A stretch of DNA of 64,000 nucleotides from Streptomyces sp. NP160 (GTDB lineage: Bacteria > Actinomycetota > Actinomycetes > Actinomycetales > Quadrisphaeraceae): contig NZ_VDMJ01000024.1 of assembly GCF_006335115.1 (NCBI RefSeq), positions 120,852 to 184,851 of the forward strand. The letters run 5' to 3'. Numbering within the stretch: position 1 is the stretch's first letter; each line of letters starts with the position of its first letter. Made by a program: the position numbers and the translations under genes. The notes beneath the pieces were generated by a model, which did not search any database, was not told the origin of the DNA, and worked only from the letters and a program-made list of their open reading frames with translations. This document shows, in pieces, positions 1-64,000 of this stretch.

Positions 1-67
1 CGGACGCCCATGATCACGGCTGGTGGGGGGAGGGGTGGGTGTCGGGGGCGCGTGCTGGGATGTGGGG

Positions 68-745
68 GTGAGCGAGCAGAACGTCGAGTTCCCCAGCGGC
101 GCGGGCACGGCCCACGGCTACCTCGAGCTCCCGCCGGCGGGCTCCGGGCCGGGACTCGTCGTCATCCAGGAGTGGTGGGGCCTGACCACGCACATCGCCG
201 ACCTGACCCGGCGCTTCGCCGCCGAGGGCTTCGTGGCCCTGGCACCGGACCTGTACGGCGGTGCCACCACGCACGACGGCGCCGAGGCGATGCGCCTCAT
301 GCAGGAGCTCCCCGTCGACCGCGCCGCGCGCGACCTCGCCGGCGCGGTCGACCACCTCCTCGCGCGCCCGGAGGTCACCTCCAGCACCGTCGGGGTGGTC
401 GGCTTCTGCATGGGCGGCTCGTTCGTGCTGACGCTCGCTGCGCAGCAGGGGGAGCGCGTCAGCGCCGCCGTGCCGTTCTACGGCCTGCCCGACGTCGAGG
501 CCACCGACTACTCCGGACTGCGCGCCGCCGTGCAGGGCCACTACGCCACCCGCGACCGCATCACCCGCGAGGCCGTCGAGGCCACCGCCGCGAAGATCCG
601 CGAGCAGTCCGGCGTCCAGGCCGACGTCCGCTTCTACGAGGCCGACCACGCGTTCGTCAACGACGAGCGCCCCTCCTACGACGAGGCCTCCGCGAAGGCC
701 GCCTGGTCCGCCGCGGTGGCCTTCCTGAAGGAGCACGTCCGCTGA
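68..745 (+). CDS. Dienelactone hydrolase family alpha/beta hydrolase
   Basis: 225-residue cytoplasmic alpha/beta hydrolase of the carboxymethylenebutenolidase family, which hydrolyses lactone or ester bonds; the actual substrate is unknown. The family triad is visible: nucleophile Cys114 in GFCMGG, Asp163 in YATRD and His194 in EADHAF, plus the conserved Glu35 in QEWWGL. Length is normal for the family (about 230). The GTG at 68 is chosen over an in-frame GTG at 23 because the protein then begins directly at the conserved core, and a TGGGAT hexamer ends 6 bases upstream, as in other probable leaderless genes here. The stop lies 1 base before rarA, so the two are probably co-transcribed. Confidence 0.85.
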
Positions 746-746
746 G

Positions 747-2168
747 ATGACGGCCGACCTGTTCAGCGGGGGCCTCGGGGACGACGACGAGGACGGCGGC
801 GCAGGGTCCGCTGCGCCCTCGCCGCGCTCGGTGAGGGCCCCGCTGGCGGTGCGGATGCGCCCGCGCACCCTCGACGAGGTCGCCGGCCAGCAGCACCTGC
901 TGACCCCCGGCGCGCCGCTGCGCCGCCTCGTGGAGGGCGGCGACGGCCGGGCGGGCCCTGCGTCGGTGCTGCTCTGGGGCCCGCCGGGGACGGGCAAGAC
1001 GACGCTCGCCCACGTGGTCGCCCGCGGCACCGGGTGGCGCTTCGAGGAGCTGTCCGCCGTCACCGCCGGCGTCAAGGACGTCCGGCGCGTGCTCGACGCC
1101 GCGAAGACCGGCCGCGACCTGCACGACCGGCGCACCGTCCTCTTCCTCGACGAGATCCACCGGTTCACCAAGGCCCAGCAGGACGCCCTGCTCCCCGGGG
1201 TGGAGGAGCGCTGGGTGGTGCTCATCGCCGCCACCACGGAGAACCCCAGCTTCTCGGTGGTCTCCCCGCTGCTGAGCCGCTCGCTGCTGCTGCGGCTGGC
1301 GCCGCTCACCGACGACGACGTGCGCGACCTGCTGCTCCGCGCCGTCGCCGACCAGCGCGGTCTGGCCGGTCAGGTGGCCCTCGACGACGACGCCCTGGCC
1401 CACCTCGTGCGCCTGGCCGGGGGCGACGCCCGCCGCGCCCTGACGGCGCTGGAGGCGGCAGCGGGGCTCGCGCTGGACGCCCGGGCGTCCTCGTCGTCGT
1501 CCGGCGACGAGGGGGAGGGCGGGCCGGGGCCGGCCAGGGTGGACCTCGCCGCGGCCGAGCGCGCCGTCGACATCGCCGCCGTCCGCTACGACCGCGGCGG
1601 CGACCAGCACTACGACGTCGCCAGCGCGCTCATCAAGAGCCTGCGCGGCTCTGACGTCGACGCCGCGCTGCACTACCTCGCCCGCATGCTCGAGGCGGGG
1701 GAGGACCCGCGCTTCGTGGCCCGCCGGCTGGTCATCTCGGCCAGCGAGGACGTCGGCATGGCCGACCCCAGCGCCCTCCAGACGGCCGTCGCGGCGGCGC
1801 AGGCCGTGCAGCTCATCGGCATGCCGGAGGCGCGCATCGTCCTGGCGCAGGCCGTGGTGCACCTCGCGACGGCCCCGAAGAGCAACGCGGCCTACCTGGG
1901 GGTCGACGCGGCCATCGCCGACGTGCGCGCCGGCCGCGGCGGACCGGTGCCGGCGCACCTGCGCGACGCCCACTACGCCGGGGCCCAGCGGATCGGCCAC
2001 GGCAAGGGGTACGTGTACGCCCACGACGCGCCCCACGCCGTCGCCTCGCAGCAGTACGCCCCGGACGACCTCGCCGACCGCGAGTACTACCGCCCCACCG
2101 ACCGCGGCGCCGAGCGCAGCATCGGCGAGCGGCTCCAGCGGATCAGGGCGCTGCTGCGCCAGCGCTGA
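747..2168 (+). CDS. rarA: Replication-associated recombination protein A (RarA/MgsA), AAA ATPase
   Basis: 473-residue AAA+ ATPase of the RarA/MgsA/WRNIP1 family, related to clamp-loader subunits; it acts at stalled replication forks. Walker A (GPPGTGKTT) is at about residues 78-86, Walker B (LFLDEIHRF) at 132-140, and a sensor-1-like TTEN follows. The C-terminal half has the MgsA tetramerisation features. A low-complexity Ser/Gly/Glu insert lies near residues 245-265, between the AAA lid and the C-terminal domain; such linkers are common in high-GC relatives. It starts one base after the hydrolase stop. rarA followed by rpsD is common in actinobacteria. Confidence 0.95.
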
Positions 2169-2368
2169 GCGGCGGGAGCGGGGCTGACGGCCCGACCTGC
2201 TGGCTGCGGTAGTCTTCTCCGCTGGTGCTGCGCCGTCTGGCGCCCGCGCCTCGTGGTCACCGCTCCCCGCTCCGGGGCCGGGAGGCCGCCGTCGTTCGCC
2301 GGTCGTCCCGCCCCTCCTGGGCGGGGGTGCGACCGCGAGTGCCCACCCCGAGAAGGAGTCACCCGCTC
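2169..2368 (+). promoter_or_regulatory. rpsD promoter and structured leader
   Basis: This 200-base gap has no convincing ORF. A TAGTCT hexamer at 2210-2215 is a reasonable -10 element and would give a leader of about 150 nt. The leader contains a perfect 7-bp hairpin (CCCGCCC at 2307-2313, GGGCGGG at 2319-2325, loop CTCCT), about 45 nt before the start codon. A Shine-Dalgarno GAAGGAG at 2352-2358 precedes the GTG. S4 represses its own synthesis by leader binding in several bacteria, so an autoregulatory role is possible here, but this is inference. Confidence 0.4.
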
Positions 2369-2995
2369 GTGTCCCACTCCAACCGCAACCGCCGCCAGGT
2401 CCGCCTGTCCCGCGCCCTCGGGGTGCCGCTCACGCCGAAGGCCGCGCGCTACTTCGAGGTCCGCCCCTACCCGCCGGGCGAGCACGGCCGCGCCCGTCGC
2501 CGCACCGAGTCCGAGTACTCCCTGGGCCTGCGCCAGAAGCAGCTCCTCCGCGCCCAGTACGGCATCCGCGAGGCGCAGCTGCGCAACACCTTCGAGGAGG
2601 CCCGCCGTTCGCAGGGCCGCACCGGTGACGTGCTGATCGAGCTGCTCGAGATGCGCCTGGACGCCCTCGTCCTGCGCTCCGGCCTGGCCCGCACCATCGC
2701 CCAGGCCCGCCAGCTGGTCGTGCACCGCCACATCCTGGTCGACGGCCAGCGCGTGGACCGCCCGTCCTACCGCGTGACCCCGGGCCAGATCATCTCGGTG
2801 CACGCCAAGAGCGCGCAGACCACGCCGTTCCAGGTGGCCGCCGCCGGCGCCCACCGCGACGTGCTGCCCACGCTGCCCGGCTACCTCGAGGTGCAGCTCG
2901 CCGACCTGAAGGTGCGCCTGGCGCGCCGCCCCACTCGCGAGGAGGTCCCCGTGACCTGCGAGGTCTCCCGCGTCGTCGAGTTCTACGCGCGCTGA
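2369..2995 (+). CDS. rpsD: 30S ribosomal protein S4
   Basis: 208-residue primary 16S rRNA-binding protein of the small subunit body. The S4 RNA-binding domain is recognisable at about residues 95-155 (EMRLDALVLRSG, then ARQLVVHRHILVDG). The N-terminal region has none of the four Zn-binding cysteines, so this is the zinc-independent (C-) form. The start is the GTG at 2369, preceded by GAAGGAG; longer in-frame starts upstream would add unrelated low-complexity residues. It stands alone rather than in an S13-S11-rpoA operon, as is usual in many actinobacteria. A strong hairpin follows. Confidence 0.96.
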   Translation: MSHSNRNRRQVRLSRALGVPLTPKAARYFEVRPYPPGEHGRARRRTESEYSLGLRQKQLLRAQYGIREAQLRNTFEEARRSQGRTGDVLIELLEMRLDALVLRSGLARTIAQARQLVVHRHILVDGQRVDRPSYRVTPGQIISVHAKSAQTTPFQVAAAGAHRDVLPTLPGYLEVQLADLKVRLARRPTREEVPVTCEVSRVVEFYAR

Positions 2996-3017
2996 CCCCC
3001 AGCGGAGTTCCCCGCGG

Positions 3018-4133
3018 TCACGACCGCTGAGGCACTGCACGGACCCCGTCCCGCTCTCGCGGGGCGGGGTCCGTGCCGTTCGTGGGGGGTGCCGTGTCAG
3101 CAGAGGCTGCGACGACCTGGTCGCGGCCCCTGCGCTTGGCCTCGTAGAGGGCCTTGTCGGCGCGGACGAGGAGGCGGGAGAGGGCTTCGTCGGCGGGGGC
3201 GGCCAGCGTCGCCGCGGTGGCGAAGGCCACGCCGATGCTCGTGGTGACGGTGGTGCCCGCCTGCGCGGAGCACATCGCCGTGCGGCGCCTCAGCTCCTCG
3301 GCGGCGGTCGTCGCGGCCTCCAGGCTGGGCCACGTCCCCAGCCAGGCGAGCTCCTCGCCGCCGAGGCGCACCACGAGGTCGCCCTCGCGCGCGCGGGCGC
3401 GCAGCAGGTCCGCGACGAGGGTGAGGACCAGGTCCCCGGCGTCGTGCCCGTGCAGGTCGTTGATCCGCTTGAACCGGTCGAGGTCGAGGACCACCGCGGC
3501 GGGCCGGTGCCCTGCTCCCGCCGCCCCCAGCAGCTCCGGGAAGCGCTCCTCCATGCCGCGCCGGTTGAGGAGGCCGGTGAGGGGGTCGTGCAGGGCCGCT
3601 TTCCGCGAGCTGGCGACCGTGGCGCGCAGCGAGCGCTGCATGGACCACACCGCCGTGCACGTCACCGCCGTGGTGACCACGGCAGCGACCACGACGATCA
3701 CCCCGAAGGGCCCCGGCGCGGTGGCGGCCCTGATGGCGAGCGCCTGGCAGCACAGGATGACGAGGTCGGCCGCGAGGGCCCACCGCCCTGCGCTCAGGGT
3801 GCCGACGCCGAGCACGTAGCCGAACAGCCCCACGGAGACCAGGTGGGCCAGTCCGGGGGTGTCGCTCGCCAGCGCGTACGCGGTGACCGCCACCGAGCCC
3901 GCGCTGAGGGCGAGGGCGGCCTCCGCGCGGTTCATCCGGCGGCCGGGGAGGAGGGCCCACGCCGTGATGGCGACCCAGGCCAGGAGGCTCGCGACGGCCG
4001 GAGCACGGCTCCCGGGCGTGTGGGTGAGCGCGACCGTGACCAGCTGGACCACGTGCAGCCCGACGGTCCACACGCCGATGACGGCGACGACCACCCCCCG
4101 TGGTGCCGTCGCGAGCGCGCGCTCGAACCTCAC
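3018..4133 (-). CDS. Membrane-bound diguanylate cyclase (GGDEF domain)
   Basis: 371 residues with six predicted membrane helices (about residues 13-165) followed by a GGDEF domain (about 178-340) that would make c-di-GMP from two GTP. The active-site loop reads GGEEL (258-262): GG[D/E]E is kept, but the usual terminal Phe is Leu. The allosteric I-site RxxD (Arg249-Asp252) sits exactly five residues before it, so product inhibition is likely intact. Other conserved blocks are DPLTGLLNRRG and LDLDRFKRIND. No HAMP, PAS or EAL domain is present. The GTG at 4133 lies 6 bases after a sigma28-like -10 element, implying a leaderless transcript; a later GTG at 4094 is the alternative. Confidence 0.88.
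   Translation of the reverse strand: MRFERALATAPRGVVVAVIGVWTVGLHVVQLVTVALTHTPGSRAPAVASLLAWVAITAWALLPGRRMNRAEAALALSAGSVAVTAYALASDTPGLAHLVSVGLFGYVLGVGTLSAGRWALAADLVILCCQALAIRAATAPGPFGVIVVVAAVVTTAVTCTAVWSMQRSLRATVASSRKAALHDPLTGLLNRRGMEERFPELLGAAGAGHRPAAVVLDLDRFKRINDLHGHDAGDLVLTLVADLLRARAREGDLVVRLGGEELAWLGTWPSLEAATTAAEELRRRTAMCSAQAGTTVTTSIGVAFATAATLAAPADEALSRLLVRADKALYEAKRRGRDQVVAASADTAPPTNGTDPAPRERDGVRAVPQRS
3037..3076. terminator. Bidirectional intrinsic hairpin after rpsD
   Basis: A perfect 12-bp GC-rich stem (3037-3048 with 3065-3076) and a 16-nt loop lie 42 bases after the rpsD stop. The sequence overlaps the last codons of the convergent diguanylate cyclase gene, so one hairpin can serve both transcripts. 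There is no clear U-tract on the rpsD side, as is common in high-GC actinobacteria. Confidence 0.7.
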
Positions 4134-4139
4134 GCAGCG

Positions 4140-4167
4140 GCATCGACCGCAGCGGGGACGATCTTGA
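4140..4167 (-). promoter_or_regulatory. Sigma28 (FliA/WhiG)-like promoter of the diguanylate cyclase
   Basis: On the minus strand TCAAGAT (4167-4161), 13 bases, then GTCGATGC (4147-4140). The FliA/WhiG class consensus is about TAAA-N15-GCCGATAA. The same pattern occurs before pilT, pilA and pilM. The start codon GTG is 6 bases beyond the -10 block. Confidence 0.55.
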
Positions 4168-4228
4168 GCGTCGTCATCCGTCCGCCGGGGCCGGGGGAGC
4201 GCAGCCCGGTGCGCCGCGCCCTGCGCGG

Positions 4229-4277
4229 TAGGGTCGCCGGGCACCGCTGACCGGGTAGTCGCCCCAGAGCTCAGGAG
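4229..4277 (+). promoter_or_regulatory. Putative promoter and RBS of the DUF948-alaS operon
   Basis: A TAGGGT hexamer at 4229-4234 is a plausible -10 element; no good -35 is visible. The ribosome-binding site CAGGAG at 4272-4277 supports the unusual TTG start at 4283. Confidence 0.35.
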
Positions 4278-4282
4278 TCCCC

Positions 4283-4663
4283 TTGTCCGTCGGAGATGTC
4301 GCGGGGCTCATCGCGGCCATCGCGTTCGTCGTCCTGGTCGCCCTGCTGGCGCGGCCGATCCTCAAGCTGGGCCAGGTGCTCGACGAGGCCCGCGCCGCGA
4401 TCAAGGGCGTGTCCGACTCGACCGTCCCGCTCATCGCCGAGGTGACCACCACGGTCGGCCAGGCGAACGAGCAGATGGAGAAGGTCGACACCATCACCAC
4501 GAACGCCGCGCAGATCACCACCAACGCCTCCGCGCTGACCGCGCTGTTCGCCGCCACCCTCGGCTCGCCGGTGGTGCGCGTCGCCGCCTTCACGTACGGC
4601 GTGCGGCAGGCCGTCAACGGCCGCCGCGCCGGTCGCCGCGCCGCCGCGCGCCAGGGGGCCTGA
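4283..4663 (+). CDS. DUF948 domain-containing membrane protein
   Basis: 126 residues with one N-terminal transmembrane helix (about residues 5-25), then an amphipathic helical stretch containing DUF948-type repeats (DEARAAIKGVSDSTVPLIAE and the following TTT/TTNA segment), and a basic C-terminus. The biochemical role is unknown. In actinobacteria this gene almost always sits just before a second small membrane protein gene and alaS, as here. The TTG start is supported by CAGGAG 5 bases upstream and by the position of the membrane helix. Confidence 0.85.
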   Translation: MSVGDVAGLIAAIAFVVLVALLARPILKLGQVLDEARAAIKGVSDSTVPLIAEVTTTVGQANEQMEKVDTITTNAAQITTNASALTALFAATLGSPVVRVAAFTYGVRQAVNGRRAGRRAAARQGA

Positions 4664-4666
4664 CCC

Positions 4667-4939
4667 GTGGGCAAGCTCGTGCTGGTGGGCCTCGGCGTGG
4701 TGGCCGCTGCCGTGGGCGCCGTGCAGGCCGTCCGGACGGTCAGCACCTCCGAGGGCGGCTGGTCCGGCCTGGCCGACGGCCTGCGCGACTTCGCCGCCGA
4801 CGTGCGCTCCGGCGCCGCCGAGCGCGAGGAGGAGCTGCGGATCGCCCTCGGCGTCGACACCGGCACCATCGACGAGGCGACCGCCCGCGACCTGCTCGAG
4901 AACCCCACCGCGCCCCGGCGCGGCCAGCACGCCGGCTGA
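4667..4939 (+). CDS. Small membrane-anchored protein, DUF6167-like
   Basis: 90 residues: one N-terminal transmembrane helix (about residues 2-22) and an acidic helical tail. It matches in size, layout and position the actinobacterial protein that follows DUF948 before alaS. Function is unknown. The GTG start lies 3 bases after the DUF948 stop, so the two are probably translated together. The family assignment is from context and general appearance. Confidence 0.75.
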   Translation: MGKLVLVGLGVVAAAVGAVQAVRTVSTSEGGWSGLADGLRDFAADVRSGAAEREEELRIALGVDTGTIDEATARDLLENPTAPRRGQHAG

Positions 4940-5014
4940 CGCCGACCGGCTGCCGGGCCGCACCGCGCCCGGACCCCCCAGACCTCTTCGACACCACCCC
5001 AGGAGGGGACCCCC

Positions 5015-7756
5015 GTGGAGACCGCCGAGATCCGCCGGCGCTGGCTCGACTTCTTCGAGGCGCGCGGCCACACGGTCGTGCCGAGCGCCTCGCTGATCAG
5101 CCCCGACCCGACGCTGCTGTTCACGGTGGCCGGGATGGTGCCCTTCATCCCCTACCTCACGGGCCAGCAGACGCCGCCCTTCCCGCGCGCCACCAGCGTG
5201 CAGAAGTGCGTGCGCACCCTCGACATCGACGAGGTCGGCAAGACCACGCGCCACGGCACGTTCTTCCAGATGAACGGCAACTTCTCCTTCGGGGACTACT
5301 TCAAGGAGGGGGCGATCTCCTACGCGTGGGAGCTCGTCACCACCCCGGTGGACCAGGGCGGCTACGGCTTCGACCCCGACAAGATCTGGGCCACGGTCTA
5401 CACCGACGACGACGAGGCGCACGGCCTCTGGCGCCGCGTCGCCGGGCTGCCGGAGGAGCGCGTCCAGCGCCTGGGCATGGAGGACAACTACTGGTCCACC
5501 GGGCAGCCGGGCCCCGCGGGACCGTGCTCGGAGATCTACGTCGACCGCGGCCCGGCCTACGGCCCGGACGGCGGCCCGGCCAACGACCCGGCCGGTGACC
5601 GTTACCTGGAGATCTGGAACCTCGTCTTCATGCAGTTCCAGCGCGGGGAGGGCCAGGGCAAGGACTTCCCGATCCTCCACGAGCTGCCCAAGAAGAACAT
5701 CGACACCGGCATGGGCCTGGAGCGCGCCGCGCTGCTGCTGCAGGGCGTCGACAACATGTACGAGATCGACCAGGTCGCGCCCGTGCTGCGGCACGCGGCC
5801 CAGCTGGCGGGCGTCCGCTACGGCGCCGACCGCGACGCCGACGTGCGCCTGCGCGTCGTGGCCGACCACGTGCGCGCCTCCCTGATGCTCATCGGCGACG
5901 GCGTCACCCCGGGCAACGAGGGCGGCGGCTACGTGCTGCGCCGCCTGGTGCGCCGCGCGGTCCGCGCGATGCGCCTGCTCGGCGTGGACGCCCCGACGCT
6001 GCCGGAGCTGCTGCCGGTCTCCCTGGAGGCCATGGCCCCTGCCTACCCGGAGCTGCGCGAGGGCTTCGGGCGGATCAGCGCGGTGGCCTACGCCGAGGAG
6101 GAGGCCTTCCGGCGCACGCTCGTCTCGGGCACCACCATCCTCGACACCGCGGTGGCGGCGGCCAAGAAGGCCTCCGCCGCCGGCGGCAGCGCCCCGGTGC
6201 TCTCGGGGGAGCGCGCCTTCGAGCTGCACGACACCTTCGGCTTCCCCATCGACCTCACCCTCGAGATGGCGGCCGAGCAGGGCGTCTCGGTGGACGCCGA
6301 CGGGTTCCGGCGCCTCATGACCGAGCAGCGCACCCGCGCCCGCGAGGACGCCCGCGCGAAGCGCGCCGGGCGCACCGACACGGCCGGCTACCGCCAGGTG
6401 GCCGACGAGCTCGGCCGCGACGTCGACTTCCTCGGGTACGAGGTCCTCTCGGCGGAGGGCCGCGTGGTGGGGCTGCTGCGCGACGGCGCGAGCGTCCCCG
6501 TGGCGCTGGCCGGCGACGACGTCGAGCTGGTCCTCGACAGGACCCCCTTCTACGCGGAGAGCGGCGGCCAGCTGGCCGACCACGGGCGCCTGACGGTGAA
6601 CGGCCCCGCGGGCGTGCGCGCCGTCGTCGACGTGCGCGACGTCCAGCGGCCCATCCCGGGGTTGAACGTCCACCACGCGACCGTGGTGTCGGGCGAGGTC
6701 GCCGTCGGCGACCCGGTGGAGGCCGTGGTCGACGCGGGACGCCGCCTCGCGATCGCTCGCGCCCACACCGCCACCCACCTCGTGCACCAGGGCCTGCGCG
6801 ACTCCCTCGGCCCGGACGGGACCCGGCAGGCCGGGTCGGAGAACGCCCCCGGCCGCCTGCGCTTCGACTACACCGCCCTCGCCGCGCCGTCACCGGCCCA
6901 GTTGGCGGACGTCGAGGCCGAGGTGAACACCTTCCTCGCCGACGACCTGCCGGTGACCACCACCGTCACCGACCCCGACTCCGCGCGCCGCGCCGGGGCG
7001 CTGGCCTTCTTCGGCGACAAGTACGGCGACCGCGTCCGCATGGTCGGCATCGGCGAGTGGTCGAAGGAGCTGTGCGGCGGCACGCACGTGGAGCGCACCG
7101 GGCAGCTGGGCGTGGTCGCGCTGCTCGGGGAGCAGTCCATCGGGTCGGGCACCCGCCGCGTCGAGGCGCTCGTCGGCCCCGACGCGCACGCGCACCTGGC
7201 CCGGGAGTCCGCCCTGGTGAGCCAGCTCACCGGGCTGCTCAAGGTGCGCTCCGAGGAGCTGCCCGACCGCATCTCCGCGCTGCTCGACCAGCTCAAGGAG
7301 GCCGACCGCACCATCGCCGCGGCCCGCGCCAAGGAGGTGCTGGCGGGGGCCGGTGCGCTCGCCGCGGGCGCCGAGGTGCTCACCGGTGCTGGTGGCAGCA
7401 CCGCGGACGGCATCCGTCTGGTCGCCACGAGCGCCGGCGAGGTGGCCTCGGCCGACGACCTGCGCACCCTGGCCCTCGACGTGCGCGGCCGCCTCGGCGA
7501 GTCCGCCGCCGTGGTCGCCGTGGGCGGCGTGGCCAAGGGCCGACCCGTCGTCGTCATCGCCACCAGCCCCGCGGCCCGCGCCGCCGGCCTCAAGGCCGGG
7601 TCCCTGGTCCGCGTGGCCGCCACCGCCCTCGGCGGTGGCGGTGGCGGCAAGGACGACGTCGCCCAGGGCGGCGGCACGGACGCGGCGGCGCTGCCCGCCG
7701 CGCTCGACGCCGTCCGCGCCTCCGTGGCGTCGACCGCGGGCGCCGCGGGGGCCTGA
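5015..7756 (+). CDS. alaS: Alanine--tRNA ligase
   Basis: 913-residue class II aminoacyl-tRNA synthetase that charges tRNA-Ala and edits mischarged Ser/Gly. Catalytic core motifs lie in the first 250 residues ([32 protein letters not shown]-type segment). The editing site metal ligands are intact: His584 and His588 (HTATH), Cys687 and His691 (CGGTH). The C-Ala dimerisation/tRNA domain occupies about 730-913, with a Gly-rich GGGGGGKDD patch typical of this region. It is slightly longer than E. coli AlaS (876). The GTG start has AGGAGG at 5001-5006. Confidence 0.97.
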
Positions 7757-7771
7757 GGCGGTGGAGGGCGC

Positions 7772-8248
7772 GTGAGGCGAGGGGTCCGGCTCGGCGTGGA
7801 CGTCGGGTCGGTGCGCGTCGGGCTCGCCGCGAGCGACCCGAGCGGCCTCATCGCCGCACCGGTCGAGACCCTGCGGCGGGACCGCACGGAGGGCTCTGAC
7901 CTGCGACGCATCGTGTCGGAGATCGCTGAGAGGGACGTGCTCGAGGTCGTCGTCGGCCTGCCGGTCTCCCTCTCGGGGCGCGAAGGTCCAGCGGCCGCGG
8001 CCGTGCGTGACTACGCTGCTGACCTTGCAGGCAGGGCTGCGCCGGTGCCGGTGCGGCTCGTGGACGAGCGGTTGAGCACGGTCAGCGCCCACCAGGCGCT
8101 GACAGCCTCCGGGCGGTCCGGCCGTCGCCACCGAGAGGTGGTCGACCAGGTCGCGGCGGTGCTCATCCTGCAGACGGCCCTGGACGCGGAGCGCGCCACG
8201 GGCCGGCCACCGGGGTCGACCGTCGATCCCGGGCCCGCGCCGGGCTGA
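7772..8248 (+). CDS. ruvX: Holliday junction resolvase-like / pre-16S rRNA nuclease YqgF
   Basis: 158-residue RNase H-fold protein of the YqgF/RuvX family, implicated in 16S rRNA 5'-end maturation. Motifs are in order: GVDVGSVRVGLA (first catalytic Asp at residue 9), VVVGLPVSLSGREG, VRLVDERLSTVSA and a VDQVAAVLILQ block with the last acidic residue. The length is typical. It starts 15 bases after alaS, in the conserved order alaS-ruvX-mltG-aroE. Confidence 0.93.
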   Translation: MRRGVRLGVDVGSVRVGLAASDPSGLIAAPVETLRRDRTEGSDLRRIVSEIAERDVLEVVVGLPVSLSGREGPAAAAVRDYAADLAGRAAPVPVRLVDERLSTVSAHQALTASGRSGRRHREVVDQVAAVLILQTALDAERATGRPPGSTVDPGPAPG

Positions 8249-8282
8249 GGCCGGGGGCGGGAGGAAGGGGCTGTGCGCGTCG

Positions 8283-9461
8283 ATGGCTGGCTTGTCGCTG
8301 GAGGACCTGCCGGGGACCCCGGAGTCCCGCTCGTCCTCCGGGGGCGGGGCGGACCGGGGCTCGCGGTCGTCGCAGCGCCAGGCCGAGAAGGGTGACCGCG
8401 AGCGGCGTCGCAAGCGGCGCCGCACCATCACGCTCGTGGTGCTCGCCGTCTGCGCGGTGCTCTTCGGGGCGTCCGCGGTGCTGGTCGGCGGCCAGGTCAA
8501 GGGGCTGGTGGCCAGCATCACCGACAGCGGCGACTTCGAGGGCAGCGGCTCCGGCGCCGTGACCGTGCAGATCCCCGAGGGGGCGTCCGGCCGCACCATC
8601 GGCTCGGTGCTCGCGGAGGCGGGCGTGGTGAAGACGCCCGGCGCCTTCGTCTCCGCAGCCGCGGAGGACCCCAAGGCGGCGAGCATCCAGCCCGGCACCT
8701 ACCAGCTCAAGAAGGAGATGTCCGGGGCGTCGGCCCTGGCCCTCCTGCTCGACCCGTCCTCGCGCAGCTCCTTCAAGGTGCAGGTGCCGGAGGGCTACAC
8801 GGCTGCGCAGATCTACCAGCGCCTCTCCGAGGCCACCGAGCTGCCCGTCTCCGACTACGAGGCCGCGGCCGGTGACCCGCAGCTCGGCCTCCCGGCTGAC
8901 GCCGGCGGTGCGGTGGAGGGCTACCTGTTCCCGGCCACCTACGACTTCGACCCCGGCACCAGCGCGCTGCAGCAGCTGCAGGAGATGGTGCAGCGCACCG
9001 AGAGGGCCATGGACGACGTCGGCTTCCCGGCGGACCCGGCCGAGCGGCACCGCCTCATGACCGAGGCCAGCCTGGTGCAGAAGGAGGGGGCCAACCCCGA
9101 GGACATGGCCAAGGTGGCGCGCGTCATCGAGAACCGCGTCGCCGCCGGCCAGGCGCTGCAGTTCGACACCACGGTCAACTACGCGACCGGCAAGACCGGG
9201 CTGACGACCACCCCCGAGGACCGCCAGAACCCCTCCCCGTACAACACCTACCTCCACCCGGGCCTCCCGCCGGGGCCGATCGCCTCGCCCGGTGAGGACG
9301 CCATGCGCGCCGCGCTGAACCCCGCCCAGGGCGACTGGCTGTACTTCGTGGTGACCGACCCCAGCACGGGGGAGACGAAGTTCGCCGCCACCTACGCCGA
9401 GCACCAGCGGAACGTGGCCGAGTTCCAGGCGTGGCTGCGCGCCAACCCGCAGCAGGGCTGA
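8283..9461 (+). CDS. mltG: Endolytic murein transglycosylase MltG (YceG-like)
   Basis: 392 residues: a cytoplasmic basic N-terminus of about 50 residues, one transmembrane helix (about 50-75), then a periplasmic YceG domain that cleaves nascent peptidoglycan strands. The catalytic Glu lies in TEASLVQKEGA and the conserved NPSPYNTY/GLPPGPIASPG block is present near the C-terminus. The ATG at 8283 has GAGGAAGGGG about 12 bases upstream. The downstream aroE begins 3 bases after the stop. Confidence 0.94.
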   Translation: MAGLSLEDLPGTPESRSSSGGGADRGSRSSQRQAEKGDRERRRKRRRTITLVVLAVCAVLFGASAVLVGGQVKGLVASITDSGDFEGSGSGAVTVQIPEGASGRTIGSVLAEAGVVKTPGAFVSAAAEDPKAASIQPGTYQLKKEMSGASALALLLDPSSRSSFKVQVPEGYTAAQIYQRLSEATELPVSDYEAAAGDPQLGLPADAGGAVEGYLFPATYDFDPGTSALQQLQEMVQRTERAMDDVGFPADPAERHRLMTEASLVQKEGANPEDMAKVARVIENRVAAGQALQFDTTVNYATGKTGLTTTPEDRQNPSPYNTYLHPGLPPGPIASPGEDAMRAALNPAQGDWLYFVVTDPSTGETKFAATYAEHQRNVAEFQAWLRANPQQG

Positions 9462-9463
9462 GC

Positions 9464-10351
9464 GTGGAGGCCGCCGTCTGGGGCTCGCCGATCGCCCACT
9501 CCCTCTCACCGGCGCTGCACCGAGCCGCCTACCGGGCCCTCGGGCTCGACTGGAGCTACGGCCGGCGCGAGGTCGACGCCGCGGCGCTGCCCGCCGCCGT
9601 CGCCGCCCTCGACGAGGGGTGGGCGGGCGTCTCGCTGACCATGCCGCTGAAGCAGGCGGTGCTCCCGCTGCTGTCGCAGACCTCCGACCTGGCGCTGGCG
9701 GTGGGCGCGGTGAACACGCTGCTGCCGGTGCCGGGCCGGCCCGGCACCTGGCGCGGGGAGAACACCGACGTGCACGGCGTCGTCGCCGCCCTCGCCGAGG
9801 TGGGCGTGCGGCGGGCGAGCACCGCCGTGGTGCTCGGCGGCGGGGCGACCGCCGCCTCGGCGCTGGCCGCCCTGGCCCAGCTGGGGGTGGACGAGCCCGT
9901 GGTGCTGGTCCGCTCCGTGGAGCGAGCGCGGACGCTGGTGGGTGTGGGGGCGCGGCTCGGGGTCGGCGTGGTCCTGCGGCCCTGGGGGGACCCGGCGGAG
10001 GCGGCCGGGCTGCTCGCGGAGTGCGACGCGGTGGTCTCGACCGCTCCAGCCGGAGCCGCGGACGCCGTCGCCGCCGCCCTCGCCGAGACCGCCTCCGGCG
10101 TCCCTGCGCCCGGCGGGGCACTGCTCGACGTCGTCTACGCCCCGTGGCCGACGGCCCTGGCGCGGGCGTGGGCCGCGGCCGGCGGCGCCGTCGTCGGCGG
10201 CTTCTCGATGCTCGTGCACCAGGCCGAGCGGCAGGTGGAGCTCATGACCGGGTGCACCGCCCCGCTGGAGGTCATGCGCGCAGCGGGCGCGGCGGCGATG
10301 GCCGCTGCCGACGACGAGGGCGCCCCCGCCACCCACCTCGTCAGCCGCTGA
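9464..10351 (+). CDS. aroE: Shikimate dehydrogenase
   Basis: 295 residues; reduces 3-dehydroshikimate to shikimate with NADPH. The substrate-binding SLSP (in AHSLSPALH), catalytic Lys in SLTMPLKQ and Asp in ENTDVHG are present. The nucleotide loop reads GGGATAAS rather than the usual GAGGAA, a common actinobacterial variant. The GTG at 9464, 3 bases after the mltG stop, is chosen because an in-frame start at 9431 would lie inside mltG and add unrelated residues. It is the last gene of the alaS group; the pilus cluster follows. Confidence 0.92.
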   Translation: MEAAVWGSPIAHSLSPALHRAAYRALGLDWSYGRREVDAAALPAAVAALDEGWAGVSLTMPLKQAVLPLLSQTSDLALAVGAVNTLLPVPGRPGTWRGENTDVHGVVAALAEVGVRRASTAVVLGGGATAASALAALAQLGVDEPVVLVRSVERARTLVGVGARLGVGVVLRPWGDPAEAAGLLAECDAVVSTAPAGAADAVAAALAETASGVPAPGGALLDVVYAPWPTALARAWAAAGGAVVGGFSMLVHQAERQVELMTGCTAPLEVMRAAGAAAMAAADDEGAPATHLVSR

Positions 10352-10403
10352 CGCACCTTCCGCTCCGGCTGCTGCGTCGGCCGTTCCTCGCGCCCCCGAG
10401 CGC

Positions 10404-10431
10404 TCAAGCCAGCCTGCTCTGGCGCCGATGG
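10404..10431 (+). promoter_or_regulatory. Sigma28-like promoter of pilT
   Basis: TCAAGCC (10404-10410), 13 bases, GCCGATGG (10424-10431). It matches the FliA/WhiG class in both the -10 core GCCGAT and the spacing. The predicted leader of about 45 nt ends in GGAGG at 10471-10475, ahead of the GTG at 10481. Confidence 0.65.
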
Positions 10432-10480
10432 GACGCAGGACGGGAGGGCTGCGCCCTCAGTGCTCGATTAGGAGGACCGC

Positions 10481-11839
10481 GTGAGCAGCTGGAGCGGCGG
10501 GGCGGACGAGGACCTCGGGGTGACCTGGAGCGGCGCCAGCGGTGCTGCGGCCGCGAGCGTGGCGGCCCCCGCTGTCCCGGTGTCCTCAGCGGCTGCGCCG
10601 TCATGGCAGCCGTCGTCGCTGCTCGAGGACGACCCGCTGCTCCCGGCGGTGGGCCCGGCGGCCCCGGCCACCGGCCACGGGTACGGCTCAGCGGTGCCCG
10701 CGCAGTCGGCCCCGCCGGAGCGTGAGGAGGCGCGCACCGTGCGCTCCGGCGTCGGCGGCGCAGAGGACGGTGCGACCCTCGACATCGCCGGCGTGCTCCA
10801 CGCCATGCTCGCGACCGGTGCCTCCGACCTGCACCTGACCGCCGGCGCGCCGCCCACCGTGCGCGTGCACGGCAACCTCCGCCCGCTGGAGGGCTTCGAG
10901 GTGCTGAGCGGCGGAGTGCTGCAGCGCAGCCTCTTCGGGATGCTCACGCAGAAGCAGCGCGCCCGCTTCGAGGAGGAGTTGGAGCTCGACTTCGCCCACT
11001 CGCTGCCGGGCCGGGGCCGCTTCCGCGTCAACGTCTACCGCCAGCGCGAGTCCCTCGGTGCGGCCTTCCGCGTGATCCCTGCCGAGATCAAGCCGCTGGA
11101 CCAGCTCGGTGTGCCCCCGTCTGTGGCGCACTTCGCCACCCTGCCGCGCGGCCTGGTGCTGGTCACCGGTCCCACCGGCTCGGGCAAGTCGACGACCCTC
11201 GCGGCGCTGGTGGACCTGGCCAACTCCACCCGAAGCGACCACATCATGACGGTCGAGGACCCCATCGAGTTCCTCCACCGCCACAAGAAGTGCCTGGTCA
11301 ACCAGCGCGAGGTGGGAGAGGACACGCACTCCTTCGCCACGGCCCTCAAGCACGTGCTGCGCCAGGACCCCGACATCATCCTCGTCGGCGAGCTGCGCGA
11401 CCTGGAGACCATCTCCGTGGCCCTGACGGCCGCCGAGACCGGCCACCTGGTGTTCGCGACCCTGCACACGCAGGACGCCGCGCAGACCATCGACCGCGTC
11501 GTCGACGTCTTCCCCGCCGAGCAGCAGGAGCAGGTCCGCGCCCAGCTGGCCGGCGCGATCCAGGGCGTGGTCTGCCAGACGCTGTGCAAGACCGCCGACG
11601 GCAAGGGCCGTGCCGTGGCCACCGAGGTGATGATGGCGACCCCCGCCATCCGGAACCTCATCCGCGAGGGCAAGACCCACCAGATCTACTCGGCGATGCA
11701 GGCAGGCGCCGCCCACGGCATGCACACCATGGACCAGCACCTCGCCGACCTCGTGCGTCGCGGGCGCGTCACCCGCGGCGAGGCCGCGGACAAGGCGCAC
11801 AGCCCCGAGGACTTCGCCCGCCTGGTGGGCGGATTCTGA
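10481..11839 (+). CDS. pilT: Type IV pilus twitching motility / retraction ATPase PilT
   Basis: 452-residue hexameric secretion ATPase that depolymerises pili. Walker A GPTGSGKS (230-237), Asp box, Walker B DPDIILVGELRD (296-307), His box (ATLHTQDAAQTIDR) and the PilT-diagnostic AIRNLIREGK (389-398) are all present. A 95-residue Ala/Pro/Ser-rich, probably disordered N-terminal extension precedes the normal start of PilT (ILxxx at about 100); such extensions occur in actinobacterial homologues. The GTG has GGAGG 6 bases upstream. It is the first gene of the cluster; no pilB (extension ATPase) is found between aroE and aroC. Confidence 0.95.
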   Translation: MSSWSGGADEDLGVTWSGASGAAAASVAAPAVPVSSAAAPSWQPSSLLEDDPLLPAVGPAAPATGHGYGSAVPAQSAPPEREEARTVRSGVGGAEDGATLDIAGVLHAMLATGASDLHLTAGAPPTVRVHGNLRPLEGFEVLSGGVLQRSLFGMLTQKQRARFEEELELDFAHSLPGRGRFRVNVYRQRESLGAAFRVIPAEIKPLDQLGVPPSVAHFATLPRGLVLVTGPTGSGKSTTLAALVDLANSTRSDHIMTVEDPIEFLHRHKKCLVNQREVGEDTHSFATALKHVLRQDPDIILVGELRDLETISVALTAAETGHLVFATLHTQDAAQTIDRVVDVFPAEQQEQVRAQLAGAIQGVVCQTLCKTADGKGRAVATEVMMATPAIRNLIREGKTHQIYSAMQAGAAHGMHTMDQHLADLVRRGRVTRGEAADKAHSPEDFARLVGGF

Positions 11840-13059
11840 TGGCCACCTCCACCCTCTACGAGTACAAGGTCCGCGATGCGAGCGGCAAGCTCGTCACCGG
11901 CAAGCTCGAGGCGGCCGACGAGGCGGCGCTCATCAGCCGGCTGCGGGCCCAGGGTCACGCACCCCTGTCGGTCAAGCCTGCAGGTGTCGGCCTGAACCGC
12001 GAGATCACCCTGCCCGGCAGCGACCGGGTGGGCCTGAAGGACCTCGCGGTCATGGCGCGCCAGTTCGCCACGATGATCAGCTCGGGCCTGTCCCTCCTGC
12101 GGGCGCTGACGATCCTCGCCGACCAGACGCACAACAAGGCGCTGGCGAGGGTGCTGGGCACGGTCTCAGGCGACGTGCAGGGCGGCTCATCGCTGTCCGT
12201 GGCGATGGCCAAGCACCCGAGGGTCTTCCCGCCCCTGATGATCAACATGACGCGAGCCGGTGAGGTCGGGGGCTTCCTCGAGGCGGTGCTGCTGCAGGTC
12301 GCCGACAACTTCGAGGCCGAGGTCAAGCTGCGGGCGAAGATCAAGTCGGCCATGACCTACCCCGTGGTCGTCTTCGTCATCGCGATCGTCGCCGTGATCG
12401 GCATGCTGCTGTTCATCGTGCCGATCTTCGCCGGCATGTTCTCCTCACTCGGAGGGCAGCTGCCCTTGCCGACGAGGATCCTCGTCGTCCTCTCCGACGG
12501 GCTGCGCTTCACGGGGCCAGGAATCGCCGTCGCCGTCATCGTCCTCGCAGCGCTGTGGGGGCGCTTCAAGCACCACCCCCGGCTCAGGAGCGTCGTCGAC
12601 CCCCTGAAGCTCCGCCTCCCGGTCTTCGGGCCGTTGTTCGCCAAGATCGCGCTGTCCCGGTTCACCCGGAACCTGGGGATGATGATGCGCTCCGGCGTGC
12701 CCATCCTGCAGAGCCTGGAGATCGTCGGCTCCACGTCGGGGAACGTCGTGCTGGAGCGGGCGGCCGAGGACCTCAAGGAGAGCGTCCGCCGAGGCGACTC
12801 CATGGCCGGCCCGCTGGCGAGCCACAAGGTGTTCCCGCCGATGGTCTCCCAGATGCTCGCCGTCGGCGAGGACACCGGAGCCCTCGACACGATGCTCGAA
12901 AAGGTCTCGCAGTTCTACGACCAGGAGGTCGAGGCGACCGCGGACGCGCTCACGAGCCTCATCGAGCCGCTCATGATCGCGGCGCTCGGCAGCGTCATCG
13001 GCGCGATGATCATCGCCCTCTACATGCCGATCTTCTCGGTGTTCACGCTCATCAACTGA
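11839..13059 (+). CDS. pilC: Type IV pilus platform protein PilC (type II secretion F family)
   Basis: 406-residue inner-membrane platform protein. It has two repeated T2SSF cytoplasmic domains (about 70-190 and 275-395), three hydrophobic segments (about 172-200, 225-245, 375-402) and a short N-terminal YEYKVRDASGK motif typical of PilC/GspF. It connects the ATPase to the growing pilus. The start overlaps the pilT stop by one base (TGATG), which indicates translational coupling. Confidence 0.95.
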   Translation: MATSTLYEYKVRDASGKLVTGKLEAADEAALISRLRAQGHAPLSVKPAGVGLNREITLPGSDRVGLKDLAVMARQFATMISSGLSLLRALTILADQTHNKALARVLGTVSGDVQGGSSLSVAMAKHPRVFPPLMINMTRAGEVGGFLEAVLLQVADNFEAEVKLRAKIKSAMTYPVVVFVIAIVAVIGMLLFIVPIFAGMFSSLGGQLPLPTRILVVLSDGLRFTGPGIAVAVIVLAALWGRFKHHPRLRSVVDPLKLRLPVFGPLFAKIALSRFTRNLGMMMRSGVPILQSLEIVGSTSGNVVLERAAEDLKESVRRGDSMAGPLASHKVFPPMVSQMLAVGEDTGALDTMLEKVSQFYDQEVEATADALTSLIEPLMIAALGSVIGAMIIALYMPIFSVFTLIN

Positions 13060-13140
13060 CTCTCGGTAATCGACTCCGACAGGCGCTCACCGTGCGTGGT
13101 GGGCGCCCTGCGCCGTCCGGGTGAGCCCCCGTTTCGGACG

Positions 13141-13167
13141 TCAAGAGTGCTCCTGGGCCGTCGATAC
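13141..13167 (+). promoter_or_regulatory. Sigma28-like promoter of pilA
   Basis: TCAAGAG (13141-13147), 12 bases, GTCGATAC (13160-13167), 64 bases before the pilin start. The 19-base distance from the first T of the -35 to the G of the -10 equals that of classical FliA promoters. The gap between pilC and pilA (13060-13230) holds no ORF. Confidence 0.6.
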
Positions 13168-13230
13168 CGGAAGTGCACGGGGGGCCCGCGGGAGTCGCTG
13201 GCCTGGAACTTCGAGAAGGGGGAGCCAGCC

Positions 13231-13695
13231 ATGATGGCTCGCATCCGCAAGTCCATGGAGGAGAAGGACCAGGGCTTCACCCTGATCGAGCTCCTCGTCG
13301 TCATGATCATCATCGGCATCCTCGCGGCCATCGCGGTGCCGGTCTTCCTGTCCCAGCGCGCCAAGGCCCGCGTGACATCGGCGAAGGCGGACGCCGCCGC
13401 CATCTCGAAGGAGATCGCCTCCTACTACGTCGACGGAACGTCCGCCCTCACGGTCACCGGTACTGCCGGTGCCGGCGCCAACGGCACCTTCACCATCAAG
13501 GACAGCGGCAACAACGTCGTGGCTCAGGGCAAGCTGAGCCCCAACAACACCGTCGACGCCGTCAGCAACGCCGCTGTCGGAGGCACCTACTGCGTGATCG
13601 TCGGCACGGGCACCACTGCCGACGGCTACATCAAGGCGACCTCCACCGGGCTGGCCACCGTCTCTTCGGTCCCCAACCCCTGCACTGCGGCCTGA
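13231..13695 (+). CDS. pilA: Major type IV pilin (prepilin)
   Basis: 154-residue prepilin with a type III signal: 15-residue basic leader ending in Gly15, cleavage before Phe16 (GFTLIELL), Glu20 at mature position +5, and a 25-residue hydrophobic helix for filament assembly. The short globular domain has two cysteines near the end (YCVIV and PNPCTAA) that probably form the D-region disulphide. It has its own promoter and is followed by a 13-bp hairpin, which fits high expression relative to the minor pilins. AAGGGGG at 13216-13222 precedes ATG ATG; the second ATG (13234) is an alternative. Confidence 0.94.
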   Translation: MMARIRKSMEEKDQGFTLIELLVVMIIIGILAAIAVPVFLSQRAKARVTSAKADAAAISKEIASYYVDGTSALTVTGTAGAGANGTFTIKDSGNNVVAQGKLSPNNTVDAVSNAAVGGTYCVIVGTGTTADGYIKATSTGLATVSSVPNPCTAA

Positions 13696-13707
13696 TCCGA
13701 CCCAGTG

Positions 13708-13744
13708 GACCGGCCACCGGAGCGATCCGCCCCGGTGGCCGGTC
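13708..13744 (+). terminator. Hairpin after pilA
   Basis: A perfect 13-bp stem (13708-13720 with 13732-13744, 11-nt loop) starts 12 bases after the pilA stop. There is no U-tract. It may terminate partially or stabilise pilA mRNA, since the next genes have no obvious promoter of their own. Confidence 0.6.
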
Positions 13745-13807
13745 GCAGCTGTGGTGGCGACTCGCCCCGTGACCCGTCGACGACTCGAGATCGGAGGTGA
13801 AGAGGTG

Positions 13808-15079
13808 ATGAGAGGCAGTGCGACGAGCTCGGACATCCCTGTCCGAGACGACGGCTACACGATGCTCGAGGTCGTGGTCGCCATGGCCGTCTTCACCGTC
13901 CTCGCGGGGTCCGTCTTCACCGTCCTCACCGGGGCGCTGCGCACCACGGGTGACAACAACCGCCGCACGGTGGCCGCCGACCTCGCTTCGGCTCAGGTCG
14001 AGCAGGCTCGCTCCCAGCGGACCGTCGACATCGTCGACGGCCTCAGCTCCCGCACCCAGCGCGTCGGCGGCACCGTCTACTCCGTCGCACAGACCGCCAG
14101 CTACGTCACCGCAGACTCGTCCAGCTCGGTGTGCACCGGTTCGGGGGACGCGCTGGCCTACAAGCTCGTCACCGTCGAGGTCACGTGGCCGGCCATGGGA
14201 ACCACTCAGCCCGTCACCGCCAGCACCCTGAGGGCGCTGGGAATCGGCCGGGACGGGCTCGACACCGCGACGGGCACGGTGGCGGTCAAGGTCCAGGGGG
14301 CCAATGCCAACCCCACGCGGGGCAGCGTCGTGTCGTTGAGCCCCGGCGGCCAGACCCGGACCACCGGCACCGACGGTTGCGCGGTCTTCACCGGGCTGGC
14401 GCCCGGTACGTACACCGCGACCACCGACCAGCCGGGCCGGGTCACCTCGACCGGGTACCAGGCGATGAGCACCCCCGGCCTCTCAGTGGAGTCGGGGCGC
14501 GTCGCCCGCGGGTCCCTGTACCAGGACGTCGAGCGCTCGCAGCGCTTCGTCCTGGCGCCGCCGGCCGGATACGCCGTGCCGGCCGGTGTGCCCGTCGTCT
14601 TCCGCGACAGCTACGTCAGTGACACCACGGCCCCGGCCTGCGGCGGCTCGCCCGTGCGCACCTGCGCCACCGGCGTGCCCGGAGAGCTGCAGCACGTCTT
14701 CCCGGACACCTACGCGCTGTGGGCGGGGACGTGCTCGGACGCTGCTGGGACGTCGCCGGCGTCCTTCGACGCCACCGCCCTCGGAGGGAGCGGTACCACC
14801 GCCACCATCCCGCTCGGAGGCGTCACGGCCTCCGCGACGACCCCCGGCACCGCGCTGTACGCAGTCCACGACAGGGAGTCGGGCGGGGGCGTGGGGACGG
14901 CCTGCCAGGGAGGGGAGACCTACGCCCTCGGCACCTCTTCCGGCGCACCCCTGAAGAGCGCCTTGCCGCTGGGCACCTGGCGCATCACGGCGGACCCGAC
15001 GTCCCCGCGGACCACCGACCCGGTGGTGACCCTCACGTCGAGCGCGAGGGTCGCCACGCCCGTCGTGGTGGCTCCGTGA
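13808..15079 (+). CDS. Prepilin-like minor pilin with carboxypeptidase-regulatory-like (Ig-fold) domain, PilV-like
   Basis: 423 residues, unusually large for a minor pilin. The type III signal is DDG followed by YTMLEVVVAM, with cleavage after Gly16 and Glu21 at +5. After the pilin helix and stalk there is a segment at about 155-205 resembling a carboxypeptidase regulatory-like beta-sandwich (GTVAVKVQG... SLSPGGQTRTT... GLAPGTYTATT), then about 200 residues of Thr/Ser/Gly-rich sequence with paired cysteines. This suggests a tip or adhesive pilin. The ATG at 13808 is 7 bases after GGAGGTGA (13793-13800); a GTG at 13805 is possible. The next gene overlaps by GTGA. Confidence 0.85.
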   Translation: MRGSATSSDIPVRDDGYTMLEVVVAMAVFTVLAGSVFTVLTGALRTTGDNNRRTVAADLASAQVEQARSQRTVDIVDGLSSRTQRVGGTVYSVAQTASYVTADSSSSVCTGSGDALAYKLVTVEVTWPAMGTTQPVTASTLRALGIGRDGLDTATGTVAVKVQGANANPTRGSVVSLSPGGQTRTTGTDGCAVFTGLAPGTYTATTDQPGRVTSTGYQAMSTPGLSVESGRVARGSLYQDVERSQRFVLAPPAGYAVPAGVPVVFRDSYVSDTTAPACGGSPVRTCATGVPGELQHVFPDTYALWAGTCSDAAGTSPASFDATALGGSGTTATIPLGGVTASATTPGTALYAVHDRESGGGVGTACQGGETYALGTSSGAPLKSALPLGTWRITADPTSPRTTDPVVTLTSSARVATPVVVAP

Positions 15080-15852
15080 GCGCCGGCGGCGCGGCCCGTC
15101 GCTGCGGCGGACGCGGCGGCGACGAGGGGACGACCCTCGTGGAGCTGCTCGTGGTCATGGCCCTCACGACCGTCGTCCTCGCTGCGGTGGGTGCTGTCTT
15201 CGTCAGCGCCACCCGCAGCGTGCGCGAGACCCAGGTGCTCACGAACACGCAGGCGGATGCCAGGACCGCAGCGGAAGCGATGAGCCGCAGCCTGCGCGTC
15301 GCAGTGGTCCCGCCCCAGGGGGCACCCACCGGCCCCTCGAGCGAGGCCGCGGTCCGCACCCCCTTCGTCAGCGCTGCGGCGGACTCGGTGAGCTTCTTCG
15401 CCAACGTGCAGCGCACCCCCGTGACATCCACCACGAGCGGTCCCTCGACCGCGCCGCTGGTCCGGGCGGTCCTGCAGGCGCCGTCCCTGATCACCTTCGC
15501 CCACGACGCCGGCACGGGCTGCATCACCGAGACCCGGACACCGGCCGTGGTCAACACCGGACCCGACGCAGCTGCGACGCCTTACACGTGGCCCGGTCCC
15601 GGGACCACCAAGTGCCTCGCCGCGACCACTCAGGCGCCCGTCTTCTCCTACTTCACCTCGGGCGTCATCGCCGAGGGGGCCGCATCGAGCCAGCTCGACT
15701 CCACGAAGCCGGTCTCAGCGAGCCAGGCGAAGGCCATCGTGAGCGTCGGCTTCGTCCTGACCGTGCAGTCCCCGACGGCCAGTGACGTGGCACCCACCCG
15801 CGTCACCGACCGCGTCACCCTCGTCAACGTCCTCGCGAGTCAGGCAGGCTGA
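15076..15852 (+). CDS. Prepilin-like protein, PilW/PulJ type
   Basis: 258 residues with a type III prepilin signal (GDEG then TTLVELLVVM): cleavage after Gly18 and Glu23 at +5. The remainder has the layout of PilW/PulJ pseudopilins, with an N-terminal helix and a beta-rich domain with two cysteines. It would be part of the minor-pilin tip complex that primes assembly. The GTG start overlaps the preceding stop (GTGA), and the stop overlaps the next ATG (TGATG), so the three minor pilin genes are translationally coupled. Confidence 0.85.
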   Translation: MSAGGAARRCGGRGGDEGTTLVELLVVMALTTVVLAAVGAVFVSATRSVRETQVLTNTQADARTAAEAMSRSLRVAVVPPQGAPTGPSSEAAVRTPFVSAAADSVSFFANVQRTPVTSTTSGPSTAPLVRAVLQAPSLITFAHDAGTGCITETRTPAVVNTGPDAAATPYTWPGPGTTKCLAATTQAPVFSYFTSGVIAEGAASSQLDSTKPVSASQAKAIVSVGFVLTVQSPTASDVAPTRVTDRVTLVNVLASQAG

Positions 15853-17705
15853 TGCGACGTCCAACCATCTTCCAGCGCACGGGCCGCCGAGCCGGCGTCG
15901 TCGGCGAGCACGGCAGCGTCGGCGGAGACGACGGCATCGCGCTCGTGACCGTGGTATTCACCATGGCCGTCGTCACCGCGCTGGCTCTGACAGCGCTGTT
16001 CCTGGTGGTGGGCTCGACACCGCGAGCTCGCGCTGCCCAGGACTCCTCCGCGGCCCTCGCAGCGGCCCAGGCCGGCATCGACGAGTACGTCTCGCGGCTC
16101 ACCGTCGACGACGGCTACTGGACCAAGGGCGGTCAGGACGCCTCCAACGCCGCCCTGAGCACGCCCGACGGCCTCACCGCCGCCCCCGGCCGCCTGCTGC
16201 CTGGCACGACCACGGGCGCGCGGTACAAGTACGCCCTGCTCAACTCCAGTGCCGACATCGCTGCCAGCGGCGTGATCCAGCTCAAGGTCGTCGGGACGGC
16301 CGTGCAGCCGAGCGGGCAGCGCACGACCCGGACCCTCATCGCCTCGTTGAAGGTCAAGGGCTTCCTGAGCTACATCTACTTCAGCGACGTCGAGGCGCGT
16401 GATCCGTCACTGTGGGGACCGACGTCGTGGGTCACCTCGAACGGCCGCTGGTCCGTCGAGAGGGACGGCAGCTACTTCGGCTTCCGCGCCACGGCAGCGA
16501 CGTTGGGGGCGCTGTGCTCCCGCTACACGTGGCAGGGCCGCCAGTCCACCACCTACAAGGCCGGCCAGTACGCCACCGACGTCATCGACCTCTCGAACGG
16601 GGCGAAGGTCGGGACCCTGCCCGACTGGGACGGCGACGCCGGGGCGGTCATCGGACAGGTCTGCCCGACGACCAACGACATCCAGTTCACGAGCGGAGAC
16701 CTGGTCAAGGGACCGCTGCACAGCAACGACCTGCTCAAGCTCGGGGGTCACCCCACGTTCGGGGACCCGGACACCACGGTCTGGTCCGGCTCCTACCCCG
16801 CTACGGGACCCCTGTTCTGGGGCGGAGGGTCTCCCAGCTCGGGCACGCCGTCGCAGCCGGGTTACGCCCCCCGGGCCTCCAGCACGGACACCAAGCTGCC
16901 GCTCGGCAACGGCGACCTGCTGCGCTACGTCAGGCCCAAGGTCGACGAGGACCCGAACACCGACCGCCGGGGCTGCCTCTACCGGGGAGCCACGAGGTTC
17001 ACCTTCACCGGATCAACGATGCGCGTCGACTCTCCGAACTCCTACGACGCCGCTCCGGGATGCCTGGTGCCGGGGTCCCCGGACGCGGCCCTGCAGATCC
17101 CGCCCGTCATCTACGTCAAGGGGACCAGCGGATCCTGCACGGGGGTCGGCTACCCGGCCCCAGGGGAGGACGTGAGCAGGGGGATCACGACCGACTACAA
17201 CCCCTGCAACGGGACGGCGTTCGTGTCAGGGTCCGTCGGAGGGGCTGTCACGCTGTCAGCCGAGGCCGACGTGGTGGTGGTCGGCGACACGACGTACGCG
17301 GACGGCGGCCAGGGGACGAACGTGCTCGGGCTCGTCGCCAAGAACTACGTCTGGGTCTACCACCCGCTGGACAGCAACCGGAACGAGCTTCCGGGGTACA
17401 CGCCGGTGCACCAGATCCAGGCAGGGATCCTCTCCCTCCAGCACAGCTTCCTCGTGCAGAACTACAACGAGGGCCACTCCCTGTCGACCGGTGGTGACGA
17501 CACCAAGCTCAACATCCTCGGCGCTCTCGCCCAGAGGTACCGCGGTCCGGTCGGCACCGGTTCCGGCACGTCTGCCTCCACCGGGTACCTCAAGAACTAC
17601 GTCTACGACAAGCGCTTCGCGGGACTGCAGCCGCCGTACTTCATCAAGCCCGTGGCGACCCCCTGGCAGGTGTCCTCCGTGGTCGACGCTCCCGCGGGGA
17701 GCTGA
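15852..17705 (+). CDS. Large PilX-like surface protein with prepilin-type N-terminus
   Basis: 617 residues. The N-terminus has a DDG then IALVTVVFTMAVVTALAL segment, resembling the PilX N-terminal domain: a possible prepilin peptidase site after Gly28, but Thr instead of Glu at +5, as is usual for PilX/GspK-type minor pilins. The large exported region is rich in Gly, Thr, Tyr and Asp with several cysteines (about residues 215, 273, 377, 404, 438, 458) and no recognised enzyme motif; part may form a right-handed beta-helix or polymer-type fold, as in DUF7305-like proteins. It is probably a tip adhesin or filament-capping component. Confidence 0.75.
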   Translation: MRRPTIFQRTGRRAGVVGEHGSVGGDDGIALVTVVFTMAVVTALALTALFLVVGSTPRARAAQDSSAALAAAQAGIDEYVSRLTVDDGYWTKGGQDASNAALSTPDGLTAAPGRLLPGTTTGARYKYALLNSSADIAASGVIQLKVVGTAVQPSGQRTTRTLIASLKVKGFLSYIYFSDVEARDPSLWGPTSWVTSNGRWSVERDGSYFGFRATAATLGALCSRYTWQGRQSTTYKAGQYATDVIDLSNGAKVGTLPDWDGDAGAVIGQVCPTTNDIQFTSGDLVKGPLHSNDLLKLGGHPTFGDPDTTVWSGSYPATGPLFWGGGSPSSGTPSQPGYAPRASSTDTKLPLGNGDLLRYVRPKVDEDPNTDRRGCLYRGATRFTFTGSTMRVDSPNSYDAAPGCLVPGSPDAALQIPPVIYVKGTSGSCTGVGYPAPGEDVSRGITTDYNPCNGTAFVSGSVGGAVTLSAEADVVVVGDTTYADGGQGTNVLGLVAKNYVWVYHPLDSNRNELPGYTPVHQIQAGILSLQHSFLVQNYNEGHSLSTGGDDTKLNILGALAQRYRGPVGTGSGTSASTGYLKNYVYDKRFAGLQPPYFIKPVATPWQVSSVVDAPAGS

Positions 17706-17711
17706 CTCGCC

Positions 17712-18539
17712 ATGCCCGCGACAGCAGTGGACGCCCCGCTCGTGACGCTCCTGGCGGTCCTCGCAGGTGTCGTGGGGCTGGCCGTCGGCTCGTTCCTCAA
17801 CGTGGTCGTCTGGCGCGTCCCCCGCGGCCTGTCGGTGGTCCGCCCCTCGAGCGCTTGCCCGGTGTGCGCTGCGCCGGTCGCGCCGCGCGACAACGTCCCC
17901 GTCCTGTCGTGGCTGCTGCTGCGGGCGCAGTGCCGGTCGTGCGCGAGCCCGATCAGCATCCGCTACCCCATGGTCGAGGTGGGTACGAGCGTGCTGTTCG
18001 CAGCGGCGGCGGTCTGGGCCGCACGCAGTGGACAGCTGCCGCTGCTGCCGGCCCTGCTGTACCTCGTCGCCGCCGGCATGGCGCTCGCCCTCATCGACCT
18101 GGACGTGCGGCGCCTGCCGGACGCGATCGTGCTGCCCTCCTACGCAGCGGCCGCGATCCTGCTGGGCCTGGCGGCGCTCATCCAGCACGACGGAGCAGCA
18201 CTGCTGCGCGCCGTGGGCGGGGGGGCGCTGCTGTGGCTCCTCTACTTCGCCCTGGCCGTGGCCAGACCGGGAGGCATGGGCTTCGGCGACGTCAAGCTGG
18301 CGGGGGTGCTCGGCGCCTACCTCGGGTACGCCGGGTGGGCGGCCCTGGTGGTCGGAGGCTTCGCCGCCTTCCTCCTGGGCGGCCTGGCAGGCGCCGCCCT
18401 GCTCGCCGTCCGACGGACCGATCGGACCGGCACCCTGCCCTTCGGCCCCTTCATGCTCGGCGCCGCCGTGCTCGGCCTCGTCGCCGGCCACGACATCGGC
18501 TCGTGGTACCTCGAAGTGAGCGGGCTCGTTCCCGCCTGA
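17712..18539 (+). CDS. pilD: Prepilin leader peptidase / N-methyltransferase (A24 family)
   Basis: 275-residue polytopic membrane aspartyl protease that cleaves the leaders of the four prepilins upstream and methylates the new N-terminus. The Zn-binding domain is present: CxxC at Cys49/Cys52 and Cys74/Cys77. The catalytic aspartates are in ALIDLDVRRLPD and in the FGD motif (Asp193). About seven membrane helices are visible. It begins 6 bases after the previous stop. Confidence 0.94.
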   Translation: MPATAVDAPLVTLLAVLAGVVGLAVGSFLNVVVWRVPRGLSVVRPSSACPVCAAPVAPRDNVPVLSWLLLRAQCRSCASPISIRYPMVEVGTSVLFAAAAVWAARSGQLPLLPALLYLVAAGMALALIDLDVRRLPDAIVLPSYAAAAILLGLAALIQHDGAALLRAVGGGALLWLLYFALAVARPGGMGFGDVKLAGVLGAYLGYAGWAALVVGGFAAFLLGGLAGAALLAVRRTDRTGTLPFGPFMLGAAVLGLVAGHDIGSWYLEVSGLVPA

Positions 18540-18543
18540 AGGC

Positions 18544-18570
18544 TCAAGTCCGCCGGGGATCGGCCGATCA
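18544..18570 (+). promoter_or_regulatory. Sigma28-like promoter of pilMNO
   Basis: TCAAGTC (18544-18550), 12 bases, GCCGATCA (18563-18570). This is the best match of the four such sites in the window, with the canonical 19-base spacing. It lies 5 bases after the pilD stop. The leader of about 50 nt ends in GAGGAGGG (18611-18618), just before the GTG at 18624. Confidence 0.7.
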
Positions 18571-18623
18571 GGAGGTGATGGCGCTGCAGGGCAGCGCTGC
18601 ACCACCTATCGAGGAGGGCTTCT

Positions 18624-19649
18624 GTGAGCCGTCGCACGACCATCGGGCTCGACATCGGGTCCGGGGCGGTGCGCGCAGCCGAGCTCTCGTTCGGCTCCGC
18701 CGGGGTGGTGCTCGAGCGGTGCGCGACAGCCCCCCTGCCCGCCAGCGCGGTCCGCGACGGCGAGGTGGTCGACACCGCCGCCGTCTCAGCAGCCCTCGTC
18801 GAGCTGTGGCGCTCCGGGCGCTTCTCGCACCGACGCGTCACGGTCGGCATCGCCAACCCTCGAGTGGTCGTCAGGGAGGTGGAGATGCCGCACATGCCGG
18901 CTGCCGATCTCAAGAAGGCACTGCCGTTCCAGGTGCAGGACGTCCTGCCCATGCCCGTCGACGCCGCCGTCTTGGACTTCCACCCACTGGAGGTCCGTGG
19001 CACAGGACCCGGAGCCGTGGTGCGCGGGCTGCTGGTCGCAGCCTGGCGCGACACCGTCCTGCCACTGGTCTCCGCCGTCCACGGCGCGAAGCTGCTCCCG
19101 GAGGCGGTCGACCTGACGGCTTTCGCGGTGCTGCGCGCCGTGGGCTCCGGCACCGGCGCTGACGCTGGCACTGAGGCCATCGTCGACATCGGCTCCACCG
19201 TCACCCAGGTGGTCGTGCACTCCGGTGGTGCCCCCCACTTCGTGCGCATCCTGCTCTGCGGGGGAGACGACATCACCGGTGCGCTCGCGGAGCGAGCGGG
19301 CCTGAGCACGGCGGAGGCCGAGCGGCTCAAGCGGGAGCTCGACACGGGCGAGGTGGTGGACCCATCAGCCGCGGATGCGGTCCGCTCGGCGTCGCAGACG
19401 CTCCTCGACGAGGTGCGCAGCACCATCGACTACGCCACCGCGACGAGCGGCCACCGTCCTGACCGCGTGGTCCTCACCGGCGGGGGCGCCCGCCAGGGCG
19501 GCCTGGACCTGCAGCTGTCCGCCATGACCGGCCTCCCCGTCGAGGTGGGTTCGCTGACGCACCGGATCCAGCCGGGCCGGCGCCTCGGGAACGAGCACCC
19601 CGACTCGGCCACCATGGCCGTCGGCCTGGCTCTCGGAGCCGCATCATGA
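18624..19649 (+). CDS. pilM: Type IV pilus assembly protein PilM
   Basis: 341-residue actin-like cytoplasmic ATP-binding protein that recruits PilN to form the inner-membrane alignment complex. Phosphate-1 GLDIGSGAVRAAEL, the DIGST phosphate-2 block (IVDIGSTVTQVVV) and the adenosine-site VVLTGGGARQGGL are visible. The start GTG is 5 bases after a strong GAGGAGGG. The stop overlaps the pilN ATG (ATGA). Confidence 0.94.
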   Translation: MSRRTTIGLDIGSGAVRAAELSFGSAGVVLERCATAPLPASAVRDGEVVDTAAVSAALVELWRSGRFSHRRVTVGIANPRVVVREVEMPHMPAADLKKALPFQVQDVLPMPVDAAVLDFHPLEVRGTGPGAVVRGLLVAAWRDTVLPLVSAVHGAKLLPEAVDLTAFAVLRAVGSGTGADAGTEAIVDIGSTVTQVVVHSGGAPHFVRILLCGGDDITGALAERAGLSTAEAERLKRELDTGEVVDPSAADAVRSASQTLLDEVRSTIDYATATSGHRPDRVVLTGGGARQGGLDLQLSAMTGLPVEVGSLTHRIQPGRRLGNEHPDSATMAVGLALGAAS

Positions 19650-20368
19650 CCGCGACGCCCTTCGCGCCGTCCGCCGCGCAGGCCGTCGAGCCGGCCCCGC
19701 CTTCAACCGTGCAGGTCAACTGGTCCGCTCCGCGGGTCAACCTCCTGCCGCTCGAAGTGGTGGTGGCCCGCCGGGTCCGACGCGCGCAGCGCGGCGCAGC
19801 CCTCGCCGCTGCCGGAGCCGCAGCCCTGGTGGGGTGCGTCTGGGCCCTCGGGCTCGGCAGCACCGCCCACCAGCAGCAGCGGCTGGACGAGGCGACAGCG
19901 CGCCTCACGGCCCTGCAGGCCGAGCAGGCGCAGTACGCCGCCGCCCCCCAGGTCCTCAAGCAGCTCGAGACCGTTCGCGACACCAGGGCCCAGGCCATGG
20001 CGCAGGACGTCGCCTGGTACTCCTACGTCGACTCGCTGACCCGAGCGCTCCCCGCCACGGCGTGGCTGGTCAGCGTGCAGACGTCGCTCTCCGCCGCTGG
20101 TTCCGCGGCAGCGCCCGCGACCACGGGCGGGACCGGCACAGCCGGAACCTCGAGCGTCGGCTCGGTCACCATCTCAGCCCGATCGACGAGCTACGACGAC
20201 GTCGCCGCCTACCTCGACGCGCTGGCGGCCGTCCCCGGTGTCGCTGACGTGTTCCTGTCGACGTCGACGAGCGACGCCTCCGGCTCGGCACCGGTGATCA
20301 GCTTCACGGTCACGGCCTCCGTCACCGACGCCGCGCTCACCCACCGCTTCGACGCGAAGGAGAGCTGA
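19646..20368 (+). CDS. pilN: Type IV pilus assembly protein PilN
   Basis: 240-residue bitopic membrane protein. The short cytoplasmic N-terminus carries the PilM-binding motif VNLLPLE (PRVNLLPLEVV), followed by one transmembrane helix (about 52-72), a coiled coil and a ferredoxin-like periplasmic domain. It pairs with PilO. It overlaps pilM by 4 bases and is followed by pilO one base after its stop. Confidence 0.92.
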   Translation: MTATPFAPSAAQAVEPAPPSTVQVNWSAPRVNLLPLEVVVARRVRRAQRGAALAAAGAAALVGCVWALGLGSTAHQQQRLDEATARLTALQAEQAQYAAAPQVLKQLETVRDTRAQAMAQDVAWYSYVDSLTRALPATAWLVSVQTSLSAAGSAAAPATTGGTGTAGTSSVGSVTISARSTSYDDVAAYLDALAAVPGVADVFLSTSTSDASGSAPVISFTVTASVTDAALTHRFDAKES

Positions 20369-20369
20369 C

Positions 20370-21131
20370 GTGACCACCAACGCCCTGCTGTCCGTGAGCT
20401 CGGCTCCGCCGAGGGCCCTGCCGCAGCCGCGGCTGTGGGTCGCCGCCGGGGCTGGCGCCGTGGTCGTCGTCCTGCTGGCGGGCTGGCTGCTCGTCATCGC
20501 ACCGCAGCGCACCGCGGTGGACGACCTGCGCGCCTCCACCGAGCAGGTCGAGTCCAGCGAGTCGGTGCTGTCCGCGCGGGTCACCCAGCTGAAGCAGGAC
20601 TTCGCCTCCCTGCCCGAGCGGCAGGCGGAGCTCGCTGCGGTCGAAGGCCAACTGCCCGCTGGCGCCGAGCTGCCCTCCCTCGTGCGGGCGCTGAGGTCGG
20701 CTGCCACCGGCTCGGGGGTCGAGCTGATCAGCTTGACGCCGTCGCCGCTGGTCGTCCCCGCTGCTGCCGCGAGCACGACCCCCGCGGGAGGCGACGCCCT
20801 GCCGGGTGACGGCGCGACCGCCGAGACGGCCCCGACCACCGCCACGACGGCGTCCACCGGTGCCGGTGCGCTCCAGCAGCTCCCGCTGTCGGTGACCGCC
20901 GCGGGTACCTACGAGGGGCTGGAACGCTTCCTGGAGGTGGTGCAGAACCAGGACCGGCTCGTCCTCCTCACAGGCACGTCCTTCGCGCCAGGCGAGGCCA
21001 GCAGCTCCGGGTTGAGCCTGACCATCACGGGCACCGCGTTCGTCCTGCCGCCCGCAGCACCCGCCTCTTCGACCCCGAGTGCCGCGGCACCTCCCGGTGC
21101 GGCGCCCGCTGGCGCCGTCCAGACCAGCTGA
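20370..21131 (+). CDS. pilO: Type IV pilus assembly protein PilO
   Basis: 253 residues: one N-terminal transmembrane helix (about 25-47), a coiled coil (about 50-110) and a PilO-type ferredoxin-like domain (about 165-230, including YEGLERFLEVVQNQDRLV). The C-terminus is Ala/Pro-rich. It forms the alignment subcomplex with PilN. The GTG start is one base after the pilN stop. Confidence 0.9.
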   Translation: MTTNALLSVSSAPPRALPQPRLWVAAGAGAVVVVLLAGWLLVIAPQRTAVDDLRASTEQVESSESVLSARVTQLKQDFASLPERQAELAAVEGQLPAGAELPSLVRALRSAATGSGVELISLTPSPLVVPAAAASTTPAGGDALPGDGATAETAPTTATTASTGAGALQQLPLSVTAAGTYEGLERFLEVVQNQDRLVLLTGTSFAPGEASSSGLSLTITGTAFVLPPAAPASSTPSAAAPPGAAPAGAVQTS

Positions 21132-21151
21132 CCGAAGAGCCAGGAGCAGCG

Positions 21152-22387
21152 ATGACCACCAGCCCGCACGGTCCGACCGCCGACGGCGGCCCCGGCCCCG
21201 CGCCGGACGCCAGCGACCCCTTCGGCGCCGTCTTCACCTTCGCGGCCACCGAGCCGGGCCCGGGGGACTTCGGCCAGGTCCACGGTGCCCCCGAAGCGAG
21301 CCACCGCTGGGCGGAGCCGGCGCACGACGCGGACGAGGCCGTCACGCTGTGGGCGTCGACGGGACCCTCGTCCGGGGACCCCGGTGCGCTGCTGGGTCCG
21401 TCACCCGAGGGCCTCGCGCCCTTCGGGCGTCCGAGCTCGCAGGCGAGCACCGGCGCGCTCGCCACCACCGTCACAGAGCTCACGGCGACCGCCGTCAGCA
21501 CCGTCCCTGCGCCTCGCACCGCGGTGGAGGCCGAGACGGCTCTGACGCCCATCTCGCTGCCCGCCGAGGCCCGGGTCAGCCGGCGAGTCAGCCCGGTCAT
21601 CGCCGTGGCCGTCGCTGCTGGTGCCGTGGCCGTGGGGGCCCTCGCAGCCTTCGCCCTGACCTCCGGGTCCACTTCGACCGGCGAGGAGGTCATCGCCGTC
21701 GCGACGGCACCGGCCACCGGAGCCCCGAGCGCCGGACCCACCGCTGTCCCCAGCCCGGTGTCGAGCGCGAGTGCGGGGACCGATGCTGGGCGAGGTGCCT
21801 CCGGCGCGCTGTTCTCGCCCAACCCGAGGGACCCGTTCGCCGCGCTGGTCGGCATGCCCGACCCGGCCTCGGGCGGGGCTCCCGCGGACGGGACGGGCGC
21901 GGACGGGGCAGCAGTCAGCCAAGGGACTCAGCCCGTGATCGGCGGCGCATCCGGCGGTACTGCTCTGGGGAGCACGGGCTCGACGGTGACCCCTGTCGGT
22001 CGGAGTGGGACGGGCACGGGGGCGACGGGCACCACGGGCGTTCTGGGGGACTCTCCCGCGCCCACCCCTTCACCGACGGCGCTGTCCAGGTCCCAGGTCT
22101 GTTCTGCGGTCACCGACCCGATGAACCAGGTCGAGCAGCTGCTCGCCGGCAGCGCGAACGGTGCCACGGCGGCCGTCGACGCCGGGCTGGCCCTGCGCAC
22201 GCCCGTCGCGGTGCTCCGCACCGCGGTCTCGCTGACCAGCGACTCCCGCCTCGCCGGGCGCCTCGACATCGCGGCGAGCACCGCCGAGGCGCTGCGCGCC
22301 CAGCTCATCGCCGGCACCGCCGTGACCTCCGGCCAGGTGGCCACCCAGGTCTCCCGCGACGCCGACGTGCGCAGCGCCTGCTCCTGA
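21152..22387 (+). CDS. Single-pass membrane protein of the pilus cluster, possible PilP analogue
   Basis: 411 residues: a Pro/Ala/Thr-rich cytoplasmic N-terminus of about 145 residues, one transmembrane helix (about 148-170), a long Gly/Ser/Thr/Ala linker and a small C-terminal helical domain (about 310-411) with two cysteines. The linker contains LFSPNPRDPFAALV; the RDPF core recalls the conserved segment of PilP/GspC proteins, which bind the PilN/PilO complex. Actinobacteria lack an outer-membrane secretin, so a true PilP is not expected. Its role as a fourth alignment-complex subunit is inference. The ATG has CAGGAG 6 bases upstream. Confidence 0.7.
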   Translation: MTTSPHGPTADGGPGPAPDASDPFGAVFTFAATEPGPGDFGQVHGAPEASHRWAEPAHDADEAVTLWASTGPSSGDPGALLGPSPEGLAPFGRPSSQASTGALATTVTELTATAVSTVPAPRTAVEAETALTPISLPAEARVSRRVSPVIAVAVAAGAVAVGALAAFALTSGSTSTGEEVIAVATAPATGAPSAGPTAVPSPVSSASAGTDAGRGASGALFSPNPRDPFAALVGMPDPASGGAPADGTGADGAAVSQGTQPVIGGASGGTALGSTGSTVTPVGRSGTGTGATGTTGVLGDSPAPTPSPTALSRSQVCSAVTDPMNQVEQLLAGSANGATAAVDAGLALRTPVAVLRTAVSLTSDSRLAGRLDIAASTAEALRAQLIAGTAVTSGQVATQVSRDADVRSACS

Positions 22388-22390
22388 CGC

Positions 22391-22430
22391 CGCCCCGGCC
22401 CCGGGTGCCCGCGCCGCGGGCCCCGGGGCG
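22391..22430 (+). terminator. Hairpin ending the pilus operon
   Basis: An 8-bp perfect outer stem (CGCCCCGG 22391-22398 with CCGGGGCG 22423-22430) and a GC-rich inner arm start 4 bases after the last pilus gene. There is no U-tract. The rest of the 107-base gap to aroC shows no ORF. Confidence 0.5.
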
Positions 22431-22494
22431 GGACGGCGCCTGACGGGGGCCACGGGTCGTCGTCGTCCTCGGCGGCCGTGGGAGGATCAGCCAC

Positions 22495-23751
22495 GTGCTG
22501 CGCTGGCTGACCGCGGGGGAGTCCCACGGCCCCGCCCTCGTCGGGGTGCTCGAGGGCCTGCCCTCGGGCGTCTCCGTGACCACCGACGTCCTCGTCGCCG
22601 CCCTCGCGCGGCGCCGCCTCGGCTACGGCCGCGGGGCGCGCATGAGCTTCGAGCAGGACGAGGTCACCGTGCTCGGCGGCCTGCGCCACGGCGTGACGCA
22701 GGGCGGCCCATTCGCCGTGACGATCGGCAACACCGAGTGGCCGAAGTGGTCCACCGTGATGGCCGCGGACCCGGTGGACCCCTCGCTGCTGAAGACCACC
22801 GGCCGCAACGCGGCCCTCACGCGCCCGCGCCCGGGCCACGCCGACCTCGTGGGCATGCAGAAGCACGGGTTCGGCGAGGCCCGCCCGGTGCTCGAGCGCG
22901 CCAGCGCCCGCGAGACCGCCACCCGGGTGGCCCTGGGCGCGGTGGCCGCCGCCTTCCTCGAGCAGGCCGCCGGGATCCGCCTGGTCTCCCACACCGTCTC
23001 CCTGGGCCCGGTGGCCGTGCCCGAGGGCTCGCCGCTGCCGCACCCCGACGACGTCGCCGCCCTCGACGCCGACCCGCTGCGCTGCCACCACGCGGCCACC
23101 AGCGCCCGCATGGTCGAGGAGGTCGACGCCTGCCACAAGGAGGGCGACACCCTCGGCGGCGTGGTCGAGGTGCTCGCCTACGGCCTGCCGCCGGGCTTGG
23201 GCAGCCACACCCACTGGGACCGCCGCATCGACGGCCGCCTCGCGCAGGCGCTCATGGGCATCCAGGCCATCAAGGGCGTCGAGGTCGGTGACGGCTTCGA
23301 GACCGCCCGCCGCCGCGGCTCCGCCGCCCACGACGAGATCGAGCTGGGCCCCGACGGCGTGATGCGGCGGCGCACCGCCCGCGCCGGCGGCACCGAGGGC
23401 GGCATGACCACGGGCGAGGTGCTGCGGGTGCGCGCCGCCATGAAGCCCATCGCCACCGTCCCACGGGCGCTGGCCACGGTGGACGTGGCCACCGGGGAGG
23501 CCACCCAGGCGCACCACCAGCGCTCGGACGTCTGCGCCGTGCCGGCCGCCGGCGTCGTCGCGGAGGCGATGGTCGCGCTGGTGCTCGCCGACGCCCTGCT
23601 GGAGAAGTTCGGCGGTGACTCGGTGCCCGAGACCGCGCGGAACGTCCGCGCCTACCTCGAGGCCGTCCCGGAGCTGCTGCGCACCCACATCGACGGCGCC
23701 GACGGCGCTGACGGGGCCCGCAGCGCTGCCGGCAGCGCACCGGACGCCTGA
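22495..23751 (+). CDS. aroC: Chorismate synthase
   Basis: 418 residues; converts EPSP to chorismate using reduced FMN. The three family signatures are recognisable: GESHGPAL near the N-terminus, the [20 protein letters not shown] and [15 protein letters not shown] block, and [10 protein letters not shown] with the R-S-D motif [12 protein letters not shown] near the end. The length is normal for actinobacteria. The GTG has GGAGG (22481-22485) 9 bases upstream; the same sequence contains GAGGAT 7 bases from the start, so a leaderless start cannot be excluded. Confidence 0.96.
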
Positions 23752-23753
23752 GC

Positions 23754-24284
23754 GTGGCCCCCAGGGTCGTCCTCGTCGGCCCGATGGGGTCCGGCAAGTC
23801 CGCGGTGGGCGCGCTGCTCGCCGCCGACCTGGGCGTGCAGCTGCGCGACACGGACGCCGACGTCGAGGCCGTGGCCGGCCGCCCGGTGTCCGTGGTCTTC
23901 GCCGAGGAGGGCGAGCCGGCGTTCCGCGCGCTGGAGCGCGCCGCCGTGGTGGACGCCCTCGCCGAGCACACCGGGGTGGTGTCGCTGGGCGGCGGCTCCG
24001 TGCTCGACGACGGCACCCGGGCCGACCTCGTGGCGCTGCGCTCGCCCGTGGTGCTGCTGACGGCCACGTGGGAGCACGTGCGCGACAGGCTCGGCGACAC
24101 CAGCAGCCGGCCCGTGCTCTCCGGGGGGCCCGGGGGAGCTGCAGGTGCCGAGGCGCGCTGGCGCGAGGTCATGGCGGCGCGCGAGAAGCACTACGCCGAG
24201 GTCGCCGACCACGTGGTCCCCACCGACGGCCGGACCGCACGCGCCGTCGCCGACGTCGTCCTGCGCCTGCTCGCCGCCGGCTGA
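23754..24284 (+). CDS. aroK: Shikimate kinase
   Basis: 176 residues; phosphorylates shikimate with ATP. The P-loop GPMGSGKSAVG is at residues 7-17, the shikimate-binding Asp in LRDTDADVE and the GGGSVL motif are present, and the lid region Arg lies in SSRPVLSGG. It starts 3 bases after aroC. An atypical repeat-filled gap of 150 bases separates it from aroB. Confidence 0.94.
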   Translation: MAPRVVLVGPMGSGKSAVGALLAADLGVQLRDTDADVEAVAGRPVSVVFAEEGEPAFRALERAAVVDALAEHTGVVSLGGGSVLDDGTRADLVALRSPVVLLTATWEHVRDRLGDTSSRPVLSGGPGGAAGAEARWREVMAAREKHYAEVADHVVPTDGRTARAVADVVLRLLAAG

Positions 24285-24299
24285 GGCGCACCCTCCTCC

Positions 24300-25556
<1,257 letters not shown>

Positions 25557-25614
25557 CCCGCGGCGCCCCCAGCGCCTGAGATCGCCGGCGTCCGGGGCAC
25601 CGCCCGGGCGCCGG

Positions 25615-25620
25615 TAACAT
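25615..25620 (+). promoter_or_regulatory. Putative -10 element of efp (leaderless)
   Basis: TAACAT with 8 bases before the GTG at 25629 and no purine-rich RBS between them. No clear -35. Confidence 0.5.
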
Positions 25621-25628
25621 CGCTCCAC

Positions 25629-26189
25629 GTGGCATCGACGAACGACCTGAAGAACGGCCTCGTGCTCAACCTCGACGGACAGCTGTGGTCCGTCGTCGAG
25701 TTCCAGCACGTCAAGCCCGGCAAGGGCGGCGCGTTCGTCCGCAGCAAGCTCAAGAACGTGCTGTCCGGCAAGGTGGTGGACCGCACCTTCAACGCCGGCA
25801 CCAAGGTCGACACCGCCACCGTCGACAAGCGCGACATGCAGTACCTGTACCGCGACGGCTCCGACTTCGTCTTCATGGACTCGGACACCTACGACCAGAT
25901 CACCGTGGCCGAGGAGACCGTGGGCGACGCCGCCAACTTCCTCCTCGAGAGCGCCGAGGTCATCGTCGCCGTCCACGAGGGCACCCCGCTGTACGTCGAG
26001 CTGCCCACCTCCGTGGTGCTCGAGGTGACGTACACCGAGCCGGGCCTGCAGGGCGACCGCTCCACCGGCGGCACCAAGCCCGCCACCGTCGAGACCGGGT
26101 ACCAGATCCAGGTGCCGCTGTTCCTGGAGACCGGCACCAAGGTCAAGGTCGACACGCGCACCGGGGACTACCTCGGCCGCGTCAACTGA
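25629..26189 (+). CDS. efp: Translation elongation factor P
   Basis: 186-residue three-domain factor that relieves ribosome stalling at polyproline. Domain I carries the loop PGKGGAF with Lys32 at the tip; actinobacterial EF-P is generally of the type thought to act with an unmodified Lys. The C-terminal signature ([18 protein letters not shown]) is intact. The full-length ORF begins at GTG 25629, immediately after a -10-like TAACAT. Confidence 0.97.
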
Positions 26190-26233
26190 CCTCCTGCAGA
26201 CCCGCAGGATGACGACGACGACGGACCGCTGAC

Positions 26234-26647
26234 GTGGCTGCCCGGACCAAGGCCCGCAAGCGCGCCCTCGACCTCCTCTTCGAGGCCGAGCAGCGCGGGC
26301 TCGACCCGGTGACCCTCGCCGCCGACCGGCTGGCCAGCGGGCACGTCCCCGTGCCGCAGTACAGCCTCGACCTCGTCGAGGGCGTGCAGGCCCACCGGGA
26401 GCGCATCGACGAGCTGCTGGAGACCTACTCGCACGGCTGGCCGCTGGACCGCATGCCGTCCGTGGACCGCAACCTGCTGCGCATCGGCGTGTTCGAGCTG
26501 GTCTGGTGCGACGACGTGCCTGACGCCGTCGCCGTGTCCGAGGCGGTGGGGCTGGCCTCGGAGCTGAGCACCGACGAGTCGCCGGCCTTCGTCAACGGCC
26601 TCCTCAGCCGCCTCATGGAGCTCAAGCCGGGGCTCGTCGACAGCTGA
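26234..26647 (+). CDS. nusB: Transcription antitermination protein NusB
   Basis: 137-residue all-helical RNA-binding factor that works with NusE in rRNA antitermination. Typical motifs: ARKRALDLLFEAEQRG at the N-terminus, VDRNLLRIGVFEL in the middle and SPAFVNGLLSRL near the end. The GTG at 26234 follows efp by 44 bases. A strong terminator follows. Confidence 0.95.
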   Translation: MAARTKARKRALDLLFEAEQRGLDPVTLAADRLASGHVPVPQYSLDLVEGVQAHRERIDELLETYSHGWPLDRMPSVDRNLLRIGVFELVWCDDVPDAVAVSEAVGLASELSTDESPAFVNGLLSRLMELKPGLVDS

Positions 26648-26677
26648 TCGTCACAGCTGGTGAGCGCGACCGACGCA

Positions 26678-26714
26678 GAAGACCCCCGCACCGGGATCCG
26701 GTGCGGGGGTCTTC
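26678..26714. terminator. Bidirectional terminator between nusB and bldD
   Basis: A perfect 17-bp stem (26678-26694 with 26698-26714) including A/T pairs at its base, giving GAAGAC on one side and GTCTTC on the other. It lies between convergent nusB and bldD and is the best intrinsic terminator in the window. Confidence 0.9.
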
Positions 26715-26764
26715 GTCTCGCTGAGTGATCAGCCACGGGCGCTCAGGGCCGGGGCGATACCGCC

Positions 26765-27271
26765 TCAGCCGTTCTGCGCGACGGCGCGGCGGGCGTCGGG
26801 GTCGAGCACGCCCCAGCTGATGAGCTCCTCCGCGAGCTGCTGCGGCGGGAGGTCGTAGATGACGGCGAGGGCGCGCAGGTCGTCCGAGCGGATCGAGAGC
26901 ACCTTGCCGTTGTAGTCGCCGCGCTGGCTCTGGATGGTGGCGGCGTAGCGCGCGAGCGGACCGGCCTTCTCCGAGGGCACGGACTGCAGGCGCTCCAGGT
27001 CGAGCACGAGCTTCGGCGGAGGCTCGCTGTGACCTGCGCTGCCGCCGTCCGGCAGGAGCGCCGAGACCGGCACGCCGTAGAAGTCCGCCAGCTCGGCGAG
27101 GCGCTGCACGGTGACCGCGCGGTCGCCGCGCTCGTAGGAGCCGACCACCACCGCCTTCCACTGCCCGTTCGAGCGCTGCTCCACGCCCTGCAGGGACAGG
27201 CCCTGCTGGGTGCGGATGGCGCGCAGCCGGCTGCCGAGCGCCTTGGCGTACCCCGATCCTTCCTCAGACAT
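26765..27271 (-). CDS. bldD: Developmental transcription regulator BldD, c-di-GMP-responsive
   Basis: 168 residues. An N-terminal XRE-type helix-turn-helix (about 8-72) and a C-terminal c-di-GMP-binding domain. The diagnostic signature RGD-X8-RSDD is intact (Arg117-Asp119 and Arg128-Asp131), which in Streptomyces binds tetrameric c-di-GMP and drives dimerisation on DNA. The ATG at 27271 is chosen (GAGAGGGG just upstream) over a GTG/ATG further out. The nusB-bldD-pyrR order is widely conserved in actinobacteria. Probable targets in this organism are unknown; its own promoter is one candidate. Confidence 0.95.
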   Translation of the reverse strand: MSEEGSGYAKALGSRLRAIRTQQGLSLQGVEQRSNGQWKAVVVGSYERGDRAVTVQRLAELADFYGVPVSALLPDGGSAGHSEPPPKLVLDLERLQSVPSEKAGPLARYAATIQSQRGDYNGKVLSIRSDDLRALAVIYDLPPQQLAEELISWGVLDPDARRAVAQNG

Positions 27272-27320
27272 GCCGTCCCCTCTCTCTGTCACGTGCACAC
27301 ACATCTACTGACAGTGATCG

Positions 27321-27386
27321 TCACGGGGAGTGACCTGCAGGTCAACCTCAACGACGTCACAGGCAGTAACTGTTCACCCAGAGTGA
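27321..27386. promoter_or_regulatory. Three BldD-box-like palindromes upstream of bldD
   Basis: TCAC-N5-GTRA palindromes start at 27321, 27357 and 27374. The one at 27374-27386 (TCACCCAGAGTGA) fits the Streptomyces BldD box TNACNCWGNGTNA at every defined position; the one at 27321-27333 differs at two. They lie 50-115 bp upstream of the bldD start, where autorepression is known in Streptomyces. No gene is seen in the remainder of the bldD-pyrR gap (27387-27532). Confidence 0.6.
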
Positions 27387-27532
27387 CCATCGACGACCTG
27401 ACGGCGACTGCCGTCGACGGCCGAACCGTCCCCCGGCACAGCGTCCCAGAGCTGCGTCCGCTTCCGCGGGCGGCCCACCGCAGCGCCCGTCACCGGGAGG
27501 CGGCCCGGGACGTCGGTGCCCCCCGCGTGCAG

Positions 27533-27600
27533 TACGGTCGGAGGCGCACCTGAGAACCGACGTCCTTCAACCTCCGTCCTGTGAGGCGGGGAAGGAGTCA
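27533..27600 (+). promoter_or_regulatory. pyr operon promoter and PyrR-binding leader hairpin
   Basis: TACGGT at 27533-27538 is a plausible -10. The leader holds GTCCTGTGAGGC (27576-27587), matching the PyrR RNA-binding loop core UCCNGNGAGGY, enclosed by CCTTC (27564-27568) pairing with GAAGG (27591-27595). The right arm includes the Shine-Dalgarno-like GGAAGGAG (27590-27597), so UMP-loaded PyrR would hide it. This fits translational repression, as shown for Mycobacterium smegmatis PyrR. No terminator/antiterminator pair is seen. Confidence 0.7.
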
Positions 27601-27621
27601 GTGAGTCACGAGCATGGCTGA
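27601..27621 (+). CDS. Possible leader mini-ORF overlapping the pyrR start
   Basis: GTG followed by five codons and TGA (product MSHEHG) begins 3 bases after the GGAAGGAG sequence; the pyrR ATG (27614) lies inside it. The Shine-Dalgarno is 16 bases from the pyrR ATG, too far for direct initiation, so coupling through the mini-ORF is conceivable. Evidence is positional only. Confidence 0.25.
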
Positions 27622-28246
27622 CGCACGCCCCACCACCGGTCCCTCCGCCGGCCCCACCGCCGCCGGTCACTCGGCGACCGTCCTCGACGCCGCCGAGATC
27701 TCCCGGGCGCTGACCCGCATCGCGCACGAGCTGCTGGAGCGCAACAAGGGCCCGCAGGGCCTCGTGCTCATGGGCGTCCCGCGCCGCGGCACCCACCTCG
27801 CCCGCCGCCTCGCCCAGCGCCTGGCCCAGGTCGAGCCCGGCTTCGACGCCGTCGCCTGCACCGGCTCGCTCGACGTGACGATGCACCGCGACGACCTGCG
27901 CCGGAACCCCACCCGAGCCCCTGAGCCCACCACGCTGCCCGCCGCCGGCATCGACGGCACCACGGTCGTCCTCGTCGACGACGTCCTCTACTCCGGCCGC
28001 ACCGTGCGCGCCGCGCTCGACGCCCTGTCCGACCTGGGCCGCCCGCGCGCCGTCCGCCTCGCGGTGCTGGTGGACCGCGGCCACCGCGAGCTGCCGATCC
28101 GCGCCGACCACGTGGGCAAGAACCTGCCGACGTCCACGGCCGAGCGCGTCTTCGTGCGCCTGGAGGAGACGGACGGCGTGGACGAGGTCCGCATCGAGTC
28201 CAGCGACGGTCCCGTCGCCGGCGGCGGGGAGGGGAGCTCCCGGTGA
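27614..28246 (+). CDS. pyrR: Bifunctional pyr operon regulator / uracil phosphoribosyltransferase PyrR
   Basis: 210 residues. Type I phosphoribosyltransferase fold with the PRPP loop [13 protein letters not shown]; binds the pyr leader RNA in response to UMP and can convert uracil to UMP. The N-terminus is about 20 residues longer than in Bacillus. The stop overlaps the pyrB start (GTGA). It is the first gene of a nine-gene UMP biosynthesis run whose members are nearly all coupled by 1-13-base overlaps. Confidence 0.95.
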
Positions 28247-29211
28247 GGCACCTGCTGTCCGCCGCCGACCTCTCCCGCGCGGAGGCCGTGCGCCTCCTCG
28301 ACGTGGCCGAGCAGATGGCCGCCACCCAGCAGCGCGAGATCAAGAAGCTCCCCGCGCTGCGCGGTCGCACGGTGGTCAACCTCTTCTTCGAGGACTCCAC
28401 GCGCACCCGCCTCAGCTTCGAGACCGCCGCCAAGCGCCTCTCCGCCGACGTCATCACCTTCTCCGCCAAGGGCTCCAGCGTCTCCAAGGGCGAGAGCCTC
28501 AAGGACACGGCGCTGACGCTGCAGGCGATGGGCGCCGACGCCGTGGTGGTCCGCCACTCCTCCTCCGGCGCCCCGCACCGGCTCGCGGAGAAGGGCTGGA
28601 CCTCCGGAGCCGTGCTCAACGCCGGTGACGGCACCCACGAGCACCCCACGCAGGCCCTGCTCGACGCCTTCACGCTGCGCCGCCACCTCGTCGGCGGCGG
28701 CGCGCTGGGCGCTGCCGCGGGGGCGGACCTCGCCGGGCGCCGCGTGGTCGTCGTCGGCGACGTGCTGCACAGCCGGGTGGCCCGGTCCAACGTGCGCCTG
28801 CTGCACACCCTGGGCGCGCAGGTGACGCTGGTGGCTCCGCCCACGCTGCTGCCGCTGGGGGTGGAGACCTGGCCCTGCGAGGTCTCCTACGACCTCGACG
28901 CCGCCCTGGCCGGGCAGACGTCGGGCCCCCCCGACGCGGTGATGGCGCTGCGCGTGCAGCTGGAGCGCATGAACGCTGCCTACTTCCCCTCCGCCCGGGA
29001 GTACTCGCGCCGCTACGGGGTGACGGCCGAGCGGCTCGCGGGCCTGCCCCCGCACGCCCAGCTGCTGCACCCCGGACCCATGAACCGCGGCCTGGAGATC
29101 ACCGCCGAGGCCGCCGACGGACCGCGCTCCCGCGTGGTCGAGCAGGTGACCAACGGGGTCGCGGTGCGCATGGCCGCGCTGTACCTGCTGCTCGCCGGAG
29201 AAGAGGAGTGA
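28243..29211 (+). CDS. pyrB: Aspartate carbamoyltransferase catalytic subunit
   Basis: 322 residues; condenses carbamoyl phosphate and aspartate. The carbamoyl-phosphate signature [13 protein letters not shown] is complete, as are the [15 protein letters not shown] and [14 protein letters not shown] blocks. A short Gly/Ala insert occurs near residues 150-160. There is no pyrI nearby, as is usual for actinobacteria. GTG start overlapping pyrR by 4 bases. Confidence 0.96.
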
Positions 29212-30554
29212 TGGTGGAGACGACCCTCGTCAGGGGCGCGCGCCCGTTCGGCGGCGAGCCGGCCGACCTGCTGCTGCGCGACGGCGCCATCGCCGAGGTG
29301 GGCGCCGCCGGGTCGCTGGCCGCGCCCGACGGCGCACGCACCGTGGAGGCCGAGGGTCTCATCGCGCTGCCGGGCCTGGTGGACCTGCACACCCACCTGC
29401 GCGAGCCGGGCCGCGAGGACGCCGAGACCGTCGAGACCGGCACCCGCGCGGCCGCGCTCGGCGGCTACACCGCCGTGCACGCCATGGCCAACACCGCACC
29501 CGTCGCGGACACCGCCGGTGTGGTCGAGCAGGTCTGGCGGCTGGGCCGCCAGGCGGGCTGGTGCGACGTGCGCCCCGTCGGCGCCGTGACGATCGGCCTG
29601 GCGGGGGAGCGGCTCGCCGAGCTCGGCGCCATGGCCGACTCCGCCGCCGGCGTGCGCGTCTTCTCCGACGACGGCAAGTGCGTCTTCGACGCCGTGCTGA
29701 TGCGCCGCGCCCTGGAGTACGTCAAGGCGTTCGACGGCGTCGTCGCCCAGCACGCCCAGGAGCCGCGCCTCACCGAGGGCGCGCAGATGAACGAGTCGGC
29801 GCTGTCCGGGGTGCTCGGGCTGCGCGGCTGGCCCGCGGTCGCCGAGGAGGCGGTCATCGCCCGCGACGTGCTGCTCGCCGGCCACGTCGGCTCCCGCCTG
29901 CACGTCTGCCACGTCTCCACCGCGGGGTCCGTCGAGATCGTGCGCTGGGCCAAGGAGCGCGGCGTGGACGTCACCGCCGAGGTCACCCCCCACCACCTGC
30001 TCCTCACCGACGAGCTGGTCCGCGGGTACGACCCCGTGTACAAGGTCAACCCGCCCCTGCGCTCCGACGACGACGTGCACGCCCTGCGCGCGGGCGTGGC
30101 CGACGGCACCATCGACGTCGTCGCCACCGACCACGCCCCCCACCCCGTGGAGGACAAGGACTGCGAGTGGTCCGCCGCCGCCATGGGGATGACCGGCCTG
30201 GAGACCGCGCTGTCCGTGGTGGTCCAGGCGCTGGTCGAGCCCGGCCACCTCGACTGGGCCGGCGTCGCGCGGGTGATGTCGCAGACCCCGTCGCGCATCG
30301 GCCGCGTGCGCGGGCAGGGCGGTGGGCTGGTCGCCGGGGACCCGGCGCACGTCGTCCTCGTCGACCCGGCGGCCCGCTGGACCGTCGACCCGGCCGCCAT
30401 GGCCACGAAGGGCCGCAACAGCCCGTTCGCGGGCCGCGAGCTGCCCGGGCGCGTGGTCGCCACCTTCTACGGCGGCCACCCCACGGTCCTCGACGGCGCC
30501 CTGGCCACGCCGCGCGCCGGCGCCGAGCAGCAGGGGGCCTCGTGGACCAGGTGA
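29211..30554 (+). CDS. pyrC: Dihydroorotase
   Basis: 447 residues, type I zinc amidohydrolase. Metal ligands: DLHTHLREPG near the N-terminus, conserved His in AQHAQEPRLTEG, HVCHVSTAGS, and the catalytic Asp in ATDHAPH. The Lys position of type I enzymes falls in the FSDDGKCVFD region with the usual Asp. The ATG at 29211 overlaps the pyrB stop by one base (TGATG) with AGAGGAG just upstream; GTG at 29208 is the only alternative. Confidence 0.95.
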   Translation: MVETTLVRGARPFGGEPADLLLRDGAIAEVGAAGSLAAPDGARTVEAEGLIALPGLVDLHTHLREPGREDAETVETGTRAAALGGYTAVHAMANTAPVADTAGVVEQVWRLGRQAGWCDVRPVGAVTIGLAGERLAELGAMADSAAGVRVFSDDGKCVFDAVLMRRALEYVKAFDGVVAQHAQEPRLTEGAQMNESALSGVLGLRGWPAVAEEAVIARDVLLAGHVGSRLHVCHVSTAGSVEIVRWAKERGVDVTAEVTPHHLLLTDELVRGYDPVYKVNPPLRSDDDVHALRAGVADGTIDVVATDHAPHPVEDKDCEWSAAAMGMTGLETALSVVVQALVEPGHLDWAGVARVMSQTPSRIGRVRGQGGGLVAGDPAHVVLVDPAARWTVDPAAMATKGRNSPFAGRELPGRVVATFYGGHPTVLDGALATPRAGAEQQGASWTR

Positions 30555-31171
30555 TCGCGGGCCTGGTGCTCCTGGCCCTCGTGCCCGTCATCTGGTGGCT
30601 CATGCTCCGCGCCTGGCGCCGGCGCGCGGCTCAGCAGGCCGCCGGCGGGAGCGACCTGCCGGGGCTGCCCGCGCCCGCGCCGCTGCCCCCCGGCGCCGGG
30701 GAGGAGTGGGTCGGCGGCACGGCCGAGGCACCCACGCCCGCGGCCGCTCGGACGGTGACCGGCACCTACGTCTCCACCGTGGTCTCCGGCCGCCCCTTCG
30801 AGCGCGTCCTCGCGCACGGCCTGGGCAGCCGCAGCCTCGTGGAGCTCGAAGCCCTCAGCGCCCCCGGTGCTGGGACCCCCGCAGGGCAGCCAGCCCTGCT
30901 GCTGCGCCGCCCCGGCGCAGCCTCGTTCTCGATCCCCGCCGCTGACCTGGTGCGCGTGAGCCGCGCCCGGGGCCAGGCGGGCAAGGTGATGTTCGGCAAG
31001 GAGGACCTCGTCGTGGTGACCTGGCGGCTCGGTGGTGCAGGGGGAGCGGAGGTGGACAGCGCCGTGCGGACCAAGCCGCAGCAGGACGCCGACCGCCTCG
31101 TCGCCCTGGTGGAGGGGCTCATCGCCCCCCGTGGTGCAGACGGCTCGACCCACGGGAAGGACGCCGCATGA
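30542..31171 (+). CDS. Single-pass membrane protein with bacterial PH-like domain
   Basis: 209 residues: one N-terminal transmembrane helix (about 5-25), a Pro/Ala-rich linker, and a C-terminal globular part (about 75-200) resembling the PH-like domain proteins that sit between pyrC and carA across actinobacteria. No catalytic motif; function unknown. The GTG at 30542 lies 13 bases inside pyrC with AGGGGG upstream; a GTG at 30551 (GTGA overlap) is equally possible. The stop overlaps the carA ATG. Confidence 0.8.
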
Positions 31172-32399
31172 CCGACGACACGACCAGCCCGGCGCTGCTG
31201 CTCCTCGAGGACGGCCGCGCCTTCACCGGCCAGGCCTACGGGGCCCTCGGCGAGACCGTCGGCGAGGCCGTCTTCTGCACCGCCATGACCGGCTACCAGG
31301 AGACCATCACCGACCCCAGCTACCACCGCCAGGTGGTGGTCATGACCGCCCCGCACATCGGCAACACCGGCTGGAACGACGAGGACGACGAGTCCTCCCG
31401 CATCTGGGTGGCCGGCTTCGTCGTCCGCGACCCCGCCCGCCGCGCCTCCAGCTGGCGCTCGCGGCGCGAGCTCGAGCAGGAGCTGGACGCGCAGGGCGTC
31501 GTCGGGATCTCCGGGATCGACACCCGCGCCCTGACCCGCCACCTGCGCGAGCGCGGCGCCATGCGCGTCGGCGTCTTCTCCGGGCCGGCCCTGGCCGGTT
31601 CGACCCGCGACCAGCTGCTCGAGCGGGTCCGCACCGGCGCCCAGATGAGCGGAGCCGACCTGGCCGGCCAGGTCAGCACGACCGACGCCTACGTGGTGGC
31701 GCCGGTCGGGGACAAGCGCCTCACCGTGGCCGCCGTCGACCTGGGCATCAAGTCCAACACGCCGCGCGAGCTGGCCCGCCGCGGCGCCGAGGTGCACGTG
31801 CTCCCGGCCATGGCGACCCTGGAGGACGTCCTGGCCGTCAGCCCGGACGGCGTCTTCTTCTCCAACGGGCCCGGCGACCCCAGCGCCGCCACCCACGAGG
31901 TCGAGCTGCTGCAGCAGGTGCTCGAGCGCAGGATCCCCTTCTTCGGCATCTGCTACGGCAACCAGCTGCTGGGCCGCGCGCTCGGCCTGGGCACCTACAA
32001 GCTGCGCTACGGCCACCGCGGCGTGAACCAGCCGGTGCTCGACAGGTCCACGGGCCGGGTGGAGGTCACCGCGCACAACCACGGCTTCGCCGTGGACGCC
32101 CCGCTCGAGGGCTCCACCCCCTCGCCCTTCGGCCGGGTGGAGGTCAGCCACGTCGGCCTCAACGACGGCGTGGTCGAGGGCCTGCGGGTGTCCGGCAGCC
32201 CGGCGTTCTCGGTGCAGTACCACCCGGAGGCCGCCGCCGGCCCGCACGACGCCAACTACCTCTTCGACAGGTTCGTCGACCTCGTCGCGGACCCGGGCGC
32301 CCCGCTGCCGCCGCTGCTCAACGCGCCCAAGCCGACCAGCTCCACCACGGGTGGCGAGCCGGCCGGCTCCACCAGCTCTCACGAGAAGGGGGTGCGCTG

Positions 32400-32400
<1 letters not shown>
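31168..32400 (+). CDS. carA: Carbamoyl-phosphate synthase small (glutaminase) subunit
   Basis: 410 residues. The N-terminal small-chain domain is followed by a class I glutamine amidotransferase: nucleophile Cys in [12 protein letters not shown], catalytic His-Glu in [10 protein letters not shown]. Supplies ammonia to CarB through a tunnel. About 25 residues longer than usual at the C-terminus, with a Thr/Ser-rich tail. ATGA overlap with the preceding gene and TGATG overlap with carB. Confidence 0.97.
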
Positions 32401-35737
<3,337 letters not shown>

Positions 35738-35741
<4 letters not shown>

Positions 35742-36694
35742 GCAGCCCGGTGAGCGGCGCGGTGAGCTGGCCCGCGGGGGTGCAGGAGGCGGCCGAGGTC
35801 GTCTCCGCGCGGCCGGTGGGCGCGTACACGCACCTCGTGCTGCGCGCCCCCGAGGCCGCGCTCCGCGCTCAGCCCGGGCAGTTCGTGGCCTGCGGCGTCG
35901 GTGACTCGGGGATGCTCCTGCGCCGCTCGCTGTCGCTGCACGCCGCGGACCCGGAGGCCGGCACCCTCGAGGTGGTGGTCGCGGCGGCCGGTCCCGGCAC
36001 GCGGCTGCTGGCGGCGAAGCGTCCCGGCGACGTCGTCCCGACGACGGCGCCGCTGGGGCGTCCCTTCCCGCTGCCGGCGACGTCGTCCCCGACCCCCGCC
36101 GTGGTCATCGGCGGCGGATACGGCGCGGCTCCGCTGCCGTGGCTGGCGCGGGTGCTCACCGCAGCGGGGTCGCGGGTGGTGGGCGTCGTCGGTGCGGCCA
36201 GCGCCGACCGGCTGCTCGGCACCAGCGCCGTCGACGACGCCACGGCCCTCGACGGCATCGCCGACGCCGTCGTCGTGACCACCGACGACGGGTCGCTCGG
36301 CGCCCAGGGCCGCGTCACCGACGCGCTCCCCGAAGTGCTCCTGGAGCTCGCCGAGCTGGGCGAGCCCGCGGTCTACGCGTGCGGCCCGATGCCCATGCTC
36401 CGCTCGGTGCAGACCACCACCCGCGAGGTGCTGGGGGACCAGGCGCGGACGTGGCTGGCCGTGGAGGAGTCCATGGCCTGCGGCGTGGGGGTCTGCATGA
36501 CGTGCGTGCTCCCGGTCGCCCAGGACGACGACGACGGCGTCCGCCGCACGCGGATGCTCCGGGCCTGCACCGCCGGCCCGGTCTTCGACGGCGACGCCCT
36601 GCGCTGGGACGCCATCGGCGCCGCCGCGCACCTGCGGGGCGGGGCGCTCGTCCCCGAGGACGCCGTCGGCGCGCCGCGCCCGGGAGGCCACTGA
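35738..36694 (+). CDS. pyrK: Dihydroorotate dehydrogenase B electron-transfer subunit
   Basis: 318-residue FAD and [2Fe-2S] protein of the ferredoxin reductase fold that passes electrons from the PyrD flavin to NAD. The FAD region (RRSLSLH), NAD-site GGGYGAAPL and the cluster ligands Cys248, Cys253, Cys256 and Cys277 are present. A 10-residue Asp-rich loop separates the last two cysteines. GTGA overlap with carB and TGATG overlap with pyrD. Confidence 0.94.
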
Positions 36695-37701
36695 TGACCA
36701 CCCCCGCCACCGCAGCCGTGGACCTGTCGACGTCGATCGGGTCCTTCCACCTGCCCGCGCCCACCATGACGGCGTCCGGCTGCGCCGCGGCGGGGGCCGA
36801 GCTGGCGCCCTACCTCGACCTCGCGTCGCTGGGCGCCGTCGTCACCAAGTCGGTGCTGCGCGACCCCCGCTCCGGCCGCGCCACGCCGCGCATGGCCGAG
36901 ACCCCCTCGGGGATGCTCAACAGCATCGGCCTGCAGGGCCCGGGCATCGACGCCTTCCTCGAGCACGACCTGCCGGTGCTGGCCGACGCCGGCGCCCGCG
37001 TGGTCGTCTCCATCGCCGGGGGGGACCCCGAGGAGTTCGGCGAGCTGGCCGGCCGCCTGGCCGCCCTCGGCCCCGACAGCCCGGTGGGCGCGGTCGAGGT
37101 GAACATCTCCTGCCCCAACGTCGCCAACCGCGGCCTGGTCTTCGCCTGCGACCCGGGGGCCTCCCGCGCCGTGCTGGAGGCCGCCAGCGGCGCCGTGAGG
37201 GCCTCGCAGCGTCCTGACCTGCCCGTGCTCGCCAAGCTCAGCCCCGACGTCACCGACCTCGTGGCCGTGGCGCTGGCCTGCACCGAGGGCGGGGCGAGCG
37301 GCCTGACGGCCATCAACACCACGCTCGGCATGGTGGTCGACCCGGTGACGCTGCGCCCGCAGCTGGCCGGGGTCACCGGCGGCACCTCGGGCCCGGCCAT
37401 CCGGCCGATCGCCGTGCGGTGCATCTGGCAGCTGACGGCCGCCAAGCGCGCCGGCGTCCTGCCCGACGTCCCCGTGGTGGGAGCGGGCGGTGTGGCCAGC
37501 GGGGCCGACGCGCTCCAGCTCATCGCCGTCGGCGCGTGCGCCGTGCAGGTGGGCACCGCCACCTTCGCCGACCCCTCGGCGCCCGCCCGCGTCGCCCGTG
37601 AGCTGGAGGCCGAGCTGGCGCGCCGCGGGGTGGCGCGCCTGGCCGACGTCGTCGGCATCGCCCACGAGCCCGGTCGCGGCACCACGAGGAGCACCACCTG
37701 A
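36694..37701 (+). CDS. pyrD: Dihydroorotate dehydrogenase (class 1B catalytic subunit)
   Basis: 335-residue FMN TIM-barrel enzyme oxidising dihydroorotate. The catalytic base is a Cys in NISCPNV, the class 1 hallmark, which together with adjacent pyrK identifies the NAD-linked 1B type. The FMN phosphate site is in the VGAGGVASGADA segment. About 25 residues longer than Lactococcus PyrDB. TGATG overlaps at both ends. Confidence 0.95.
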   Translation: MTTPATAAVDLSTSIGSFHLPAPTMTASGCAAAGAELAPYLDLASLGAVVTKSVLRDPRSGRATPRMAETPSGMLNSIGLQGPGIDAFLEHDLPVLADAGARVVVSIAGGDPEEFGELAGRLAALGPDSPVGAVEVNISCPNVANRGLVFACDPGASRAVLEAASGAVRASQRPDLPVLAKLSPDVTDLVAVALACTEGGASGLTAINTTLGMVVDPVTLRPQLAGVTGGTSGPAIRPIAVRCIWQLTAAKRAGVLPDVPVVGAGGVASGADALQLIAVGACAVQVGTATFADPSAPARVARELEAELARRGVARLADVVGIAHEPGRGTTRSTT

Positions 37702-38576
37702 TGACGCAGCAGCTCGAGCCCTTCGGCGTGCGCCTCGCCGCCGCCATGGACGCGCACGGCCCGCTCTGCGTGGGCATCGACCCCTCACCGGCGCTCCTGG
37801 GGGCCTGGGGGCTGCCGGACGACGCCGGCGGCCTCGAGAGGTTCTCCCGGGCCGTCGTGGAGGCCGCCGCGGGCTCCTGCGCGGCGATCAAGCCCCAGGC
37901 AGCCTTCTTCGAGCGCCACGGCAGCCGCGGCGTCGCCGTGCTGGAGCAGGTGGTGACCGACGCGCGCGCCGCCGGGGTGCTGTGCGTGGTGGACGCCAAG
38001 CGCGGCGACATCGGCTCCACCATGGCCGCCTACGCCGAGGCCTTCGCGGGGGAGGGGTCCCCGCTGGCCGGCGACGCCGTGACCGCCTCGCCGTTCCTCG
38101 GGTTCGGCTCGCTGGACCCCCTGCTGGAGGTCGCCGAGCGCACCGGCCGGGGCGTGTTCGTGCTGGCCCTGACCTCGAACCCCGAGGGCGCGTCCGTGCA
38201 GCACGCCCGCGACGACCGCGGGGTGGCCGTCGCGGCCGCCGTGGCGCGCGCCGCCGCGCAGCGCAACGCGGCCGCTCGCGCCGCGGGCGCCGCCCTGGGC
38301 TCCACGGGCCTGGTGGTGGGCGCCACCACCGGCGACGCCGCGTCCCGGCTGTCCGTCGACCTGGAGGCCGTGCACGGCCCGCTGCTGGCGCCGGGCATCG
38401 GCGCGCAGGGCGCCGGACCGGAGGACCTGGCCCGTGTCTTCGGGCCCGCGCGACGGGCCGTGCTGGCGTCCTCCAGCCGGGAGGTGCTCGGCGCGGGACC
38501 CTCGGTGCGGGCCCTCCAGGAAGCCGCTGTACGGTCGGCCGACGCCTGCCGGGCCGCTCTGCGTCACGAAGAGTGA
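37701..38576 (+). CDS. pyrF: Orotidine 5'-phosphate decarboxylase (long type)
   Basis: 291 residues; final step to UMP. The long (subfamily 2) type common in actinobacteria, with signature DAKRGDIGSTM carrying the catalytic Lys and Asp pair. The ATG overlaps the pyrD stop. This ends the pyr operon; a separate promoter follows for mihF. Confidence 0.95.
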   Translation: MTQQLEPFGVRLAAAMDAHGPLCVGIDPSPALLGAWGLPDDAGGLERFSRAVVEAAAGSCAAIKPQAAFFERHGSRGVAVLEQVVTDARAAGVLCVVDAKRGDIGSTMAAYAEAFAGEGSPLAGDAVTASPFLGFGSLDPLLEVAERTGRGVFVLALTSNPEGASVQHARDDRGVAVAAAVARAAAQRNAAARAAGAALGSTGLVVGATTGDAASRLSVDLEAVHGPLLAPGIGAQGAGPEDLARVFGPARRAVLASSSREVLGAGPSVRALQEAAVRSADACRAALRHEE

Positions 38577-38586
38577 CCCCCCGGCG

Positions 38587-38615
38587 TTGCTCTGACCAGG
38601 TGACGTGGCTAGGTT
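38587..38615 (+). promoter_or_regulatory. Promoter of mihF
   Basis: TTGCTC (38587-38592), exactly 17 bases, TAGGTT (38610-38615): the most conventional sigma70-type promoter in the window. It predicts a leader of about 95 nt before the GTG at 38719. Confidence 0.65.
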
Positions 38616-38718
38616 TCCCACCAGGGTCGGCGCCCGAGCCACCACCGGTGAGGCCGTCGATCGCCACCTGTCTGACTGACCAGGCCCCTTTCCCGACGAC
38701 GTTCAGAGGTGACTGTCC

Positions 38719-39033
38719 GTGCCGCTCCCGAACCTGACCCCCGAGCAGCGTGCTGCGGCCCTGGAGAAGGCCGCTGCCGCCCGCCGTGAGCGCGCGGAGG
38801 TGAAGAACCGCCTCAAGCACTCCCAGGGCGACCTCGGCGACGTGATCCGCGAGGGTCAGGAGAACGACGTCGTCGGCAAGATGAAGGTCTCCGCGCTCCT
38901 CGAGGCCCTCCCGGGCGTCGGCAAGGTCCGCGCGCAGAAGGTCATGGAGGAGATCGGCATCTCCGAGACCCGTCGCGTGCGCGGTCTGGGCGCCAACCAG
39001 ATCAGCGCCCTCATCGACCGCTTCGGCCGCTGA
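38719..39033 (+). CDS. mihF: Integration host factor, actinobacterial type (mIHF)
   Basis: 104-residue basic nucleoid-associated protein, needed in mycobacteria and for phage integration. A long N-terminal helix with many Lys/Arg is followed by a helix-two-turn-helix/HhH-like DNA-binding segment ([22 protein letters not shown]). The GTG has AGAGGTG upstream. The 3' end overlaps the predicted CTG start of gmk by 4 bases. Confidence 0.95.
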
Positions 39034-39635
39034 GCCCGCAGCAGTCCACCGGCCCGGCCCGGACGACGCCCCAGCGGCTGGTCGTCCTGGCCGGGCCGAC
39101 GGCTGTCGGCAAGGGCACCGTCGCCGCTGACGTCCGCGCCCGCTACCCCCAGGTGTGGCTGTCGGTCTCCGCGACCACCCGCGCGCCCCGCCCGGGCGAG
39201 GTCGACGGCGTGCACTACCTCTTCACCAGCGAGGCGGCGTTCGACGCCCTGGTGGAGCAGGGGCAGATGCTGGAGTGGGCGGTGGTCCACGGCAGGCACC
39301 GCTACGGCACCCCCCGCGGTCCGGTGGAGCAGGCCCTGGCGGCCGGCACGCCCGTGCTGCTGGAGATCGACCTGCAGGGCGCGCGCCAGGTGAAGGCCGT
39401 CATGCCCGACGCCCACTTCGTGTTCCTGGCACCCCCGAGCTGGGAGGAGCTGGAGCGCCGCCTGGTCGGCCGCGGCACCGAGGGACCGGAGGAGCGGGAG
39501 CGCCGCCTCTCGACCGCACGGGTGGAACTCGCCGCCGAGGGGGAGTTCGACACCACCATCGTGAACGACGACGTCAGCCGAGCTGCTGACGAGCTCGTAT
39601 CATGGATGGGTCTGGGTCCGCTCACCCACCGGTGA
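39030..39635 (+). CDS. gmk: Guanylate kinase, apparently with a CTG start
   Basis: 201 residues if started at CTG 39030; converts GMP to GDP. The P-loop is GPTAVGKGT (usual GPSGVGKGT) at residues 23-31, followed by [19 protein letters not shown] (GMP site), [12 protein letters not shown] and the lid. No in-frame ATG, GTG or TTG exists between the P-loop and the beginning of the open frame; the first such codon (GTG 39153) would delete the P-loop. The CTG at 39030 overlaps the mihF stop as CTGA, mimicking the GTGA couplings elsewhere in this window. CTG 39078 is a second option. Confidence 0.85.
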
Positions 39636-39691
39636 CCGTCCGACCCGCGCCCCGCTCGAACCAGCACGTCCACCGATCTGGAAGGACACCC

Positions 39692-40036
39692 GTGTCCGGC
39701 ACCGCCGCTGCCCCCGAGGGCATCACCAACCCGCCCATCGACGACCTCCTCGAGGCCGCCGACGGCTCCAAGTACGGGCTGGTCATCTACGCCGCCAAGC
39801 GCGCGCGCCAGATCAACGCCTACTACTCCCAGCTCGGCGAGGGCCTGCTGGAGTACGTCGGCCCGCTCGTGGAGACCCACGTGCAGGAGAAGCCGCTGAG
39901 CGTGGCGCTGCGCGAGATCGACTCCGGCCTGCTCACCATCCGCCCCGTCAGCCCGGAGGAGGCCGCCGCCGAGGCCGCCGCCGTCGCGCCGTCGGACCCG
40001 TTCGCGGCCCCCGCGGACGACAGCCGCGGCTTCTGA
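39692..40036 (+). CDS. rpoZ: RNA polymerase omega subunit
   Basis: 114 residues; assembles beta' into core polymerase. Conserved helices ([20 protein letters not shown], then [11 protein letters not shown]) are clear; the C-terminus is Ala-rich as in relatives. The GTG at 39692 with GAAGGA at 39681-39686 is chosen; an in-frame ATG at 39602 would overlap gmk. Confidence 0.94.
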
Positions 40037-40064
40037 GCCACCCCCGCTCCGTCAGCTCCCCGCG

Positions 40065-41345
40065 ATGACCGCGCCGCGCGTCGTCCTCGGTGTCGGCGGC
40101 GGCATCGCCGCCTACAAGGCGGCGCTGCTGCTGCGCCTGTTCACCGAGGGCGGCGCGTCGGTGCGCGTGGTGCCGACCGAGTCGGCCCTGAGGTTCGTCG
40201 GGGAGCCGACGTGGGCGGCGCTGTCGGGACAGCCGGTGGCCACCGGCGTCTGGAGCGACGTCCACGAGGTGCCGCACGTGCGCCTGGGCCGCGAGGCGGA
40301 CCTCGTCGTCGTCGCCCCCGCCACCGCCGACCTGCTCGGCCGGGCCGCCCACGGCCTCGCGGACGACCTGCTCACCAACGTGCTGCTCACCGCGCGATGC
40401 CCGGTGCTGCTCGCCCCGGCCATGCACACCGAGATGTGGCAGCACCCGGCCGTCGTGGCGAACACGGCGCTGCTGCGCGAGCGCGGCGTCCACGTGCTGG
40501 AGCCCGACAGCGGCCGCCTCACGGGCGCCGACACCGGCCCGGGGCGCCTGCCCGAGCCGGAGCGCATCCACGCCGCGGCCATGGCCCTGCTGGGCGGTGC
40601 GGCCGCCGCTGGGGCGTCGTCGTCGTCGTCCTCCTCCGCCGACCTGGCCGGACGCCACGTGGTGGTCTCGGCCGGGGGGACGCGCGAGCCGCTCGACCCG
40701 GTGCGCTTCCTCGGCAACGCCTCCTCCGGGCGGCAGGGCGCGGCGCTGGCCGCGCGGGCCCTGGCCCGCGGTGCGCGCGTGACCTACGTCCGCGCGCACA
40801 CCGAGGTGCCCGACCCGGACGGGGCGCACGTGGTGCCGGTGAGCACGGCGCTGCAGCTGCGCGACGCCGTGCTGGCGGCCGCGCGCGCAGGGGCTGACGC
40901 CGTGGTCATGGCAGCGGCCGTGGCGGACTTCCGGCCCGCGGCGCCGTCCGAGACCAAGATCAAGAAGAGCGACGACGACGACGGCGCACCGCTCGTCGAG
41001 CTGGTCCGCAACCCCGACGTGCTGGCGGGCCTGGTGGCCGAGCGCCGCGAGGGGCGGCTGGCTCCCACCACCGTGCTGGTCGGCTTCGCCGCCGAGACCG
41101 GAGACACCACCGGATCGGTGCTCGAGCACGGCCGCCTCAAGGCGCGGCGCAAGGGCGCCGACCTCCTGGTGGTGAACGAGGTCGGCGGCGGTCGCGCCTT
41201 CGGCGCCACCGACAACACCGTCGTCATCATCGGTGCCGACGGCACCGAGCGGGCCGTGGGGCCCGCGCCCAAGGAGAGCATCGCCGACGCCGTCTGGGAC
41301 GCTGTCGCGATGCGCGTGCCCGTGAAGAACTCAGGAGACCTCTGA
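40065..41345 (+). CDS. coaBC: Bifunctional phosphopantothenoylcysteine decarboxylase / phosphopantothenate--cysteine ligase
   Basis: 426 residues; two consecutive steps of coenzyme A synthesis. CoaC flavodoxin-like domain (about 1-180) with [12 protein letters not shown], the FMN/substrate motif PAMHTEMW and the flap cysteine region; a Ser-rich linker (about 185-195); CoaB domain (about 200-420) with [22 protein letters not shown] and the AAVADF and VGFAAET motifs. The TGATG overlap with metK couples the two. Confidence 0.96.
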
Positions 41346-42553
41346 TGGCCGCTGGAGCGGACCTGCGCCTGTTCACCTCCGAGTCGGTGACCGAGGGCCA
41401 CCCGGACAAGATCTGCGACCAGATCAGCGACCGGATCCTCGACGCCATGCTCGACCAGGACCCGAGCAGCCGCGTCGCCGTCGAGACCATGGTCACCACC
41501 GGACAGGTGCACATCGCCGGCGAGGTGCGGACCAAGGGGTACGTCGAGATCCCGCAGATCGTGCGGGACACGATCCTCGGGATCGGCTACGACTCCTCCG
41601 AGAAGGGCTTCGACGGCCACTCCTGCGGCGTGTCGGTCTCCATCGGCGCGCAGTCCACCGACATCGCCCAGGGCGTCGACTCCTCCTGGGAGCAGCGCTC
41701 CGGCACGCTCGTCTCGGACGACCCGCTCGACGCCCAGGGCGCCGGCGACCAGGGCCTGATGTTCGGGTACGCCTGCGACGACACCCCCGAGCTCATGCCG
41801 CTGCCGATCCACCTGGCGCACCGGCTGTCGGAGCGGCTCACCGCCGTCCGCAAGGAGGGTGTGCTGCCGCACCTGCGGCCGGACGGCAAGACGCAGGTCA
41901 CGATCGGCTACGACGGCGACCGCGCGGTCTCCCTCGACACGGTGGTGCTGTCCACGCAGCACGCGCCCCGCGTGGACCTCGCCGAGCTGGCCGAGCAGAT
42001 CCGCACCGAGGTGGTGGCGCCGGTGCTGGAGGGGGTCGACCTCGACACCTCCGGCCACCGGCTGCTGGTGAACCCCACCGGCCGGTTCGAGATCGGCGGC
42101 CCCATGGGTGACGCCGGCCTCACGGGCCGCAAGATCATCGTCGACACCTACGGCGGCATGGCCCGCCACGGCGGTGGCGCGTTCTCGGGCAAGGACCCGT
42201 CCAAGGTGGACCGGTCCGCCGCGTACGCGATGCGCTGGGTGGCGAAGAACGTCGTGGCCGCCGGCCTCGCGCGCCGGTGCGAGGTGCAGGTGGCGTACGC
42301 CATCGGTGCGTCGCACCCGGTGGGCCTGTACGTGGAGTGCTTCGGCACCGAGACCGTGGACCTCGGCCGTCTGACGGCGGCCATCAAGGAGGTCTTCGAC
42401 CTGCGCCCGGCCGCGATCGTGCGCGACCTCGACCTGCTCCGCCCCGTCTACGCCAAGACCGCGGCGTACGGGCACTTCGGCCGCGAGCTGGCGGGCTTCA
42501 CGTGGGAGTCCACCGACCGCGCCGCTGCTCTGAAGGCCGCGGCCGGCGCCTGA
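41345..42553 (+). CDS. metK: S-adenosylmethionine synthetase
   Basis: 402 residues; makes SAM from methionine and ATP. Signatures [12 protein letters not shown] and [19 protein letters not shown] are intact, as is the N-terminal [10 protein letters not shown] block. It is the last gene of the conserved core block. In many actinobacteria priA follows; here the gene is closed by two GC-rich hairpins and the following genes run the other way. Confidence 0.97.
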
Positions 42554-42563
42554 CGCCGGCCGC
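42539..42563 (+). terminator. metK terminator hairpin spanning the stop codon
   Basis: A 10-bp perfect stem (42539-42548 with 42554-42563) whose 5-nt loop contains the metK TGA stop. No U-tract. Confidence 0.5.
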
Positions 42564-42585
42564 GGGCCGTGGCGCCCGACGTGCA

Positions 42586-42630
42586 GGAGTCCCTCGGCAG
42601 CGCCCCGTCAGGGCGTCGCCCGGGGACTCC
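42586..42630. terminator. Nested hairpin between convergent metK and the exported protein gene
   Basis: Outer stem GGAGTCCC (42586-42593) with GGGACTCC (42623-42630) and a nested inner stem (GGC-AGCGCCC with GGGCG-T-CGCC). Placed between convergent genes, it can act in both directions. Confidence 0.6.
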
Positions 42631-42643
42631 GGCACGTCCGGCG

Positions 42644-43027
42644 TCACAGGCCGGTGAGCTCCGGAGCCAGCTGCTGGACGGAGTGGCGAGCCACCTCGAC
42701 GTCCTCCGCGGTGAAGCACCCCGGTGCGGTGAGGGCGTAGGCCTGGAGCAGCAGCATCCGCTGCTCGGTCCCGGTGGAGGCCTCGCGCCGGGCCGAGCGC
42801 TCCTCCGGTGTGACCACGCCGTCCGCGACCGCGGCCCTGTCGACGTGCTGCTGGTGCGCCGCGGCCGCCTCGTAGGCGGCGCCCAGGGGCCTGACCTGCT
42901 GCCGCACGACCTCGCAGGTCGGCTCCGTCGGCGGAGTCCCGGCAGCGGTGCCGGCGCCGTGGGCGGCCACCACGAGCACCACCAAGGACGCGACCGTCGC
43001 GGCGGCCCAGCGCAGGGTGCGGTGCAT
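42644..43027 (-). CDS. Exported protein of unknown function
   Basis: 127 residues with a Sec-type signal peptide (Arg at positions 3 and 6, hydrophobic core about 8-23, probable cleavage after an Ala/Gly near 24-30). The mature part is helical, acidic, with two cysteines (PTCEVV and PGCFTA). Not recognised. The ATG at 43027 has GAGGAG 6 bases upstream, which rules out longer versions. It begins the non-conserved region after metK. Confidence 0.7.
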   Translation of the reverse strand: MHRTLRWAAATVASLVVLVVAAHGAGTAAGTPPTEPTCEVVRQQVRPLGAAYEAAAAHQQHVDRAAVADGVVTPEERSARREASTGTEQRMLLLQAYALTAPGCFTAEDVEVARHSVQQLAPELTGL

Positions 43028-43145
43028 CGGAGGCTCCTCGCCGTCGTCGTCCTGGCCCCGCGCGGTGCGCCGGCCTGTGATCGACATCGGCGGTGAGCTC
43101 GCCCGCCAGCACGGGCGGCGGGGCGCTCCACCCGTTCGGCGCCGG

Positions 43146-44414
43146 TCAGGCGCGCAGGTACCAGCCGCGGCGGTGGAGCACCAGCGCCGTGCCCCACCAC
43201 AGCGCCAGCAGCAGCGCGCTGAGACCGAGCTGCGGGCCGCCGAGCCAGGCCAGGGCGTGAGCCAGCGACTGCGCCCAGGTCGGTCCGCCACCCTCGAGCG
43301 CCCCGAGGGGCCGCAGGAGCAGCACGGCGACCAGCACGTGGCTGCCGAAGTAGACGAGCAGGCTGTTCCGCCCCAGCGCCACCAGGGCCCAGCGCCCTGC
43401 GCGCAGTGCCCGAGCCCCGTCGCCGGGGCCGGTGGTCCACGGGGCGTCGACCACCAGGTGCACCGTCGCGACGACCAGCACCACCACCGCGGCGACGCCC
43501 AGGCCGAACGGCGCCGTCCACAGCCCCTTCACCGTGGGGACGAGCGGCGAGGCGGCGGCAGCACCCAGCGCCAGCACGGCGGCGAGCGCCAGCAGCCGCA
43601 GGACCCCGGCCGCCTGGCCGCGCCCCCGGGCGGCGAGCAGCGCGTGCGCGGCGGCGGTGCCGGCGGCTGCGGTGGCGCAGGCGCCCAGAACCCCGAAGAA
43701 CCCCTCCGGGTCGTGACCGTGGGAGAGCTGCTCGTGCAGGTGCGCCAGTGGCACGACCGCGGTGTCGACCCACGGCGAGGGGTTGCAGTCAGGCGTGAGG
43801 CTCCCGCCCGAGCAGCCGGTGGCGTAGCGGGCCAGCAGCGCGGTGTGCAGCCCCGCCAGGGCCAGCGCCACCGCCGTCCAGCCCACCCAGCTGCGCACCA
43901 CGAGGTGCAGCAGCGCGACCACCAGCACCACCGCCGCGTACAGCTGCAGCACGCCGGTCCAGCGCAGGTGGTCGGGGTCGATCTCGCCGGTGGCCGCCCA
44001 GGCCAGCGCTGCGTTGTACGCAACACCCGCGAGGACGAGGACGACGACGCGGCGCACGAGCCTGCCGACGCGCACGCCCCTGCGGTGGGCGAGGCCCAGG
44101 CCGGCGCCGGTCAGGAGGACGAAGGACGGGAAGACGACGTCGAGCGGGTGGACGCCGTCCCACGGCGCGTGGTCGAACCAGGCGGGCGGGTCGAGCAGGC
44201 TGGAGCTGAGGACGCTCGCCACGAGCAGGAGGCCGCGCACCACGTCGAGCGCGGCGACCCGGGCTGCGGGGGAGGGGGCGCCGAGGGGCTGCGCTGCAGC
44301 GGAGGTGCGCTCAGCGGCGAGGGCCTCGCGCCGGGTCAGCGGTGCCCGGGGGCGCGGTGTCGTCGTCGACACCCCGGCTGTCTCGGTCACCCTGGTGACG
44401 GTAGGGACCCTCAC
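43146..44414 (-). CDS. Membrane acyltransferase, heparan-alpha-glucosaminide N-acetyltransferase-like
   Basis: 422 residues with about ten membrane helices. The N-terminal block RVAALDVVRGLLLVASV and the WDGVHPLDVVFPSFVLLTGAGLGLA segment match the DUF1624/COG4299 family (HGSNAT catalytic-domain like), which acetylates sugars or polymers at the membrane. A histidine (HPLD) corresponds to the proposed acyl-carrying region, but substrate and direction are unknown. Start choice among GTGs at 44414, 44390 and 44369 is uncertain; all precede the first helix. Confidence 0.7.
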   Translation of the reverse strand: MRVPTVTRVTETAGVSTTTPRPRAPLTRREALAAERTSAAAQPLGAPSPAARVAALDVVRGLLLVASVLSSSLLDPPAWFDHAPWDGVHPLDVVFPSFVLLTGAGLGLAHRRGVRVGRLVRRVVVLVLAGVAYNAALAWAATGEIDPDHLRWTGVLQLYAAVVLVVALLHLVVRSWVGWTAVALALAGLHTALLARYATGCSGGSLTPDCNPSPWVDTAVVPLAHLHEQLSHGHDPEGFFGVLGACATAAAGTAAAHALLAARGRGQAAGVLRLLALAAVLALGAAAASPLVPTVKGLWTAPFGLGVAAVVVLVVATVHLVVDAPWTTGPGDGARALRAGRWALVALGRNSLLVYFGSHVLVAVLLLRPLGALEGGGPTWAQSLAHALAWLGGPQLGLSALLLALWWGTALVLHRRGWYLRA

Positions 44415-44586
44415 CTGCCGCGTGGTGCCTTTCGCGCCCGGGCGTGGCGTCCCGTCACCCGCTCGCCAGCGGGCGCGGCGTCACCAGCACGGACCTGGGC
44501 CGGCCACGACGCCGGCGGACGCACGCGGACGGCAGCCACCGCGCCTGCCGCAGCTCGGCGGAGATCAGCTCTGGGAGGCTGGTGCT

Positions 44587-45162
44587 GTGCTGCTGGGGAG
44601 TGACGGCGGTGTGCACGTGCAGCTGGACGTCGTCGGGTACCAGTTCCCGGACGCCGTCGTCGACGACGACGACGGTCCCGACTGGGACGCGAACTGGCTC
44701 GTCGTGTCCGGCCGCGTGCGCGCCGCCGGCGGCGAGACGTGGCCCTTCTGCGACCCGGGTCTCACCACGTGGGAGGCCGCCGAGGTCGCCGCCTGGCTCG
44801 AGCGGGCTGCGCGGGGTGAGGTCACGGCTGTGCAGGCAGCGGGCGGTCCCGAGGACGAGGTCGACGACGAGGCTGACGAGCGACCGTTCTGGTGGGACGT
44901 CCTGCGCGAGCGCGGCTGGTTGGTCTTCCTCGAGCCGTGCCTGTCGCTCGGGGTGAGCGGTGCTGGTCGTCGTGCTGGTGCAGGAGGGTCCGGTGTCCCC
45001 ACCGTCCGGGTCCTGGTGGGTCTCGGAGCCGAGTGGGCTCCGCCGCCGCTCCCTGCGGAAGCCCACCCCTGGAGGTGCGTCGAGCTCGAGGTCCCCCCGG
45101 ACCAGCTCATCAGAGCTGCAGAGGACCTGCGGGCAGACCTGTCCGCCTACCCGCCGCGGTGA
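44587..45162 (+). CDS. WapI-like immunity family protein
   Basis: 191 residues, strongly acidic and cytosolic. The pattern VQLDVVGYQFPDA..DDWDANWLVVSGRV...W.F.DPGLTTWEAAEVAAWL matches the WapI/DUF-type immunity family that protects against contact-dependent or WapA-like toxins. No toxin gene or secretion gene is adjacent, so it is an orphan. The GTG at 44587 has GGGAGG (44573-44578) 8 bases upstream. An Asp/Glu-rich insert occurs near residues 90-97. Assignment rests on remembered family pattern. Confidence 0.65.
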   Translation: MLLGSDGGVHVQLDVVGYQFPDAVVDDDDGPDWDANWLVVSGRVRAAGGETWPFCDPGLTTWEAAEVAAWLERAARGEVTAVQAAGGPEDEVDDEADERPFWWDVLRERGWLVFLEPCLSLGVSGAGRRAGAGGSGVPTVRVLVGLGAEWAPPPLPAEAHPWRCVELEVPPDQLIRAAEDLRADLSAYPPR

Positions 45163-45210
45163 TCCACTGCGGTGGGTCCTCGTTGACGAGGTGCTCCTGC
45201 CGCTCGTGCA

Positions 45211-47694
45211 TCAGGCAGCCGGGAGGTCGTCGAACAGGCACGGCTCCTCATGCCCGTCCGGCGCCGGATCGGGTGGCACGTCGCTGAAGGCGACCTGGGT
45301 CCAGTCAGGCGACCACGGCACCGCTGCGTGCGGCCCGCTGGGAGCGGGTCGTCCATCCGGTGGCCAGCCCACCCATGCGGGCAGCACGTCGGCCAGCAGC
45401 CGGTGCACCCATGGCGGCAACCCACCCTCACCGGGCCCGCCGGAAGCGCCGGTGCCGTCAGGGGTGCCGGGGTCATCGTCGGGGTCCAGCAGCGCCTGGG
45501 GGCTGACGCGGTAGGTGTGCCCGGTCGGTGAGGTCCACACCACCCCGTCCCCCGGCGCCGGGCCGGCCGCTGCCGTGTCCACGGCCACGCTCCACCCGTG
45601 CCCAGGCCGAGCGTGCTCCCCAGCCTGCTTGAGCAGGTGCTCCACCTGGGCCAGCAGCTGCAGGTTCGTCGCCTCCGTCGACCCACCAGCGCGGTCATCG
45701 GTGTGGTTGCCGGGGTGGTTGCCGGGGTGGTTGCCGTGCTCGTAGGGCTGGACGTGGTCCAGCTGGCCGCCCCCAGCACTGCCCCCACCACCGCCCCCAC
45801 CGGCTGGGCCGTGGTCCAACCCGACCGGGCGGGTCGAGGACGGCATCGTCGAGGACCACCACCGCAACCCCACCAATCGCGCCAACGCCGTCGAGGGCCG
45901 CCAGGCGCCCTCCTCCACCGCAACCGCGGCACCACAAGCCGGGTCGGCCAGCACCCGGCGCCACAACCCGTCCGCCGCGATCCGCAGCGCCGCGACCGCA
46001 CCGACCGGGCCGTACCCGGCCAGCTGCGCCCCGATCGTGGAGACCCCCGCCAGCACCGTCCACGGCAGCACCAGGTGCACCACCGGCTTGGACGCCGCCG
46101 TCCGAGCGATCGGGTACCACGTACCCGCCACCCCGCAGGTCTCTGAGATCTCCAGCGCCGCGGTCGCCCACTCGCGCAGCGCCGCGATGCGGTGCTGGTC
46201 CAGGCTGCCCACGGCAGCGCGGTCATAGGCCCGCCCCTGCGCCCTGGCGGCGGCCCGTTCAGCGGCGCGGGCCTGCTCCTGACGGCGCCGGGCACGCGCG
46301 TCCATCGCCGCAGTGATCACCGCGATGTCCTCCGCAGGCCCGCGCAGCTGCAACGCCGCCTGCCCATCGGCCTCGCTCCAGCGCGCGGTGGAGCACGCAG
46401 CGCGGGCCTTGGCCGAACGCCGCTGAGCGGCGGCGGCGTCAGCACGGTGCACCGCGGTGCTCAGCCGCTTGGTCCACGCCCGCCGGTTCGGCCCCAGGCC
46501 CGCACCCGCTGTCGGCCGCGTCGAGGGCCGCGTCGAGGGCCCCGGCGACCCGTCGTCCGCAGTGCCACCGGCACCGCTGTGAGGGGCGAGCTCGCTGCCA
46601 GCACCGTCGGCGGACCAGCTGGTCGAGCCGGTCGCCCTGCCCAGCAGCTCCCGCCGCACCGCGGCAGCGACCTGCTCGGCGTGCGCCGCAGCCGCCGCCT
46701 CCGCGGCGGCGTCGACCTGGGCCTGGTCAGCAGCAGCCCGCGCGCGGACCTCCTCACCGGTCAGCGGCGCCTGCCCGGCCTGCGCGCGGGCAGCGTCCTG
46801 CGCAGCCTGGGCGTCCTTGACCGTCTGCTCTCGGGCGGCCGCCTCCCGTTCCAGTGCGGACAGGTAGGAGGTGGTGCGCACCGCGGACAACTGCTCCAGC
46901 AGCCACGAGCCCGCCCCCGCGCCCAGCGCCCCGGCGGCCATCGCCGCGGCCACGTCCCGGTGAGCACCGACCGCTGCCAGGCCCCGCTCGACCAGGGCCT
47001 CCGCCGCGAGCGAGCCGATGCCGAGCCGGGCGCACAGCTCCGAGGGCGCGGTGGAGCGGACTCGGGTGGCCCAGGGGCGGCCCTTGCCGTCACGGGCGGT
47101 GGCGGCGCGGGCCTCAGCGACGTCAGCCTCGGCCTCAGCCTGGCGGCGAGAGGCGAACACCCCCGCGAGCTGGTCACGCCGCGCCGCCAGCGCCGCCATC
47201 TGGCGCTCGCACGCCGCGACCGCCTCCACCAGCTCAGCGTCGCAGACCCCGGCGCAGGCACTGCCTGCGCCGCTGCTGTCGCCGCTGCTTTCGGCCGCAC
47301 CGGGGTCCCCACCCGCCTTCAGCACGGCGGTGTCAGTGGAGCGGCAGGCGGCCTGGAGGTCCACTGCGAGATGGGCCCACAGCTCCTCCACCGCCGCCAC
47401 CAACTCCACCCCGGGAGTGCGCGCCGCCCACTCCAGCGCCACCTGGTCACGCACCCCGACCAGGCACGCCTCCGGCAACAGCTTCGACGGCTCGCTCAGC
47501 CCGGCCGGAGGCGCCTCAGCCGCGCGTCCCTCTTCGTCGTCGTCCTCCACGACGGCAGCAGCGGTCGGCGGCTGGTGAGGGTCCACGACGCCGAGGTCGG
47601 GGTCGAGCTCGTACGCCTCGGGGTGCGCCGCAGCTCGCCACCACAGGCGCGCAGCGAGGCGCTCCTCCAGCAGCGAGACCGACCCCGAACCCAT
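45211..47694 (-). CDS. DUF222 (13E12-type) protein with C-terminal HNH-like motif
   Basis: 827 residues. DUF222-type helical regions occupy about 60-560 (alanine-rich, ARRDQLAG, RSTAPSELCARLG, LSTAVHRADA, DAVITAAMDARARRRQEQAR-like segments). The C-terminal part has a degenerate HNH layout: LDHVQPYEHG, then TEATNLQLLAQVEHLLKQ; the usual zinc cysteines are missing. A PGNH repeat (three units of about 12 bp at 45710-45745) sits inside it. This family is multicopy in actinobacteria and includes the REP13E12 elements used as integration targets by the mycobacterial phiRv1 prophage. ATG 47694 or GTG 47700. Confidence 0.8.
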   Translation of the reverse strand: MGSGSVSLLEERLAARLWWRAAAHPEAYELDPDLGVVDPHQPPTAAAVVEDDDEEGRAAEAPPAGLSEPSKLLPEACLVGVRDQVALEWAARTPGVELVAAVEELWAHLAVDLQAACRSTDTAVLKAGGDPGAAESSGDSSGAGSACAGVCDAELVEAVAACERQMAALAARRDQLAGVFASRRQAEAEADVAEARAATARDGKGRPWATRVRSTAPSELCARLGIGSLAAEALVERGLAAVGAHRDVAAAMAAGALGAGAGSWLLEQLSAVRTTSYLSALEREAAAREQTVKDAQAAQDAARAQAGQAPLTGEEVRARAAADQAQVDAAAEAAAAAHAEQVAAAVRRELLGRATGSTSWSADGAGSELAPHSGAGGTADDGSPGPSTRPSTRPTAGAGLGPNRRAWTKRLSTAVHRADAAAAQRRSAKARAACSTARWSEADGQAALQLRGPAEDIAVITAAMDARARRRQEQARAAERAAARAQGRAYDRAAVGSLDQHRIAALREWATAALEISETCGVAGTWYPIARTAASKPVVHLVLPWTVLAGVSTIGAQLAGYGPVGAVAALRIAADGLWRRVLADPACGAAVAVEEGAWRPSTALARLVGLRWWSSTMPSSTRPVGLDHGPAGGGGGGGSAGGGQLDHVQPYEHGNHPGNHPGNHTDDRAGGSTEATNLQLLAQVEHLLKQAGEHARPGHGWSVAVDTAAAGPAPGDGVVWTSPTGHTYRVSPQALLDPDDDPGTPDGTGASGGPGEGGLPPWVHRLLADVLPAWVGWPPDGRPAPSGPHAAVPWSPDWTQVAFSDVPPDPAPDGHEEPCLFDDLPAA

Positions 47695-47745
47695 GCCCAC
47701 ACCTGATCACCCACCACCGACAACGCGGCCTGACCAGCGCTTTCG

Positions 47746-48450
47746 TCAGTCCGACGCCCGCTCGCGGTGTGCAGCTGACAGGACACGACCCACGAACGCG
47801 GCGAACGACGTGCCGGCTCCCAGACCCACCGCCAGCACCAACGCCCCCACCAGGTACAGGCCCGTGTCATCCCCAGCGCCCGCCTGAGTCGTCCACCCCA
47901 GCCAGAACCCCACGGACACGCCTCCTGCCGCCGCCGCCCACCACCACCGGGCACCCAGCACCGCGGTCACCGCACCAGTCGTCAGGGCGCATCCCAGCAC
48001 CTGCAGCGTCACGTGCGGCGACTCCACCTCCCGCGTCACCACGTCGAAGGAGGCGCTGGTGTCCCACCCCAGCCAGGCGCCCCACACCAGCACGCCGGCC
48101 GCCACCGACAGCGCGAACTGCGCCGACCTGCTCGCCGGCCGCTCCACCGGCCGCTCGGTCAGCCCCGCCGCCTCGCGTGCCCCGAACGCGCGCAGCAGCC
48201 CGAGGTGCAGCGCGAGGTTGCCGACCAGCAGCACCCACGCCGGCGCGCCGAGGAAGACCAGCAGCCACGGGGCGGTCAGCACCACCGCCAGTGCGGTGGC
48301 GAACGACTCCACCGGGCCGGTCGACGACCCGGGCAGCGCGAGCCCCAGCTGCTGGACCAGGACGAGGACGACGACGAGGGCGGCGTGCACGAGCAGCAGC
48401 GGCGACCACCAGCGCGCTCGACGTCCTGGACCGTCGGCCGCTGGGCTCAC
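47746..48450 (-). CDS. Polytopic membrane protein of unknown function
   Basis: 234 residues with about six predicted membrane helices and a short basic N-terminus and C-terminus. Not recognised. The GTG at 48450 is preceded by CACGAT 6 bases upstream on its strand and no Shine-Dalgarno, consistent with a leaderless start. Same strand as its neighbours but separated by 51 and 73 bases; no functional clue from context. Confidence 0.65.
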   Translation of the reverse strand: MSPAADGPGRRARWWSPLLLVHAALVVVLVLVQQLGLALPGSSTGPVESFATALAVVLTAPWLLVFLGAPAWVLLVGNLALHLGLLRAFGAREAAGLTERPVERPASRSAQFALSVAAGVLVWGAWLGWDTSASFDVVTREVESPHVTLQVLGCALTTGAVTAVLGARWWWAAAAGGVSVGFWLGWTTQAGAGDDTGLYLVGALVLAVGLGAGTSFAAFVGRVLSAAHRERASD

Positions 48451-48523
48451 GGCCTGATCGTGGACCGGCTCCTGGCCCCAGCGGATCCTCCCGCGGGTGG
48501 ACCCCGGCGGGGCGAGCCGCGCC

Positions 48524-49486
48524 TCAGGTGAGCACGCGCACCGGTGACCCCGCCAGCCACGCCGCGACGTCCTCGACGGCGTCGCCGTAGAACGCCGCGT
48601 AGGTGCCCTCGGTGACGTACCCGACGTGGGGGGTCAGCACGGTGCGCGGTGCGGTGCGCAGCGGGTGGTCCTCGGGGAGCGGCTCGACGTCGTAGACGTC
48701 GAGCCCGGCCCCGCCCAGGTGGCCGGAGCGCAGCGCCTCCAGCAGCGCGGACTCGTCGACGAGCGGCCCGCGGGAGGTGTTCACCAGCAGGGCCCCCGGC
48801 TTCATCAGCGCCAGCTCCCGCGCGCCGATCACGCCGCGCGAGCGCCGGGACAGCACCAGGTGCAGCGTCACGGCGTCGGCGCGGGCCAGCAGGTCGTCCT
48901 TGGTGGTCGGCTCGACCCCCAGCTGGCGGGCGAGGTCGTGGTCGAGGTGCTGCGACCACGCGAGCACCTCCATGTCGAAGGCCTGCGCCACGCGCGCGAC
49001 CCGCTGGCCGAGCTTCCCGAGCCCGACGACGCCGAGCACGGCGCCCGCCAGGTCCCCGCCGATCCCCGACGCCCTCTCGAGCCGCTGCTGCCACGCCCCC
49101 GCGCGCACGCCGGCGTCCAGCCGCGGCACCTGCTTGACCAGCGCCAGCAGCAGCGCCCACGTCATCTCCGCCGTCCCGGGCACCACCATGCGCGTCCCGC
49201 ACACGACCACCCCGCGCTCGCGGCACGCGTCGAGGTCGACGGCCGCGTTGGCCATGGCGGTCGTCACGAGCAGCTGGAGCTCGGGCAGCTCGGCGAGCAG
49301 GGCGGCGTCGAAGGCGGTCCGCTCGCGCATCGCCACCACCACCTGCGACCCGGCCAGCGCCCCGCGCAGCGCGGCGCCGGTGAGGTGCTGGTGCACGAAG
49401 TCCACCTGCACCTCACCGGGCAGCGAGCGCCAGTCGGCGGACCCCTCGGCGACGCGCTGGTAGTCGTCGAGCACGGTGATCCTCAC
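48524..49486 (-). CDS. D-2-hydroxyacid dehydrogenase family protein
   Basis: 320-residue NAD(P)-dependent dehydrogenase. Rossmann motif GLGKLGQRVA at about 155-164; catalytic Arg in NTSRGPLVDE, Glu in YDVEPLPEDHPL and His in TPHVGYVTEGTY are all present. The substrate (for example glyoxylate, hydroxypyruvate or another 2-keto acid) cannot be told. The GTG at 49486 lies 6 bases after a TAGCGT hexamer (minus strand 49498-49493), implying a leaderless transcript. Confidence 0.88.
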   Translation of the reverse strand: MRITVLDDYQRVAEGSADWRSLPGEVQVDFVHQHLTGAALRGALAGSQVVVAMRERTAFDAALLAELPELQLLVTTAMANAAVDLDACRERGVVVCGTRMVVPGTAEMTWALLLALVKQVPRLDAGVRAGAWQQRLERASGIGGDLAGAVLGVVGLGKLGQRVARVAQAFDMEVLAWSQHLDHDLARQLGVEPTTKDDLLARADAVTLHLVLSRRSRGVIGARELALMKPGALLVNTSRGPLVDESALLEALRSGHLGGAGLDVYDVEPLPEDHPLRTAPRTVLTPHVGYVTEGTYAAFYGDAVEDVAAWLAGSPVRVLT

Positions 49487-49670
49487 GGTGCGACGCTACG
49501 TCCGGCGGGCCAGCCCGGCGCGCCCACCGCGCGCGGCGCCGCCGTCCTGCTCCCACCCCCACCGGAGGCCGCACCACCTCGCCCCCGCTCGCCGTCGTCG
49601 AGGCCTTCGAGGTGCCCGGGACCGACTGGTGACAGGTGCCCACCCAGCACGAGCCGCAGAGGAGCCGGCG

Positions 49671-49865
49671 GTGCTCGACACCGGCCTGGGCCCCTCCCGC
49701 ACCGACGCCGTCGTCGTGGTGCGGGTGACCAGCCGCGAGCGCACCGAGGAGGTGCTGGCCCTCCACCGCCCGCTGGCGGAGCGGCTCGACGAGCGGTGCG
49801 GCGGGGAGGCCCAGCCCGTCACCGGGTCCCTCCGACAGAGCCCCGGCGAGGACCGCGCCCCGTCA
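49671..49865 (+). pseudogene. Possible coding remnant
   Basis: A GTG at 49671 with AGAGGAG 6 bases upstream opens a frame that shows strong G/C third-position bias for about 50 codons (MLDTGLGPSRTDAVVVVRVT... LAERLDERCGG) and then loses it near 49845, where an antisense small gene begins. The frame runs on to 50186 without coding character. This could be a truncated gene. No family recognised. The preceding stretch 49487-49670 shows nothing else. Confidence 0.25.
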
Positions 49866-50036
49866 GCGGGAGGCGGTGATCCGGGTGATCGACGTCCAGG
49901 AGGAGCCGCCCTCGTCGAAGCAGCCGGCGCACTCGCAGGCGGGCCAGAGCAGGCCCTCCTTGTGGCTGCGGGGCTGCGGGATGAGGCCGGGCTCGACGGC
50001 GTGCAGGTCCAGGGAGAAGGCGTCGTGTCTGTCCAC
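49863..50036 (-). CDS. Small hypothetical protein with CxCxxC motif
   Basis: 57 residues, product beginning MDRHDAFSLDLHAVEPGL and containing WPACECAGCFDEGG. Codons have the expected G/C at the third position throughout. An in-frame TGA lies two codons upstream of the GTG at 50036, so no longer form is possible. GGGCGGG about 10 bases upstream could be the RBS. The Cys-X-Cys-X2-Cys cluster may bind metal. Not recognised; it is below the size most gene callers report with confidence. Confidence 0.5.
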   Translation of the reverse strand: MDRHDAFSLDLHAVEPGLIPQPRSHKEGLLWPACECAGCFDEGGSSWTSITRITASR

Positions 50037-50124
50037 GGGTCAAGCATCCCGCCCGGCAGCGGATCGCGCTGGCGTTCCGGACGCTCTCCAGACGACTCGC
50101 AGCCACCCGGCGGCCTCCCGTCAT

Positions 50125-50709
50125 CTACCGGCGGTCCTCCTCCGGCGGCCCGATGCGCCGCCACCCGTGGTGGACCAGGCCGCTGAGCGGCTCGAACGCG
50201 TACCAGCTGCCCTGCCCGGGCTGGTCGAGGTCACGGGTGACGGCCACCCCGAGCAGCTGGCACAGCAGCAGGGTCCCCACACCGCCGTGGGCGACGACGG
50301 CGACGTCGCCGTCGTCGTGACCGTCCAGCCGCCGCCGCACCGCGGCCGCGAAGCGCGCCTGGGCGTGCTCCGCCGTCTCCCAGCCGCGCACGCTGGTGCC
50401 CGGGTGCGCGAAGAACGCGTCGGCCAGCTCCTCGAACTCCGCCGGCGGCACGAAGCCCGTGGCGGACCTGTCGTTCTCGCCCAGCTCCTCGTCGGTGACG
50501 ACCTGCAGCCCGAGCGGGGCGGCCAGCGCCCGCGCCGTCTGCACGGCCTTCGTCTCGGTGGAGCTCACCACCCGGGTGAGCGACCCCGCCCACGGCAGCG
50601 CCAGCAGGTGCACCAGGCGCTCGCGGCCCGCGGCCGACAGGCCCCACCGCGGCACCGGCACGGCCGGGTCGACGGCCACCTCGGGGTGGCTCACCACGTA
50701 GACGGTCAC
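50125..50709 (-). CDS. Histidine phosphatase superfamily protein with variant RHG motif
   Basis: 194 residues of the phosphoglycerate mutase-like fold. The N-terminal catalytic His is kept but in VVSHPE rather than the usual (L/V)RHGE. Other conserved points are present: SSTETKAVQTA, the acidic DEELGENDR segment and the second core His in VVAHGGVGTLL. Loss of the core Arg suggests altered or weak phosphatase activity, although an HPE-type clade of such proteins is known. The GTG at 50709 is divergent from the flavoprotein gene at 50779. Confidence 0.8.
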   Translation of the reverse strand: MTVYVVSHPEVAVDPAVPVPRWGLSAAGRERLVHLLALPWAGSLTRVVSSTETKAVQTARALAAPLGLQVVTDEELGENDRSATGFVPPAEFEELADAFFAHPGTSVRGWETAEHAQARFAAAVRRRLDGHDDGDVAVVAHGGVGTLLLCQLLGVAVTRDLDQPGQGSWYAFEPLSGLVHHGWRRIGPPEEDRR

Positions 50710-50778
50710 CGGCCCAGCCCACCACAGCGCGGGGAGGCCCCTGGACCTCGTGCGCCGCGGCGGACCACACTGCGGCGC

Positions 50779-51420
50779 GTGGGACTGCAGGACCGGGGCC
50801 GGGTCGTCGCCGACGAGGCGGAGCTGCGAGAGCTGGTCGGCGAGCCCGCTCCGGCGGCCGTGGCCAAGCAGCGCGACCACCTCCACGACCTCGACAGGGC
50901 CTGGCTGGCGGCCTCCCCGTTCTGCCTGCTGGCCACCGCCGACGCGCAGGGCCGCTGCGACGTCTCGCCCAAGGGCGACCCGCCGGGCTTCGTGAGGGTG
51001 CTCGACGAGCGGACCGTCGTCGTCCCCGAGCGGCCCGGCAACCGCCGCGTGGACGGGTTCCTCAACGTGCTGGCCAACCCGCACGCCGGGCTCATCTCGT
51101 GGCTGCCTGGTCGCAGCGACACCCTGCGCATCAACGGGCGCGCCACCCTCGTGCGCGACGCGCCCTTCTTCGACGACATGGTGGTGGAGGGCCACCGCCC
51201 CCTGCTGGCGGTGGTGATCGAGGTCGAGGAGGTCTTCCACCACTGCTCGAAGGCGTTCCTGCGCTCGGCGCTGTGGGACACCGCCACGTGGGACGGCGGT
51301 GCGAGCGCCGGTGTGCCGAGCCGCGCGCACATCGCCAAGGCCCTCGAGCGCAAGGACGACCCCCTGGAAGAGCTGCAGGCCTACTACGGCCCGCGCTACG
51401 CCGACGGCCTCTACCGGTGA
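50779..51420 (+). CDS. Pyridoxamine 5'-phosphate oxidase family FMN-binding protein (MSMEG_1061-like)
   Basis: 213 residues; split-barrel FMN-binding fold. The blocks PFCLLATADAQGRCDVSPKGDPPGFV, RPGNRRVDGFLNVLANPHAGLI and GRATLVRD are characteristic of the PPOX-type subfamily that may reduce xenobiotics rather than make PLP. The C-terminus contains HHCSKAFLRSALW, also typical. The GTG is close to a CACACT hexamer. The stop overlaps the MOSC gene (GTGA), so the two are co-translated. Confidence 0.85.
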   Translation: MGLQDRGRVVADEAELRELVGEPAPAAVAKQRDHLHDLDRAWLAASPFCLLATADAQGRCDVSPKGDPPGFVRVLDERTVVVPERPGNRRVDGFLNVLANPHAGLISWLPGRSDTLRINGRATLVRDAPFFDDMVVEGHRPLLAVVIEVEEVFHHCSKAFLRSALWDTATWDGGASAGVPSRAHIAKALERKDDPLEELQAYYGPRYADGLYR

Positions 51421-52097
51421 GCGGCCGGGTGAGCGACGACGACGGCCGCGTCCTCTCGGTGAACGTGGGCCGGGAGCGGCCGATCGCCGCCAAGGGCGGG
51501 ACGACGGGCATCGACAAGCGCCCCGTCGAAGGCCCGGTGGCCGTGAGCGCACCGGGGCCGAAGAGGGCCGGGCGCAGCGGTGCCAGCGGCCTGGCCGGCG
51601 ACCACATCAGCGACACCGCCCACCACGGCGGTGACGACCAGGCCGTCTACGCCTACGCCCGCGAGGACCTCGACGCCTGGGCGCGCGAGCTGGGCCGGGA
51701 CCTGCCCGGCGGGACGTTCGGGGAGAACCTCACCACGTCCGGCGTGGACGTGAGCGGTGCGGTCATCGGGGAGGTCTGGGAGGTCGGCACGGCGCTGCTG
51801 CAGGTCAGCTGCCCGCGCGTCCCGTGCGTCACCTTCGCGGTGTGGCTGGGGGAGCAGCGCTGGGTGCCGCGCTTCAGCGAGGCGCGCACGCCCGGGGCCT
51901 ACCTGCGGGTGCTGCGCGACGGGGAGGTCACCGCCGGCGACGCGGTGCGGGTGGTGTCGCGCCCCGCCCACGGCGTGGACGTGCGGACGGTTTTCGCGGC
52001 GACGACGACGAGCCCCGACCTCCTGCCGCTGCTGCGCGACGTGCCCGAGCTGCCCGCCGAGGACCGGGCGCAGCTGCTGCGCCGGCTGGACGGCTGA
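51417..52097 (+). CDS. MOSC domain protein (YiiM-like)
   Basis: 226 residues. MOSC fold as found at the C-terminus of molybdenum cofactor sulphurases and in YiiM; conserved HHGGDDQAVYAYAREDL, GTFGENLTT, IGEVWEVG and the Cys of CPRVPCVTF. Probably handles sulphur or N-hydroxylated substrates with Mo cofactor. GTG 51417 overlaps the preceding stop; GTG 51429 is an alternative. Followed 5 bases later by a DinB-like gene. Confidence 0.85.
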   Translation: MSGRVSDDDGRVLSVNVGRERPIAAKGGTTGIDKRPVEGPVAVSAPGPKRAGRSGASGLAGDHISDTAHHGGDDQAVYAYAREDLDAWARELGRDLPGGTFGENLTTSGVDVSGAVIGEVWEVGTALLQVSCPRVPCVTFAVWLGEQRWVPRFSEARTPGAYLRVLRDGEVTAGDAVRVVSRPAHGVDVRTVFAATTTSPDLLPLLRDVPELPAEDRAQLLRRLDG

Positions 52098-52102
52098 GCC
52101 TC

Positions 52103-52615
52103 GTGGAGGACACCCGCACCGACCCGCCGGTGGCCGCCGGGGAGGCTGCCACGCTGACCGGCTTCCTCGACTTCCTCCGCGAGACGGTCGCGCTCAAGAC
52201 CGACGGCCTGACCACCGCCCAGCTCCACCAGGGGCACCCGCCGTCAGCGATGACGCTCGGCGGGATGCTCAAGCACCTGGCGTTCGTGGAGGACTACTGG
52301 GCCGGCCACGTGCTGCTCGGCCGGGACCCCGGCCCGCCCTGGGACGCGGCACCGTGGGACGACGACCCCGACTGGGACTGGCACTCGGCGGCCTCGGACG
52401 ACGCCGCCGAGCTGCGGCACCTGTGGCGCACGGCCGTGGAGGGGTCCCGGGCCGACCTGCCCCTGGACGACCTCGACCGCCTCAGCGCGCTGGAGCGCCG
52501 GGGCCAGCGCGTCTCGGTGCGCTACGTGCTGGTGCACCTCGTGGAGGAGTACGCCCGCCACGCCGGGCACGCCGACCTGCTGCGGGAGGCCCTCGACGGC
52601 ACCACCGGTGAGTGA
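52103..52615 (+). CDS. DinB superfamily protein (DUF664)
   Basis: 170-residue four-helix-bundle protein. Metal-ligand type histidines are in MLKHLAFVEDYW and in HLVEEYARHAGHADLLREAL, the DUF664 hallmark. Some members are thiol transferases or nucleases; the function here is unknown. It forms a likely three-gene unit with the PPOX and MOSC genes. The GTG at 52103 follows the MOSC stop by 5 bases. Confidence 0.85.
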   Translation: MEDTRTDPPVAAGEAATLTGFLDFLRETVALKTDGLTTAQLHQGHPPSAMTLGGMLKHLAFVEDYWAGHVLLGRDPGPPWDAAPWDDDPDWDWHSAASDDAAELRHLWRTAVEGSRADLPLDDLDRLSALERRGQRVSVRYVLVHLVEEYARHAGHADLLREALDGTTGE

Positions 52616-52635
52616 GCCGCCAGGTCGGGGAGGAG

Positions 52636-53076
52636 CTAGTCGAGCCACCAGGTGGCGAGCGGGCTGAGCACCACGCAGCCGGCGAGCATCACCGCGGCCA
52701 GCACCGCGACGGCGGTGGCCGGCGCGACCTCGCGCGGCGAGCGGTGGTCGTGGACGGACTGCAGCACGTCGGCACCCGCCACCAGCAGCGCCACGAAGCC
52801 GGCCAGCGGCGCGGTGGCGATCGCGAGGTACCCCAGCGCCTGGATGAGGGCCGACGGGGGGTCGGGCAGGTCCTCGGGGTCGTACGCGCCGCCGCCGACC
52901 TGGTCGAGGGGGACGTGCTGCAGGCCGTTGACGAGGTAGCCGTGCCCGACGGTGGCGGCGAACAGCGCCGCGCAGCCGACCACGGCCCCGGCGAGCAGCA
53001 GCAGCTGGCGGGGGCGCAGCGGGCCCAGCGGGGCCTCGACGAGGTCAGCGCTGACCGCGTCGTGGTGGACGCTCAT
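52636..53076 (-). CDS. Small membrane protein of unknown function
   Basis: 146 residues with three hydrophobic segments (about 26-48, 75-102, 118-142) separated by short loops rich in Asp/Pro. Not recognised. ATG 53076. Convergent with the DUF664 gene and divergent from the DUF2199 gene. Confidence 0.65.
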   Translation of the reverse strand: MSVHHDAVSADLVEAPLGPLRPRQLLLLAGAVVGCAALFAATVGHGYLVNGLQHVPLDQVGGGAYDPEDLPDPPSALIQALGYLAIATAPLAGFVALLVAGADVLQSVHDHRSPREVAPATAVAVLAAVMLAGCVVLSPLATWWLD

Positions 53077-53187
53077 GTCCGGATGGTGAACCGCCGGTGA
53101 CGTGCGGCGCAAGCACGACGCGCGACGACCACCCCGGTGCGGCCGCCCTGGTCGGGCCGGGGGGAGCCGTCCCGCTACCGTTCGCCC

Positions 53188-54339
53188 ATGATCAGCGGGG
53201 ACGGCGGCGGCGACGACGACCTCAGCCCTGACCTGTGGTCTCCGGAGTCGCTCGAGCAGTACCGCGCTCGCGCACAGGAGCTGTCCCGGGTCCTGGCCGA
53301 GCACGCGGCGCTCGTCGAGCAGCGCGCGGGGCGCCAGCGCGAGCTCGAGGACTACGTCGTGTCGGCCGAGCGGCTGCAAGGCGCCGTCAACGCCTTCGCG
53401 GAAGCCGAGTTCGCCTGGTGCGGCTCCTTCCCCGTCCGCACCAGCGAGGCGGACGAGGACGGCGACGAGGACGGCGACGGCGGGGTCTGGCCGCTGCCGG
53501 ACCCCTCCCTCGCCGAGGCACCCGTCATCAGCGTGCTCGGGCGCTGGGACTACGTGGTGACCGACGCCGACGAGCTGGTCGCCCACGGACGTGACAGCTA
53601 CCGCGCTGCCTGGCCGGAGGACGACGACGAGGACGCCGCGCTGCGCGTCCAGACGGTCCTCGACGCGGTGCGCGAGACCCTCCACGAGGCGCCGCTGCCG
53701 CGGCTCGACGACGCGCCCGGTCTGCAGCCGTCGGCGTCCGTCGTCCAGCTGGTCCAGCACGCGGGCACGTCCGAGGAGGAGCTGACCGAGGACCCGTTCG
53801 GCCTCGTCTCCCACGTCGGCGCTGACGGGCAGCACGACCACGGTCCGGGCGCGTGCGGCTGCGGGCGCGAGCTCGACCCGGGCGACCGGCACTCCAGGTT
53901 CTCGTGGCCCGACGCGTTGTTCGCGCTGGTGGAGCGGGGCGAGGAGGTCCCCGGTCTGTGGATGAGCGGCGAGGACGTCGACAGCTCCGACATGGTGGCC
54001 TCGCCCGACCTCGGCGCCTTCGTCCGCGTCCTCCTGCCCGTGGAGCTCGACGACGGCGGCTCGCTCACCTACGGCACGTGGCTGCAGGTCCACCCGCACG
54101 ACCAGGCCCACGCGCACACGGTCTGGTCGCTGCCCGAGTACCAGCACCTCGTGCTGGAGGGGAAGCTCGCCAACGACGTCCCGCCCGGCGGCGTCCTCGG
54201 GGCTCACGCCCGCGCCGTGGTGACCGACCCCGACCAGCTGCCGCGCGTCGTCGACTCGACGGACGGCGTGCTCAACCGGGTGCTCCTCGAGACGTGGGGC
54301 GCTCACCTGCACGCCGGCGCGCTGGGCCTGGCCGACTAG
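53188..54339 (+). CDS. DUF2199 domain-containing protein
   Basis: 383 residues. The first part (about 1-230) is acidic, with a coiled-coil-like stretch (about 20-70) and no known domain. The C-terminal region from about 222 matches DUF2199: CGCGRELDPGDRHSRFSWPDAL, then WMSGEDVDSSDMVASP and FVRVLLPVELDDGGSLTYGTWLQV. Function unknown; members often appear near toxin-immunity genes. ATG at 53188 with TACCGT ending 6 bases upstream suggests leaderless translation. Its TAG stop shares CTAG with the stop of the convergent MarR gene. Confidence 0.75.
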   Translation: MISGDGGGDDDLSPDLWSPESLEQYRARAQELSRVLAEHAALVEQRAGRQRELEDYVVSAERLQGAVNAFAEAEFAWCGSFPVRTSEADEDGDEDGDGGVWPLPDPSLAEAPVISVLGRWDYVVTDADELVAHGRDSYRAAWPEDDDEDAALRVQTVLDAVRETLHEAPLPRLDDAPGLQPSASVVQLVQHAGTSEEELTEDPFGLVSHVGADGQHDHGPGACGCGRELDPGDRHSRFSWPDALFALVERGEEVPGLWMSGEDVDSSDMVASPDLGAFVRVLLPVELDDGGSLTYGTWLQVHPHDQAHAHTVWSLPEYQHLVLEGKLANDVPPGGVLGAHARAVVTDPDQLPRVVDSTDGVLNRVLLETWGAHLHAGALGLAD

Positions 54340-54908
54340 CAGTCGGCCCCGGGGCCGGGCATCACGCCCGTCCGCTGGGCGATCTCCACGAGAGCTCGCA
54401 GGTGCTCCGGTTCGAGCGGCGCGAGGACGTGAGACCTCACGGCGTCGACGTGGCCGGGAGCCGTGGCGACGACGACGTCCCAGCCGGCCTCCGTCAGCGC
54501 GGCGACGGTGAAGCGGCCGTCGGCGGGGTCGGGTGAGCGGCGCACGAGGCCCCGGTCCTCGAGCTTCTTCACCACGTTGGACAGCCGCGACAGCGACCCG
54601 CTGGCCAGGCGCGCCAGCGAGCTCATCCGGGCGCTGCGCCCGGGCTGCATGGACAGCGAGCTGAGCACCATGTACTCGAACAGGCTCAGCCCGGAGTCGC
54701 GCTGCAGCTGCGCGTCGAGCGGGCCGGGCAGCAGCGAGGCCAGGCCGACGACGGCCTTCCACGCCTCCTGCTGCTCCTCCGTGAGCCAGCCGCCCGCTGG
54801 CGCTGCCGGCGCGGTGACCGTGCTGGAGGGGGTCCGACGTCGTCCTGCGGCGGGGGAGGTCGCGGAGGCGTCGCTGCAGGCGTCCTCGCCGCAGGGGTCG
54901 CCGTCCAC
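54336..54908 (-). CDS. MarR family transcription regulator
   Basis: 190 residues: a disordered N-terminal tail of about 45 residues and a MarR winged helix-turn-helix (about 45-175; LFEYMVLSSLSMQPG, SSLARLASGSLSRLSNVVKKLEDRGLV, then wing SPDPADGRFTVAALTEAG). It is divergent from an FMN-dependent oxidoreductase gene with two palindromes in between, so it most likely represses that gene in response to quinones or electrophiles. The GTG at 54908 is 6 bases after TACCGT on its strand (leaderless). Confidence 0.88.
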   Translation of the reverse strand: MDGDPCGEDACSDASATSPAAGRRRTPSSTVTAPAAPAGGWLTEEQQEAWKAVVGLASLLPGPLDAQLQRDSGLSLFEYMVLSSLSMQPGRSARMSSLARLASGSLSRLSNVVKKLEDRGLVRRSPDPADGRFTVAALTEAGWDVVVATAPGHVDAVRSHVLAPLEPEHLRALVEIAQRTGVMPGPGADC

Positions 54909-54954
54909 ACCCCGACGGTAGTGCGCACCACCCCGGCGCGTCGCCGTCCGGACG

Positions 54955-55004
54955 GATGACTCCAAGCGTGAAGTCATCTGCTACCTTCACTTCACACGTG
55001 AAGT
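54955..55004. promoter_or_regulatory. Two MarR-type operator palindromes and oxidoreductase promoter
   Basis: Perfect palindrome ACTTCAC-AC-GTGAAGT at 54989-55004 and an imperfect one at 54955-54978 (GATGACT ... AGTCATC with internal CGTGA). They share the half-site GTGAAGTCA (54968-54976 and 54998-55006). A TACCTT hexamer at 54982-54987 between them is a good -10 for the downstream gene, so bound repressor would block it. Confidence 0.65.
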
Positions 55005-55028
55005 CACCGATCCGCTGAGGAGACCACC

Positions 55029-55670
55029 ATGAGCCTGTTCCGCCTGGACGCCAGCATCCGCGTCGACGGGTCCGCCAGCCGCGAGCTCGCCGACGCCGTG
55101 GAGGCCGAGTGGCAGCTGGCCCACCCCGGCGACGCCGTGGTGCGCCGCCACGTCGGCACCGAGCCGATCCCCTCCACCACCTGGGGCGAGGCCGTCGCGG
55201 GGTCGATGACCCCCGAGGACGGGCGCACGCCGGAGCAGCGCGGCGCGCTGGCCCTGGCCTCCGAGCTGGTGGACGAGCTCACCGGCGCGGACGCCGTCCT
55301 GCTGGCCGTGCCGCTCTACAACTACGGCGTCTCGCAGCACCTCAAGGCGTGGGTGGACCTCGTCATCGCCGGCAGCACGCCCGGCTCGCGCCTCCTCGAG
55401 GGCACCCCGACCGTGCTGGCCACCGTCCGCGGCGGCAACTACAGCGCCGGCACGCCGCGCGAGGGCTGGGACCACTCCACCGGCTACCTGCGGCGGATCC
55501 TCGCCGACGTGTGGGGCGCCGACCTCACCGTCGTCGAGCGCGACTTCACGCTGGTCGGCGTCAACCCTGCGCTCGACGCCTTCACCGAGCAGGCGAAGGC
55601 GCTCCACACCGAGGCGCTGTCCGTCGCCCGCGAGGCCGGTCGCGCGCTGGGCGTGGTCCCCGTCGCCTGA
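55029..55670 (+). CDS. FMN-dependent NADH:quinone oxidoreductase / azoreductase family
   Basis: 213-residue flavodoxin-fold enzyme. The FMN phosphate-binding region near Ser14-Ser17, the hallmark PLYNYGVSQHLKAWVDLV and the RGGNYSAGTPREGWDHSTGYLR block match AzoR-type two-electron quinone/azo reductases. Preceded by AGGAG (55017-55021) and ATG. Divergent MarR gene and shared operators suggest induction by quinone-like compounds. Confidence 0.85.
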   Translation: MSLFRLDASIRVDGSASRELADAVEAEWQLAHPGDAVVRRHVGTEPIPSTTWGEAVAGSMTPEDGRTPEQRGALALASELVDELTGADAVLLAVPLYNYGVSQHLKAWVDLVIAGSTPGSRLLEGTPTVLATVRGGNYSAGTPREGWDHSTGYLRRILADVWGADLTVVERDFTLVGVNPALDAFTEQAKALHTEALSVAREAGRALGVVPVA

Positions 55671-55685
55671 CCGGGCCCCGCCGGA

Positions 55686-56564
55686 TCAGCCGCCGCTCGG
55701 CTGCGCCGCGTCCTCCCACGCGGTGCAGCCGAGCCGGTTGACCAGCCAGCTGCCGTTCGACGACTGGACCGCCGTCGCGCGCCACGCCCCCGACGTGAAG
55801 CTGCGCTCCTGCCACTCCCGCTGGGCGGGCCCGGACCCCGGGTCCTGCTCGCCCACCCAGCCGTCGGCGGGCACGCCCGCGGGGATGACGGTCGGGTCCG
55901 CGGCCTGGTCCCCGCGGGGCGTCTCGAGCCACCGGACCAGCGCGTCACCAGCCGATGGCTCTCCCTCGAAGCCGCTCACCGGGTCCGCGACGAAGCCGAC
56001 GTCGCACGGCCCGCTCCCGCCCGTCGGCGGCGCGAAGGGCCCCGTGCCGTCGACCTGCGCCTGCGACAGGACGGGCACCGGGGCGGTGCCGTCTGCGACC
56101 GACCGCGAGCAGCCCGCCTGCGTCACCAGCCACTCGCCGTTGGAGGACTGCCGGGTCAGCACCTCCCAGTCGCCCGACGTGAACGTGCGCTCCGCACCGG
56201 ACTCCCCTCCCGCGGCCACCCAGCCGTCGACCGGTGCTCCCGGCAGCACGCCGAGGTCGCCGGTCCGCTCGTCGTAGGCGGGGCCCGTGAGCCAGACCGC
56301 CAGCGCGTCGCCCGCGGACGGTGCACCGCTGGAGGTGCCGGCCATGTCGGCGATGAACGCCATGTCGCACGGACCGCTGCCGCCGTCCGTCCCGGGCGCG
56401 AAGGGACCGCTGCCCTCGACCTCCTGCTGCGACAGGGTCGGGACCGGGACGGCGGCCACCGGCGCCGTCGCGCCGGGCGGTGACGAGCCGCACCCTGCGA
56501 GCAGGGCCGCCGCACCGACGGTGGTCAGTCCACCCCACCTGTGCCGCGACCAGGGACGAGTCAT
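55686..56564 (-). CDS. Lipoprotein with two tandem repeats of an unknown domain
   Basis: 292 residues. Lipoprotein signal with lipobox LLAGC (Cys25). The mature part consists of two homologous units (about 41-153 and 162-283). Each has LSQxxVxGxGPFAP, GGSGPCD, PSAGDALxxWL, VxDGWV, FTSGxW and SSNGxWLV, and each holds one cysteine pair (66/152 and 187/280). Domain not recognised; probably a binding or cell-wall-associated module. The ATG at 56564 is directly preceded by an in-frame GTG. Divergent from a phosphotransferase gene. Confidence 0.75.
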   Translation of the reverse strand: MTRPWSRHRWGGLTTVGAAALLAGCGSSPPGATAPVAAVPVPTLSQQEVEGSGPFAPGTDGGSGPCDMAFIADMAGTSSGAPSAGDALAVWLTGPAYDERTGDLGVLPGAPVDGWVAAGGESGAERTFTSGDWEVLTRQSSNGEWLVTQAGCSRSVADGTAPVPVLSQAQVDGTGPFAPPTGGSGPCDVGFVADPVSGFEGEPSAGDALVRWLETPRGDQAADPTVIPAGVPADGWVGEQDPGSGPAQREWQERSFTSGAWRATAVQSSNGSWLVNRLGCTAWEDAAQPSGG

Positions 56565-56639
56565 CACGTGCCCAGGACGCGGCGCAGCGCGAAGGTGTTG
56601 CACCCCTGGACGCCGTGCAGGGTGTTGACACCGGTGCCG

Positions 56640-57704
56640 ATGATGGGCCGCGTGGGCCTCGACGACCTCGTCAGCGACCGCGCGGAGCTGCGCCACAACC
56701 CCCTCAACGAGGTGACCGCCTCGGTGGAGCGCGTCGCCCTGGCCGACGGGCGCACCCTCGTGCGCAAGCAGCTGCGCGCGCCGGCCGCAGGGTCGCCGTC
56801 GTCCTCCGGGCCGTGGGCCGCCTCGGACGACCCCCGGCACTGGAACTCCTGGCGGCGCGAGGCCGACGTCCACCGCGACCACGCGCTGCGCAGCAGCCTG
56901 CACGGCACCGGGCTCGACCTGCCGGCGTGCCAGGTGGAGGAGGTCGACGGGGGAGCGGTGCTGTGGATGGAAGACGTCGAGGGTGTCGCCGGGGAGCACT
57001 TCGACCTCGCCGACCACGCCGCGCTGGCGGCGGGCCTGGGGCGGTGGCAGGCGCAGGGACCGCTGGAGGCGCCCTGGACGTCACGGGCCTTCCTGCGGGC
57101 GTACTCCGGCAGCAGGCGCGTGCCCTGGGAGCTCGTCGACGACGACGACGCCTGGCGGCAGCCGCCCGTCCGCGACACCTGGCCGTCGTCCCTGCGTGCG
57201 GGGTGGGGGCGGCTGCTGGCGGCACGCGAGCAGCTGCTGCGCACGGAGGAGCAGCTGCCGCGCACGCGTTGCCACCTGGACGTGTGGGTGGCCAACGAGG
57301 TGCGCCGCCCGAGCGGTGACGTGGTGCTCCTGGACTGGGCGTTCGCCGGGGACGGCGCGGTGGGGGAGGACGTCGGCAACCACGTCCCCGACGCCGTCTT
57401 CGACCTCTTCTGGCCGGCCGAGCGCTTCGGGGAGCTGGAGGAGGCGTGCGTGACCTCCTACCTGGCGGGACTGCGGGAGGGCGGGTGGAGCGGCGGCGCG
57501 GACGAGGTCCGGCTCGGGGTCTTCGCGTCGTGCGTCAAGTACGCGTGGCTGCTGCCCCTGCTGCTCGACCGCGCGGGCGCCGAGCAGCACGCCGCGTACC
57601 ACCGGCCCGCAGACGCCCACCACCTCTACGCGCAGCGCGGTCTGGCGCTGTCGCACCTCGTGCGCTGGTGCGACGAGGCCCTGGCCCTCGCCGCTCGTCG
57701 CTGA
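56640..57704 (+). CDS. Aminoglycoside phosphotransferase-like kinase family protein
   Basis: 354 residues of the APH/choline kinase fold. The Brenner catalytic motif HxDxxxxN is present (HLDVWVAN, about residues 215-222), followed by the metal-binding VVLLDWAFAG. The N-lobe Lys is probably in GRTLVRKQLRA. Substrate unknown; such genes are common and need not confer resistance. The start is uncertain: ATG 56640, ATG 56643 or GTG 56652; none has a good RBS. Confidence 0.75.
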   Translation: MMGRVGLDDLVSDRAELRHNPLNEVTASVERVALADGRTLVRKQLRAPAAGSPSSSGPWAASDDPRHWNSWRREADVHRDHALRSSLHGTGLDLPACQVEEVDGGAVLWMEDVEGVAGEHFDLADHAALAAGLGRWQAQGPLEAPWTSRAFLRAYSGSRRVPWELVDDDDAWRQPPVRDTWPSSLRAGWGRLLAAREQLLRTEEQLPRTRCHLDVWVANEVRRPSGDVVLLDWAFAGDGAVGEDVGNHVPDAVFDLFWPAERFGELEEACVTSYLAGLREGGWSGGADEVRLGVFASCVKYAWLLPLLLDRAGAEQHAAYHRPADAHHLYAQRGLALSHLVRWCDEALALAARR

Positions 57705-57745
57705 CCCCCGCTGCCCCTGGCGGTCGAGCGCCCGCGCGCCCAGAT

Positions 57746-57811
57746 GGCCCCATGGGTGCGCAGGTGGCCCATGAACGATGTCGATGGGGCCATCTGCGCA
57801 CCCATGGGGCC
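57746..57811. repeat. Long imperfect inverted repeat (66 bp)
   Basis: Outer arms are a perfect 17-bp inverted repeat (57746-57762 with 57795-57811). After a 2-base mismatch comes an 8-bp inner stem with one bulged G (57765-57772 with 57784-57792) and an 11-base loop. It lies 42 bases after the kinase stop and before a decayed gene. It contains two CCCATGGG-type cores and little resemblance to a plain GC terminator. It could be a terminator, a REP/MITE-like element or an operator. Confidence 0.8.
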
Positions 57812-57875
57812 GACCAGGCGGTGGACCAGCACACGCGCATCGACGGGGCCAGCGGGGGGGCGCCACGATCGTGCG

Positions 57876-58354
57876 GTGACCTGGCAGGAGGAGCTCGCAG
57901 CCCACGCCCTCGTGGCTGCCCGTCAGGAGCCGGCCATCGCCGAGGTGGTGGTGGCCGGCTCGCTCGCGGACGGCGGAGCGGACCCTTCGACCCCGTCCGG
58001 TGGGTGGCGCAGTTCGGGAGGCCGTGGGCGCTCACGTCGACCGGCGCCTGGGACGGGCGCGTGCTGAGGGTGGTCTACGACGACGGGCGGCGTCTCGATG
58101 TCGTCCTCACCGGTGGCGGGACGGGCAGCGGTGCTGTGGAGGGCACCGAGCTGATGGAGTTCCGGCAGGCCGCGGCGCTCGCGGTGGTGAAGCTCGCGCG
58201 CAACGACCTGCTCATCGGGATGCACCTCGCGCTCGGCCTGGTGCAGCGGTGCCTCGTGCAGGCGATGGTGCTGCGCGACCGGCAGCTGGGGACCGCGAGC
58301 CACCGCGTCGGAGGTCCGTTCAACGAGGTCGTCGAGCGGCAGGCCGGCTGCTGA
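57876..58354 (+). pseudogene. Degraded nucleotidyltransferase (aminoglycoside adenylyltransferase-like)
   Basis: The first frame (GTG 57876) gives WQEELAAHALVAARQEPAIAEVVVAGSLADGGAD, the typical start of nucleotidyltransferase-fold proteins. Similarity then jumps to another frame from about 57985 (DPVRWVAQFGRPWALTSTG... RVVYDDGRRLDVVLTG... LARNDLLIGMHLALGLVQRCLV), ending at 58354 soon after GGPFNEVVERQAG. The catalytic DLD segment and the C-terminus are absent, so a deletion plus frameshift is likely. CACGAT 7 bases before the GTG suggests it once had a leaderless promoter. Confidence 0.7.
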
Positions 58355-58362
58355 TCGCCTGG

Positions 58363-58794
58363 TCAGGCGTCGGGCACCCAGGAGTGGTGGACCGCCTCCA
58401 CGTTGATCCCGTCGAGGTCGGCGACGAAGGCGCCGTAGTAGCCCGCGTGGTACTCGGGCCACACACCCGGCTCGCGCAGGGAGCTCCCGCCGGCGGCGAG
58501 CGCCGCCTCGTAGAAGGCGTCGACGGCCGCGCGGTCGGTGGCGGTGAAGGCGACGTGGGTGTCGGCGTCGTAGTGCGGCTGCTCCCCGGGATCGCTCTGG
58601 ACCAGCCAGAAGAAGGGCTTGCGGCCCGCTCCGAAGGCGTGCATCGCCTTCTGGTCCGCTCCAGGGGTCGCCGGGACGCGCAGGAGCGTCGTGATGCCCA
58701 GCGGCGCGAGCGCCGCCTCGTAGAAGGCGGCGGCGGCCGCCAGGTCTGACACGGGGACGTTGACGTGGTCGATGAGCGAGCCGGAGAGGTCCAT
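58363..58794 (-). CDS. VOC (glyoxalase/bleomycin-resistance fold) family protein
   Basis: 143 residues with two beta-alpha-beta-beta-beta units. First metal-site His in LIDHVNVPVSDLAAAAAFYE, later HVAFTATDRAAVDAFYEAALAAGG, and a terminal Glu in DLDGINVEAVHH. Likely an isomerase, lyase or dioxygenase-like protein of unknown substrate. ATG 58794. It appears intact although its neighbours on both sides are decayed. Confidence 0.85.
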   Translation of the reverse strand: MDLSGSLIDHVNVPVSDLAAAAAFYEAALAPLGITTLLRVPATPGADQKAMHAFGAGRKPFFWLVQSDPGEQPHYDADTHVAFTATDRAAVDAFYEAALAAGGSSLREPGVWPEYHAGYYGAFVADLDGINVEAVHHSWVPDA

Positions 58795-58868
58795 CCGCCG
58801 AGCGTCGCGGCCACCTCGGAGCAGTGGCAAGGGGGGCGCGGCCGGTCGCCGGCTCGTGCCGGTGGGTG

Positions 58869-59666
58869 TCACCGCGGCACCGGGAAGACCGGTGCGGCGG
58901 CCTCCACCGGCACGGCGTGGGTGACGCACGTCCCACCCGTGCGTTCGTCGAGCTGGTGCAGGAGCAGCGAGGCCGGCTCGTCGAGGTACCCCATGCGCCC
59001 GGGGGTCGTCAGGTCGAGCGCGCTCTGCCGCCACGTGCTCGGCGCGGTCACCGCGACCGCACCCGCGAAGACCGCCGTGGTCGGCCGGTGCACGTGACCG
59101 GCCAGCACCCGCACCACCTGGGGGTGTTAGGCGACGACGACGGCGAGCGCGCCAGCGTCCTCGAGGCCCATCCCGTCGAGGAACGGGATGCCGACCGGCG
59201 CCGGCGGGTGGTGGAGGGCGAGCAGCGCCGGCACGTCCGGGTGGGCCGCCAGCTCGGCGTCGAGCCACTCCAGCTGCTCCGCGCCCAGCCGACCGGTGCC
59301 CCGACCGCGGACCGCGGAGTCCAGCACGAGCAGCCGGGCCCCCGGCAGGTCGACTCCGTAGTGCGTCACCGCGCCACCCGCCAGGTGCGGCGTCCCGCCG
59401 AACGCGACGACGAGCGCCTCGCCGTCGTCGTGGTTCCCCGCTGCCAGCAGGACGGGCGCGCGCATCGACCGGGCGGCGTCGTCGAGCACCTCGCGCAGCA
59501 CGGCGTACTCCTCGGGTCGGCCGTGCTCGACGAGGTCCCCGGTGATGACCACCGCGTCGACGTCGAGCGCAGCAGCCCGCCCGAGCGCGGTGTGCAGCGC
59601 GCGTGCGGGGCCGGCCGCGAGCGCGCCGGCGGGCAGGTGCGGGTCGCTGAGGTGGGCCAGCAGCAC
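58869..59666 (-). pseudogene. Metallophosphoesterase (CpdA-like) interrupted by an in-frame TAA
   Basis: 266 codons encode a calcineurin-like phosphoesterase: LLAHLSDPHLPAG (motif I), VVITGDLVEHGRPEEY (II), AAGNHDD (III), LALHHPPAP (IV) and, beyond the break, [10 protein letters not shown] (V). A TAA at 59127-59129 lies in the same frame between ALAVVVA and HPQVVRVL, so a single nonsense change separates motif V from the rest. TAA is very rare in this genome. The GTG at 59666 is 6 bases after TACGGT (leaderless). It is a pseudogene, or the base is an assembly error. Confidence 0.8.
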
Positions 59667-59711
59667 GCGCTGACCGTAAGGGCGCGGCCCGGCCGCGGCA
59701 GGATCGGACCC

Positions 59712-59864
59712 GTGGTCGTGCTGGTGGACCTCGACGGGACGCTGGTCGACAGCGGCGCTGCCTTCTCCGCCTGGGCGCACCGGTTCGTCCTCGGCCACGG
59801 GGGTGACGACGACGTCCCGCGGCTGGTCGACCGTTCGCGCGGTGCGGACGCGAAAACGCGTTGA
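59712..59864 (+). pseudogene. N-terminal fragment of a HAD hydrolase
   Basis: 50 codons from GTG 59712: VVVLVDLDGTLVDSGAAFSAWAHRFVL..., a clear HAD motif I with the nucleophile Asp, then similarity stops and the frame ends at 59864. HAD hydrolases are normally above 200 residues. A CAGGAT hexamer 7 bases upstream of the start may be its promoter. It diverges from the broken phosphoesterase gene. Confidence 0.75.
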
Positions 59865-59959
59865 GGGTGCTGATCACCAGCGGCAGGCTGGAGCGCGAGC
59901 GGTCGCCGGGAGCACCGGACGGCTGGCTCGTCCCCCTCGCGCGCGGAAGGAGCTGGCGC

Positions 59960-60226
59960 ATGCCCGAGCAGCGTCGTCCGGTGGCCGTGACCGCCCCAGC
60001 CGCGGTAGGGCGCTGCGCCCTCCCGGCCTGCGTGGTGTGCGCCGCGCAGGTCGCGGGGCGGCGTCCGCTGACGGTGGCCGAGTGGGTGGAGCGGCGCCTG
60101 CGCCCGGCGGTGCGACGTGCGCGCGAGCGCCAGCGGGACCGAGCGGTGAGCGAGCGCGCCAGTCAGGACCCGGCGACGAGGCGCCCGTGGCCGTACTCCT
60201 CGTGGTGGGACGAGGGCTGGGGCTGA
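59960..60226 (+). CDS. Small hypothetical protein with Cys cluster
   Basis: 88 residues; GGAAGGAG (59945-59952) 7 bases before ATG 59960 is one of the best RBS matches in the region. The product has CALPACVVC (C-X4-C-X2-C), a strongly basic helical middle (VERRLRPAVRRARERQRDR) and a Trp-rich end (RPWPYSSWWDEGWG). Codon bias is typical. The open frame extends upstream to a TTG at 59861 that overlaps the HAD fragment stop. Not recognised; possibly a nucleic-acid-binding or regulatory peptide. Confidence 0.55.
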   Translation: MPEQRRPVAVTAPAAVGRCALPACVVCAAQVAGRRPLTVAEWVERRLRPAVRRARERQRDRAVSERASQDPATRRPWPYSSWWDEGWG

Positions 60227-60247
60227 CACCCGCAGCCGGACGGCGGC

Positions 60248-60406
60248 TCAGCCGCTCGGGTCGTCGACGTGGACCGCGCCGAGGTGGGCGTCGTCGAGGC
60301 GCACGCAGTGCTCGGGGTCCGGCACGCAGTGCAGGTCCAGGTCGACGATGTCGTCTCCGTCGTCTCCGTCGTCTCCGTCGTCCCCGGCAGCTGCCCGCGG
60401 GGTCAC
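60248..60406 (-). CDS. Possible small acidic protein
   Basis: 52 residues if started at GTG 60406: TPRAAAG, four GDD units, then IVDLDLHCVPDPEHCVRLDDAHLGAVHVDDPSG. The end looks protein-like and has good third-position bias; the Asp-rich part is a 9-bp tandem repeat. No RBS. The remaining gap to the STAS gene (60407-60628) shows nothing clear. Confidence 0.3.
   Translation of the reverse strand: MTPRAAAGDDGDDGDDGDDIVDLDLHCVPDPEHCVRLDDAHLGAVHVDDPSG
60351..60386. repeat. 9-bp tandem repeat, four units
   Basis: TCGTCTCCG three times followed by TCGTCCCCG (one substitution). It encodes GDD units on the minus strand or Val-Val-Ser on the plus strand. Prone to length change. Confidence 0.85.
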
Positions 60407-60628
60407 CCGCGCCCGCCCCGGGCGTCCTGGTGCCGGGGCCCGTCGACGCCCCCGTGCTCGGCCACGTCCCGATCCTGGCGCAGCCGGCGGGTGGGCTGCC
60501 GCGGCACTCCGGTCGGGCTCGACGGGCGAGATCAGCGCGGGTGGTAGATCCTCGGCGGAGCGCCGGCCCCCGCCGGCTCCGGCAGGGCCCTCGCCCGGCC
60601 TCCGCTGCGACTCCCGGAACGAGGCCAC

Positions 60629-61012
60629 GTGCGCCGCCCGCTCGACGCCGACCTGACCCGCGACCAGGACGTGGAGGTCCTCCACCTGGTCGGAGACCTC
60701 GACCTCCAGGCAGCACCGGAGCTGCGCGGGTGGTCGTCCAGGCTCCTGGCGCAGGCCCACGGGGGCCCTGCACCGGCCGCCGCGGTCGTCGTCGACCTCA
60801 CCGAGGTGCCCTTCGTGGACTCCACGGGCGTGGGTGCGCTGCTGTCGGTCCTGCGCGACGTCCGCGCCCGCGGGGGCGACCTGGTGCTCGCAGGACCCAA
60901 CCACGAGCTGCAGCACCTGCTCGCGTCGCTCGGTCTGCCCGCCGTGCTGCAGGTCTTCGACACCCGGGAGCAGGCGCTGGAGCACGTCCGCCAGCTGGAC
61001 GCCCCCGAGTGA
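60629..61012 (+). CDS. STAS domain anti-sigma factor antagonist
   Basis: 127-residue single STAS domain of the SpoIIAA/RsbV type. The phosphorylatable Ser65 lies in FVDSTGVGALL, preceded by AVVVDLTEV. In partner switching the unphosphorylated form captures an anti-sigma kinase and frees the sigma factor. The GTG at 60629 has GGAACGAGG upstream. Its stop overlaps the start of a PP2C phosphatase (GTGA), the enzyme class that dephosphorylates such proteins. No anti-sigma kinase or sigma gene is in the window. Confidence 0.9.
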   Translation: MRRPLDADLTRDQDVEVLHLVGDLDLQAAPELRGWSSRLLAQAHGGPAPAAAVVVDLTEVPFVDSTGVGALLSVLRDVRARGGDLVLAGPNHELQHLLASLGLPAVLQVFDTREQALEHVRQLDAPE

Positions 61013-63414
61013 GCGCCGACGGCGCCGCCTCCTCGGGCGACCCGCAGCCCGACCCGCTCGACGCGGCGGCCCTGGCCCTCGACCTGGACGGCGGGGAACG
61101 GCTCGTGCTGCCGCGCGGGGTCGCGCAGGTCCGCCCCGACGCCCCGGCGGCGGTGCTCGTGGTCGACCTCGCCGCCCGGCAGGTCCTGTACGCCAACGAG
61201 GTCGCCGGGCAGCTCGCTCCCGGTCTGCACCTGCCCGTGCCCGTCGAGGACTGGGCGGCCGCGGCGGACCTGCGCGACCTCGACGGCGACCCGCTCGACG
61301 AGACCGCGCACCCGCTCTCCCGGATCGCACGCTTCGAGCCGGTCGCCGGGCAGGGGGTCTCCGCCGCCCGCCGCTCCGACATGGGGCGCAGCCGCGAACC
61401 GCTGTGGGTGGTGGCCCTCCCGCTCGACGACGCCCCCGACCTGCAGGGACGAGCCCTGGTGGTGTTCCTCCCCGTGCGGCAGCGCGAGGAGATGCAGCAG
61501 CGCGCCGCCGAGGCGCACGGGCGCTCGTCGTCGTCCTCCGAGCTCGTGGCGGCGCGGACCGGCGCCGTCTCCGTGAGGGAGGCGGCGGTGCTCGCCACCG
61601 GCCTGTCCTTCACCGTGGCCGACGCGCACGAGCCCGACCTGCCCCTGGTGTGGGTCAACCCCGCGTTCACGGCGGTGACCGGGTACACCTTCGACCAGGC
61701 GGTGGGCCGCAACTGCCGCTTCCTGCAGGGGACGGGCACCGACCCGGACGCCACCCTGCGGATGCGCGAGGCCCTCGCCACCGGGCGCTCCATCACGCAG
61801 GTGCTGCTGAACTACCGCGCCGACGGGACGGCGTTCTGGAACCAGGTGGCCATGAGCCCCGTCGTCGACGCCGACGGCCGGGTCACGCACTACGTGGGGA
61901 TCCAGACCGACGTCTCCGGCCGGATCGCCGCCGACGCCGAGCGCGACCGCGCCCTGGCCGCCGAGCAGGCAGCCCGCGCTGAGGCCGAGCTGGCCAACTC
62001 CCGGCTGGAGCTGCTCGCGGAGGTGACGAGGCAGCTGTCGGAGGTCACCGACGCGCAGGCCGCCGTCGACCGGCTGGCGCGACTGGTGGTCCCGGCGCTC
62101 GCGGACTTCGCGATGGTCGCCGTGGTCGGCGACGACAGCGCCGTGGCGACGACGCAGACCACCGAGGACGACGGCGGCGGTCCGCCCGCCGCGCGCCGGC
62201 GGCACGGCCTTCGCGACGTCGCCTGGTGGCACCACGACGACGCTCGCCGCGAGCTCGTGCGGACCATCGCCGAGCGCCGCCTGGCGGAGCTGGGCGACGG
62301 TGGGCGGCAGCTGCTGCAGACGCTGCTCGGACCCGACGGCCTCACGGTGGCCGTGCCGGACACCGCCCCCCAGGGCACCACGGTGGCCGAGGCGCTCGCC
62401 GAGCTCATGGCACCCGGCGAGGCGCGCGACGCCCTGCTCGAGCTGGCGCCCTCCTCGATGGCCACCTGGTCGCTGCGCAGCGGCGGTCGCACCCTGGGGC
62501 TGCTGACGGTGGGGACCGACCCCGGGCGGGCTCCGCTGAGCCCGCGCGACGTCGACCTGGGTGCGGACATCGCCGCGCGCGCGGGGCTGGCGCTGGACCG
62601 CTCCCGCCTGTTCCGCCAGCAGCGCGACCTCGCCGAGGGCCTGCAGCGCTCGCTGCTGACGCTGTCGCCGGGGGCCGTGCCCGACCACGTCACGGTCGCC
62701 GTGCGCTACGTCGCCGCCGCCGAGGCCGCGCGCGTGGGCGGTGACTTCTACGACGTGTTCACCCAGCCGTCCGGTGCTGCGGTCGCGGTCATCGGTGACG
62801 TCATGGGCCACGACACCGACGCCGCCGCCTCGATGGCGCAGCTGCGCTCGACCGTGCGCACGCTGGGGATGCTCACCGACGACGGTCCCGCCGAGGTGCT
62901 GCGCCGCGCGGACGCGCTGATGCGCGCCTCGGGGATGGACACCACGGCCACGGCCGCGGTGGTCAGGCTCCCCGAGCCCCAGGCGCCCGCCCCCGAGGCG
63001 GCTCACGCGGCGGGCCAGGAGGCGGTCGACCCTTCGGAGGTCGACGCGGCGGCGGTCCTGGTGGAGTGGTCCAACGCCGGTCACCCCCCGCCGCTGGTGC
63101 TCGACGACGACGGCAGCGTCAGGCTGCTCACCGCGCCCGCCACGGACCTGCTGCTCGGGGTGGACCCCGGCACCACCCGGCGGCAGACGCAGCACCCGAT
63201 GCGCGTGGGCGCCACGCTGCTGCTCTACACCGACGGGCTCGTGGAGCGGCGCGACCAGCCCCTGCAGCAGGGCATCGCCCGGCTGCAGGAGGTGGTGGCG
63301 CGCGTGGCGCCGCAGGCCGCCGACCACCACCAGCTGCTCGACCTCGTGCTCGCGGAGATGCTCCCCGAGGTGGCCACGGACGACGTCGCCGTCGTGGCGC
63401 TCTGCCTCACCTGA
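61009..63414 (+). CDS. LOV-GAF-PP2C (SpoIIE) photoreceptor phosphatase
   Basis: 801 residues. N-terminal PAS-like domain (about 40-155), Ser-rich linker, LOV domain (about 195-305) with the flavin-adduct motif GRNCRFLQG (Cys236) plus NYRADGTAFWNQ and THYVGIQTDVS, a coiled coil (about 306-345), GAF domain (about 345-535) and PP2C/SpoIIE phosphatase (about 545-801) with VGGDFYD, GDVMGHD, NAGHPPPL, YTDGLVER and DDVAVVAL. Blue light should form a Cys236-FMN adduct and change phosphatase activity toward the coupled STAS protein. The GTG overlaps the STAS stop. All metal-binding Asp residues of the phosphatase are present. Confidence 0.92.
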   Translation: MSADGAASSGDPQPDPLDAAALALDLDGGERLVLPRGVAQVRPDAPAAVLVVDLAARQVLYANEVAGQLAPGLHLPVPVEDWAAAADLRDLDGDPLDETAHPLSRIARFEPVAGQGVSAARRSDMGRSREPLWVVALPLDDAPDLQGRALVVFLPVRQREEMQQRAAEAHGRSSSSSELVAARTGAVSVREAAVLATGLSFTVADAHEPDLPLVWVNPAFTAVTGYTFDQAVGRNCRFLQGTGTDPDATLRMREALATGRSITQVLLNYRADGTAFWNQVAMSPVVDADGRVTHYVGIQTDVSGRIAADAERDRALAAEQAARAEAELANSRLELLAEVTRQLSEVTDAQAAVDRLARLVVPALADFAMVAVVGDDSAVATTQTTEDDGGGPPAARRRHGLRDVAWWHHDDARRELVRTIAERRLAELGDGGRQLLQTLLGPDGLTVAVPDTAPQGTTVAEALAELMAPGEARDALLELAPSSMATWSLRSGGRTLGLLTVGTDPGRAPLSPRDVDLGADIAARAGLALDRSRLFRQQRDLAEGLQRSLLTLSPGAVPDHVTVAVRYVAAAEAARVGGDFYDVFTQPSGAAVAVIGDVMGHDTDAAASMAQLRSTVRTLGMLTDDGPAEVLRRADALMRASGMDTTATAAVVRLPEPQAPAPEAAHAAGQEAVDPSEVDAAAVLVEWSNAGHPPPLVLDDDGSVRLLTAPATDLLLGVDPGTTRRQTQHPMRVGATLLLYTDGLVERRDQPLQQGIARLQEVVARVAPQAADHHQLLDLVLAEMLPEVATDDVAVVALCLT

Positions 63415-63450
63415 CCGGGACGCCGGTCGAGGTCGTCGACCTCCCCCTCG

Positions 63451-63507
63451 CGGGTGAGCGCTCCAGGGGCGTCTTCGTCCGGTCCTCGCCCCTGGACTGC
63501 TCACCCG
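63451..63507. terminator. Long bidirectional hairpin between convergent phosphatase genes
   Basis: 21-base arms (63451-63471 with 63487-63507) pair at 19 of 21 positions around a 15-nt loop. Another small palindrome (GAGGTCGTCGACCTC) precedes it. It separates the convergent LOV phosphatase and PP2C genes. Confidence 0.7.
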
Positions 63508-63574
63508 GGAGAGCCGTCCCACCCGCAGCAGGAGGTCGGTGCGGTGACCGGGCTGGCCCCGCCGTCACCGAGGG

Positions 63575-64000
63575 TCAGAGGTGCTGGCCGTACCCGTCGG
63601 CGTCAGCGCCCCCGGCGGCAGCGCCCACCAGGCGCGGCGGGAAGGGGAGCACCTGGTCGTCCTGGACGACGGCGACGACGACGCAGGTGACGTTGTCCGT
63701 CGCTCCTGCCCGCAGCGCCAGCTCCACGAGGCGCAGGGAGCACACCCACGCTGACGGCTCCTCGTCCATGACCTGCTGCATCGTGTCCACCGAGAGCACC
63801 CCGGACAGGCCGTCGGAGCACAGCAGCCAGCGGTCGCCGACGTCCGCGGCGTGGCGGCTCAGCACCGGGGTGCTGTCGGATCCGGCGGTGCCGAGGCAGG
63901 CGGTGATGATGTTCCCCATGGGGTGCCCCTCGGCCTCCTCGGCCGTCAGGTGGCCTGCGTCGACGAGCTGCTGCACGTAGGTGTCGTCGCGGGTGACCTG
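63575..64000 (-). CDS. PP2C-type Ser/Thr protein phosphatase, partial
   Basis: The C-terminal 141 codons of a Stp/PstP-type phosphatase; the 5' end is beyond the right edge of the window (the frame is open to base 64000). Motifs: VTRDDTYVQQLVDAGHLTAEEAEGHPM, NIITACLG, DRWLLCSDGLSGVLS and the metal Asp in GATDNVTCVVV. In actinobacteria such enzymes usually reverse Ser/Thr kinase (Pkn) phosphorylation. It is convergent with the LOV phosphatase and is a different PP2C subfamily. Confidence 0.9.
   Translation of the reverse strand, partial: QVTRDDTYVQQLVDAGHLTAEEAEGHPMGNIITACLGTAGSDSTPVLSRHAADVGDRWLLCSDGLSGVLSVDTMQQVMDEEPSAWVCSLRLVELALRAGATDNVTCVVVAVVQDDQVLPFPPRLVGAAAGGADADGYGQHL

Follow-up and report, generated by a model that had tools for sequence, protein, structure and literature searches.

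Organization of the locus

Two overlapping genes on the forward strand make up the locus described here, which lies in a window (the whole stretch of DNA analysed, 64,000 nucleotides) with a GC content of 74.7%. The upstream gene encodes a short STAS-domain protein and the downstream gene a multidomain PP2C phosphatase; the boundaries of both genes, and the GTG start of the second inside the stop codon of the first, are as a first-pass annotation made from the sequence alone had placed them (Table 1). The genome itself is most likely that of a Quadrisphaera species.

Table 1. Features of the STAS-phosphatase locus (positions in the window) and the other LOV proteins of the same genome (contig positions)
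Feature	Position	Strand	Basis or remark
STAS-domain protein gene, 127 aa, RsbV/SpoIIAA-like (anti-anti-sigma type)	60629..61012	+	GTG start; Pfam STAS and TIGR00377
Codon for STAS Ser65, the predicted phospho-acceptor	60821..60823	+	DSTG from STAS residue 64
GTGA overlap, 4 nt, phosphatase GTG start within STAS stop	61009..61012	+	kept in 4/4 copy-A genes
PAS-LOV-GAF-PP2C phosphatase gene, 801 aa (copy A)	61009..63414	+	GTG start; domain matches
N-terminal PAS domain (predicted), residues 37-158	61117..61482	+	predicted model, structure matches
LOV domain, residues 197-303	61597..61917	+	Pfam, NCBIfam and solved-chain matches
Cys236 codon, predicted flavin-adduct cysteine	61714..61716	+	GRNCRFLQG motif
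Helical linker from LOV to GAF, 28 residues (4 heptads)	61918..62001	+	7n length in homologues; helix in model
GAF-like region, residues 332-544	62002..62640	+	Pfam GAF below cut-off
SpoIIE/PP2C phosphatase domain including first helix LQRSLL	62641..63405	+	Pfam SpoIIE and motifs
LOV paralogue, copy B	C98
LOV paralogue, copy C	C132:227-229 kb
Shorter LOV-PP2C protein, 502 residues	C132:156.6 kb
EAL-DICT-LOV-GGDEF frame	C121		start not secured

The STAS protein consists of a single STAS domain (Pfam STAS, E = 1.1e-20) with a conserved phosphorylatable serine, as is found in antagonists of the RsbV/SpoIIAA type, and it scores above the cut-off of TIGR00377 ant_ant_sig (64.9 bits against 53.45). 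The intact phospho-serine site DSTG noticed at first pass is borne out by alignment, in which the region of Ser65 falls on DSAG of TM1442, a solved anti-sigma antagonist, and the pattern D-S-[TAS]-G can be found in all nine distinct phosphatase-paired STAS proteins.

Regarding the phosphatase, the identities of the LOV and PP2C domains can be considered secure from their sequence matches. The full LOV signature with Cys236 that had been reported earlier is indeed present, with GRNCRFLQG from residue 233 and NYRADGTAFWNQ from residue 268; residues 209-303 match Pfam PAS_9 (E = 1.1e-19), and among solved LOV-type chains the domain finds matches as strong as E = 2.8e-33. The protein is a predicted LOV photoreceptor, with the motifs GXNCRFLQ, NYRXDGXXFWN and GIQXD, which mark this type of PAS domain, all found here. 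The NCBIfam models YtvA_fam and BluLightHisKinLov match the LOV stretch as well, both below their whole-protein cut-offs, as only one domain is held in common. LOV and STAS are encoded by separate, overlapping genes and not on one polypeptide as in the YtvA family. The SpoIIE-type PP2C domain, also recognized at first pass, is matched by Pfam SpoIIE at residues 588-799 (E = 2.6e-31, 109.5 bits against a cut-off of 25), and the motifs GGDFYD, GDVMGH, YTDGLVE and TDDVAV are all present, with the metal-site acidic residues of SpoIIE/RsbU-type phosphatases.

Of the LOV-GAF-PP2C architecture originally put forward, the two outer domains thus stand, while the GAF match is weak (E = 0.0064, 17.5 bits against a gathering score of 22.4) and a PAS domain at the N-terminus had been missed. 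A similarly weak GAF match can be found in paralogue P0004, and none is listed for P0003. The N-terminal domain is predicted from a model of residues 37-164 (pLDDT 71.9, pTM 0.70) that adopts a PAS fold over residues 37-158 and whose structure matches, judged by their titles, are for the most part PAS, LOV or PYP proteins; PAS_8 weakly matches this part in four of six relatives. The model of the full-length phosphatase is poor (pLDDT 54.3, pTM 0.35), and it places, at low confidence, a helix at residues 305-344 over the linker that follows the LOV domain.

Homologues and conservation

Comparisons were made within a set of 46 distinct LOV-PP2C proteins, namely 43 near-full-match proteins less six duplicates from genomes entered under two names (37) and nine more from the class. 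The set was selected by an NCR motif (partly with the next Gln) and a GGD motif, so that these residues are conserved by construction, and 42 related open reading frames without the LOV motif were excluded. In the searches at order and class level, 248 and 394 genomes were sampled, the best four and the best two candidates per genome were scored, and at most 30 loci were returned; the counts of this census are accordingly from among the matches listed. All 13 family genomes contain a match to the phosphatase with an E value of 1e-60 or lower, although in one of them, G008, the LOV motif is absent from the loci read (L114 and L117).

The PP2C motifs GDVxGH, TDGLxE and DDxA are found in all 46 homologues, and the N-terminal PAS domain is missing in four. 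Mean identity to the window protein, given first for 13 proteins of the genus and then for 33 others, is 0.82 and 0.55 for the N-terminal PAS, 0.80 and 0.62 for LOV, 0.76 and 0.54 for the linker, 0.57 and 0.27 for GAF, and 0.69 and 0.39 for PP2C. By this measure the PAS-LOV input is better conserved than the catalytic output. Within the genome itself, the LOV core pattern occurs five times, against none in the control, and four of the five LOV proteins end in PP2C, namely three phosphatases of the kind described here and the shorter LOV-PP2C protein.

Pairing of the STAS and phosphatase genes

A STAS gene lies directly upstream, on the same strand, of nine of the 46 distinct homologues, and all nine are in Quadrisphaera, the only genus among the matches listed in which a LOV phosphatase is paired with STAS. 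The nine belong to 13 distinct genus proteins and are spread over all six genus genomes, three of which have paired copies A and B, one copy A alone, and two a third type. Using a model built from 11 STAS proteins of the genome, no same-strand upstream STAS was found in the flanks examined of any of the 33 homologues from outside the genus or of four of the 13 from inside it, the upstream DNA covered being shorter than 1000 nt for L102, L110, L112 and L136; hence the phosphatase does not require a linked STAS. At L162, a STAS open reading frame lies downstream on the opposite strand and was not scored as linked.

Close orthologues of the window STAS (73-84% identity) are found in three of the five other genus genomes, each adjoining a copy-A LOV phosphatase, and the next best STAS stands at 48%. 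The paired STAS proteins form no single clade, the B and third types sharing 35-43% identity with the window type. All four copy-A genes compared retain the STAS gene's GTG start as well as the GTGA junction. Over six pairs for each gene, dN/dS values indicate purifying selection on the phosphatase (0.16-0.20) as well as on the STAS protein (0.18-0.51), the latter being laxer in pairs with Q. granulorum (0.40-0.51) than in the remainder (0.18-0.20). The kept start and overlap, together with the dN/dS of both genes, indicate that the pairing exceeds chance, and the two genes are presumably cotranscribed.

A heptad rule in the LOV-to-GAF linker

Counted from where QTDVS ends up to the RLxLLA anchor, the linker is a multiple of seven residues in each of the 46 distinct LOV-bearing homologues, with lengths of 14, 21, 28, 35, 42, 49 or 63 residues. 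The count was 37/37, then 42/42, and 46/46 for the union. The anchor was picked after copy B, the paralogue on C98, had been seen to carry 14 extra residues between LOV and GAF, and the first linker patterns, which missed five class-level proteins, were loosened afterwards. The lengths require at least seven changes on a tree from which the linker residues had been left out; it has 42 rows, 25 of its 39 inner branches are starred, and it carries a warning that the long branches L174 and L185 meet. This tree leaves out the three proteins of the own genome (partial copies L006, L018, L020, L142, L143 and L146 removed) and L120 (PP2C pattern miss), all four of which are included in the 46-protein residue and linker counts.

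If every length change were free modulo 7, the chance of such a rule would by our own arithmetic be about (1/7)^7, near 1e-6, a figure that wrongly assumes uniform indels. A control is provided by the stretch between anchor and PP2C across GAF, whose length, measured in 44 of the 46, falls in all seven classes modulo 7. Non-LOV PAS relatives with a measurable linker also follow the rule (L116 with 56 residues, L170 with 14 by pattern and L122 with 14 by eye), so that it speaks for coiled-coil coupling and not for light. The strictness of the rule argues for a continuous parallel coiled coil running into GAF and PP2C, whatever the sensor, and independently supports the view that the PAS/LOV part is mechanically coupled to the output; with 46 of 46 it is a clear evolutionary sign of coiled-coil coupling in LOV-PP2C phosphatases. 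Heptad rules as such are known in LOV and phytochrome receptors (PMC6798134 and PMC9587094, in excerpt), and the LOV kinase YF1 has a seven-residue dependence on linker length (PMC6798134, in excerpt). For RsbU, activation by way of a coiled-coil linker that acts on the PP2C helices is reported in PMC12143880, where PAS- and GAF-bearing phosphatases are predicted to work alike.

Genomic context

Searches of the own genome return 22 SpoIIE, 20 STAS and 42 HATPase_c_2 matches, the last including ordinary histidine kinases; with so many STAS and SpoIIE matches, crosstalk is possible. The expectation at first pass that the anti-sigma kinase and the sigma factor would have to be encoded elsewhere fits the window, in which no RsbW-type kinase with a SigB/F-type sigma gene stands beside the pair and no ECF-type sigma gene was seen at 52000-64000. 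Two sigma factors of the SigB/F/G type are found on other contigs and exceed the cut-off of 234.35, with 277.6 bits at C126:142234 and 252.3 bits at C132:187572. Candidate kinase genes are present as well. Directly in front of the C126 sigma factor lies a 160-residue RsbW-like open reading frame (partial HATPase_c_2 match), and a HATPase_c_2 gene above the cut-off lies about 6.5 kb downstream of the pair (C104:190807). A relative of the latter was not found in the flanks examined of G002 and G003; a further STAS gene lies 8.5 kb downstream of the pair (C104:192780). Since the own-genome STAS search gave no match on contig C126, the window STAS is one candidate partner of the kinase and sigma factor encoded there, and that it is their partner is a guess.

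Genes of the ECF type, named by eye, can be found near related copies. The copy-B STAS gene is divergent to such a gene, with a weak SigBFG match, in three of three genomes (own, G002 and G003). Near copy A, one is divergent to the STAS gene in G003 and in Q. granulorum another lies downstream of the pair, some 1.7 kb away.

Proposed mechanism and alternatives

The pair is probably a two-gene partner-switching input module, in which blue light would alter PP2C activity, PP2C activity the phosphorylation of the STAS protein, and the latter a kinase or other target. It can be hypothesized that, in a dimer of the PAS-LOV-GAF-PP2C protein, blue light would link Cys236 of the LOV domain to the flavin as an adduct, and that the resulting change would travel along the coiled coil, in heptad register, and across the GAF-like domain until it reached the first PP2C helices. 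The phosphatase, thus altered in activity, would strip the phosphate from Ser65 of the STAS protein encoded by the overlapping gene, and the dephosphorylated STAS would bind an RsbW-like kinase, or other target, encoded elsewhere; an antagonist of the RsbV/SpoIIAA type would, on binding such a kinase, release a sigma factor. We lean toward light turning the phosphatase on, with the data compatible with either sign. The anatomy fits a light-sensing phosphatase of the RsbU/RsbP type with a STAS protein of its own, in keeping with the first-pass annotation, whose wording that light "directly sets" the phosphorylation state of the STAS partner is better read as an inference.

An unlikely alternative retains a functional LOV domain and has the phosphatase mainly target other STAS proteins, the linked one serving as a decoy, adaptor or feedback element. 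While the 37 of 46 homologues without a linked STAS, the 20 STAS matches in the genome and the RsbW-like/SigF-like pair on a contig without a STAS match are in its favor, it is countered by the conserved 4-nt overlap and by the co-occurrence of window-type STAS and phosphatase in all four genomes having that STAS. There is likewise a minor chance that the output is not a sigma factor and that the STAS protein switches a non-sigma target, as is the case for some STAS-only proteins, whose other outputs are reviewed in PMC8256260 (in excerpt). Such a target would agree with the observation that no RsbW-type kinase and SigB/F-type sigma gene were seen beside the pair; the two SigB/F/G sigma factors above the cut-off and the RsbW-like open reading frame in the genome speak against it, as do the ECF-type genes (by eye) near the copy-B STAS in three of three genomes and near copy A in G003 and Q. 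granulorum.

Flavin domains of the PAS class can also sense redox state. The LOV domain could accordingly be mainly a redox or oxygen sensor, or a constitutive part of the dimer, with light not being the physiological signal. The N-terminal PAS and GAF-like parts provide further possible inputs, the N-terminal PAS is within the genus as conserved as LOV, and in seven of the 42 related non-LOV open reading frames an ordinary PAS domain occupies the LOV stretch. However, the Asn pair and the late Gln of LOV photochemistry are each found in 45 of the 46 homologues, and we regard this reading as quite improbable. Finally, STAS and PP2C genes are numerous in the genome, but with STAS adjacency in six of six genus genomes and a conserved overlap in copy A, it is very hard to believe that the two genes are neighbors by chance.

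Returning to the light-controlled partner switch, a tentative and rather doubtful extension is that Quadrisphaera possesses several insulated blue-light channels. With duplication of a conserved PAS-LOV input, linker changes by whole heptads only, strongly diverged STAS partners and different neighbors, one genome might read blue light through several partner switches side by side, each with an output of its own; an ECF sigma factor could be among these outputs, copy B being divergent to an ECF-type gene in three of three genomes. In any case, the pair is compact, and two purified proteins would suffice to address light control of PP2C partner switching and, with it, whether coiled-coil activation of the RsbU type holds in a photoreceptor with a fast and reversible trigger. 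The pair could also serve as a light-controlled serine-phosphatase tool.

Comparison with known systems

Among the top-ranked literature results, no characterized LOV-PP2C/STAS pair and no experiment on a member of this family were found. The comparison drawn at first pass, with YtvA of Bacillus, was right as to the different architecture and too narrow in resting on YtvA alone, since SpoIIE phosphatases were named among the typical prokaryotic LOV outputs in 2014 (PMC4844311, in excerpt). In that LOV-SpoIIE/PP2C class, as far as the available text describes it, a LOV sensor is likewise joined to a SpoIIE-type phosphatase, to which the window protein adds an N-terminal PAS, a GAF-like domain and an overlapping STAS gene. 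YtvA and Lmo0799 also bring LOV and STAS together in one pathway with a phosphatase of the RsbU type; there, however, LOV-STAS is a single protein upstream of RsbU, whereas in the window LOV forms part of the phosphatase itself, which is expected to act on the separate STAS protein.

Several RsbU-type phosphatases bearing PAS or GAF domains are known, e.g., RsbP, OsaC, Rv1364c and RsbZ (PMC12143880, in excerpt). The PAS-PP2C protein RsbP of Bacillus subtilis similarly connects a PAS-class sensor by a helical linker to a PP2C domain acting on a STAS protein (PMC12143880; PMC3183031; both in excerpt). By these accounts RsbP has RsbQ as its partner and responds to energy stress, whereas the window phosphatase has an intact LOV and a GAF-like domain. 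The RsbU/RsbV and SpoIIE/SpoIIAA pairs share the combination of a PP2C phosphatase with a phospho-serine STAS partner and differ from the window pair, next to which the window contains neither an anti-sigma kinase gene nor a sigma gene of the SigB/F type. The parts are thus of known kinds, and RsbU/RsbP-STAS pairs are classical; what is new is the genus-bound pairing with STAS and the strict linker.

Domain architecture of the phosphatase and its relatives

In all 46 distinct LOV-bearing PP2C phosphatases collected, the window protein included, the linker between the LOV and GAF domains (61918-62001 in the window) measures 7n residues, a rule that has persisted through at least seven changes of linker length among these homologues and that also fits three relatives without LOV. 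The N-terminal PAS domain (see table) is as conserved as LOV and more so than PP2C, and is absent from 4 of the 46.

Features of the window and of further contigs of the same genome
Feature	Coordinates	Contig	Remark
N-terminal PAS domain	61117-61482	window	missed by Pfam
Second STAS + PAS-LOV-GAF-PP2C pair, divergent to ECF-type sigma gene	L085:1741-4760 and 5037-5615	C98
LOV-PP2C, 502 residues, without GAF	L086:6575-8083	C132
Second PP2C phosphatase, PstP-like (named by eye)	63575-64000, past window end		convergent gene

Further genes and loci

The sigma gene, named by eye, lies divergent to the second pair in all three genomes having it; the STAS/phosphatase junction there reads TGATG, and GTGA or ATGA in the sister genomes. 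At two other loci (L093:1270-1272, L104:5770-5772), STAS and phosphatase share one frame, a stop and about 130 nt intervening before the likely start, possibly the trace of a fusion or a split. The GAF-less protein is a candidate shorter light-phosphatase. Contig C13 carries a photolyase/cryptochrome-like gene (by eye; L088:3607-5211), with a gene for a PP2C phosphatase roughly 1 kb away.

Flanking sequence

A block at 60500-60560, which precedes the STAS start by some 100 nt and is partially alike across four genes, may be a promoter; Rfam gave no match to it. Farther upstream, a short minus-strand stretch (60248-60400, …DIVDLDLHCVPD…) resembles a 96-residue ORF (L211:5702-5992) of G002, another genome of the genus, where it lies upstream of the pair and divergent to the STAS gene. 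At 59700-59864 (+), a HAD-like start soon meets a stop in frame; since G002 has a longer HAD-like ORF at the corresponding place (L211:4670-5347), the window copy may be a remnant. Downstream, the PstP-like gene, on the minus strand, is complete in locus L083.
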